This document shows, piece after piece, positions 1 to 37,965 of a stretch of 37,965 nt of DNA (position 1 is the stretch's first letter; each line of letters begins with the position of its first letter). Below the pieces are notes generated by a model. It ran no database searches. It was not told the DNA's origin and was given only the letters and a program-made list of their open reading frames with translations. The DNA comes from Thioalkalivibrio halophilus (lineage in GTDB: Bacteria; Pseudomonadota; Gammaproteobacteria; Ectothiorhodospirales; Ectothiorhodospiraceae): contig NZ_MUZR01000047.1 in assembly GCF_001995255.1 (NCBI RefSeq), positions 1 to 37,965 of the forward strand. Reading direction: 5' to 3'. Both the position numbers and the translations under genes were made by a program.

Positions 1-205
1 GGCCAGCCTCTGGCCGATTCGGCGCAGGAGATTCCCCGAACGCAAAATCGGCCGGAGGGCCGGCCTCCTGCCGGGGCAGGGTCTGGCCGTAGGAGGCCAG
101 CCTCTGGCCGATCCGGCGCAGGGGTAGCCCGGATGCGGAATCGGCCGGAGGGCCGGCCTCCTACGTGGCCGGGTGCAACCGTAGGAGACCAGCCCCCTGG
201 CCGAT
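1..205. repeat. REP/REPIN-type palindromic repeats (about 2.5 units)
   Basis: A unit of about 90 bp is repeated. Each unit starts with (GTAGGA)GGCCAGCCTCTGGCCGAT and ends with the roughly inverted ATCGGCCGGAGGGCCGGCCTCCT. One unit runs from the window edge to about 70, a complete one spans 89-164, and a lone left half lies at 181-205. The GTAGGAG...CTCCTAC ends and GC-rich stems are those of gammaproteobacterial REP elements paired as REPINs, which are mobilised by RAYT transposases and often lie beyond gene 3' ends. No RAYT gene is visible here. The array sits just beyond the terminator of the importer operon. Confidence 0.75.
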
Positions 206-234
206 TAGAGGCCCGATCGGGGAGGGCGCCGGAT

Positions 235-264
235 ATAAAAAAGGCCCGACCAGAAGGCCGGGCC
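235..264 (-). terminator. Rho-independent terminator of the betaine importer operon
   Basis: Read on the minus strand, a 9-bp stem (GGCCCGGCC / GGTCGGGCC, one G-T pair) with a TTCT loop is followed by six T residues. It lies about 40 bp past the stop codon of the substrate-binding protein gene, where the proVWX-like transcript should end. Confidence 0.85.
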
Positions 265-305
265 CGGGGGCAGCGCGAGGCTGCCGGAGCGTTCCCTGGA
301 CGGGA

Positions 306-1175
306 TCAGTTACGGGCGCAGGCCACCCATTCGTCGACCAGCCCGGCCTCGTCATTGAAGAACTTGTCCACCGCGTGGCCGGTGGACTCCTCGTCGGCCA
401 GGTACATGTACTCGTTGAGCAGGTCGATGTCGATGTTCATGCAGCCGGCAAAGGCGGCGACCTCGGGATGGTCGTCGGCAAAGCCGGTGCGCGACATGGC
501 GTGGATGGATTCGGCACCGCCCAGGGCACCCTTCGGATCCTCGAGGTATTCAAGCTCGTAGGCACCCAGCTTCCAGTGCGGGCTCCAGCCGGTGACCACG
601 ATGGCGTCGTCACGACGGATGGCGCGGTCGAGCGCGGCGGTCATGGCGGCGTCGGAGGCCTCGATCAGGGTGTAATCCAGCTCGTATTCCTCGATGGTGT
701 CGTGCGACAGACGGGTCAGGCCGGCGCCCGGGTCGATGCCCTGGATCTCGCCGTTCAGGCGATCGCGCCATTCGTCATCGCGCAGGTCTTCGATGGAGGT
801 CAGGCCTTCGGCGTGCAGCGAGGCGGGCACCAACCAGCCCAGCTTGGCATTGTCGTACAGCACGCCCAGATCGACGATGTCATCGCCGAACTGGTCGATG
901 TAGTCCTCGTGGGTGATCGGCTGCCAGGACATCAGCATCAGGTCGAGGTCGCCCCCGGCCAGACCGGCGTACTGCGGGGCGATGTCGGTCTGCACCAGCT
1001 CCACGCCGGTGTCCAGGCGTTCCTGGATCACGCGGTCGGCGACCTGGGTGATGAACTCGGCATCGGCCCAGGCGGTCCAGCCGATGCGCACGTCGTCCGC
1101 CTGTGCGGCGGAGGTCGCCATGCCCAGGGACAGGGCGGCGGCCGTGGCGGTCGTCAGCAGTTTCTTCTTCATCAT
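306..1175 (-). CDS. proX: Glycine betaine/proline-type ABC transporter substrate-binding protein (ProX/OpuAC-like)
   Basis: This 289-residue periplasmic protein should bind a quaternary-ammonium osmolyte (glycine betaine, proline betaine or similar) and deliver it to the permease encoded upstream. Residues 1-26 form a signal peptide (KKK, then an Ala/Leu-rich core, ending near AQA). The mature part begins DDVRIGWTAWADAEF, and the WTAWADAEF stretch is typical of the OpuAC family; several Trp residues (for example in SWQPIT and GWSPHWK) could form the aromatic ligand cage. The start is one of two adjacent ATGs, with AAGGAG about 10 bases upstream. It is the last gene of a proV-proW-proX order and is followed by a strong terminator. 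The exact ligand cannot be read from sequence. Confidence 0.92.
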   Translation of the reverse strand: MMKKKLLTTATAAALSLGMATSAAQADDVRIGWTAWADAEFITQVADRVIQERLDTGVELVQTDIAPQYAGLAGGDLDLMLMSWQPITHEDYIDQFGDDIVDLGVLYDNAKLGWLVPASLHAEGLTSIEDLRDDEWRDRLNGEIQGIDPGAGLTRLSHDTIEEYELDYTLIEASDAAMTAALDRAIRRDDAIVVTGWSPHWKLGAYELEYLEDPKGALGGAESIHAMSRTGFADDHPEVAAFAGCMNIDIDLLNEYMYLADEESTGHAVDKFFNDEAGLVDEWVACARN

Positions 1176-1250
1176 GGTTACGGTTCTCCTTGTTGCTTCT
1201 TGAGCATCCGGCCGCCGGGATTCGGGGCGGCCGCGTGGATGAACGGATGA

Positions 1251-2366
<1,116 letters not shown>

Positions 2367-2377
2367 GGGGGATGGGC

Positions 2378-3547
2378 CTACTGATGGGTCCGGTCGAGGG
2401 TTTGCAGGAGGTCGCGCTGCGACAGGGTCCCGATGAAACGGCCGTCTTCCACCACGACCAGCGGCCAGTCACTGGCGGCGGCGCGGCCGAGGACATCGGA
2501 CATGGCGGTAGAGGCCTCCACCGTGTCGATGCCGTCGATGCGTGCGGCGTCGAGATCGGCGGCGTCCGTCAGGCTGCGTGCGGAGACCAGGCCGCGGAAG
2601 CGTGCCCCTTCGTCCAGCAGCACGGCACAGCCATCGGCACCCAGCTGCTGCCGGGCCCCGGCGGCGTCCGCCTGCCCGGTCTGCAGCAGTGGCATGGCAT
2701 CGTGGCGGGCGATATCGCCGGCGGAGTACACCTGGCTCACGTCCACGCCGTAGAAGAACGAGCGGACGTAGTCGTTGGCGGGGTTCGACACGATCTCCTG
2801 CGGCGTGCCGATCTGGACCACCTGCCCGCCCTGCATGATCGCGATGCGGTCGCCGATGCGCATGGCCTCGTCGAGATCGTGCGAGATGAATACCACCGTC
2901 CGGCTCCGCTGTTCCTGCAGACGCATGAGCTCGTCCTGCATCTCGGTGCGGATCAGCGGGTCCAGCGCGGAGAAAGCCTCGTCCATCAGCAGGATGGTGG
3001 GGTCGGTGGCCAGGGCGCGGGCCAGGCCGACACGCTGCTGCATGCCGCCGGAGAGTTCGTCGGGGTAGCTGTTGGCGTGCGCGCCCAGGCCCACGGCCTC
3101 CAGTGCCTGCAGGGCCCGTTCTTGCTGGCGGGCACGATCGAAACCGGAGACGTCCAGGCCCAGCGAGGCGTTCTCGATGACGGTCTTGTGCGGGAGCAGG
3201 GCGAACGACTGGAACACCATCGACATGTCGCGCCGGCGCAGGTCGATCAACTGCCTGCGGCTCATGCGGGTGATGTCCTCGCCGTTCACGTACAGGTGGC
3301 CGGCGGTGGGCTCGATCAGGCGGTTGAACATCCGGACCATGGTCGACTTGCCCGAGCCGGACAGACCCATGATCACGAAGACCTCGCCCTCGCGGATGCT
3401 GAAACTGGCCTCGCGCACGCCCACCGTATTGCCGGTGCGGGCGAAGATCGCATCCTTGTCCAGACCCTGCTCCATCAGTTCCAGGGCGCGGTGCGGGCGC
3501 GGCCCGAAAATCTTGTAGAGATCTTCTACGACGAGCTTGTCACTCAT
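2378..3547 (-). CDS. proV: Glycine betaine/proline-type ABC transporter ATPase with CBS domains (ProV-like)
   Basis: This 389-residue cytoplasmic ATPase powers the osmolyte importer. The Walker A motif GLSGSGKST is at residues 61-69, the ABC signature is LSGGMQQRVGLARAL, and Walker B is ILLMDEAFSALD with an H-loop in VFISHDLDEA. The roughly 60-residue N-terminal extension before Walker A and the C-terminal 110 residues with CBS-type repeats are typical of ProV/OpuAA. In that family the CBS domains sense ionic strength and gate transport. It is the first gene of the operon and is divergent from the thioredoxin gene across a 215-bp gap. Confidence 0.94.
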   Translation of the reverse strand: MSDKLVVEDLYKIFGPRPHRALELMEQGLDKDAIFARTGNTVGVREASFSIREGEVFVIMGLSGSGKSTMVRMFNRLIEPTAGHLYVNGEDITRMSRRQLIDLRRRDMSMVFQSFALLPHKTVIENASLGLDVSGFDRARQQERALQALEAVGLGAHANSYPDELSGGMQQRVGLARALATDPTILLMDEAFSALDPLIRTEMQDELMRLQEQRSRTVVFISHDLDEAMRIGDRIAIMQGGQVVQIGTPQEIVSNPANDYVRSFFYGVDVSQVYSAGDIARHDAMPLLQTGQADAAGARQQLGADGCAVLLDEGARFRGLVSARSLTDAADLDAARIDGIDTVEASTAMSDVLGRAAASDWPLVVVEDGRFIGTLSQRDLLQTLDRTHQ

Positions 3548-3762
3548 GCGCGTACCGTTCGGGGTTCGGGTGGGGCGTTGTGGTGCGGCTCGCGGGCCGG
3601 GTGCTTCCGGCGGTTCTGCATATACTGATACAGAAGTTGTCGCTTTCCTGCAACGTGTTCCCCGTATTTGCAGGGAAGTGCATGGATCTGTGGTGCCTGT
3701 CCCGGTCTTTTCGGCGCCGGACTGCTATACAAAGAGGCAGAGGTCCGCGATTCGAGTCAAGT
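3548..3762. promoter_or_regulatory. Divergent promoter region between proV and thioredoxin genes
   Basis: This 215-bp gap is locally AT-richer than its surroundings. For the thioredoxin gene, TGCTATACA at 3723-3731 is an extended -10 element, which would start transcription about 25 bases before the ATG at 3763; no good -35 was found. For the importer operon, the minus strand around 3618-3655 has TTGCAG, a 17-base spacer, then TATCAG, a plausible but imperfect sigma-70 promoter. Both assignments are by eye. Confidence 0.4.
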
Positions 3763-4197
3763 ATGGATGAAACGCTGCATGTCGTCTGCCCGCATTGTGA
3801 CGCGGTGAACCGGATACCGTCCGGCCGCATCGCCGAGGCGCCGGGCTGTGGCCGATGCCACGGGGCGCTGTTCATCGCGCGCCCTGCGGAGCTCAACGGA
3901 CACAATGTCGACCGTCATCTGGAACGCAGCGACATCCCGGTGCTGATCGATTTCTGGGCGCCGTGGTGCGGGCCGTGCAAGATGATGGGTCCTGAATTCG
4001 AGCTCGCGGCCGCCGAGCTGGAGCCGCGGGTGCGGCTGGTGAGGGTCAACACGGACGCCGAGGAAACCCTCGGCAAGCGGTTCGGGATCCGGAGTATCCC
4101 GACCCTCGCGCTGTTCGAACAGGGCCGGGAAGTGGCCCGGCAGCCGGGGGCGATGCGCGCCCCCGACATCATCCGCTGGGTCCGCGACGAGCTCTGA
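3763..4197 (+). CDS. trxC: Zinc-binding thioredoxin (thioredoxin 2/TrxC type)
   Basis: This 144-residue cytoplasmic disulfide reductase matches the TrxC family in length (E. coli 139). A zinc-knuckle pair comes first (CPHC at residues 9-12, CGRC at 29-32), followed by a full thioredoxin domain with the WCGPC active site at 68-72 and the cis-proline motif RSIPTLALF. The reading frame is open further upstream to 3580, but the ATG at 3763 gives the conserved MDETLHVVCPHC start and follows an extended -10 element, so I chose it. TrxC proteins are often induced by oxidative stress; no regulator site is visible here. The gene ends 12 bp from the convergent channel gene. Confidence 0.93.
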   Translation: MDETLHVVCPHCDAVNRIPSGRIAEAPGCGRCHGALFIARPAELNGHNVDRHLERSDIPVLIDFWAPWCGPCKMMGPEFELAAAELEPRVRLVRVNTDAEETLGKRFGIRSIPTLALFEQGREVARQPGAMRAPDIIRWVRDEL

Positions 4198-4209
4198 CGC
4201 GTCCCCGGC

Positions 4210-5172
4210 CTACTCGGGGCGGCAGATCTCGCCGGCGCGGGCCGCCTTCAGGGTGCGGAGCGCCAGGCCGACGATCAGGATGGTGGTCAGGGCCAGCAGG
4301 ATCACGCCCAGGGTTTCCATCAGCGGCAGGGCCGCATGCCTGCCGAATTCCATCGTGGCGATGCTGAATGCCGCGACCGGGAACGAATACGCCCACCAGG
4401 AGAGGAAGAAGGGCAGGCGGAAGAACGCCGGCAGCCGCACCAGCAGAAGCAGGAACAGGAACGCGCCGATGTAGTAGAGGATGCGCGCGAAGGCGTCCAC
4501 TTCGCCGGTCAGTTCGAGCCAGGCGAGAAAGCCCACCGCCGGGGGCGCCAGCAGGATGGCCAGGGTCGGCATCATGCGCTCGGGCAGCGGGTCGTGGAAG
4601 ATGAAGCGATAGAACACCAGCGTCATCAGTACGATCCAGAACACCAGGCCGATGCTGAAGAAGAACCAAGACAGTTCGACCAGGCCGAAGGCCACGCCGG
4701 GCAGCGGGATCAGGATGTTCCCCACCACCGGAATGAACCAGGCCGGATTGATCGACTCGATCGGCATCGGCTGGGCACCGGTCCAGCGCGCCATCGCGAC
4801 CAGTGTCAGCAGCAGATGGCCAATGATGCCGACGATCCACAGGGCCAGCGCCCAGCCTTCGGCCACCGGCAGCCAGAGCATCGACAGCAGGATCAACGAG
4901 ATGGAGGTGGCGGCGAAGAAGTTCAGCTTGACCGGATGGTTGAACTCTTCTTTCACCTTGTCCGGCCAGCCCTTGAGTTTCGACAGGTAGGCGATCGCGA
5001 GGAAGATGAACAGCACCGTGGTCAGTCCGGTCAGTGCCGCACTGATCGTGGACGGGCCGTCCCAGACGATTTCGCCGGTGCGCCAGGCCAGGGTCAGGCC
5101 GGCCATGCCCATCACGGTGGCGAACAGGGGTACGGGCAGGTTGGGGAGTCGTCCCTCGGTGTTTTCCGTCAT
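4210..5172 (-). CDS. TehA/SLAC1-family anion channel or C4-dicarboxylate exporter
   Basis: This 320-residue integral membrane protein has about ten hydrophobic segments and belongs to the TDT/SLAC1 fold family (TehA, Mae1, SLAC1), whose members pass anions or dicarboxylates. The stretch PAWFIPVVGNILIPLPG matches the conserved region of that family (NPAWFIP..G), and the later LPAFFRLPFFLSWWAYSFPVA segment matches its SWWAYTFP motif. The substrate cannot be told from sequence; tellurite resistance has been attached to E. coli TehA only when overexpressed. The gene is convergent with the thioredoxin gene and lies about 80 bp downstream of the TlpA fusion gene. Confidence 0.85.
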   Translation of the reverse strand: MTENTEGRLPNLPVPLFATVMGMAGLTLAWRTGEIVWDGPSTISAALTGLTTVLFIFLAIAYLSKLKGWPDKVKEEFNHPVKLNFFAATSISLILLSMLWLPVAEGWALALWIVGIIGHLLLTLVAMARWTGAQPMPIESINPAWFIPVVGNILIPLPGVAFGLVELSWFFFSIGLVFWIVLMTLVFYRFIFHDPLPERMMPTLAILLAPPAVGFLAWLELTGEVDAFARILYYIGAFLFLLLLVRLPAFFRLPFFLSWWAYSFPVAAFSIATMEFGRHAALPLMETLGVILLALTTILIVGLALRTLKAARAGEICRPE

Positions 5173-5253
5173 GATCGTCCTCGCTTCCGTTGTGGTGTCC
5201 GTATCCTAGGGAAACCCGGATTAATGTGCACGTTCGCGCCCGGCGTTTGCCGG

Positions 5254-6555
5254 CTACTCCTCCAGCAGGTCGCGGATCTGTTCGACGACCCCGGGTTCCA
5301 TCCATTCGATGGCCCCGTACAGGGCATAGCGCACGCGCCCCTCGCGGTCGACCACGTAGCTGGTGGGGAAGGCGAGGGCGCGCCAGTCTTCCAGCGACTC
5401 CTGCTGCGGGTCGAGCAGAATGGTGAAGTCGGTCTGCACCTCGTCCTCGATGAATGCGCGGATGGTGTCTTCCGGTTCGCCCAGGTTCACCGCGAGGATG
5501 CGAAAGCCCTCGTCGCGCAGTTCGTCTTCCAGGCGCTGCATCGATGGCATCTCGTGTACGCAGGGCGGGCACCAGCTGGCCCAGAAGTTGATGAGAATGA
5601 CCTCGCCGCGGTAGCCGCGCAGGTTGTGTTCCTCACCGGCCAGATCGGGACGGATCAGTTCCGGCGCGTCCGGTTGCTGTTCCACCGGGTTCAGGCGGGC
5701 GTCGGTGCCCGACGGGGTGCGCACCGCGAGGTCGACATCCGCCGCCGGCACGCGCGGCTCGCGTGCCGAGGGCGTGCGGGCCAGCAGGTCCATGCCGCGC
5801 AGCAGTTCGCCCGGCAGCGCCTCGCGTGCGAGGCGTTCGGCGGCGGTGGCGTCCGGCCGGAAGAAATAGCGGTCGCGCAGCTCGGGGAGCAGCCTCACGC
5901 CCACCGAACTGCCGGCTTCGGCCAGCGCCGCGCGCACGCGGCCCAGGTGCTGGAACTGCGGAGATTGTACGGGCTGCAGGATGAAGACCGGCAGGTTGCT
6001 GTAGTGGACGATCGGCTGGAGCTCGGGCTCGGCGGCGTCCGCCCCGGTATGCAGGAACGGGCTGAGCATCAGCACGCCGGCGAGATCCTCCGAGCCGGGG
6101 TTGGCCTGCTGCCACTGGTGCAGCCCGGTGAGCAGCCAGGGCCAGGCCCGGTCGCTTGCAAGGACGAACACCGGGCGCTCGGTCTCCTCGCGTGCGGCGT
6201 CCAGCAGATCCGGTACGGTGGCCAGCGGCATGTCGTCGAACGAAGAGGCGGCCTCCGGCAGGAAATGCCCGGTGAACGGATCCGTGAGCCAGACTTCCAC
6301 GCCGCGTGCCTGCAGGGCCAGGGCCTGTTGGCGGTGCTCGTCCTGCAGGCCATGCTCGGAGGGAAACCACAGCAGGACGGGGCCGTGGTCGGCGGGGTAG
6401 CGCTGCACCGGGACGGGCTCACCCCCGGCGGTGACGGTGGCGGCCGGGGGATCGGCAAGGGCCGTTCCCGACCCGGCAATCCCGGCCGTCAGCAACAGCA
6501 GGCACAGCGCCGGCAGCAGCCGCAGGACGGGCAGGCGAACGCCTCGGGGCCTCAT
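5254..6555 (-). CDS. Exported fusion: hydrolase-like domain plus TlpA/ResA-type thioredoxin domain
   Basis: This 433-residue protein has an N-terminal signal peptide or anchor (residues 1-35, Leu-rich). Residues about 45-265 look like a degenerate alpha/beta-hydrolase (beta strands PVLLWFPSEHG, VFVLASDR and VLMLSPFLH), but there is no clear GxSxG nucleophile elbow. Residues about 295-433 are a TlpA/ResA-like thioredoxin domain with WASWCPPC (Cys329, Cys332), the EMPSMQRL helix and the cis-proline motif AFPTSYVVDREG. TlpA-type proteins act outside the cytoplasmic membrane as thiol reductants, for example in cytochrome c maturation. The fusion is unusual; the N-terminal domain's role is unknown. 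It is followed downstream by the channel gene on the same strand. Confidence 0.8.
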   Translation of the reverse strand: MRPRGVRLPVLRLLPALCLLLLTAGIAGSGTALADPPAATVTAGGEPVPVQRYPADHGPVLLWFPSEHGLQDEHRQQALALQARGVEVWLTDPFTGHFLPEAASSFDDMPLATVPDLLDAAREETERPVFVLASDRAWPWLLTGLHQWQQANPGSEDLAGVLMLSPFLHTGADAAEPELQPIVHYSNLPVFILQPVQSPQFQHLGRVRAALAEAGSSVGVRLLPELRDRYFFRPDATAAERLAREALPGELLRGMDLLARTPSAREPRVPAADVDLAVRTPSGTDARLNPVEQQPDAPELIRPDLAGEEHNLRGYRGEVILINFWASWCPPCVHEMPSMQRLEDELRDEGFRILAVNLGEPEDTIRAFIEDEVQTDFTILLDPQQESLEDWRALAFPTSYVVDREGRVRYALYGAIEWMEPGVVEQIRDLLEE

Positions 6556-6575
6556 CCGGGCTTGCGTAGAGGGGA

Positions 6576-6944
6576 TCAGTCGGCGGGCGCGCGCTCGACG
6601 CGGTCACGCGAGCGCAGGTCGCCGGAGGTGCGCTCCAGCTCGCGATCCAGGGTCAGAACCATGGTGTCGTCGCTCTCTTCCATGGTGACCTGATCGGCAT
6701 CCACACCCGGCGGCGGGAGCTGCGGGCGGAATTCCGTGACTTCGGCCGAACCCGGCGCTTCGCTGCCCGGCCAGTCCAGTTGAGACCAGTCCGCCTGGGT
6801 TACCGTGGCCACCGGGGAGTCGTAGCCCGGCGGGGCCCAGAACGCCAGCACCGCGGCGGTGGCTGCCACCAGCAGGTTGAGCGAACGGCGCCGGGCGCGC
6901 AGCTCGCGTTCCTGTTGCCGGGGATCTTCCTGGATGGCGTGCAT
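6576..6944 (-). CDS. Small single-span membrane protein of unknown function
   Basis: This is a 122-residue protein I do not recognise. It has a charged N-terminus (about 22 residues, with RQQERELRARRR), one membrane span (LLVAATAAVLAFWAPPG) and a hydrophilic, acidic outer part rich in Pro, Glu and Asp. It starts at the ATG at 6944; a longer frame to 6974 adds ten residues with no support. It ends 20 bp before the TlpA-fusion gene and probably shares its transcript, so it may be a membrane partner of that protein. No cysteine is present, which argues against a direct thiol-exchange role. Confidence 0.6.
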   Translation of the reverse strand: MHAIQEDPRQQERELRARRRSLNLLVAATAAVLAFWAPPGYDSPVATVTQADWSQLDWPGSEAPGSAEVTEFRPQLPPPGVDADQVTMEESDDTMVLTLDRELERTSGDLRSRDRVERAPAD

Positions 6945-7023
6945 GGATCGAGGCCTCGAAAACGTTGTTCTCACGGACTCAAACGTTACGCTGGCGGCGA
7001 CCGTGCTGCAACATACCCGCGCG

Positions 7024-7545
7024 CTATACGGATTTCATGACCCAGTCGGTCAGGTGGCGGAAACCGCGCTTGCGCATGGCCTTCTGGATCGCCTGATAAC
7101 CGGCCTGGACCTGTTCTTCCCTGGGGTATTTCTGTTCCACGGCGAGGATGTCGGCATAGATCTTCGACCATTCCTCGACGGCCTCGCGTTTGGGGCGGAT
7201 GCGCACCGAGCTGTAGCCGGTGACCTCGCCGCTGGCCGAGGTGCGCGGGGCCACCCGCACGAACACCCAGTAGTTGTCGCCGCTCTTCGCGCGGTTGTTG
7301 ACGAAACCGAAGAACTCGTCGCCTCCCTGGATGATCTGCCACATCGCATAGAAGGCGGAGCGCGGCATGTGCGGGTGGCGGACGATGCTGTGCGGGGCGC
7401 CGATCAGTTCCTCGCGGCTGTACTGCGAGATGCGCACCATGGTGTGGTTGGCCAGGTCGATGACGCCGCGGGTATCGGTGCGGGACTGGATCGTGTCGTG
7501 TGGATCGAGAATGATTTCATGCCCGGTCAGGCTGCGGTCGACCAT
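7024..7545 (-). CDS. Stand-alone PAS-domain protein (Aer-like sensor domain)
   Basis: This 173-residue protein is mostly one PAS domain of the aerotaxis-receptor type. Residues 20-118 show IQSRTDTRGVIDLANHTMVRIS, SREELIGAPHSIVRHPHMP, the MW..I.GG..F.GFVNNR core and SGDNYWVFVRVAP. In Aer this domain binds FAD and senses redox state. Here there is no HAMP, transmembrane or chemoreceptor signalling domain; a short basic helical tail follows (KAMRKRGFRHL). The ATG at 7545 has GAGGGGG at good spacing and is preferred over an upstream ATG at 7587. It is divergent from the AAA ATPase gene. It presumably signals by protein contact; its partner is not identifiable. Confidence 0.8.
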   Translation of the reverse strand: MVDRSLTGHEIILDPHDTIQSRTDTRGVIDLANHTMVRISQYSREELIGAPHSIVRHPHMPRSAFYAMWQIIQGGDEFFGFVNNRAKSGDNYWVFVRVAPRTSASGEVTGYSSVRIRPKREAVEEWSKIYADILAVEQKYPREEQVQAGYQAIQKAMRKRGFRHLTDWVMKSV

Positions 7546-7683
7546 GCTGGCCCCCTCGTTCTGTTGTGTGAAAAGAATCACAACCATCAGGGGGCGGTCA
7601 AACCCGGGGCTGCCGCGGGCGGGTATCCGGAAGCTCCGGAAGCAGGTCTATACTGGGGCCATTTTCCACAACCAGGAGCGCGC
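7546..7683. promoter_or_regulatory. Divergent control region, PAS gene / AAA ATPase gene
   Basis: This 138-bp gap holds TATACT at 7649-7654 on the plus strand, a five-of-six match to a -10 element, about 30 bases before the AAA ATPase start. No matching -35 is seen. AGGAG at 7674-7678 is the ribosome site for the ATG at 7684. The A/T-rich segment near 7569-7586 probably serves the PAS gene on the other strand. Confidence 0.4.
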
Positions 7684-9213
7684 ATGGCGGGGAAGCGGAG
7701 TCCGACGGTGGAACGGATCCTGCGCGGGCTGCGTTCGCGTTATCCCATCATCTACCTGCAGGGCTGGGACGAGGACCGCATCGAGCGGCTGTTGCAGCAG
7801 GTGGCCCGCAAGTACTACGGAGAGGAGGGACGTCTGCAGGTGTGGTCCGCCGCGCGCGGCTTTGCCGCACCGGAGGAGGCGGCTTCCGGCGCGGCGGTGG
7901 AGGCCGAGCCGGCCGTCCACGATCCGGAGGACGCGCTGGCGCGGATCGCGGGGCATCGTGATCCGCCGCGCATGAGCCTGTTCAAGGATCTGCCGGTGTG
8001 GTTCGACCAGCGCCCCGGGCTGGTGCGCGGGCTGCGTGATCTTTACTACGAGCTGAAAGGCACCAGCAATGTGGTGTTCGTCAGCTGCCCGCAGCTGCAT
8101 CTGCCGGACATCATCAAGAAGGAGATCTTCCTGGTCGACGTGGATCTGCCCACCGAAGAGGAGCTGCTGGAGTTCCTCGAGGGTCGTCGCGGCGCCGAGG
8201 CCCATTCGCGCGAGCTGCTGTTCCGTCTGGCGGCGGGCATGCGCGGGCTGTCGCTCAACGAGGCCGGCCACCTCGCCTCGCGCCTGCTGCGCATGCAGGA
8301 CGTCGACGAGGATACCCTGCTGCGCGAGGTGCAGGAGGAGAAGGGCCAGATCCTGCGCAAGGAGAGCGTGCTGCAGTTTTACCCGCCGCAGCGCTCGCTG
8401 GAGGACATCGGCGGTCTGGATGTGCTCAAGGAATGGGTCACCACGCGCGCCGACCTGTTCTCGGAAAAGGCCTACGAGGACGGCGTGCCGCTGCCCGCCG
8501 GGGTGCTGTTCATGGGGGTGTCGGGCTGCGGCAAGAGCATGGCGGCCAAGGCCATTGCGGCGGCCTGGGATCTGCCGCTGGCGCGGCTGGACATGAGTCT
8601 GGTGCTGTCAGGCAGTTTTGGTACGCCGGAGTACGCGTTCGCCCGCGCGACCCGCATCGCCGACGAGATCGCGCCGGTGGTGCTGTGGATCGACGAGCTG
8701 GAGAATGCCTTCGGCTTCGACTCCACCGGCAGCGGCGGTAACGTGAACATTTTCTCCAGCTTCCTGACGTGGCTGCAGGAGAAGTCGCCCAGGGTGTTCG
8801 TCGCGGCTACTGCCAATCGCATCGAGCTGATGCCGGCGGAGCTGATGCGCAAGGGCCGCTTCGACCAGCTGTTCTTCCTGGATCTGCCCAACGCCGACGA
8901 GCGCCGGGAGATCCTGGAACTGCACATTCGCCATCATGGTGGCGATCCGGACCAGTTCGACATGGGGTATCTCACCGCCACCACCAAGGAGTGGAGCGGG
9001 GCCGAGATCGAGCAGCTGGTGCGTTCGGCCCGCATCGAGGCCTACCGCGAGGGGCGGACGTTCAATCAGAAGGACATCATCCGGGCGGCGATCAGCACGG
9101 TCCCGCTGTCGAAGACCATGGTCGAGCAGATCCGTGAGCTGCGGAACTGGAGCTTCAAGCGTGCGGTGAATGCCTCGAAATCCGAGAGCAAGAAGAAGCC
9201 GGCCGGTTCCTGA
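7684..9213 (+). CDS. AAA-family ATPase, Ycf46-like
   Basis: This 509-residue ATPase resembles the Ycf46/'probable AAA ATPase' group of cyanobacteria, plastids and some proteobacteria. The N-terminal half (residues 1-240) has the group's typical opening (YPIIYLQGWDEDRIERLL) and a divergent domain ending QFYPPQRSLEDIGGLDVLKEWV. The C-terminal AAA module has Walker A GVSGCGKS at 278-285, Walker B VVLWIDELE at 332-340, a sensor-1 Asn in VAATANRIELMP and an arginine-finger region (RKGRFDQLFFLDLP), so it should be active. No FtsH-type protease domain follows. The ATG at 7684 has AGGAG six bases upstream. The cellular target is unknown; chaperone-like remodelling is an inference from fold. Confidence 0.88.
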   Translation: MAGKRSPTVERILRGLRSRYPIIYLQGWDEDRIERLLQQVARKYYGEEGRLQVWSAARGFAAPEEAASGAAVEAEPAVHDPEDALARIAGHRDPPRMSLFKDLPVWFDQRPGLVRGLRDLYYELKGTSNVVFVSCPQLHLPDIIKKEIFLVDVDLPTEEELLEFLEGRRGAEAHSRELLFRLAAGMRGLSLNEAGHLASRLLRMQDVDEDTLLREVQEEKGQILRKESVLQFYPPQRSLEDIGGLDVLKEWVTTRADLFSEKAYEDGVPLPAGVLFMGVSGCGKSMAAKAIAAAWDLPLARLDMSLVLSGSFGTPEYAFARATRIADEIAPVVLWIDELENAFGFDSTGSGGNVNIFSSFLTWLQEKSPRVFVAATANRIELMPAELMRKGRFDQLFFLDLPNADERREILELHIRHHGGDPDQFDMGYLTATTKEWSGAEIEQLVRSARIEAYREGRTFNQKDIIRAAISTVPLSKTMVEQIRELRNWSFKRAVNASKSESKKKPAGS

Positions 9214-9240
9214 GGTCGGCTCCTGAAACCGGCGCCCGGG

Positions 9241-10035
9241 TCAACCGGCCGGCGTCAGGGTCTCCACCGAGACCTCCATGCGCGTGGGGATCGCCGGGGG
9301 GCCGAACAGATGATAAAGCGGGACATCGGCCGCGTCGCGCCCGTAGGCCAGGCGTACCCGCCTGTTGCCAGGCCGGGCCTGGGTCGGGTCGAAGGTGTGC
9401 CAGCGCCCGCCGACCCAGGCCTCGAACCACGCGTGCAGGTCCATCGGTTCCAGGTCGTGCACGTACCCTGCGGTGATCCGTGCGGGGATGCTCAGGCTGC
9501 GACAAAGGGCCATGCCCAGATGGGCGAGATCGCGACACACCCCACTGCCGCGCGCCAGGACCTCGCTGGCGGAGATCGGGGTCGGGTCGGTTTCCGTGCG
9601 GTATTCGATGTGGCTATGGATCCAGCGCGAGATCGCGGTGACCTGTTCGTGGCCCGGGCGGCAGCCACCCACGATTTCCCAGGCCTTCCGGCCCAGCCGG
9701 TCCGCTTCGCAGAAGCGACTGGGCAGGAGGTAGACCAGCACGTCGTCGGGCAGTTGTTCGACCGGGACGAACAGCGCGTCGGTGACGTGAACCGGCTCCG
9801 GGCGGATGCGCACATCGGCGCTGACATGGATCGAGAATGGTCCGGCCGGCGCCATCAGCCGCTGGCACAGGTTGCCGTGGCGGTCGGTGTATTCGGCGAC
9901 GTCGATGTCGGGGGTAACCCGATAGCGATCGGCGGCCACCCATTGATGGGCGTCGCTGCGCGGGCGCAGGAGCAGCAGCATCGGGCTGGCCGCCGTCAGA
10001 TGCATGTCCAGTTCGCTGGTGACCCTAAGCCACAT
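9241..10035 (-). CDS. Transglutaminase-like cysteine peptidase family protein
   Basis: This 264-residue protein has a bacterial transglutaminase-like N-terminal beta domain (residues 1-110) followed by the transglutaminase core. The catalytic triad is readable as Cys167 (SGVCRDLAHL), His201 (DLHAWFEAWV) and Asp216 (WHTFDPTQ). Proteins of this type are thought to act as peptidases or amide hydrolases and often lie near ATP-grasp or other amide-forming enzymes, which fits the ligase encoded 2 kb away, but it is on the opposite strand from that operon. No signal peptide is seen, so it is probably cytoplasmic. GAGGAG lies about 10 bases before the ATG. Confidence 0.88.
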   Translation of the reverse strand: MWLRVTSELDMHLTAASPMLLLLRPRSDAHQWVAADRYRVTPDIDVAEYTDRHGNLCQRLMAPAGPFSIHVSADVRIRPEPVHVTDALFVPVEQLPDDVLVYLLPSRFCEADRLGRKAWEIVGGCRPGHEQVTAISRWIHSHIEYRTETDPTPISASEVLARGSGVCRDLAHLGMALCRSLSIPARITAGYVHDLEPMDLHAWFEAWVGGRWHTFDPTQARPGNRRVRLAYGRDAADVPLYHLFGPPAIPTRMEVSVETLTPAG

Positions 10036-10188
10036 GTGGTTCCGGCTCCTCGCCCGTAATTGTGACGACTGTTCATCGCAGTGTAACGCGTGCCGGAGTG
10101 GTCCGGTGGAGGGCTTCGCAGGGTTGTGGCATTATCCGCGCCCGGAGTGTGACCTTCGGGGTGTCTTCAAGGGGGGAGGGGAGAGGTC

Positions 10189-11260
10189 ATGGGGGCGGTG
10201 CCGGCGGCAGCGGATACGGACGATCATGTTGCGGGTGCGGCGAGAACGCATCCGACCGCACCCGTCCGCAGGTTTCCGGCGGAGTGGGAACCGCGAGGCG
10301 GCACGCTGCTCGCATGGCCGTCCGCGGAGCAGGCCTGGCGCGGGCAATACGCCGGCGTGCTGGCGGCCTTTCGGGAGCTGGTCGCCGAGTTGCGCGAGGT
10401 GGAACCCGTATGCGTGCTGGTATCGCCCGAGGAACGCGAAGATGCGGGTGCGTTGCTGGGGGGCGAGGACGGGATCTCGCTGCGGCTGGAGCCGCTGCCG
10501 GTCAACGACATCTGGATGCGCGATGCCGGCCCCCTGTGGGTCCGCGAGGGTTCACGGACGTTGCTGGTCGACGGTGGCTTCAACGGCTGGGGCAACAAGC
10601 ACCCCTGCGAACTGGATGCGCTGGCCCCAGCGGCGCGAGCGCCTGCCGCTGACGCTGGAGGGGGGCGCGCTGGAATCCAGCGGGGCCGGGGATCTGCTGA
10701 CCACCGAATCGGTGCTGGGCGCGCCCGCGCGTGACAATCCCGACATGCCGGAGATGGAACGGGCCCTGCGCACGACCCTGGGCGTGCGGCGGGTGCACTG
10801 GCTGCCGCGTGGCCTGAGCGGGGATGATACTGACGGTCATATCGACAACCTGGCCCGTTTCGTGGCCCCGGATCGCATCGTGGCGATGCGTTCGGCAGAC
10901 GGGGCGCACCCGGACGCGGCGATGCTGGAGGACATGCATCGGCGTCTGAGCGCGCTGGATCTGGTGACCGGCCCGCCCGAGGTCGTGAGTCTGCCGGCCC
11001 CCGTGCTGCAGGGTCCCGATGATGAATGGCTGCCGGCGAGTTACGCCAATTTCTACATCGCTCCCGGGCGCGTGATCGTGCCGCAGTTCGGCGTACCGGA
11101 GGATGCGATCGCGCTGGGGGTGCTGGCCGACTGCCTGCCGGACCACCGGCCGGTGGGTCTGGATGCCCGCGCGCTGGTGCATCTCGGGGGCACCTTCCAT
11201 TGTATGGCCCAGCCGCTGGGCGTGTTTCCGGATGGGGCGCAAGATGCACACGGATCATAA
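10189..11260 (+). pseudogene. aguA: Agmatine deiminase, reading frame broken by a frameshift
   Basis: Two overlapping frames together make one agmatine deiminase (agmatine to N-carbamoylputrescine). The first starts at ATG 10189 (GGGGAGAGG upstream) and carries PAEWEPRGGTLLAWPS and NDIWMRDAGPLWV. The second continues from about 10625 to the stop at 11258-11260 with LTLEGGALES, the DDTDGHIDNLARF motif and the catalytic Cys in LGGTFHCMAQP. The frames join around 10615-10640, where a C4 run at 10625-10628 sits. Dropping one C restores a continuous protein, though the join also looks a few residues shorter than in relatives, so a small real deletion is possible. All catalytic motifs are kept, so a sequencing or assembly error, or a very recent mutation, is likely. 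It is the first gene of the polyamine operon. Confidence 0.85.
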
Positions 11261-12227
11261 AGTCTATCTGTTGCAGAAGATGATCGGGCCCCTGATGATC
11301 GGGGTGTGGGTCGGCGCCCTGTCCGCGGTCTTCTTTTATGAGGCCGACATCTTCTGGCCGGACACCGGTGTGGTGTTCGGGATGGCGCTGGTCATCTCCT
11401 TCTTTGGCCTGCTCTGGAACCGCGCCTCGCGCCTGCACCCGTTGTATCGGCGGGGCAATGCGGCGATCGGCGCGGTGCGTCTGGGGATCATCCTGGGTTT
11501 TGCATGGTGCCTGTGGGTGCTTGTGCATCACGCCGACCCGACCATCGAGGGGTTCTGGTTCGTGCTCTACGCCCTGATGGCGTTCGCCGCGATCAAGGTC
11601 TTCGGACAGGTGGCCGGGCAGCTGTTCGGCCCGCGCCTGCAGGTGGACGTGTTCGAGCGTGGCAATCTTGCCGCCGGGGTCTTCCTCGGTGCGTTCGTGC
11701 TGGCGACCGGGATGATCTTCGGCGGCGCGAGCTGGGGCGATCTGGAGGCCGGCGGGCTGGAGTACGGCTGGGTCTTCGAGGTGCTGCCGGGCTACGAGGA
11801 TGGCTGGTGGATCACCCCGTGGTTCTTCGGCATGGGCTGGCTGATCCTGGTCTTGACCCTGGGGCTGTGGATCCGACGGGAGAAGACCGACTTCTACCGC
11901 CGTGTGGTGCGCGATCGCAACATGGAGGACGCCAAGGCGGCCGCCTATTTCATGATCGCCTGTGCGATCACCCTGACCTACGCGGTACACGGCGACTATC
12001 GCGGATTCGCCGATGCCCTGATCGGATTCAGCGTGATCGCCCTGCCGGTGCTGGGCCACGAGGTGATGCGGCCGCCCGCGCCGGCCCATGCCGGCAATCA
12101 GGCCGGCGACGAAGGCGTGCCGGCGGTCCGCTCGCGCGATCGCGAGGGCGGGGTCTACATCCTGCTGGCGCTGGCCGGAGTCGTGCTGGCACCGCTGGTC
12201 TCGACCCTGCTGGGACTGCGCGGGTGA
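11244..12227 (+). CDS. DUF350-like integral membrane protein
   Basis: This 327-residue membrane protein has about eight hydrophobic segments. It contains repeats with the R-x-N-x-A-x-A/G signature followed by a Gly-rich span: RRGNAAIGAVRLGIILG (near 69), ERGNLAAGVFLGAFVLATGMIFGG (138-161) and a weaker one, DRNMEDAKAAAYFMIA (near 224). The second closely matches E. coli YjfL (DUF350), which is encoded near a glutathionylspermidine-synthase-like gene, exactly the neighbour seen here. The start at 11244 overlaps the end of the agmatine deiminase frame by 17 bp, and the stop overlaps the GTG of the ligase gene. The function of DUF350 is unknown; a membrane partner of the ATP-grasp ligase is the contextual guess. 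Confidence 0.7.
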   Translation: MHTDHKVYLLQKMIGPLMIGVWVGALSAVFFYEADIFWPDTGVVFGMALVISFFGLLWNRASRLHPLYRRGNAAIGAVRLGIILGFAWCLWVLVHHADPTIEGFWFVLYALMAFAAIKVFGQVAGQLFGPRLQVDVFERGNLAAGVFLGAFVLATGMIFGGASWGDLEAGGLEYGWVFEVLPGYEDGWWITPWFFGMGWLILVLTLGLWIRREKTDFYRRVVRDRNMEDAKAAAYFMIACAITLTYAVHGDYRGFADALIGFSVIALPVLGHEVMRPPAPAHAGNQAGDEGVPAVRSRDREGGVYILLALAGVVLAPLVSTLLGLRG

Positions 12228-13426
12228 GAACCGAACCCTGGCCGCTGGAGCCGCCGCAGGTGCGCCGCCTGCTGGAACGGCTGTCCCTGCAGCTGGGCAA
12301 GTGGGACATGCACCAGGCCGGCGACCCCACGGTGCTGCCGGATTTTCTGGTGCTGGGCGCCGAAGAGCACCGGGCGCTGGTGCGGCGTGCGCAGACCGCC
12401 CGGGCGGCACAGTGCGAGATGGAGGAGGCGGTGCGCACTCAGCCGGCCTGTCTCGAGGCGGTGGGGGTGCCGGCCGAACTGTGCGAGGTCGTGGCCACGG
12501 CGCCCGCCCCCGGACCGCGGCTGACGCGCTGTGACTTCCACTGGAGCACCGACGAATGCTGGCGGATCAGCGAGTTCAATCAGGACGTGCCCGGCGGGCT
12601 GGCCGAGACCGCGGAGCTGGACGCCACCGTCGCCGCGGCGACGGGCGTGCGCGGGATGCAGCCGGCCGGGGACCTGGCCGCGGCGATCACCGCCGCGCTG
12701 GCGCCGTGGCCGCGCATCGGCCTGGTCCACGCGACCGCATGGTCGGTGGATCTGCAGCAGGTCGCCGCGGTGGCGCGATGGCTGGAAGCGGCCGGGCATG
12801 CGACGGTCATCGGCTCGCCGGCCAATCTGCAGTGGCGTGATGGCCGTCCGCACCTGTTCGATCGGCCGGTGGATGCGCTGTTCCGGCATTACCCCGCGGA
12901 ATGGATTCCCGGGCTGCCCGACCCGCAGGCGTGGCTGCGGGTTGCGCAGGAGGTGCCCTGCATGAACCCGCTGACCGCCGTGGTGGCGGAGAGCAAGCGC
13001 TTTCACGCGGCTCCGGCCGAACATGCGCTGGGCCTGTCCGAGGCCACGCAGGCCACGCTGGCGCGTGACTTCACCCGTTCGTGCTATCCCCGGGCGGAGG
13101 GGCGTGACGCCTGGCTGGCCGCGCGCGAGGAATGGGTGCTGAAACGCACCTACGGACGCATGGGCGAGGGCATCCGGATTGGCGCCGCGCTGTCGGCGCA
13201 GGCCTGGGACGAGGCCCTGGATACCGCGCTGCAGGACCCGCAGGGCTTCGTCCTGCAGGAATTCTTCGAACCCGCACCACTGTGGTTTTCCCATGGCATG
13301 GGCTACCCCGTGGTGGGGGTCTTTCTCGTCGACGGCGAGTTCGCCGGGTATCACACCCGGGTCAGCCGTCATCCCGTGATCCAGCATGATGCGAGCTATG
13401 TCCCGACGATGGTTACAACTGCTTGA
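12224..13426 (+). CDS. Glutathionylspermidine synthase-like ATP-grasp ligase (YgiC/YjfC family)
   Basis: This 400-residue ATP-grasp enzyme resembles the synthetase half of glutathionylspermidine synthase; the amidase half is absent. Metal- and substrate-site residues are visible as R102-x-D104 and E117-F-N119 in the order R-x-D ... E-x-N-x-D. ATP-grasp Lys and Glu residues lie in EEWVLKRTYGRMGEGI and FVLQEFFEP. Such enzymes join a carboxylate (glutathione or a peptide C-terminus) to an amine such as spermidine. The start is a GTG overlapping the previous stop (GTGA). No glutathione-specific feature can be read, so the carboxylate partner is open; the next gene's GG-ended product is a candidate. 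Confidence 0.85.
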   Translation: MRTEPWPLEPPQVRRLLERLSLQLGKWDMHQAGDPTVLPDFLVLGAEEHRALVRRAQTARAAQCEMEEAVRTQPACLEAVGVPAELCEVVATAPAPGPRLTRCDFHWSTDECWRISEFNQDVPGGLAETAELDATVAAATGVRGMQPAGDLAAAITAALAPWPRIGLVHATAWSVDLQQVAAVARWLEAAGHATVIGSPANLQWRDGRPHLFDRPVDALFRHYPAEWIPGLPDPQAWLRVAQEVPCMNPLTAVVAESKRFHAAPAEHALGLSEATQATLARDFTRSCYPRAEGRDAWLAAREEWVLKRTYGRMGEGIRIGAALSAQAWDEALDTALQDPQGFVLQEFFEPAPLWFSHGMGYPVVGVFLVDGEFAGYHTRVSRHPVIQHDASYVPTMVTTA

Positions 13427-14390
13427 GCGCCTCGGGTCCCCGCTGGGGACCGGCACCGAAGACCCCGATGCCGCACCGCCGGTGGAGGGTCAGACGGTCT
13501 CCGAAGACTGGCGTGACTACATGCACCATGAACGGCTGTACCGCCTGTACGGGCCGCACCCGGAAGGGGCGTGGCGGCCGTATCACTGCCCGACGCTGTT
13601 CGCCGGGATCGATCGCCTCAAGCTGCAGCCACACGAGCAGCGGCTGCACGAGCGGATTGCCGCCGAGCGCCCGCCGGGTACCTGGGACTGGTTGCGCCCG
13701 GATACCCTGACGGTGGTGGATCTGCCGGGCGGTCTGAGCGTGCAGATGGCGGCGACGCTGTTTGCCGAAGGGACCTGTCAGCTGATCGCGACCTTCGATC
13801 ACTGGCCGCGGGCCAACTCCGAGCCCGCGGGCATGATACGCCGGCTGGACGCGGAACCCACGGCCGCGCCCCCGCACGCGGGGGATCCCCGCATCATGGT
13901 CGACTCGCGTGAAGTCGTGAACGCGATGGTGACCATGGCCCCGCGTGTGGCGGCGCGCTGGGCGCGCGGCGTGCCCGCGGACGCGCCGCCGGTGTGGGTC
14001 TGCGATGCCCGCCGTCTGACGTCCGCGACGCCGGGCCCCGGCGATTACGACAACCGCTATTTCATCGATGACTCCATCCTCCCCGGGCCGGAGAGCCTGC
14101 GCTCCGCCGGTATCGCGCGGGTCGTGCACGTGGCCGCGGACGCCGATGCCACGCCCGAGGACGATCTGGCCAACTGGCTGCACGAGCTCTACACCGCCGG
14201 CTTCGACACCGCCCGCATGACCCTGGGCGACCCCGAGACCTGGGTGATCCCGATGCCGATCATCCCGGCGCCGGGCGCGCCCATCGCCGGCCGGGTGAGC
14301 AACCGCTCCGATCGCGGGGGGTTCGGTCAGACCATCTCCGAGCGGGGCAGCTCGGGCGGCGTCTACTCGGGCGCCGGGGCCGGGGGCTGA
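13386..14390 (+). CDS. Unknown protein with YgiB/DUF1190-like Gly-rich C-terminal tail ending in Gly-Gly
   Basis: I do not recognise the body of this 334-residue protein. It is soluble-looking, with a mixed alpha/beta pattern (LTVVDLPGGLSVQMAATLF, PPVWVCDARR, IARVVHVAADADATPEDDLANWLHELYTAGF), and has no signal peptide. The last 30 residues are different: low complexity, rich in Gly and Ser, with SDRGGFGQTISERG and a final AGAGG. E. coli YgiB (DUF1190) ends with a closely similar RGGFGESVAKQ stretch and a final GG, and is encoded beside the ATP-grasp ligase YgiC. This gene overlaps the ligase gene by 41 bp and is followed 4 bp later by the deoxyhypusine-synthase-like gene. It may therefore be the ligase's protein substrate. 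The start is one of several ATGs (13386, 13389, 13398). Confidence 0.7.
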   Translation: MMRAMSRRWLQLLERLGSPLGTGTEDPDAAPPVEGQTVSEDWRDYMHHERLYRLYGPHPEGAWRPYHCPTLFAGIDRLKLQPHEQRLHERIAAERPPGTWDWLRPDTLTVVDLPGGLSVQMAATLFAEGTCQLIATFDHWPRANSEPAGMIRRLDAEPTAAPPHAGDPRIMVDSREVVNAMVTMAPRVAARWARGVPADAPPVWVCDARRLTSATPGPGDYDNRYFIDDSILPGPESLRSAGIARVVHVAADADATPEDDLANWLHELYTAGFDTARMTLGDPETWVIPMPIIPAPGAPIAGRVSNRSDRGGFGQTISERGSSGGVYSGAGAGG

Positions 14391-14394
14391 GCGG

Positions 14395-15360
14395 ATGCAG
14401 GTCGCAGAGTTCATCGAGCGCCATTACGGGCATTTCAACGCCCGCGAGCTGCGCGCGGCCGCGCGCGCCTGGCGCGACCACGCCGACGCCGGCGGGCGCA
14501 TGTTCCTGTCGATGTCGGGAGCGATGTCCAGCGCCGGGTTCGGTCGCATCCTCTCGCGCGCGATCCGCGCCGGCCTGATCCACGGGATCGCCTGCACGGG
14601 CGCGAATCTCGAGGAGGACGCCTTTCGCCTGATCGGCGCCGACACCTACGAGACCCTGCCGGACTGGCGCACCCTCGGGCCGCAGCGCGAGGCCGAACTG
14701 TACGCCCGCGGGGTCAGCCGGGTGACCGACATCGGCATCCCGGAAACGGTGATGCAGACGGTGGAGTCGCTGCTGATCCGGCGCTGGGAGGCGGCGGCGC
14801 GATCCGGGCGCCAGGCTTCGCCCGCCGATTACCTGCAGGACGTGCTGCGCGACGCGTGGCTGCGCGAACGCTTCATCGAGCCCGAGGCCAGCTGGCTGCT
14901 GGCCGCCGATGAATGCGGCGTCCCGATCTGGACCCCCGGCTGGGAAGACTCCTCCACCGGCAATGCGTTTTCCGCCGCGGTCATGCGCGGTGACGTGGCC
15001 CGCCACGACTGCGTGGAGCCGGGTACGGCACAGATGAACCGCCTGGTGCGCTGGTATCTGGAGAACTGCGACCCGGCCCCCGGGATTGGTTATTTCCAGA
15101 TCGGCGGCGGCATCCCGGGCGACTTCGCGATCTGCGTGGTGCCGCTGATTACCCGCGAACTGGGTCTGGAGGATACCCCGACCTGGGGCTATTTCTGTCA
15201 GGTCACCGATGCTGACAGCACCTATGGCGGCTATTCCGGGGCACCACCGGACGAGAAGATCACCTGGGGCAAGCTGCGCCCCGGGACCCCGCGCTTCGAT
15301 ATCCATTCCGACGCGACCATCGTCGCGCCGCTGATCCTGGCCTACATGCTGGAGGACTGA
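14395..15360 (+). CDS. Deoxyhypusine synthase-like enzyme (NAD-dependent aminobutyl transferase family)
   Basis: This 321-residue protein has the deoxyhypusine synthase fold. The C-terminal motif GAPPDEKITWGKLRPGTPRF places Lys293 at the position of the catalytic lysine of eukaryotic DHS (Lys329 in human), followed by the conserved SDATIVAPLIL. NAD-site segments such as MFLSMSGAMSSAGFGRIL, GIACTGANLEED and FQIGGGIPGDFAICV are also present. Eukaryotic DHS moves the aminobutyl group of spermidine to eIF5A; bacteria lack eIF5A, and studied bacterial relatives make polyamines such as homospermidine. Its place in an operon with agmatine deiminase and a polyamine ligase supports a polyamine role. 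It starts 4 bp after the previous stop. Confidence 0.87.
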   Translation: MQVAEFIERHYGHFNARELRAAARAWRDHADAGGRMFLSMSGAMSSAGFGRILSRAIRAGLIHGIACTGANLEEDAFRLIGADTYETLPDWRTLGPQREAELYARGVSRVTDIGIPETVMQTVESLLIRRWEAAARSGRQASPADYLQDVLRDAWLRERFIEPEASWLLAADECGVPIWTPGWEDSSTGNAFSAAVMRGDVARHDCVEPGTAQMNRLVRWYLENCDPAPGIGYFQIGGGIPGDFAICVVPLITRELGLEDTPTWGYFCQVTDADSTYGGYSGAPPDEKITWGKLRPGTPRFDIHSDATIVAPLILAYMLED

Positions 15361-15362
15361 CC

Positions 15363-15944
15363 TTGCGACGCCTGCCGATCCCGCGCCCGGCCGCATGGCC
15401 GAGCCTGTTGCCCGTTGTGCTGCTGCTTCTCGTCAGCGGCTGTGCCACGCCTCCGTCGCCGGGCGAACGTCTGGTGGAGACGGTCAACGAACACCGCGAG
15501 GATCGGGGGCTGGAACCGGTGGCCTGGTCACCCGCGCTGGCGGAGGTCGCAAAGATCCATCTGGAGGATCTGGAGTCCGCGGATGCCGCGGAGGGCGAAC
15601 AGTGCAACCTGCACAGCTGGTCCGATGACGGGGACTGGACGGCCTGCTGCTATCGCCCTGGCGACGAGGCTTCGGCGGAGTGCATGCGGCGCAAGCCGCG
15701 TGAGATTACTGGCGAGGACTACCCTCATGCGGGTTACGAGATCGCGGCCTGGCGCAGTTCCGGCATGGACCGGGAGGAGGCGCTGCGGATCTGGCGCGAT
15801 AGCGACGCGCATCACGAGGTGATGGTCAATCGGGGCGTATGGTCCGAGGTCGAATGGGAGGCCATCGGCGCCGCGCTGTCGGAGGAATATGCCCTGGTGT
15901 GGTTCGGCGAGGAGCCCGAAGGTGACTCGGGCGGTGCCGAATAG
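15363..15944 (+). CDS. CAP/SCP-domain lipoprotein
   Basis: This 193-residue protein starts at TTG 15363, two bases after the previous stop. Residues 1-27 form a lipoprotein signal ending in the lipobox LVSGC (Cys27). The rest is a short CAP (cysteine-rich secretory protein) domain: LVETVNEHREDRGLEPVAWSPALAEVAKIHLEDL, then a Cys-rich section (QCNLHSW, ACCY, ECMRRKPRE) and the DSDAHHEVMVN segment. The His residues at CNLHSW and DSDAHH occupy the usual CAP-cavity positions. Bacterial CAP proteins are secreted or surface-anchored, with poorly known activity. It is the last gene of the polyamine operon and converges on the diguanylate cyclase gene. Confidence 0.82.
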   Translation: MRRLPIPRPAAWPSLLPVVLLLLVSGCATPPSPGERLVETVNEHREDRGLEPVAWSPALAEVAKIHLEDLESADAAEGEQCNLHSWSDDGDWTACCYRPGDEASAECMRRKPREITGEDYPHAGYEIAAWRSSGMDREEALRIWRDSDAHHEVMVNRGVWSEVEWEAIGAALSEEYALVWFGEEPEGDSGGAE

Positions 15945-15986
15945 CGAACGGGACGGCGTCCCGCATGCGCCGCTCGCGGGGTGTGT

Positions 15987-17102
15987 TCAGGTGCCGGGTA
16001 GCGGGTCGGGCGGGGGAACGACGCGGTTGCGGCCTGCGGCCTTGCCGGCGTAGAGCTGGCGGTCGGCGCGGGCGAGGAGGGAGTCGCGGTCGTCTTCCGG
16101 GGTGAATTCGGCCACGCCCAGGGTGGCGGTGATGCCGAGGCCCGCCACGGGCTCCTCGGCCAGGGCCCGCCGGCAGCGCTCGGCCAGCGCCGTGGCTTCC
16201 CGCAGGTCGATGCCGGGGGCGACCACCAGGAGTTCCTCGCCGCCCCAGCGGGCGGTCAGGTCGCTGTCGCGCACGCGCGCCTGCAGCCGGGCGGTGACCT
16301 CGCGCAGCACCCGATCGCCATGGGCATGGCCGTGGGTGTCGTTCACGTCCTTGAAATGGTCAAGATCGGCGATGATCACGCTCATTGGCTGCCCGTAGCG
16401 GCGCGCATAGGCAATCTCGCGTTCCAGCCCGGCCTCGGCGGCGCGGCGGTTGGCCAGGCCGGTGAGCGGATCAGTGGTCGCCCAGTCGTGCAGGATCTCG
16501 GCGCGCAGCAGGGCGCGCTGCAGCTGGTCGCGCATCCCGGCGACCGCGGCCAGCAGGGCCAGCAGCAGGCCGAGGAACACATGCACGCGCACCAGGTACA
16601 TCAGGGTCTCGGCCGCGGGCGGGGCGGCTGCCATGTATTCCCGCAGGGCCCCGGTGACCGTCAGCAGGATCGAGATCCCGAGGATGACGATCCCGGCGAT
16701 CATGCCGCGGCGCCGGTCGAGCATCACGAAGGCGCCGGCGACCAGCAGTCCCACGGCCCAGAAATGGCCGCCGACCAGCACCATCAGTTGCTGCTCGATC
16801 CCGGCGGCGAAGTGCATGTGCCAGGCCAGCCGCCCGAGGATCAGCGCGGAGGCGACCAGTACCATCAGCCCTTCGAGGTGTTCCAGCGTCAGCCATTGCC
16901 GCCACAGCACCACCAGCAGCCCGGCGAGGACAGCCGCGAACGGCGGATAGACCCGGGCCAGGAAGGGATCGTCGGGTCCGCGGAACCACCAGCTGAGCAG
17001 GGTGATCGCGATCCCGCCGACAAGTACCAGCGCATATACCAGGCGCTTGCGGGCCCGGAGTTCACGGATTTCGGTGCTGGGTTCGTCCGGTTGTTCGGTC
17101 AT
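15987..17102 (-). CDS. Membrane-bound diguanylate cyclase (GGDEF)
   Basis: This 371-residue protein makes cyclic di-GMP. About six membrane spans fill residues 20-195, followed by a GGDEF domain with DPLTGLANRRA, IIADLDHFKDVNDTHGHAHGD and the active-site variant WGGEEL at 286-291. The autoinhibitory I-site RDSD lies five residues before it, so product inhibition is expected. The frame extends to an ATG at 17189, but I chose 17102 (MTEQPDEP) because the AT-rich segment at 17171-17205 looks like the promoter shared with the divergent efflux genes. The signal sensed by the membrane part is unknown. Confidence 0.88.
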   Translation of the reverse strand: MTEQPDEPSTEIRELRARKRLVYALVLVGGIAITLLSWWFRGPDDPFLARVYPPFAAVLAGLLVVLWRQWLTLEHLEGLMVLVASALILGRLAWHMHFAAGIEQQLMVLVGGHFWAVGLLVAGAFVMLDRRRGMIAGIVILGISILLTVTGALREYMAAAPPAAETLMYLVRVHVFLGLLLALLAAVAGMRDQLQRALLRAEILHDWATTDPLTGLANRRAAEAGLEREIAYARRYGQPMSVIIADLDHFKDVNDTHGHAHGDRVLREVTARLQARVRDSDLTARWGGEELLVVAPGIDLREATALAERCRRALAEEPVAGLGITATLGVAEFTPEDDRDSLLARADRQLYAGKAAGRNRVVPPPDPLPGT

Positions 17103-17232
17103 CAGGGGGCTGTCGCGTGCGGGCGCGGGGCCCGTTTCCGGGGTGCCGGCCGACAGGTGGTCGCCGCCCCGTTTATAGTGATAAGGCATAGTGACATTTT
17201 AAACGCGGGCGGGCCATGGCGAGAGGCGACCC
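17103..17232. promoter_or_regulatory. Divergent promoter region, diguanylate cyclase / RND efflux
   Basis: A short AT-rich island at 17171-17205 stands out from GC-rich surroundings. TATAGT (plus strand, 17174-17179) could be a -10 for the efflux operon, and the minus strand reads TATAAA over the same bases. -35 elements are not clear on either strand. GAGAGG at 17220-17225 is the ribosome site of the efflux adaptor gene. Confidence 0.35.
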
Positions 17233-18303
17233 ATGATGGCGGGATACGGACGGTGGATCGCGGCCGGGAGCATCGTGCTCCTGACGGTGGCCTGGATCGC
17301 TTCGGGAGTGCTGACCCGCGAGCCGCCCGCGGAGCCGGAGCCGCGGGCGGCACAGCCGATGGCGGTGGCGGTGGAAAGCCGGGCGGCCGAATCGGTGGAG
17401 CGCATCCTGGTCCTGCAAGGACAGGTGGAACCCGACCAGCGGGTTCACGTGCGCGCCGAGACCGAGGGGCAGGTGGCCGAATGGGCGGTGACACGCGGTG
17501 CTGACGTGGTGGCGGAGGATCTGCTGGCCCGCCTGCGCATCGACGACCGCGAGGCCCAGCGTCGCCAGGCCATCGCGCGCGAGCGCGGCGCCGAGAGTGA
17601 TTTCGAGGCGACCCGGCGGCTGCATCAGCAGGGGCATGCCTCGCGCACCGAGCTGGAGGCGCGCGAGGCCGAACTGGAGGCGGCGCGTGCCGCGCGCGAG
17701 GCGGTCGAGCTGGATCTGCGCAACACCCGCATCCGCGCGCCGCTGGCGGGCATCGTCCATCAGCGGCTGGCGGAAGTCGGGGACTTTGTCGGCCGCGGCG
17801 ATCCGGTGGCCGAGATCATCGACAATGACCCGCTGCGGGCGGTGGTGCAGGTGCCGCAGCACCAGATCGGGCGGGTCGAACGCGGGCAGACGGCGCGCAT
17901 CCGCTTCCTCGACGGGCGCACCGCGGAAGGCGAGGTGCGCTTCGTCGCGCGCGTGGCCGAGCCGGGCTCCCGCACCTTCCGTCTCGAGGTCGAGGTCCCC
18001 AATCCCGATGGTGCGCTGCCGTCGGGCCTCAGCGCCGGTGTGGAGATCCCCACCGACATCGTCCGGGCCCATCGCGTGTCGCCGGCGGTCATGTCCCTGG
18101 GCGATGACGGCCGCGTCGGGGTGAAGACCGTCGACGACGCCGATCGGGTGGTCTTCCACCCGGTGGAAGTCGTGCGGACTGCGGCCGAGGGCGTGTGGGT
18201 GACCGGTCTGCCGGACGAGGTCCGGGTCATCACTGTGGGGCAGGGCTTCGTGACCGAGGGCGAGCGGGTGCGTCCGCAGGCGGCCGGGGAGACCGAGCGG
18301 TGA
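17233..18303 (+). CDS. RND efflux periplasmic adaptor (membrane fusion protein)
   Basis: This 356-residue HlyD/AcrA-family adaptor links an inner-membrane RND pump to an outer-membrane channel. An N-terminal membrane anchor (residues 8-28) is followed by the first lipoyl half (VHVRAETEGQVAEWAVTRGADVVAEDLLARL), an alpha-helical hairpin (ERGAESDFEATRRLHQQGHASRTELEAREAELEAARAAREAVE), the second lipoyl half (NTRIRAPLAGIVHQRLAEVGDFVGRGDPVAEI) and beta-barrel domains. Its stop overlaps the GTG of the pump gene by 4 bp. No outer-membrane channel gene is present in the window. Substrate unknown. Confidence 0.92.
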   Translation: MMAGYGRWIAAGSIVLLTVAWIASGVLTREPPAEPEPRAAQPMAVAVESRAAESVERILVLQGQVEPDQRVHVRAETEGQVAEWAVTRGADVVAEDLLARLRIDDREAQRRQAIARERGAESDFEATRRLHQQGHASRTELEAREAELEAARAAREAVELDLRNTRIRAPLAGIVHQRLAEVGDFVGRGDPVAEIIDNDPLRAVVQVPQHQIGRVERGQTARIRFLDGRTAEGEVRFVARVAEPGSRTFRLEVEVPNPDGALPSGLSAGVEIPTDIVRAHRVSPAVMSLGDDGRVGVKTVDDADRVVFHPVEVVRTAAEGVWVTGLPDEVRVITVGQGFVTEGERVRPQAAGETER

Positions 18304-21300
18304 ATGCGCTGATCGCCTGGGCGGTGACGCATGCCCGGACGGTCCTGCTGTTCCTGCTGCTGATCCTGGTCACCGGGTCCATGGCCTGGGTGGTGGCGCC
18401 GAAGGAGGCCGCTCCCGAGATCGACATCCCGATCTTCTTCGTTTCCGTGCCCTACCCGGGGATCTCGCCGGAGGATGCCGAACGCCTGATGGTGCAGCCG
18501 CTGGAGCGGGAGCTGCAGGGGCTTCCGGGGGTGGACGAGATGCAGTCCTGGGCCGGCGAGGGTTTCGCTCTGCTGCGAATCGATTTCGAACCCGGCTGGG
18601 ACAACCGCCAGGCTCTGTCGGATCTGCGCGAGGAGGTCGATCTGGTTCGTCCGGAGCTGCCGGACGGGGCCGAGGAGCCGTCGGTGTCCGAGGTGGACCT
18701 GTCGCTGTTTCCGGTGGTGACGGTGAATCTCTCGGGGCCGCTGGAGGAGCGCACGCTGGTGCGCCTGGCACGCGAGCTGCGCGACCGCGTGGAGGCGCTG
18801 CCCGGGGTGCTGGAGGCCGACATCGGCGGCGACCGCGAGGAGCAGATGGAGGTGCTGGTCGATCCGCTGGTGCTGGAGACCTACGAGCTGTCCTTCGGCG
18901 ATCTGAGTCGCGCGATCGAACGCAATAACCGGCTGGTGGCCGCCGGCGCGGTGGACACCGGGGTGGGACGCATCCCGTTGCGGGTGCCGGGCACCATCGA
19001 CGACATCGATGACGTGCTGGACACCGCGGTACGGGTGGAGAACGACACCGTGGTGCGCGTGCGCGACGTGGCCGAGGTGCGCCGCAGTTATCGCGATCCG
19101 GAGGGCTTTACCCGCATCGACGGGCAGCCGTCGGTGTCGCTGGAGATCCGCAAGCAGACGGACGCCAATATCCTCGAAGTGGTGTCGGCCGCGCGCGCGA
19201 CCATCGAGGCCTCGCGCGCCGAATGGCCCGACTCGCTGGAAGTGACGTATACCCAGGATCAGGCGAAGGATGTCGCCGATCTGCTGGGTGACCTGGAGAA
19301 CAACGTGATCACCGCGGTGCTGATCGTGGCCCTGGTGATCCTGGTGATGATGGGCGGGCGCGCCGCGCTGCTGGTGGGGCTGGCGATCCCCGGCGCGTTC
19401 CTCGGCGGGATTCTGGCCATTCACCTGCTGGGCTTCACGCTCAACATCGTCGTGCTGTTCGCGCTGATCCTGGTGGTGGGGATGCTGGTGGACGGCGCGG
19501 TGGTGGTCGTGGAACTGGCGGACCGCTATATCGCCGAGGGGCGCGGGCGGGTCGAGGCCTTCCGCGCCGCGGCCCAGCGCATGGCCTGGCCGATCACGGC
19601 CGCCATCGCGACCACTCTGGCGGTGTTCGCGCCGATGCTGTTCTGGCCGGGGATGGTGGGCGAGTTCATCGTTTATCTGCCGGCGACGGTGATCGTGACC
19701 CTGATCGCCTCTCTGGCAATGGCGCTGGTGTTCATCCCGGTGCTGGGTTCGGTGATCGGCCCGTCGCGGCCGATCAACGCGGAACAGACGCGTTTCGTGC
19801 GCGCGGCGGAGGAGGGTCGCTTCGCCGAACTGCACGGCATCACCGCCCGCTACATCCGCATCCTGCGGCCGCTGGTGGACCGGCCGGGGCTGACCCTGGG
19901 GGCCACGGTCGGGTTGCTGGTCCTCGCGTACGCCGCCTATGCGAGTTTCGGTCGCGGGGTGGAGTTCTTCCCGTCGATCGAGCCGGAGAACGTGCAGGTC
20001 CAGGTGCAGGCCCGCGGCGATCTCTCGGTGCGCGAGGCGGACGCGCTGGTGCGCCAGGTGGAGGGCCGCCTGATGGCGTCGCCCGAGGTGAAACACGCCT
20101 ATGCCCGCACCCTCGGGACCCAGCTCGCGCGCCTGCAGGGCGATTATCCGCAGGACGTGGTCGGGGTGATCCAGCTGGAACTGACCCACTGGCGCACCCG
20201 CCCGCCGGCGGAGGCGGTCATCGCCGAATTGCGCGAGCGCACCGCGGATCTGCCCGGACTGCGGCTGCAGTTCCGGGCGCAGGAACACGGCCCGGGCGAG
20301 GGCCGGCCGATCCGCATCGTCGCCTCCGGCGAGCAGCCCGGGCGCATCCCGCCGGTGATCCGCGAGATCCGCGCGCAGATGGACGAACTGGGGGGCTTCG
20401 AGGACATCGGCGACGACCTGCCGCTGCCCGGGGTGGAGCTGGAGGTGCGCTTCGACCGCGAGCAGGCGGCGCGTTTTGGTGTGGACGTGCCACTGCTGGG
20501 CGACGGCGTGCAGCTGCTGACCGACGGCATCCTGCTGGGGAGCTGGCGCCCCGATTTCACCGACGAGGAGGTGGACATCCGCCTGCGGCTGCCGGCCGAG
20601 CAGCGCCACCTGCAGCAGCTGGCCAATCTCAACCTGCCGGCGCCGGGCGGGCTGGTGCCGCTGGCGAATTTCGCCGAGCTGGTGCCGGTCCCGGCCACCG
20701 GGCTGATCAAGCGCCTCGACGGCCAGCGCGCCTACACCATCGAGGCGGATGCCGCGCCCGGGTACCTGGTGGACGAACGGGTGCGGGCGCTGCAGGCACG
20801 GCTGGACACCCTCGAGCTGGATGACGCGGTGGAGATCCGGTTCCGCGGCGAGGCCGAGGAGCAGGAGGAGGCGGCGCGCTTCCTGCTGGGGGCCTTCGCG
20901 ATGTCGCTGTTCCTGATGCTGGCGATGATGGTCACCCAGTTCAATCGGTTCTCCCAGGCGCTGCTGGTGATGTCCGCCATCGTGTTCTCCACCGCCGGAG
21001 TGCTGCTGGCGCTGCTGGCGCGCGGCGAGCCGTTCGGCATCGTGATGAGCGGGATCGGCGTGCTGGCGCTGGCGGGGATCGTGGTCAACAACAACATTGT
21101 GCTGATCGACAACTACAACGAGCAGCGCGGGCGCGGCCTGACGGCGCACGAGGCGGCGCTGCGGGCGGCGGCGCAGCGCATGCGGCCGGTACTTTTGACC
21201 GCGATCACCACCATCCTTGGCCTGCTGCCGATGGTGCTGGCCTGGACCGTGGATTTCGCCGGCCGGGATTTCTACATCGGCGCCCCGGTGACGGGCTTCT

Positions 21301-21458
21301 GGATCCAGCTGGCAACGGCGATCGCCGGCGGGCTGCTGTTCGCGACCCCGCTGACCCTGCTGTTCACCCCGGCGATGCTGGTGCTGCTGGATCGCATGCG
21401 CGGGCGCTATGAGTCATTGCGCGTATCCATGCGTCCGGGGAACTCCAGCGAGCCGTAG
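18300..21458 (+). CDS. RND-family efflux pump permease
   Basis: This 1052-residue inner-membrane pump has the RND two-fold plan: a first span (TVLLFLLLILVTG), a large periplasmic loop, spans 2-6, then the second loop and spans 7-12 near ARFLLGAFAMSLFLMLAMMVTQF and GIVVNNNIVLIDNYNEQRGRG. In span 4 the usual Asp-Asp proton-relay pair reads Asp-Gly (GMLVDGAVVVVELADRY), a variant also found in heavy-metal-type RND pumps. It starts at a GTG overlapping the adaptor stop. The last 52 bp overlap tail-to-tail with the AMMECR1-like gene. The family exports drugs, metals or lipids; the substrate cannot be assigned. Confidence 0.93.
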   Translation: MNALIAWAVTHARTVLLFLLLILVTGSMAWVVAPKEAAPEIDIPIFFVSVPYPGISPEDAERLMVQPLERELQGLPGVDEMQSWAGEGFALLRIDFEPGWDNRQALSDLREEVDLVRPELPDGAEEPSVSEVDLSLFPVVTVNLSGPLEERTLVRLARELRDRVEALPGVLEADIGGDREEQMEVLVDPLVLETYELSFGDLSRAIERNNRLVAAGAVDTGVGRIPLRVPGTIDDIDDVLDTAVRVENDTVVRVRDVAEVRRSYRDPEGFTRIDGQPSVSLEIRKQTDANILEVVSAARATIEASRAEWPDSLEVTYTQDQAKDVADLLGDLENNVITAVLIVALVILVMMGGRAALLVGLAIPGAFLGGILAIHLLGFTLNIVVLFALILVVGMLVDGAVVVVELADRYIAEGRGRVEAFRAAAQRMAWPITAAIATTLAVFAPMLFWPGMVGEFIVYLPATVIVTLIASLAMALVFIPVLGSVIGPSRPINAEQTRFVRAAEEGRFAELHGITARYIRILRPLVDRPGLTLGATVGLLVLAYAAYASFGRGVEFFPSIEPENVQVQVQARGDLSVREADALVRQVEGRLMASPEVKHAYARTLGTQLARLQGDYPQDVVGVIQLELTHWRTRPPAEAVIAELRERTADLPGLRLQFRAQEHGPGEGRPIRIVASGEQPGRIPPVIREIRAQMDELGGFEDIGDDLPLPGVELEVRFDREQAARFGVDVPLLGDGVQLLTDGILLGSWRPDFTDEEVDIRLRLPAEQRHLQQLANLNLPAPGGLVPLANFAELVPVPATGLIKRLDGQRAYTIEADAAPGYLVDERVRALQARLDTLELDDAVEIRFRGEAEEQEEAARFLLGAFAMSLFLMLAMMVTQFNRFSQALLVMSAIVFSTAGVLLALLARGEPFGIVMSGIGVLALAGIVVNNNIVLIDNYNEQRGRGLTAHEAALRAAAQRMRPVLLTAITTILGLLPMVLAWTVDFAGRDFYIGAPVTGFWIQLATAIAGGLLFATPLTLLFTPAMLVLLDRMRGRYESLRVSMRPGNSSEP

Positions 21459-22003
21459 CGCCAGGCCCGCAGGCCCTCGGGCCACGGATGGCGCGGCAGG
21501 CCGGCCTTGCGCAGCAGGGCGTCGACGAAGGCCTCCGGATCGGGCAGGGATTCCCAGACCGCCGGGAGGAAGGTGGCGCGCCGCGGCCCCGCCTGCAGGA
21601 TCAGCCCGTCCTCGCGCGGGCGCAGCCGGTCCAGCAGGGTGTGGCGACTGGTGGCCTCCAGTGGCTCGGACGGCCCCAGCAGGGTCACCGAGTACTCCAG
21701 TCCTGCCAGTTCGGGCGCGGTTAGTGGCGGGAAGCGCGGGTCGCGGGTGGCCGCGGCGACCGCGTTGTGCAGCACGTCTTCCGCCAGCGGACGGCGCGCT
21801 TCCAGCGAGCCGATGCAGCCACGCAGCTCACCCCCGCACTTGAGGGTCACGAAGCTCGCCCCGGGGGCATTCAGGGGCGCGGGTTCCGCCTCCGCGAGGA
21901 GCTCGGGCGCGGGGCCGTCACCGGCGGCGTGGCGGATGGCGTCGCGGGCCAGTCCGGTCAGCCGTTCACGCGCCGGAGTATCGGGTTCGAACGGGACCGT
22001 CAT
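21407..22003 (-). CDS. amrA: AmmeMemoRadiSam system protein A (AMMECR1 domain)
   Basis: This 198-residue protein is almost entirely an AMMECR1 domain. Conserved motifs are LKCGGELRGCIGSLEARRPLAEDVLHNAVAAATRDPRFPPLTAPEL, with the family's LRGCIG motif, then LEYSVTLLGPSEPL and WESLPDPEAFVDALLRKAGLP. The system has three partners (A, Memo-like B and a radical SAM enzyme), all present here; its biochemical role is not established. The start overlaps the stop of gene B by 4 bp (ATGA), so the two are co-translated. The 3' end runs 52 bp into the opposite-strand RND gene. Confidence 0.92.
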   Translation of the reverse strand: MTVPFEPDTPARERLTGLARDAIRHAAGDGPAPELLAEAEPAPLNAPGASFVTLKCGGELRGCIGSLEARRPLAEDVLHNAVAAATRDPRFPPLTAPELAGLEYSVTLLGPSEPLEATSRHTLLDRLRPREDGLILQAGPRRATFLPAVWESLPDPEAFVDALLRKAGLPRHPWPEGLRAWRYGSLEFPGRMDTRNDS

Positions 22004-22803
22004 TGCAGGGCCCAGGCGCCGTAACCCACCACCTGGTCGCGCGGTCCGGCGGTATCCGCCGAGGTGCGCCGGTCCAGGGTGGTGATGCCCAGTCCGCGGC
22101 GTCGCGCGGCCCGCAGCAGCCCGGCCAGCGGGTGGCAGCCGCAGGCGTCTTCCGGCCCCAGCGCGGTGTCATCCATGCGCTCGATGACCTGCTGGGTAGC
22201 CGCATCCAGGCGCTGTGCGGTCGCCTCGTCGTGGAAATGCGACAGGTCCGAACTCACCACCACCAGCGTGCCGGGGTCGTCCCACAGCCGGTCGAGCACC
22301 GCCTCGACCTGGTCCGGGGACGCATCGCCGACGACCAGCGGGACCAGGCGGAAGTCCCCGAGCACGACCTGCAGGAACGGCAGCTGGGCCTCCAGGCTGT
22401 GTTCCGGGCCGTGGGCGGCGTCCAGGGACTGCACGCCAGGCAGCCCGGCGAGGGCATCCACGGCTTCGCGGTCCACCGGGATGTCGCCCAGCGGGCTGCC
22501 GTAGTAGGCGCTGTCGGTGGTGGCGATTCCGCGAAACGGCACGCGATGCGAGGGCCCGAGCAGGACCACGCGCCGGATGCGGCCGGCCAGCGGACGCACT
22601 CGGGCGTAGGCTGCCGCCGCGACCGGCCCGGAGAACGGGAAACCGGCATGCGGGGCGACGATCGCCCGGGGCGCCGGGGCATCCGCCTCCGGCGGCGACA
22701 CCTCGGCGAGAAAGCGCTCCACCATCTGCCGCAGCGCGGCGGCCTCGGCGGGGTAGAAGCGCCCGGCGACGGCGGGTTCGCGGATGGCGGTGGTGGCGGA
22801 CAT
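22000..22803 (-). CDS. amrB: AmmeMemoRadiSam system protein B (MEMO1-like)
   Basis: This 267-residue Memo-family protein is related to class III extradiol dioxygenases. It has the typical opening REPAVAGRFYPAEAAALRQMV, the APHAGFPFSGPVAAAAYARV segment with the first site His, VVLLGPSHRVPF, EHSLEAQLPFLQVV, and SSDLSHFHDE with further candidate metal-site His residues. I chose ATG 22803, which has GGAG seven bases upstream, over 22830. A much longer open frame upstream is the antisense of the radical SAM gene and is not coding. It heads the B-A operon and is divergent from the radical SAM gene. Confidence 0.92.
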   Translation of the reverse strand: MSATTAIREPAVAGRFYPAEAAALRQMVERFLAEVSPPEADAPAPRAIVAPHAGFPFSGPVAAAAYARVRPLAGRIRRVVLLGPSHRVPFRGIATTDSAYYGSPLGDIPVDREAVDALAGLPGVQSLDAAHGPEHSLEAQLPFLQVVLGDFRLVPLVVGDASPDQVEAVLDRLWDDPGTLVVVSSDLSHFHDEATAQRLDAATQQVIERMDDTALGPEDACGCHPLAGLLRAARRRGLGITTLDRRTSADTAGPRDQVVGYGAWALQ

Positions 22804-22831
22804 TTCGGGCTCCACAAAATCGGGACTCATG

Positions 22832-22867
22832 CCTTGAATTGTGGGACCTCGGGGACCACATTCAAGG
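22832..22867. promoter_or_regulatory. Inverted repeat between divergent AmmeMemoRadiSam genes
   Basis: CCTTGAATTGTGG (22832-22844) and CCACATTCAAGG (22856-22867) pair as inverted arms with one bulged base and an 11-base loop. The right arm contains the AAGG ribosome site of the radical SAM gene (ATG 22870), so an RNA hairpin would hide it. As DNA, the palindrome is a possible operator shared by both directions. Function is inferred. Confidence 0.5.
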
Positions 22868-22869
22868 GT

Positions 22870-23982
22870 ATGAGCCGTACCACCGATACCCCGCAGCATG
22901 ACGCCTTCACGGTGTCCACCCGCTATTGGCACGCCCTTGACGACGGCCGTGTGCAGTGTGACCTGTGCCCGCGTTTCTGCAAGCTGAAGGAGGGCCAGCG
23001 CGGCGCCTGTTTCGTGCGTGCGCGCCTCGACGACGAGGTGGTGCTGACCAGCTATGGCCGCTCTTCCGGTTACTGCGTGGACCCGATCGAGAAGAAGCCG
23101 CTGAACCATTTCCTGCCCGGGACGCCGGTGCTGTCGTTCGGGACCGCCGGCTGCAACCTGGCCTGCAAGTTCTGCCAGAACTGGGACATCAGCAAGTCGC
23201 GCGAGGTCGATACCCTCGCCGACCGGGCGGATCCGGAGACCATTGCGCGGGCGGCCGAGGCGCTGGAATGCCGCTCGGTGGCGTTCACCTACAACGATCC
23301 GGTGATCTTCCACGAATACGCGATCGACGTGGCGGCGGCCTGTCGTGCGCGCGGGATCCGCACGGTGGCGGTCACCGCGGGCTACATCACCGAGGCCGCG
23401 CGCGGCGAGTTCTTCTCCGCGATGGATGCGGCCAACGTGGATCTCAAGGCATTTACCGAGCGCTTCTACCACCGCCTGACCGGCGCGCATCTGCAGCCGG
23501 TGCTGGATACCCTGGAATGGCTGGTACACGAGACCGACGTGTGGACCGAGATCACCACCCTGCTGATCCCCGGAGAGAACGACAGCGATCCCGAGATCGT
23601 GGCGATGGCCGACTGGGTGTACCGGCATCTGGGTCCGGAAGTGCCCATGCACTTCACCGCCTTCCACCCCGATTTCCGCATGACCGACCATCCGCGCACG
23701 CCGCCGGAGACCCTGCAACGGGCGCGCAACATCGCCCGCGAGCGGGGGCTGCATCACGTGTATACGGGGAACGTGCACGACCGCGACGGGCAGAGCACCT
23801 GGTGTCCTTCCTGCGGGCAACGGCTGATCGGGCGCGACTGGTACCGGCTGTCGGACTGGAACCTCACCGCCGATGGCTGCTGCAATGCCTGCGGGGCGGC
23901 CGTCGCCGGGGTGTTCGAGGCGCGGCCGGGGGACTGGGGGCCGCGTCGCCAGCCGGTGCATCTGGCGGATTTTGCCCGCTGA
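22870..23982 (+). CDS. amrS: AmmeMemoRadiSam system radical SAM enzyme
   Basis: This 370-residue radical SAM protein has the CX3CX2C iron-sulfur motif as CNLACKFC at residues 95-102, followed by QNWDISKSR, the hallmark of this subfamily. A first Cys cluster (CDLCPRFC, near 30-37) and a C-terminal one (WCPSCGQRLIGRDWYRL ... CCNACG) are also typical and may bind further metal. The motif FTYNDPVIFHEY and the text around DLKAFTERFYHRLTGAHLQPVLDTLEWL match the family. It is transcribed away from genes B and A across a 66-bp gap. The substrate of the system is unknown. Confidence 0.94.
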   Translation: MSRTTDTPQHDAFTVSTRYWHALDDGRVQCDLCPRFCKLKEGQRGACFVRARLDDEVVLTSYGRSSGYCVDPIEKKPLNHFLPGTPVLSFGTAGCNLACKFCQNWDISKSREVDTLADRADPETIARAAEALECRSVAFTYNDPVIFHEYAIDVAAACRARGIRTVAVTAGYITEAARGEFFSAMDAANVDLKAFTERFYHRLTGAHLQPVLDTLEWLVHETDVWTEITTLLIPGENDSDPEIVAMADWVYRHLGPEVPMHFTAFHPDFRMTDHPRTPPETLQRARNIARERGLHHVYTGNVHDRDGQSTWCPSCGQRLIGRDWYRLSDWNLTADGCCNACGAAVAGVFEARPGDWGPRRQPVHLADFAR

Positions 23983-24024
23983 CCGGCGCCGACCCGGGTT
24001 TCGGCGAGTCCCTCGGCGTTTTCC

Positions 24025-26454
24025 TCAGCGCGGGACGCCGGCGGCGGCCACCCCGCCCTCGCAGTCTTCCAGCAGCTGCGGCAGCTCGTTCGCCGGGACC
24101 GGCGGGCTGCACAGAAAGCCCTGCCAGGCATCGCAGTAGCGGGTCTGGAGGAAGCTGCGCTGGTCTTCGGTCTCGACCCCCTCGGCCAGCACTTCCAGCC
24201 CCAGGTTGTGGGCCATGTTGATGATGGTTACGGTCAGTTCGGCATCGTTGGGGTCGTGCGGCAGATCCTGGACGAAGGCCCGGTCGATCTTGAGCCAGTC
24301 GATGTTGAAGCGCTTGAGGTAGGCCAGCGAGGAGTACCCGGTGCCGAAGTCGTCGATGGCCAGCGCCACGCCCAGGCCCTTCAGCTGCAGCAGGACCTCG
24401 CGCGAGCCCTCGGCCTGGATCAGGGTGGTTTCGGTCATCTCCAGCACCAGACGCCCGGGGTCCATCCCGGTGGAATCCAGCACCTCGCGCACGCGCGCGA
24501 CCAGTGCGGGGTCGTTCATCTGGTGGGCCGAGAGGTTCACCGCCAGTGACAGCTCCGGCAGGCCCTGCCGGTCCCATTCCACCACCTGGCAGCAGGCCTC
24601 GCGCAGGACGAACTCGCCCAGCGGGCTGATCAGGCCGGTTTCCTCGGCCACCGGGATGAAGCGTCCGGGCGAGATCAGCCCCTTGTCCGGGTCGCGCCAG
24701 CGTACCAGCGCCTCGACCCCGGACACGCGGCGTTCGCGCAGGTCGATCTGCGGCTGGTAGAACACCTCGAGATGGCCGTTCTTCAGGGCCTCGCGCAGAT
24801 GATTTTCGGTCTCCAGGCGCTCGCTGGCGGCGGCGGTGAGGTCCTCGCTGTAGAAGCTGTAGGTGTTGCGGCCCTGGGCCTTGGCGCGGTACATGGCCGC
24901 GTCCGCCTGGGTGATCAGGGCCTCGGGCGACCCGCCGTTATCGGGGAACAGAGTGATCCCCAGCGAGCCTCCGACCTGCAGCGAGCGCCACCCGCCCACC
25001 GCGAAGGGCTCGGCGATCACCGCCAGGATCTCCCGGGCCCGCTCCTCGAGGGCCTCCAGCGATTCGACATCGTCCAGCAGGACGATGAACTCGTCGCCGC
25101 CCAGGCGGGCGATGGTGTTGGCCCGTACCCGGTCCTTGAGCCTCTCGGCGAGGATCTTCAGGAGTTCGTCGCCGACCTGGTGACCGAGGCTGTCGTTGAT
25201 GGTCTTGAAACGGTCGAGATCCAGGAACAGGATCGCGACCCGCCCGCCATCTTCGGCACTGGTGTTGATCGCCGAACGCATGCGCTGGGTCAGCAGCACC
25301 CGGTTGGGCAGGTCGGTCAGCGGATCGTGGCTGGCGCGATGCGCCAGCTCCGCCTCGTGCCGGCGCAGGCGGGTCTCGGCCTCGCGGCGCTGCTGCACCT
25401 CGCGCCCGAGGTCACGGTTGATCCGGTGGTAGCGCATGGTCGCCGCAGCCATCAGCGCCAGCAGCCCCAGCAGCAAGGCGATGGTGACCGCCGGGTTCTC
25501 GCGCCAGTAGAGCAGCGGGTCCAGGGCCGGGTTGCGTTCGTAGGGCGGGGCGCCCAGGCGTTCCAGCAGGTCATGTGCCGGGGCGTAGGACAGCGGTGCG
25601 GCCCAGCCGAAATATTCGCCGGCCCCGCTTGCCGGGTGACCCTCCGGCATCTCCAGCAGGGCCACGGTCACCGCGTTGGCCAGGGCTTCGTCGGCATGTT
25701 CCATGCGCGAGAACGGCCATTCCGGGAACAGGCGGGTGGTGTGCTCGAACGGAAAGCCGGGGGTGTCGCGCGGTTCCAGCACCCGCAGTTCGCCGGGTTC
25801 GAACGCCCCGGCCCCGGCCATGCGGTCGAGCACGCCGGTGCGGACCGTGCCGGCGTCCGCGCGGCCGTCGAGAACGGCCTCGACCACGCGGTCATGCGGC
25901 ATGTCGGTGAAAGTCAGCTCGGCGAGTTCCTCGCGCGGATCCACGCCGGCATCCAGCAGGGCCTCGTGCCCGGCATGCCACCCACCCAGCGAACCTTCCT
26001 GCACCGCAAACAGGTGCTGGCCGGCGATGTGTTCCAGCGCAGTGATGTCGTCGCGGTCGGCGCGCGTGAATATGACACCGCCGAACAGCCGGACCGGTTC
26101 GCCTTCGTGTGACGCGATCAGTGTGGTCAGGCGGCTGATGCCGTGGGCGTATTCCAGCTGGACGTAGTGTCCGGTATTGGTGAGAACGAAATCGATCTCT
26201 TCCCCCGCCACCGCGTCTTCCAGTTCGGGGTAGTTCATCGCCCGCATGCGGAAGCGGACGCCGAAATCTTCACCCACGGCCTCGGTCAGGTAGTCCGCTG
26301 TCGGTTGCCAGCGGGCCTCGGCTGCGCTTGCCTCGCGCACCGCGAGAACACCGATGTCCACCGTCGTGGCCCCATCCGGAGCGCCGGCGACCGCGCCCGG
26401 GAGGGACGGGAGCAGCATCACGGCCAGGACGAGGGTGCGGGGCAGCCATTTCAT
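24025..26454 (-). CDS. Periplasmic-sensing GGDEF-EAL protein with PhnD-like domain
   Basis: This 809-residue protein has a signal peptide (1-24), a PhnD/phosphonate-binding-like periplasmic domain (about 32-290, with IDFVLTNTGHYVQLEY and ADAGTVRTGVLDRMA), a membrane span at 321-341, a short coiled coil, then GGDEF (DPLTDLPNR; intact GGDEF at 452-456) and EAL (EALVRW near 580, NLSAHQ, DDFGTGYSSLAYL, EGVET). Both active-site motifs are intact, so it may make or degrade cyclic di-GMP; the inhibitory RxxD before GGDEF is absent. Ligand binding in the periplasm presumably tunes the output. The start at 26454 gives the signal peptide; the upstream 53 codons are not used. Confidence 0.9.
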   Translation of the reverse strand: MKWLPRTLVLAVMLLPSLPGAVAGAPDGATTVDIGVLAVREASAAEARWQPTADYLTEAVGEDFGVRFRMRAMNYPELEDAVAGEEIDFVLTNTGHYVQLEYAHGISRLTTLIASHEGEPVRLFGGVIFTRADRDDITALEHIAGQHLFAVQEGSLGGWHAGHEALLDAGVDPREELAELTFTDMPHDRVVEAVLDGRADAGTVRTGVLDRMAGAGAFEPGELRVLEPRDTPGFPFEHTTRLFPEWPFSRMEHADEALANAVTVALLEMPEGHPASGAGEYFGWAAPLSYAPAHDLLERLGAPPYERNPALDPLLYWRENPAVTIALLLGLLALMAAATMRYHRINRDLGREVQQRREAETRLRRHEAELAHRASHDPLTDLPNRVLLTQRMRSAINTSAEDGGRVAILFLDLDRFKTINDSLGHQVGDELLKILAERLKDRVRANTIARLGGDEFIVLLDDVESLEALEERAREILAVIAEPFAVGGWRSLQVGGSLGITLFPDNGGSPEALITQADAAMYRAKAQGRNTYSFYSEDLTAAASERLETENHLREALKNGHLEVFYQPQIDLRERRVSGVEALVRWRDPDKGLISPGRFIPVAEETGLISPLGEFVLREACCQVVEWDRQGLPELSLAVNLSAHQMNDPALVARVREVLDSTGMDPGRLVLEMTETTLIQAEGSREVLLQLKGLGVALAIDDFGTGYSSLAYLKRFNIDWLKIDRAFVQDLPHDPNDAELTVTIINMAHNLGLEVLAEGVETEDQRSFLQTRYCDAWQGFLCSPPVPANELPQLLEDCEGGVAAAGVPR

Positions 26455-26632
26455 GCCGGTCAGCCTACTACGAACCGGGCAGTGGATGCTCGTACGTGCA
26501 GACAACGGTTTGATTCGGGAACCTTTCGTGCCCGCGAGGGGCAGGGAAATGCAGGGAGGGCAGGGAGGAAAGGCTGGCAGAGCCCCGCCCGGGCCACGGC
26601 CACGGGCGGGCAAGGGGGCGAGTGGCCGGTGT
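26455..26632. other. Gap between cyanase and GGDEF-EAL genes, with a GC hairpin
   Basis: This gap holds no gene. A perfect 8-bp stem, CCCGCCCG / CGGGCGGG with an 11-base loop, lies at 26584-26610, just after the cyanase stop. It could end that transcript, but no T run follows on the minus strand, so it is only a possible terminator. The promoter of the GGDEF-EAL gene should also be here; I see no clear elements. Confidence 0.35.
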
Positions 26633-27079
26633 TCACCAACTCTTGTAGGGCAGGAACTTGCCGTTCCAGGTGATCTTCACCCGATCCCCCTTCGGGTCCT
26701 CGACCTTGTCGATGTCCATGGTGAAGTCGATGGCGCTCATGATGCCGTCGCCGAACTTCTCGTGGATCAGCGCCTTCATGGTGTCACCGTACACGTTGAT
26801 CGCCTCGTAGAAGCGGTAGATCACCGGGTCGGTCGGGATGGTCTTGTCCCAGTGCTTGTGCGGGAAGGCCTGCAGGGCCTTCGACACGTCGGGGCCCAGG
26901 TCGAGAAACGCGGTGAGCCGGTCGGCCGCCTCGGCGTCGAGGTGATTCATGCCGTAGCAGGCCGAGGTCACGTAGACCTCGTGCAGGCCGGTGGCCTCGG
27001 CGATGCCGGCCCAGGTCGCGGACCGGCCCTCCTTGGCTTCGAGGATGGTGGCGGTCATTTCGGTCTTGCTGAGGGTCAT
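26633..27079 (-). CDS. cynS: Cyanate hydratase (cyanase)
   Basis: This 148-residue enzyme converts cyanate and bicarbonate to ammonia and carbon dioxide (through carbamate), detoxifying cyanate and supplying nitrogen. The length equals that of other bacterial cyanases. The N-terminal part is a helical DNA-binding-like fold (KEGRSATWAGIAEATGLHEVYVTSAC), and the C-terminal catalytic part has Arg89 and Glu92 (DPVIYRFYEAINVYG) and Ser115 (FGDGIMSAIDF), matching the E. coli active-site Arg, Glu and Ser. ATG 27079 has GGGAGG at good spacing. Upstream lie a sigma-54 promoter and an activator-type palindrome, so expression should depend on the neighbouring sigma-54 regulator. Confidence 0.96.
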   Translation of the reverse strand: MTLSKTEMTATILEAKEGRSATWAGIAEATGLHEVYVTSACYGMNHLDAEAADRLTAFLDLGPDVSKALQAFPHKHWDKTIPTDPVIYRFYEAINVYGDTMKALIHEKFGDGIMSAIDFTMDIDKVEDPKGDRVKITWNGKFLPYKSW

Positions 27080-27126
27080 GGATGGCCTCCCGGTTGGTGT
27101 CGGATCAGTGTTGCCACCCAATGCTC

Positions 27127-27142
27127 TGCAGATCCCGTGCCA
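27127..27142 (-). promoter_or_regulatory. Sigma-54 (-24/-12) promoter of cynS
   Basis: The minus strand reads TGGCACGGGATCTGCA: a perfect TGGCACG -24 element, with GG and GC separated by exactly 10 bases as RpoN requires. Transcription should start near 27117, about 38 bases before the cyanase ATG. The same -24 element occurs at two other promoters in this cluster. Confidence 0.85.
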
Positions 27143-27203
27143 GCTGGACGCCGTTCACCGGATCCGCTCCGGGACGGCCGCACGGGAGCACGGGTCGGGT
27201 GAG

Positions 27204-27254
27204 GCGGACACTTTGTCCGCTCCCGGTGCGGACAAAGTGTCGACAATGTCCGCA
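27204..27254. promoter_or_regulatory. Probable enhancer (activator-binding) palindromes upstream of cynS
   Basis: GCGGACACTTTGTCCGC at 27204-27220 is a 17-bp palindrome whose reverse complement recurs exactly at 32416-32432. A second, partial copy (GCGGACAAAGTGTC) is at 27228-27241; together they form a perfect 14-bp inverted repeat (27207-27220 and 27228-27241) with a 7-bp centre. GTGTCGACAATGT at 27237-27249 also recurs at 32392-32404. The block lies about 90-135 bp upstream of the predicted cynS transcription start, the usual range for a sigma-54 enhancer, and just after the regulator gene stop. Confidence 0.75.
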
Positions 27255-27262
27255 CCGGGGTC

Positions 27263-28921
<1,659 letters not shown>

Positions 28922-28933
28922 GCCCGGTGTACA

Positions 28934-28949
28934 TGCAGAAACCCTGCCA
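28934..28949 (-). promoter_or_regulatory. Weak -24/-12-like sequence at the regulator start
   Basis: The minus strand reads TGGCAGGGTTTCTGCA, with correct GG-N10-GC spacing and one mismatch in the -24 element. Transcription from it would begin about two bases before the regulator ATG at 28921, leaving almost no leader. It may be an autoregulatory site, a promoter for leaderless mRNA, or chance. Confidence 0.3.
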
Positions 28950-29070
28950 GTGTCAGGGAGCCGGGCACGGCGCCATGCAGCGCCGGGTTGGTCCGGCGGT
29001 GGGGCCCCGTAATGCACGCGAATGGTGCAATCCTGCGATATCCGTGCTTCGGCGGTGCAGGTGGAAAGGG

Positions 29071-29098
29071 AAAAAGGCCCGGCCGCGAACGGCCGGGC
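29071..29098 (-). terminator. Rho-independent terminator of the importer operon
   Basis: On the minus strand a perfect 8-bp stem (GCCCGGCC / GGCCGGGC) with a 6-base loop runs into a T-rich tail (CTTTTTCCC). It lies about 30 bp past the permease stop, so the importer operon ends here and the regulator gene must have its own promoter. Confidence 0.85.
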
Positions 29099-29129
29099 AG
29101 ATGGAGGGAGCAGGGAGGGAGGGGGTGGT

Positions 29130-29969
29130 TCAGCTTTCGGCGTGGTAGCTGCTGCGCCGGATCAGCCGCACGCAGATGGCGTCCAGCATATAGCCGATCA
29201 GGCCGATCACCAGTACGAAGGCCGCCAGTTTGTCGTACTCGAGCGTGTCGCGGGCGTCGTTGATGGCGTAGCCGAGCCCCGAGGTCACGCCCAGGTATTC
29301 GGCCGGCACCAGTACGATCCAGGCCACGCCCACCGCCAGGCGGATGCCGGCGAACACGTCCTGGGCGATCGCGGGCATCACGATGTAGCGCAGCGTGTGG
29401 TAGGGGTTGGCGCCCAGGTTGTTGCCCACCTTGAGCCACATCGGATCGATGCGCTGCACGCCGTGCGCGGTGGCGTAGGTGATCGGCCAGACCGCGGCGA
29501 TGGCGATCAGGAAGACGATCGCCGCGTCCCAGGTGGCGAAGGCCAGCACCGCGATCGGCATCCACGCCAGCGGCGAGATCATGCGCAGGAACTGGAACGG
29601 TACGTGGGTGGTTTCGCGCAGCACGTTGAAGTAGCCGATCATCACGCCCAGCGGGACGCCGATCAGGATCGCGTAGAGCAGGCCGAAGCCGACCCGGTGC
29701 AGGCTGGATTCGATCGGCGACCAGACCTGCCCGGAACTCACGATGTCCCAGAAGGCGGTCAGCGTGGGCCCGGGGGCGAAGCTGGCGAAGGCCATGGTGT
29801 CGGGGTTGTTGGCGATGGCCCAGCCACCCCACCACCACAGGACCAGCAGTCCGGCGATGCCGAGCAGCGGGTACTGCAGCCGCCGGCGCAGGTGGTTCGC
29901 GGTGCGCAGGGAGGCCCACCCCCATTCCCCGGGGGTGGCCGGCAGGTCGAATGTGGCGTCACGGTTCAT
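29130..29969 (-). CDS. ABC transporter permease, nitrate/cyanate/taurine type (NrtB/CynB-like)
   Basis: This 279-residue inner-membrane permease has about six spans and a binding-protein-dependent transport domain. The ATPase-coupling loop is NLGANPYHTLRYIVMPAIAQDVFAGIRLAVGVAWIVLVPAEYLG, a typical NrtB/SsuC/TauC pattern. Its ATG overlaps the stop of the binding-protein gene by 4 bp. In this location, with cyanase in the same regulon, cyanate is the natural candidate substrate, but nitrate, bicarbonate or another small anion cannot be excluded by sequence. It is last in the operon and is followed by a strong terminator. Confidence 0.9.
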   Translation of the reverse strand: MNRDATFDLPATPGEWGWASLRTANHLRRRLQYPLLGIAGLLVLWWWGGWAIANNPDTMAFASFAPGPTLTAFWDIVSSGQVWSPIESSLHRVGFGLLYAILIGVPLGVMIGYFNVLRETTHVPFQFLRMISPLAWMPIAVLAFATWDAAIVFLIAIAAVWPITYATAHGVQRIDPMWLKVGNNLGANPYHTLRYIVMPAIAQDVFAGIRLAVGVAWIVLVPAEYLGVTSGLGYAINDARDTLEYDKLAAFVLVIGLIGYMLDAICVRLIRRSSYHAES

Positions 29970-31249
29970 AGCTTTACGACCTCCTCGCGGGCGAACGGCG
30001 AATCCATGTCCACGCCCGGGGCGTTGTGCCAGGCGGTGTATTTCTCCATGGCCTTCTCGACGAACTCGTAGTTGACCAGGTCATCGGCCACTTCCTGCGG
30101 GTCCAGGCCCGAGAGGAAGGTGGTGTCGCCGCCCACCAGGGTCTCGTTCATCGCCCCGACCAGCATCTTCGTCGCCGACGGGTAGGGCCACGGGGAGAAG
30201 TCGATGCGGCCGTTGCCCCAGTCGGCGTGGCGGATCGCGCCGGAGTCGATGTAGGTGCTGTCGTCGGCGTAGTTGGTCATCGCGCGTTCGACCACCCCGG
30301 ACGGCATCGGCAGATAGCCCTTGCCGTCACGCGACAGCAGGTGGGCGACCTCTTTCTTGTTGTCCTGAATATGCCCCTGGGCGCGGACCACGGCGTTCAT
30401 GGTCTTCTGCGTCCATTCGGGCTGGCGGTCGGTGAGCGTCTCGTTCATGCACACCACGCAGCAGGGGTGGTTCTTCCAGATGTCGCCGGTGAAGCGCAGC
30501 AGATTGCCGTGGGCCAGCATCTCGCCGGCGGCGTTGAAGGGCTCGGCGACGATGAAGGCGTCGATCGAGCGCGCGGCCAGGGCCGGCGGCATGTCCGGCG
30601 GCGGCATCAGCATCAGGTTGACCTCGTCCGGGGCCAGATCGTCGCCCTGATCCTTGATCACCGGTTTCAGGCCGGCGTCGCGCAGGGCCATCTGCATGAC
30701 GACGTTGTGCATGGAGTACCAGTAGGGCACGGCCACGCTCATGCCACCCATGTCGGAGAAGTCGTTGACCTCCACGTGGCGGCCGGTGACCACCGCCGAA
30801 CCGTTGGTGTGCGCCCAGGACATGATCTTGGCCGGGAAGTTGTTCTGGTAACGCATCCACAGCGGGATCGGCTTGAGCAGGTGGACCAGGTTGAAGCGGT
30901 TCGCCGCGAAGGATTCGATCAGCGGCGACCAGCCGCGGATCAGCTGCGGTTCGGCCACCTCCAGGCCCTCGTCCTCGAAATAGCCCTCGGAATGCGCGAC
31001 CAGCAGGGCCGCGGCATCGGTGATGGGGATGTAGCCGATGCGCACGACGCCGTCGAAGTCGTCCACTTCGGGGTCGACGCCACCCAGGTCGGGTTGCTGG
31101 GCGAGCAGCGAGCCCGGGGCGGTCAGGCCGGCGCCGGCGACCAGCGAGCCGGCCGCCGCCGAGCGCAGGAAGGTGCGGCGGGACAGGCTGCCGCCAAGGA
31201 TGCGGTCGAGTTCCGCGTCGATGTCGTGGTGGTTGTCGCAGTTGCACAT
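29966..31249 (-). CDS. Tat-exported ABC substrate-binding protein, NrtA/CmpA/CynA type
   Basis: This 427-residue protein has a twin-arginine signal (SRRTFLRSAAAGSLVAGAG, about residues 23-42), so it is exported folded. The mature part is an NrtA-like two-lobe binding protein (VRIGYIPITDAAALLVAHSEGYFEDEGLEVAEPQLIRGW near its start). NrtA relatives bind nitrate, bicarbonate or cyanate; the cyanase context favours cyanate. An unusual feature is the segment before the twin arginine, MCNCDNHHDID, which could bind a metal. GAGAGGAA lies just upstream of the ATG. It is the middle gene of an ATPase - binding protein - permease operon. Confidence 0.88.
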   Translation of the reverse strand: MCNCDNHHDIDAELDRILGGSLSRRTFLRSAAAGSLVAGAGLTAPGSLLAQQPDLGGVDPEVDDFDGVVRIGYIPITDAAALLVAHSEGYFEDEGLEVAEPQLIRGWSPLIESFAANRFNLVHLLKPIPLWMRYQNNFPAKIMSWAHTNGSAVVTGRHVEVNDFSDMGGMSVAVPYWYSMHNVVMQMALRDAGLKPVIKDQGDDLAPDEVNLMLMPPPDMPPALAARSIDAFIVAEPFNAAGEMLAHGNLLRFTGDIWKNHPCCVVCMNETLTDRQPEWTQKTMNAVVRAQGHIQDNKKEVAHLLSRDGKGYLPMPSGVVERAMTNYADDSTYIDSGAIRHADWGNGRIDFSPWPYPSATKMLVGAMNETLVGGDTTFLSGLDPQEVADDLVNYEFVEKAMEKYTAWHNAPGVDMDSPFAREEVVKL

Positions 31250-31285
31250 GGTGATGTTCCTCTCGGGTAACGGGCTAGGGACGGT

Positions 31286-32146
31286 TCAGGCCGCGCGAAT
31301 TGCGCGACGGGCGGGGGCGGATCCGGATGCGGCGGGATCGTCGGCTTCGGGGGCTTCGGCGGATGACGACGTGTCATCGGTCGGTTCGGGGCGCGAAGCC
31401 GGGTGGCGTGTCGCGCCAAAGAACTCCATCAGCTCGGCCTTCAGTTCGGTAAATCCGGGGCTGGTGCGGTCGCGTGGATGCGGCAGGTCCACCTTGAGCT
31501 GGTGCTGCAGCGTGCCCGGGTTGGAACCCATCACGACCACGCGATCGGCCATGGCGACGGCCTCTTCGATGTCATGGGTGACGAACACCACGGTGATGCC
31601 GCGATCCCGCGACAGCCGCACGACCTCGTCCTGCAGCTCGGTCTTGGTGAACGCATCCAGGGCGGAAAACGGCTCGTCCAGCAGCAGGAGTTCCGGGTCG
31701 GTTGCCAGGCTGCGCGCCAGGGCCACGCGCTGCTGCTGGCCACCGGACAGCGACTGCACGTTGACCTCGGCCTTTTCGGCCAGGCCCACCGTCTCCAGCA
31801 GGGCGTCGACGCGCTTGTTCATGCCTTCCTGACGGCCCTGGAAGATCAGGCCGAGGGAGGCGTTGCGGCGCACGGTCATCCACGGGTAGAGCGAGGGCTT
31901 CTGGAACATCATGTTCCAGCGCGGGCTGGGCTTGATGACCTGGTGGCCGTTTATGCGTACCGCCCCCTCGCTGGGGATCAGCAGGCCCGCGAGCATGTGC
32001 AGCAGGGTGGATTTCCCGCAGCCGCTCTGCCCGATCAGGGCGATGGTCTCGCCGGGGCTGACGGTCAGCTCGATGTCCTGGAGCGTCGGGTCCGTCTGTT
32101 TCGGATAGTGATGCGTGATGTAGTCGATGGAGATGGCTGCGCCCAT
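31286..32146 (-). CDS. ABC transporter ATPase, NrtD/SsuB/CynD-like
   Basis: This 286-residue ATPase energises the importer. Walker A GQSGCGKST is at residues 39-47, the signature is LSGGQQQRVALARSL, Walker B is LLLLDEPFSALD and the H-loop is VFVTHDIEEA. After the core (to about 245) a low-complexity tail rich in Pro, Ser, Ala and Asp runs to the end, longer than in most relatives. ATG 32146 has AGAGGAG at ideal spacing; the open frame further upstream is not used. It is the first gene of the operon, about 56 bases downstream of a predicted sigma-54 transcription start. Confidence 0.92.
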   Translation of the reverse strand: MGAAISIDYITHHYPKQTDPTLQDIELTVSPGETIALIGQSGCGKSTLLHMLAGLLIPSEGAVRINGHQVIKPSPRWNMMFQKPSLYPWMTVRRNASLGLIFQGRQEGMNKRVDALLETVGLAEKAEVNVQSLSGGQQQRVALARSLATDPELLLLDEPFSALDAFTKTELQDEVVRLSRDRGITVVFVTHDIEEAVAMADRVVVMGSNPGTLQHQLKVDLPHPRDRTSPGFTELKAELMEFFGATRHPASRPEPTDDTSSSAEAPEADDPAASGSAPARRAIRAA

Positions 32147-32211
32147 GGCGATGCTCCTCTTCCGGGAACGTTGATGGGCCGTGGTTCTCACGGCGCGCTC
32201 ACAGGAACCCT

Positions 32212-32227
32212 TACAAGAGGCGTGCCA
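32212..32227 (-). promoter_or_regulatory. Sigma-54 promoter of the importer operon
   Basis: The minus strand reads TGGCACGCCTCTTGTA. The -24 element TGGCACG is perfect; the -12 element is TTGT, so the usual GC reads GT. Predicted start is near 32202. Shared enhancer sites lie about 190-230 bp upstream, between this promoter and the divergent one. Confidence 0.65.
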
Positions 32228-32386
32228 GATGCAGAACGGCGGCGGACCGGGCGCGAAACGGGGTGGCCCCGGAGGGGGTGAAACGGCTGCAGGACGCGGA
32301 TCAGCGGGGACCAGGCGGGGGTCACGGGCCGGCGCGGGCGGTGACGCCGGGTGGCGGTGGCCGACGTTTCGTCGTGGTGCAACGGG

Positions 32387-32440
32387 GCATTGTGTCGACA
32401 ATGTTGGTGCAAAGTGCGGACAAAGTGTCCGCTTTGTCCG
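32387..32440. promoter_or_regulatory. Probable enhancer palindromes shared with the cynS region
   Basis: GCGGACAAAGTGTCCGC at 32416-32432 is the exact reverse complement of the palindrome at 27204-27220. GTGTCGACAATGT at 32392-32404 is an exact copy of 27237-27249 and sits inside a CATTGT ... ACAATG inverted repeat. CTTTGTCCG at 32432-32440 adds a further half-site. The block centres about 120-150 bp upstream of the predicted start of the OsmC-like operon. Confidence 0.75.
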
Positions 32441-32517
32441 ACTGCGGGTCAGGGCAATCTCCCCGGATGGACTGCCGATCGGCCGAAAACCGCGGCATGG
32501 CGCCATCGGGGGCAACA

Positions 32518-32533
32518 TGGCACGGCTTCTGCA
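32518..32533 (+). promoter_or_regulatory. Sigma-54 promoter of the OsmC-like/rubredoxin operon
   Basis: TGGCACGGCTTCTGCA on the plus strand: a perfect TGGCACG -24 element and CTGCA -12 element with GG-N10-GC spacing, nearly the same as the cynS promoter. Predicted start is near 32544, about 55 bases before the first ATG (32599). Confidence 0.85.
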
Positions 32534-32598
32534 ACGGGACTGGCGACCCGGCCACCAAGGTTCGGGCATTGACCAAACAACCGTCAGGAGACCTGATC

Positions 32599-33147
32599 AT
32601 GTCGACCGCAGAAGCCACCACCACGATTTCCATGAATGCCCTGGATCCCATCGACCAGGACGGGCTGAACAAGCTCGCCGACAAGGGCAAGTCCAACCCC
32701 GACAGTGTCGTGACCCTCAAGGCGCGCACCGTGTGCGAGGGCAAGTTCCGCAACCTTACCTACGTGCGTGACCTCGATGCCCACGTGATCGACGAGCCCC
32801 CGCATCTGCTGGGCGACGACACTGCGCCCAACCCCTCGGAGGCCGCGCTGGCCAGCCTGGGGGCCTGCCTGTCGGTGGGGATGCATGCCAACGCCATCGA
32901 TCGCGGCATCACCCTCACCAAGCTGGAGCTTTCGCTGGAGGGTGACATCAACGTGACCGCGGTCTGGGGCGTGGGCGACACCGACAAGTCCAAGCGCCTG
33001 GGCTTCACCGACATCCGCGTGAAGGTCGACCTCGAAGGCGATGCCAGCGAGGAAGAGCTGAAGGAACTGGTGGCGCACGCCGACTTCTGGTCGCCGGTCG
33101 CCAACACCATGCGCAACCCGGTCAACGTGGCCGTGGAAAAGGCCTGA
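32599..33147 (+). CDS. OsmC-family protein
   Basis: This 182-residue protein belongs to the OsmC/Ohr superfamily, which includes thiol peroxidases. The family helix NPSEAALASLGACLSVGMHANA carries Cys90, at the place of the peroxidatic Cys. The second family Cys, usually in a C-P-V-x-N-T stretch, appears as Ser here (HADFWSPVANTMRNP), so the resolving Cys is missing; another Cys (46) lies in the N-terminal part. It may be a non-peroxidase member or use another thiol. AGGAG precedes the ATG. It is first in a four-gene operon with a sigma-54 promoter. Confidence 0.82.
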   Translation: MSTAEATTTISMNALDPIDQDGLNKLADKGKSNPDSVVTLKARTVCEGKFRNLTYVRDLDAHVIDEPPHLLGDDTAPNPSEAALASLGACLSVGMHANAIDRGITLTKLELSLEGDINVTAVWGVGDTDKSKRLGFTDIRVKVDLEGDASEEELKELVAHADFWSPVANTMRNPVNVAVEKA

Positions 33148-33164
33148 GGCCGAGGAGACCCGTA

Positions 33165-34301
33165 ATGCTCGAGACCCGTACACAGCAAGCGGGGGAGGCG
33201 CCGGTCTCCGGACCGGCGCCGGCCGAGGACGGGCTGCGGGAACTGGTGGCGGGGCAGCTTGCCCCGCTCACCGGCCGCATCGACCGTGAAGGCCTCTACC
33301 CCGAAGAATTCCTGCGCGAGGCTGGCCAGCTGGGAGCGTTTCGTTCGCATCTGGCGAGCCAGAACCCGGCGGGCAAGGCCGATCTGGTGTCCGCGATCCG
33401 CGCCGAGGAGGTGATCTCCGCCGAATGCATGACCACCGGATTCGTTGCCTGGTGCCAGAACGCCTGCGCCTGGTACGTGGAGAACAGCGATTCCTCCACG
33501 CTCAAGCGCGAGGTACTGCCGAAGCTGGCCAATGGCGAGGCGTTCGGCGCCACCGCGCTGTCCAATCCGATGAAATGGTTCGCCAGCATCGAGGAGCTCA
33601 AGCTCTCGGCCGAACGTGTGGAGGGCGGCTACGTGGTGTCCGGGGCGCTGCCGTGGGTGTCCAACCTGGGCGAGGACCACTACTTCGGTGCGATCTTCCG
33701 TACCACGGATGACAACCCGCGTCCGCTGATGGCGGTCATCAACTGCGCCGACCCCGGCTTCAGCCTGACCCCGTGCCCCGAGTTCATCGCCCTGGAGGGT
33801 TCGCGCACCTTCGGCTGCCATTTCGACCGGGTGTTCGTGCCCGACGAGCACGTGCTGGCGGATCCGCTGCCGGAGTACATCCAGCGCATCCGTCCCGGTT
33901 TCGTGCTGCTGCAGATGGGCATGGGCCTGGGCCTGATCGAGGGCTGCATCAACACCATGCACGAGGCCAACGAGACCCTGTCGCACGTGAACGGTTACCT
34001 CGACGACCAGGCGGGCGAGCTGGAGGAGGTCCTGGAAGACGCACGCCAGGCGACCTATGCCCTGGCCCGCGATCCCTTCGACACCAGCGACGCGTTCTTT
34101 GCCGACGTGCTGCAGATGCGTCTGACCGGTTCGGAGCTGGCGCTGCGTGCTTCGCAGTCGGCGTTGCTGCACACCGGGGCGCGTGGCTATCTCGCCAGCG
34201 CGGCGGCCCAGCGCAAGCTGCGCGAATCCTATTTCGTGGCCATCGTTACGCCTGCCATCAAGCACCTGCGCAAGGAGCTGGCGCGTATCCACGCCCACTG
34301 A
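33165..34301 (+). CDS. Acyl-CoA dehydrogenase-superfamily flavoprotein, substrate unknown
   Basis: This 378-residue protein has the acyl-CoA dehydrogenase layout: an N-terminal helical domain ([17 protein letters not shown]), a central beta domain ([42 protein letters not shown], the flavin-side motif) and a C-terminal helical bundle ([21 protein letters not shown] ... [22 protein letters not shown]). The catalytic Glu of classical members, in a YEGTSQ-like motif, is not found; the aligned stretch is [12 protein letters not shown]. That absence is common in superfamily members that work as flavin monooxygenases or other oxidases. Encoded with rubredoxin and its reductase, it may receive electrons from them. 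A strong GAGGAG site precedes the ATG. Confidence 0.8.
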
Positions 34302-34322
34302 CCGGCGCCCGGAGGAGACATC

Positions 34323-34706
34323 ATGCTGGAAACCACCACCAAACTCGATGCCGAAGCGGCCGTGGCGGCCCTGAAAGAGGCCGTGGAGGCGCAGGGCCTG
34401 CGCGTGGCCGCCGAGATCAACGGCCAGGCCAACGCGGCGATGATCGGGGCCGAGGTCCCGGTCGACCGTATCCTCGAGGTCTTTCATCCGCGCTATGCCC
34501 TGCGCGTGTGGGAGGCCTGCAAGCCCGCGGGGATCGACATCCCGCTGCGCATCCATGTCTGGAGCGACGGCGAGCAGCTGCATGTAACGGCGCGGCGCCC
34601 GTCGGAGGTCTTCGCCCCCTGGGGCAGCGCCGACCTGGATGCCCTGGGCGCGGAGCTGGATCCGCTGTTCGAGGCCATTGTCGCCAGTCTGCCGGAGGTT
34701 GCGTGA
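34323..34706 (+). CDS. DUF302-family protein
   Basis: This 127-residue protein carries the DUF302 core: [14 protein letters not shown], then [42 protein letters not shown], matching the family's pattern of a fixed 'AGID-PL' turn followed by a two-strand VWxDxDGxxxV motif. The family's function is not known. GGAGGAG lies before the ATG, and its stop overlaps the ATG of the rubredoxin fusion gene (TGATG), so the two are translated together. Two short genes of this operon (OsmC and DUF302) therefore accompany the flavoprotein and electron donor. Confidence 0.78.
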
Positions 34707-36151
34707 TGTCTGCTGAAGCCGAAACCGAATATCGACGCTACATCTGCCGCGTGTGCGGCTACATCTACGACGAGGCGAAGGGCGACCCGGACTCGGGTCT
34801 GCCACCGGGGACCCGGTTCGAGGACATCCCGGACGACTGGTACTGCCCCGACTGCAACGTCACCAAGGCCGATTTCGACCGCCTGCAGCCGCGTGCCGAG
34901 GACCCGGTCGAGGCACAAGCGGCGCAGGCCTGGCGCACCCCGCTGGCGGACGACCCGGATGCGGTGGTGGTCGTCGGCGGCGGCATGGCCGGCTGGGCGA
35001 TGGCCGAGGAACTGCGCGCCCGCGACCCGGAGCGCAGTATTCGTCTGGTGACCGGGGATCGCGGCGATTATTACACCAAACCGCGGATCTCCACGGCCTG
35101 TGCGCGCGGCGTGGACCCGGACGACCTGATGGAGGAATCCGGCGTGGCGCGGGCCGCGCGCCTGGGCGTCGAGCTGCTGCCGCACGTGCGCCTGCTGGAC
35201 ATCGACCGTGAACGCCGGCGCCTGATCACCCCGCGCGGCGGCATTCCCTACGGCGATCTGGTGCTGGCGACCGGCGCGAGCCCGATACGGCTCGACATTC
35301 CGGGCGACGGACCCCCGCCGCGGGTGGTGAACACCCTGGATGACTACCGCGCGCTGCGTGCGGAACTGCAACCCGGGGCCCGCGTGGCGATCGTGGGCGC
35401 GGGGCTGGTCGGCAGCGAGCTGGCCGATGATCTGGCGGCCGGCGGCTATTCGGTGGATCTGATCGAGATGGCCGAGCGCCCGCTGGCGCGGCTCGCGCCG
35501 CCCGAGCTGGGGGATGACCTGGCGGCTGCACTGGCGCAGCGCGGGGTCGCCCTGTACACCGGGACCTCGGTGGCTTGTCTGCAGGCCTTGCCGGCGGCGG
35601 GCGAAGGTCCCGTGGCGTCCCGGCTGAAACTGGCCGGTGGCGAGACCCTGGAAGCGGACGTCGTGATTACCGCCCTCGGTTTGCGGCCGAACATCGACGT
35701 GGCTGTCGGGGCCGGCCTGGACTGCGGGCGCGGCATCCGGGTGGATGCCACGCTGGCGACCTCCGATCCGGCGATCCGCGCCCTCGGGGACTGCGCCGAA
35801 TACGACGGCGTCCTGCGCCCCTACGTGGGTACGCTGCGGGCCCAGGCGGAAGTGATCGCCGATCGCCTGGCCGGGGGAACGGCGCGCTATGAACCGGACG
35901 CCGGCACCGTGCAGGTCAAGACCACCAGCCTGCCGATGCAGGTCTGCCCGCCATCGGCCGCGGATGCGGCCACCGGTGAGTGGGTGCTCGTCGGGGGCGA
36001 TGCCGACGGCCGCCGGATGGAGTTCCATGCCAACGGCCGTCTGGCGGGCTTCGCCCTGTCCGGGGCCCTGACCCGCGAGGCCGGGCCGATGGAGGCCCGG
36101 CTGGGCGAGGCGGTGACGCAGCCGGAGGTTCGTGCGCGGATGGCGTCCTGA
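34706..36151 (+). CDS. Rubredoxin fused to NAD(P)H:rubredoxin reductase-type FAD oxidoreductase
   Basis: This 481-residue single-chain electron carrier and reductase has a rubredoxin domain at residues 9-57, with iron ligands Cys14, Cys17, Cys47 and Cys50 (CRVCG ... [11 protein letters not shown]). The rest is a two-dinucleotide-domain flavoprotein: FAD site [17 protein letters not shown] (GxGxxG-type at 91-96), NAD(P)H site [17 protein letters not shown] (231-238) and a C-terminal FAD motif ([11 protein letters not shown]). It should pass electrons from NAD(P)H to its own rubredoxin and on to an acceptor, plausibly the flavoprotein encoded two genes earlier. It is last in the operon. Confidence 0.93.
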
Positions 36152-36190
36152 CGGACGCCTTCCGGCCGTGCCCCGGCGCTGCGCGGGGCT

Positions 36191-37965
36191 TCAGCCCCCG
36201 GTCGGCTCCAGCAGCAGTGCGGTCAGCGGCGGCAGGTCCACGTGGAGGGTGGCCGGCTGGCCGTGATACGCCTCGGTCGTGGCCTCGCACTGCAGCGGGC
36301 CACGCGATGCCCCGCCGTAGAACTCCGAGTCGGTGTTCAGCAACACCCGCCAGGTCCCGGAACGCGGGCTCGGGATCGGGTAGGCGCTGCGTTCCACCGG
36401 CGTCAGGTTGAGGATCACGATGCGTTCGTGGCCCTCCACGTCCCGGCGCACGAAGCTGAGCACCGAATTGTCGGCGTCGTCGGCATTCAGCCAGGCGAAG
36501 CCATCGGGCTCGAACTCGCGACCGTGCAGCGCGGGCTGCTCGCGATACACCCCGTTGAGGTCCTTCACCAGCTGTTGCAGGCCCTGATGCAGCGGGTACT
36601 GCAGCACGTACCAGTCCAGCTCCCCGGCCTCCGACCATTCGGTTCCCTGGCCGAACTCCTGGCCCATGAACAGCAGCTTCTTGCCCGGGTACAGCCACTG
36701 CCAGGCGTACAGCAGGCGCATGTTGGCATGCTGCTCCCACTCGTTGCCGGGCATGCGCCCGCGCAGGCTGCGCTTGCCGTGGACGACCTCGTCGTGCGAG
36801 AAGGGCAGCAGGAAGTTCTCCGAATAGGCGTAGATCTGCGCGAACGTGAGCTGACTGTGGTGGTAACGCCGGTGGATCGGGTCCATGCCGAAATACGTCA
36901 GGGTGTCGTGCATCCAGCCCATGTTCCACTTCATGGTGAAGCCCAGCCCGCCCATCGACGGCGGCCGGCTCACGCCGGGCCAGGCGGTGGATTCCTCGGC
37001 GATCATTACCACGCCGGGGTGGCCGGTCTGCACGGTCTCGTTGACGTCGCGCAGGAACTCGATGGCCTCCAGGTTCTCGTTGCCGCCGTGGATGTTGGGG
37101 ATCCACTCGTGGTCTTCGCGGTTGTAGTCGAGATAAAGCATGGAGGCGACCGCGTCCACCCGCAGGCCGTCGAGGTGGAAGTCCTCGATCCAGCACAGCG
37201 CCGATGACAGGAGGAAGTTGCGCACCTCGGGGCGGCCGTAGTTGAAGATCAGCGTGCCCCATTCGCGGTGCTCGCCCAGACGCGGATCCTCGTGCTCGTA
37301 CAGCGCGGTGCCGTCGAAGCGGGCGAGGGCGAAGTCGTCGCGCGGGAAATGGCCGGGCACCCAGTCGAGGATCACCCCCAGACCGGCCTGATGGGCGGTA
37401 TCGACGAAGCGGCGGAAGTCATCCGGGTCGCCGAAACGCGAGGTGGGCGCGAAGAAGCCGGTGGACTGATAGCCCCAGGAGCCGTCGAACGGGTGCTCGG
37501 TGACCGGCAGCAGCTCGAGGTGGGTGAAGCCCATGTCGCGGGCATACGGCACCAGGCGTTCGGCCAGTTCGGCGTAGTTCGGCCAGTCACCGTCGGGGCT
37601 GCGCTGCCAGGAGCCCAGATGCACCTCGTAGATGCTCATCGGCCGGTGCTTCCAGGCCTCGGGGTCGCGGTTCTCCATCCACTCGCGGTCGTTCCACGCG
37701 TAACCGCTCTCCGGGATGACCCGCGAGGCGGTCTCCGGGCGTACCTGGTAGGCGGCCGCGTAGGGGTCGGACTTCAGACGCAGCTCGCCGGTGTCACGGT
37801 TGCGGATCTCGTACTTGTACAGGGTTTCCGGACCCAGTCCGGGGATGAACAGCTCCCAGATGCCGCTGGAGCCGTGCACGGTCATCGGATGGCAGCGTCC
37901 GTCCCAGTGGTTGAAGTCGCCGACCACGCTGACCCGCTCGGCCGCCGGCGCCCATACGGCAAAAC
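36191..37965 (-). CDS. glgB: 1,4-alpha-glucan branching enzyme (glycogen branching), 5' end outside window
   Basis: The C-terminal 591 codons are present; the frame runs off the window at 37965, where the coding sequence reads [17 protein letters not shown], part of the N-terminal carbohydrate-binding domain. The GH13 catalytic domain shows all key motifs: DWVPGHFP, the nucleophile Asp in [14 protein letters not shown], the acid Glu in [11 protein letters not shown] and the third Asp in [10 protein letters not shown]. The C-terminal beta domain ends [10 protein letters not shown]. The enzyme makes alpha-1,6 branches in glycogen. It converges on the rubredoxin operon 40 bp away and probably belongs to a glycogen operon outside the window. 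Confidence 0.96.

What the first reader, a model, noticed from the sequence alone, without database searches (positions are those of the whole stretch)
26633..36151. A sigma-54 regulon linking cyanate uptake and hydrolysis to an unknown flavoprotein/rubredoxin pathway
Seen: cyanase, a GAF/sigma-54 activator, a NrtABD-like importer and a divergent operon of OsmC-like, acyl-CoA-dehydrogenase-like, DUF302 and rubredoxin-reductase fusion genes, all flanked by matching promoters and palindromes. Known: cyanase turns cyanate into ammonia; rubredoxin and its reductase feed oxygenases or peroxide-removing enzymes. Inferred: the divergent operon oxidises a nitrogen- or sulfur-containing small molecule (a nitrile, isonitrile, thiocyanate or cyanide derivative, for instance) in a path that yields or accompanies cyanate. 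I know of no described pathway with this gene set.
Basis: partly seen in the sequence, partly recalled or inferred. Interest (0 to 1): 0.8.

Follow-up and report, generated by a model that had tools for sequence, protein, structure and literature searches.

The report
Conserved oxidative module feeding cyanase
A set of genes that travels with the cyanate-degrading enzyme in many bacteria, under one shared switch, looks like an undescribed way of turning a sulfur- and nitrogen-containing molecule, probably thiocyanate, into cyanate and then ammonia.

Summary
In a Thioalkalivibrio genome, cynS, a GAF/sigma-54 activator, an NrtA-type importer and a divergent osmC / ACAD-like / DUF302 / rubredoxin-reductase operon carry three canonical sigma-54 promoters (0.10 expected) and a shared enhancer, GGACAA-N10-TTGTCC, found without mismatch once in 2.87 Mb. 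OsmC lies near ACAD in 77 of 80 loci but near 0 of 20 cynS genes lacking ACAD. Two corrections: the regulator is outside the CynF-like clade, and the importer is not the CynABD-like one, which sister strains carry additionally. New clues: relatives add a dedicated rhodanese (29 of 80 loci) or a Blh-like sulfur dioxygenase (two loci), and sometimes a 2Fe-2S ferredoxin (two loci). I read this as an undescribed oxidative route from a sulfur-bearing cyano compound, most likely thiocyanate, to cyanate plus sulfane sulfur. Substrate and chemistry are inferred; no activity is shown.

The parts
26633..27079 (-). cynS, cyanase (cyanate to ammonia and CO2)
   Evidence: PF02560/CYNS_N, NF002773 and TIGR00673 above cut-off
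27127..27142 (-). sigma-54 promoter (-24/-12) of cynS, TGGCACGGGATCTGCA
27206..27251 (.). enhancer block upstream of cynS: palindrome 27206-27218 and GGACAA-N10-ATGTCC 27230-27251
27263..28921 (-). GAF / AAA+ / Fis-type sigma-54 activator of a module-specific clade, outside the CynF-like clade
   Evidence: (best NCBIfam hit NifA, below cut-off), tree
29130..29969 (-). ABC importer permease
   Evidence: PF00528
29966..31249 (-). NrtA/SsuA-like binding protein with twin-arginine-type N-terminus, class A, distinct from the CynA/NrtA-like class B
   Evidence: PF13379, class split, PDB relatives incl. NrtA, CmpC and a bicarbonate-binding protein
31286..32146 (-). ABC importer ATPase
   Evidence: PF00005, best but sub-threshold NCBIfam hit ntrCD
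32212..32227 (-). sigma-54 promoter of the importer operon, TGGCACGCCTCTTGTA
   Evidence: aligned in 9 sister loci
32418..32439 (.). shared enhancer GGACAAAGTGTCCGCTTTGTCC between the divergent operons
   Evidence: only exact place in the genome; exact at the same place in six other genomes
32518..32533 (+). sigma-54 promoter of osmC, TGGCACGGCTTCTGCA
32599..33147 (+). one-cysteine OsmC-like protein (Cys90)
   Evidence: PF02566; Cys90 in 77 of 77 aligned rows, Ser-Pro at 165-166 where OsmC/Ohr carry the second Cys (family motif recalled)
33165..34301 (+). ACAD-fold flavoprotein, defining gene of the module; catalytic Glu position is Thr362
34323..34706 (+). DUF302 protein
   Evidence: PF03625; near ACAD in 27 of 80 loci
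34706..36151 (+). rubredoxin (residues 11-57) fused to NADH:rubredoxin-reductase-like flavoprotein
   Evidence: PF00301, PF07992, PF18113

Best explanation
A nitrogen-scavenging regulon that makes cyanate in the cell from a sulfur-bearing cyano compound, most likely thiocyanate. Proposed steps: (1) the class-A ABC importer brings in SCN-; (2) the ACAD-fold flavoprotein, reduced by NADH through rubredoxin reductase and rubredoxin (2Fe-2S ferredoxin in some relatives), uses O2 to oxygenate the sulfur, giving a hypothiocyanite-like species; (3) Cys90 of OsmC captures it as Cys-S-SCN, water attacks the carbon, releasing cyanate and leaving a persulfide; (4) a rhodanese, a Blh-like sulfur dioxygenase or, in sulfur oxidisers such as this one, the housekeeping sulfur pathway takes the sulfane sulfur; (5) CynS turns cyanate into ammonia and CO2. 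A dedicated GAF/sigma-54 activator drives all three promoters under nitrogen limitation. Shown here by sequence: the gene set, promoters, enhancer, cross-phylum conservation, one-way dependence on cynS, sulfur-handling and electron-carrier neighbours in relatives. Inferred: the substrate, O2 use, the direction of electrons, the nitrogen signal and steps 1-4.
For: Asymmetric co-occurrence with cynS (the window's own genome included in each): 13 of 14 ACAD genomes against 38 of 355 others in a class sample of 369 (Fisher 2e-11); 13 of 16 against 42 of 333 in a phylum sample of 349 (4e-9); 16 of 16 against 3 of 14 in the genus. The samples share genomes and relatives are not independent. Same contig within about 10.5 kb: 11 of 13, 10 of 13 and 16 of 16. 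Of 80 loci, 55 hold cynS within the stretch; of the other 25 genomes 22 have it further away. Control: 20 cynS loci without ACAD have OsmC 0, this rhodanese 0, DUF302 0. Sulfur partners: a rhodanese with invariant CFKGAR loop (28 of 28 rows) in 29 of 80 (one of them a fragment), 9 of 20 and 1 of 6 loci; the dioxygenase part of Blh beside RbxR in L124 and L125. Electron partners: rubredoxin fusion at 48 of 80 loci, 2Fe-2S ferredoxin in L097 and L119. ACAD catalytic Glu replaced by Thr362, invariant in 54 of 54 rows. Shared enhancer and promoters. PMC5328954 (passages seen): heterotrophs of several genera use thiocyanate as nitrogen source; in 2017 no close TcDH relatives were found outside Thioalkalivibrio (PMC6504805 later reports them in Guyparkeria SCN-R1 and Thiohalobacter).
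Against: No activity, expression or phenotype data. The window cluster itself has no rhodanese or dioxygenase gene, and 51 of 80 loci lack the rhodanese within the stretch. One of 14, three of 16 and three of 25 ACAD genomes examined lack cynS; two of these, L122 and L123, are the very ones with an AhpD-like protein in place of OsmC, as is the Moraxella plasmid stretch L135, which shows no cynS, so that branch may do something else. The RbxR and activator HMMs also hit 6 of 20 control loci each, so those two families are not specific. Guyparkeria SCN-R1 carries the module (L072), yet PMC6504805 reports no measurable cyanase activity in it and warns that cyanase is no reliable marker of thiocyanate degradation; it also has TcDH. 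Oxygenation by an ACAD-fold enzyme fed by rubredoxin has no precedent that I can cite. The importer classes do not split cleanly: 33 of 80 loci have only class-B binding proteins. Strict sigma-54 sites were seen in 31 of the 45 loci L032-L076, often not before osmC.
Confidence: 0.45

Rival explanations
1. The module oxidises cyanide to cyanate: the flavoprotein is a cyanide monooxygenase, and the rhodanese is a parallel detoxification arm that makes thiocyanate.
For: Rhodanese is the classic cyanide-detoxifying enzyme; cyanide plus one oxygen atom gives cyanate directly; dependence on cynS fits equally; redox partners suit a monooxygenase.
Against: Does not explain the Blh-like sulfur dioxygenase in L124/L125 nor the near-constant OsmC; neutral HCN needs no ABC importer. 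PMC6627978 (passages): in its model strain cyanate is not an intermediate of cyanide use, which goes through NitC.
Confidence: 0.2
2. The substrate is another sulfur- or nitrogen-bearing small molecule that ends as cyanate (isothiocyanate, organic thiocyanate, thiocarbamoyl or formamide-type compound), with the ACAD fold acting as oxygenase or as a dehydrogenase passing electrons to rubredoxin.
For: The class-A binding protein resembles both SsuA- and NrtA-type families; accessory genes vary: DsbA-family protein in L088, an annotated 2-hydroxychromene-2-carboxylate isomerase in L132, GST in L068, DUF1348 in L109.
Against: Presence in unrelated lithoautotrophs, cyanobacteria and heterotrophs suggests a simple, widespread anion; solved relatives of the binding protein are mostly nitrate and bicarbonate transporters.
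Confidence: 0.2
3. The operon does not make cyanate but protects the cell during nitrogen starvation or cyanate use (peroxide and thiol repair by OsmC/AhpD and rubredoxin reductase).
For: OsmC and the AhpD-like proteins that stand in its place in L122, L123 and L135 are peroxidase-type families; rubredoxin reductase is linked to stress protection in another bacterium (title of PMC12431658 in the listing).
Against: 0 of 20 cynS loci without ACAD carry OsmC or DUF302, so cyanate use alone does not call for them; an own importer class and activator clade imply a substrate.
Confidence: 0.1

Closest known systems
cynFABDS cyanate-assimilation cluster (Pseudomonas pseudoalcaligenes CECT5344, PMC6627978, passages seen)
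   Same: cynS under a sigma-54 promoter and a Fis-type sigma-54 activator, an NrtA-type importer; ammonium repression described there, only expected here
   Different: Regulator lies outside the clade of regulators beside control cynS genes (33-37% identical to that clade; 43-55% to eight listed members of its own, up to 86% in sister strains); importer is class A; adds the osmC-acad-duf302-rbxR operon. No sequence of CynF itself was compared.
Thiocyanate dehydrogenase (TcDH) 'cyanate pathway' of Thioalkalivibrio (PMC5328954, PMC5744179, PMC6504805, passages seen)
   Same: Would also yield cyanate and sulfane sulfur from thiocyanate; same genus
   Different: TcDH is a copper enzyme passing electrons to cytochrome c for energy; here a flavoprotein with NADH/rubredoxin partners, sigma-54 control, and cynS within 10 kb in 16 of 16 ACAD-bearing genomes of the genus
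Acyl-CoA dehydrogenase superfamily
   Same: Fold, TM-score about 0.75-0.86 in the 50 best PDB chains, butyryl-, short-chain and isovaleryl-CoA dehydrogenases among them
   Different: Catalytic Glu replaced by invariant Thr362, NCBIfam hits far below cut-offs, rubredoxin or ferredoxin neighbours
OsmC/Ohr hydroperoxide reductases
   Same: OsmC domain with the first active-site Cys (Cys90)
   Different: No second (resolving) Cys; Ser-Pro instead

Membership tests
cynFABDS cyanate-assimilation operon | cyanase gene cynS | tested here: met
cynFABDS cyanate-assimilation operon | CynF-like regulator | tested here: not met
   tree: window regulator outside the clade of the regulators found beside 6 of the 20 control cynS genes; L047, L055 and L125 carry one of each clade. 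CynF itself was not in the tree
cynFABDS cyanate-assimilation operon | CynABD importer directly with cynS | tested here: not met
   window importer is class A; class-B genes lie between cynS and the regulator in sister strains but not here. The rest of the window's genome was not searched for class B
cynFABDS cyanate-assimilation operon | sigma-54 promoter | tested here: met
Acyl-CoA dehydrogenase | ACAD fold | tested here: met
   AlphaFold2 model pLDDT 92.2, Foldseek
Acyl-CoA dehydrogenase | catalytic Glu in the C-terminal YEGTSE-type motif | tested here: not met
   Thr362 invariant in 54 of 54 rows; register by ungapped extension beyond the HMMER alignment; motif recalled
Acyl-CoA dehydrogenase | binding and oxidation of acyl-CoA | not testable with these tools
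   needs purified enzyme
Thiocyanate dehydrogenase cyanate pathway | TcDH copper enzyme encoded in the cluster | tested here: not met
   the genes of 26633-36151 are assigned to other families; the rest of the genome was not searched for TcDH
Thiocyanate hydrolase COS pathway | ScnC / nitrile-hydratase alpha family | tested here: inconclusive
   PF02979: 0 of 30 genus genomes including the window's, but no control genome rang either
OsmC/Ohr peroxidase | two reactive cysteines | tested here: not met
   one conserved Cys, 77 of 77 rows
Rhodanese (relatives only) | active-site Cys in a six-residue loop | tested here: met
   CFKGAR, 28 of 28 rows; PF00581 for L065
Sulfur (persulfide) dioxygenase Blh (relatives only) | MBL dioxygenase domain | tested here: inconclusive
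   L124, L125 match the dioxygenase part of NF040641 (E 1e-116, 2e-114) but lack its N-terminal transferase part and stay under the cut-off

The most novel reading that the evidence does not exclude
A third biochemical route for thiocyanate: a rubredoxin/ferredoxin-fed ACAD-fold flavin oxygenase working with a one-cysteine OsmC that passes through a protein Cys-S-SCN intermediate and splits thiocyanate into cyanate and a protein persulfide, used for nitrogen supply by proteobacteria and cyanobacteria.
Probability: 0.3. Interest if true: 0.88.

Novelty: new variant of a known kind. Interest (0 to 1): 0.72.

Why it matters
Several bacteria are reported to use thiocyanate as nitrogen source (PMC5328954, passages), while TcDH was found in only a few genera in the papers seen; how widely thiocyanate hydrolase occurs was not examined here. 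In the annotated plasmid records viewed its genes are named only acyl-CoA dehydrogenase and OsmC family protein. If it makes cyanate from thiocyanate or cyanide it would give that activity a genetic marker, extend the nitrogen and sulfur cycles, and reassign a family of misnamed dehydrogenases. It is directly testable with one operon and one substrate panel.

Tried and rejected
NifA label: the best NCBIfam hit of the activator is NifA, below cut-off; rejected, since the promoters serve cynS and the module. 'Cyanate importer': rejected for the window importer. Looking for a thiocyanate-hydrolase locus to compare its importer with class A: PF02979 gave 0 of 30, with no control ringing, so nothing can be concluded. 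First palindrome description GGACA-N3-TGTCC: kept as a description, but sister loci show GGACAA-N10-TTGTCC to be the conserved footprint. AhpD-like replacement of OsmC (L122, L123, L135): at first taken as support for a thiol role of OsmC; now given little weight because none of these three shows cynS. Gene clustering merged or split some families; I use the HMM counts. The class split rests on that clustering and misses a class-B protein in L039 that one search shows, hence 'at least 12'. Weak dioxygenase HMM hits in L090 (83 bits) and L137 (67 bits) were not counted. Literature searches that found no paper joining these genes: cyanase+rubredoxin+OsmC, cyanate/ACAD/rubredoxin/DUF302 at least 3 of 4, thiocyanate+cyanase+ACAD, thiocyanate+cyanase+OsmC; (cyanase+rhodanese+gene cluster+cyanate) gave 5 papers, 24 papers with at least 3 of 6 terms (20 listed), 72 with at least 2 of 6 (25 listed). 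Of these I saw listings, and passages of PMC5328954, PMC5744179, PMC6504805, PMC6627978 and PMC13021748; also passages of PMC4158274 and PMC6440457. The library is open-licence PMC only.
Full report
1. What is there. The region 26633-36151 holds nine genes. The next gene downstream, on the other strand, is glgB. The nearest named records are Thioalkalivibrio, so the window is from that genus (inference; the genome is 2.87 Mb in 97 contigs).

2. One regulon. TGGCACG-N5-TGYW occurs three times in the window against 0.10 expected, before cynS, the importer ATPase and osmC. GGACAA-N10-TTGTCC lies between the divergent operons (32418-32439, no mismatch) and, with one mismatch, before cynS (27230-27251); the whole genome has one exact place and seven with at most one mismatch, against two for the reversed control pattern. 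An alignment of the window's and nine other Thioalkalivibrio intergenic regions shows islands of conservation at both promoters and, less strictly, at this enhancer block; the exact enhancer recurs at the same place in six other genomes (L003, L032, L036, L037, L038, L044, where L004, L005, L006, L010 and L018 are the same genomes again). In the regulator tree the window's activator falls in a clade found only at ACAD loci; regulators from six control cynS loci lie outside it, and L047, L055 and L125 carry one of each kind. I infer that the cyanase has been brought under the module's own regulator.

3. The ACAD-like protein is a separate family: in 144 relatives its members have 49% identity or more, and the next proteins 27% or less. 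In these 80 stretches (up to 10 kb on each side; some are cut by contig ends) HMMs find OsmC in 77, RbxR in 58, cynS in 55, the activator in 50, the rhodanese in 29 and DUF302 in 27. OsmC is missing in L056, L057 and L083 (there the contig starts at ACAD). Of the 25 loci without cynS, 22 lie in genomes that have it further away; L061, L062 and L098 do not. In samples not chosen through this family, ACAD predicts cynS (own genome included): 13 of 14 against 38 of 355 (class), 13 of 16 against 42 of 333 (phylum), 16 of 16 against 3 of 14 (genus; one of the three has an in-frame stop). Fisher values for the first two are 2e-11 and 4e-9; they ignore kinship, and the samples overlap. On one contig within about 10.5 kb lie 11 of 13, 10 of 13 and 16 of 16 pairs. 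The dependence is one-way: cynS often occurs without ACAD, ACAD rarely without cynS. Twenty cynS loci from genomes without ACAD show no OsmC, no such rhodanese and no DUF302; RbxR-like and activator-like proteins do occur there, in 6 of 20 each. The test is passed, for genome neighbourhood; co-induction could not be tested.

4. Partners that point to sulfur. In many relatives the module includes a tandem rhodanese with an invariant CFKGAR active loop (28 of 28 rows; 29 of 80, 9 of 20 and 1 of 6 loci). In L124 and L125 a gene next to RbxR encodes the dioxygenase half of Blh. L132 is annotated OsmC - ACAD - sulfurtransferase. These two kinds of sulfane-sulfur enzyme suggest that the reaction releases sulfane sulfur. 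DsbA-family (L088) and glutathione-transferase (L068) neighbours also fit thiol chemistry but are occasional. The window itself and 51 of the 80 loci have no such rhodanese in the stretch.

5. Partners that point to electron delivery. Rubredoxin is fused to the reductase at 48 of 80 loci. L097 and L119 carry a 2Fe-2S ferredoxin. None of the 11 cyanobacterial loci shows RbxR; photosynthetic ferredoxin could serve there (inference, not searched). The ACAD model is confident (pLDDT 92.2) and has the ACAD fold, but the C-terminal catalytic Glu is replaced by Thr362, invariant in 54 of 54 rows. I therefore do not call it an acyl-CoA dehydrogenase by function.

6. OsmC. Cys90 is invariant (77 of 77) and the second cysteine of classical OsmC/Ohr is missing. 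A single-cysteine acceptor fits capture of an oxidised thiocyanate and release of cyanate with a persulfide left on the protein; this step is pure inference. In L122, L123 and plasmid locus L135 an AhpD/CMD-type protein stands in OsmC's place, but the genomes of L122 and L123 have no cynS and the L135 stretch shows none, so this branch may have another function.

7. Importers. Binding proteins fall into class A (39 loci, the window's kind) and class B (45 loci, CynA/NrtA-like); at least 12 loci have both, and in those of them that show cynS class B lies beside it (L055 shows no cynS). In the window class B is missing; the nearest relative G012 has the same short spacing between cynS and ACAD, 6.4 kb against about 9.5 kb in most others. 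I infer that class A serves the module's substrate. Against a clean split, 33 loci have class B only.

8. Comparison with the literature. cynFABDS is described, with CynF essential and the operon repressed by ammonium (PMC6627978, passages). TcDH and thiocyanate hydrolase are the described thiocyanate enzymes; heterotrophs of several genera are said to use thiocyanate nitrogen (PMC5328954, passages). PMC6504805 (passages) mentions cyanase operons in Guyparkeria SCN-R1 without measurable cyanase activity and calls cyanase an unreliable marker; its locus L072 carries the module. From memory only, not seen here: Sorokin et al. 2001 described Halomonas-group heterotrophs and Thioalkalivibrio autotrophs using thiocyanate as nitrogen source, groups that carry this module; the paper was not held. 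No paper joining these genes was found in the searches listed under Tried and rejected. The alphaproteobacterial genome G568 (L125) looks Methylobacterium-like by plasmid similarity (a lead only).

9. Verdict. The link is real, conserved and shares regulatory sites; the pathway is undescribed as far as the searches reach; thiocyanate is the best single guess for the substrate (0.45), cyanide next (0.2).

Noticed in passing
window 27080-27262 versus L033 686-3963: The CynABD-like transporter that sister strains carry between cynS and the activator is absent in the window; the nearest relative G012 has the same short spacing.
   Followed up: partly
window 29966-31249 and 39 relatives: Class-A binding proteins share a nearly invariant W-x-N-HPCCV-x-C motif (W258, N260, H261, P262, C263, C264, V265, C267; at least 95% of 40 rows); I do not recall it from NrtA-type proteins.
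   Followed up: no
L093 12570-13475, L047 14590-15447: Formate/nitrite-channel (FNT) genes sit between RbxR and cynS (L093) or just after cynS (L047); a possible cyanate or hydrosulfide channel.
   Followed up: no
L109 8442-8939 and 8 other loci: A DUF1348/SnoaL-like family (Pfam run on L109 only) near osmC in 9 of 80 loci, 6 of them cyanobacterial.
   Followed up: no
L158 (Neisseria gonorrhoeae), H19/H20: A 45% identical ACAD homologue; the PLSDB gene table lists no gene there, but only 17 features for the whole record.
   Followed up: no
L132-L137: ACAD homologues of the module lie on plasmid records of Pseudosulfitobacter, Marinobacter, Acetobacter, Moraxella, Methylocystis and Caballeronia, so it probably moves between hosts; 3 of these 6 stretches show cynS.
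   Followed up: partly
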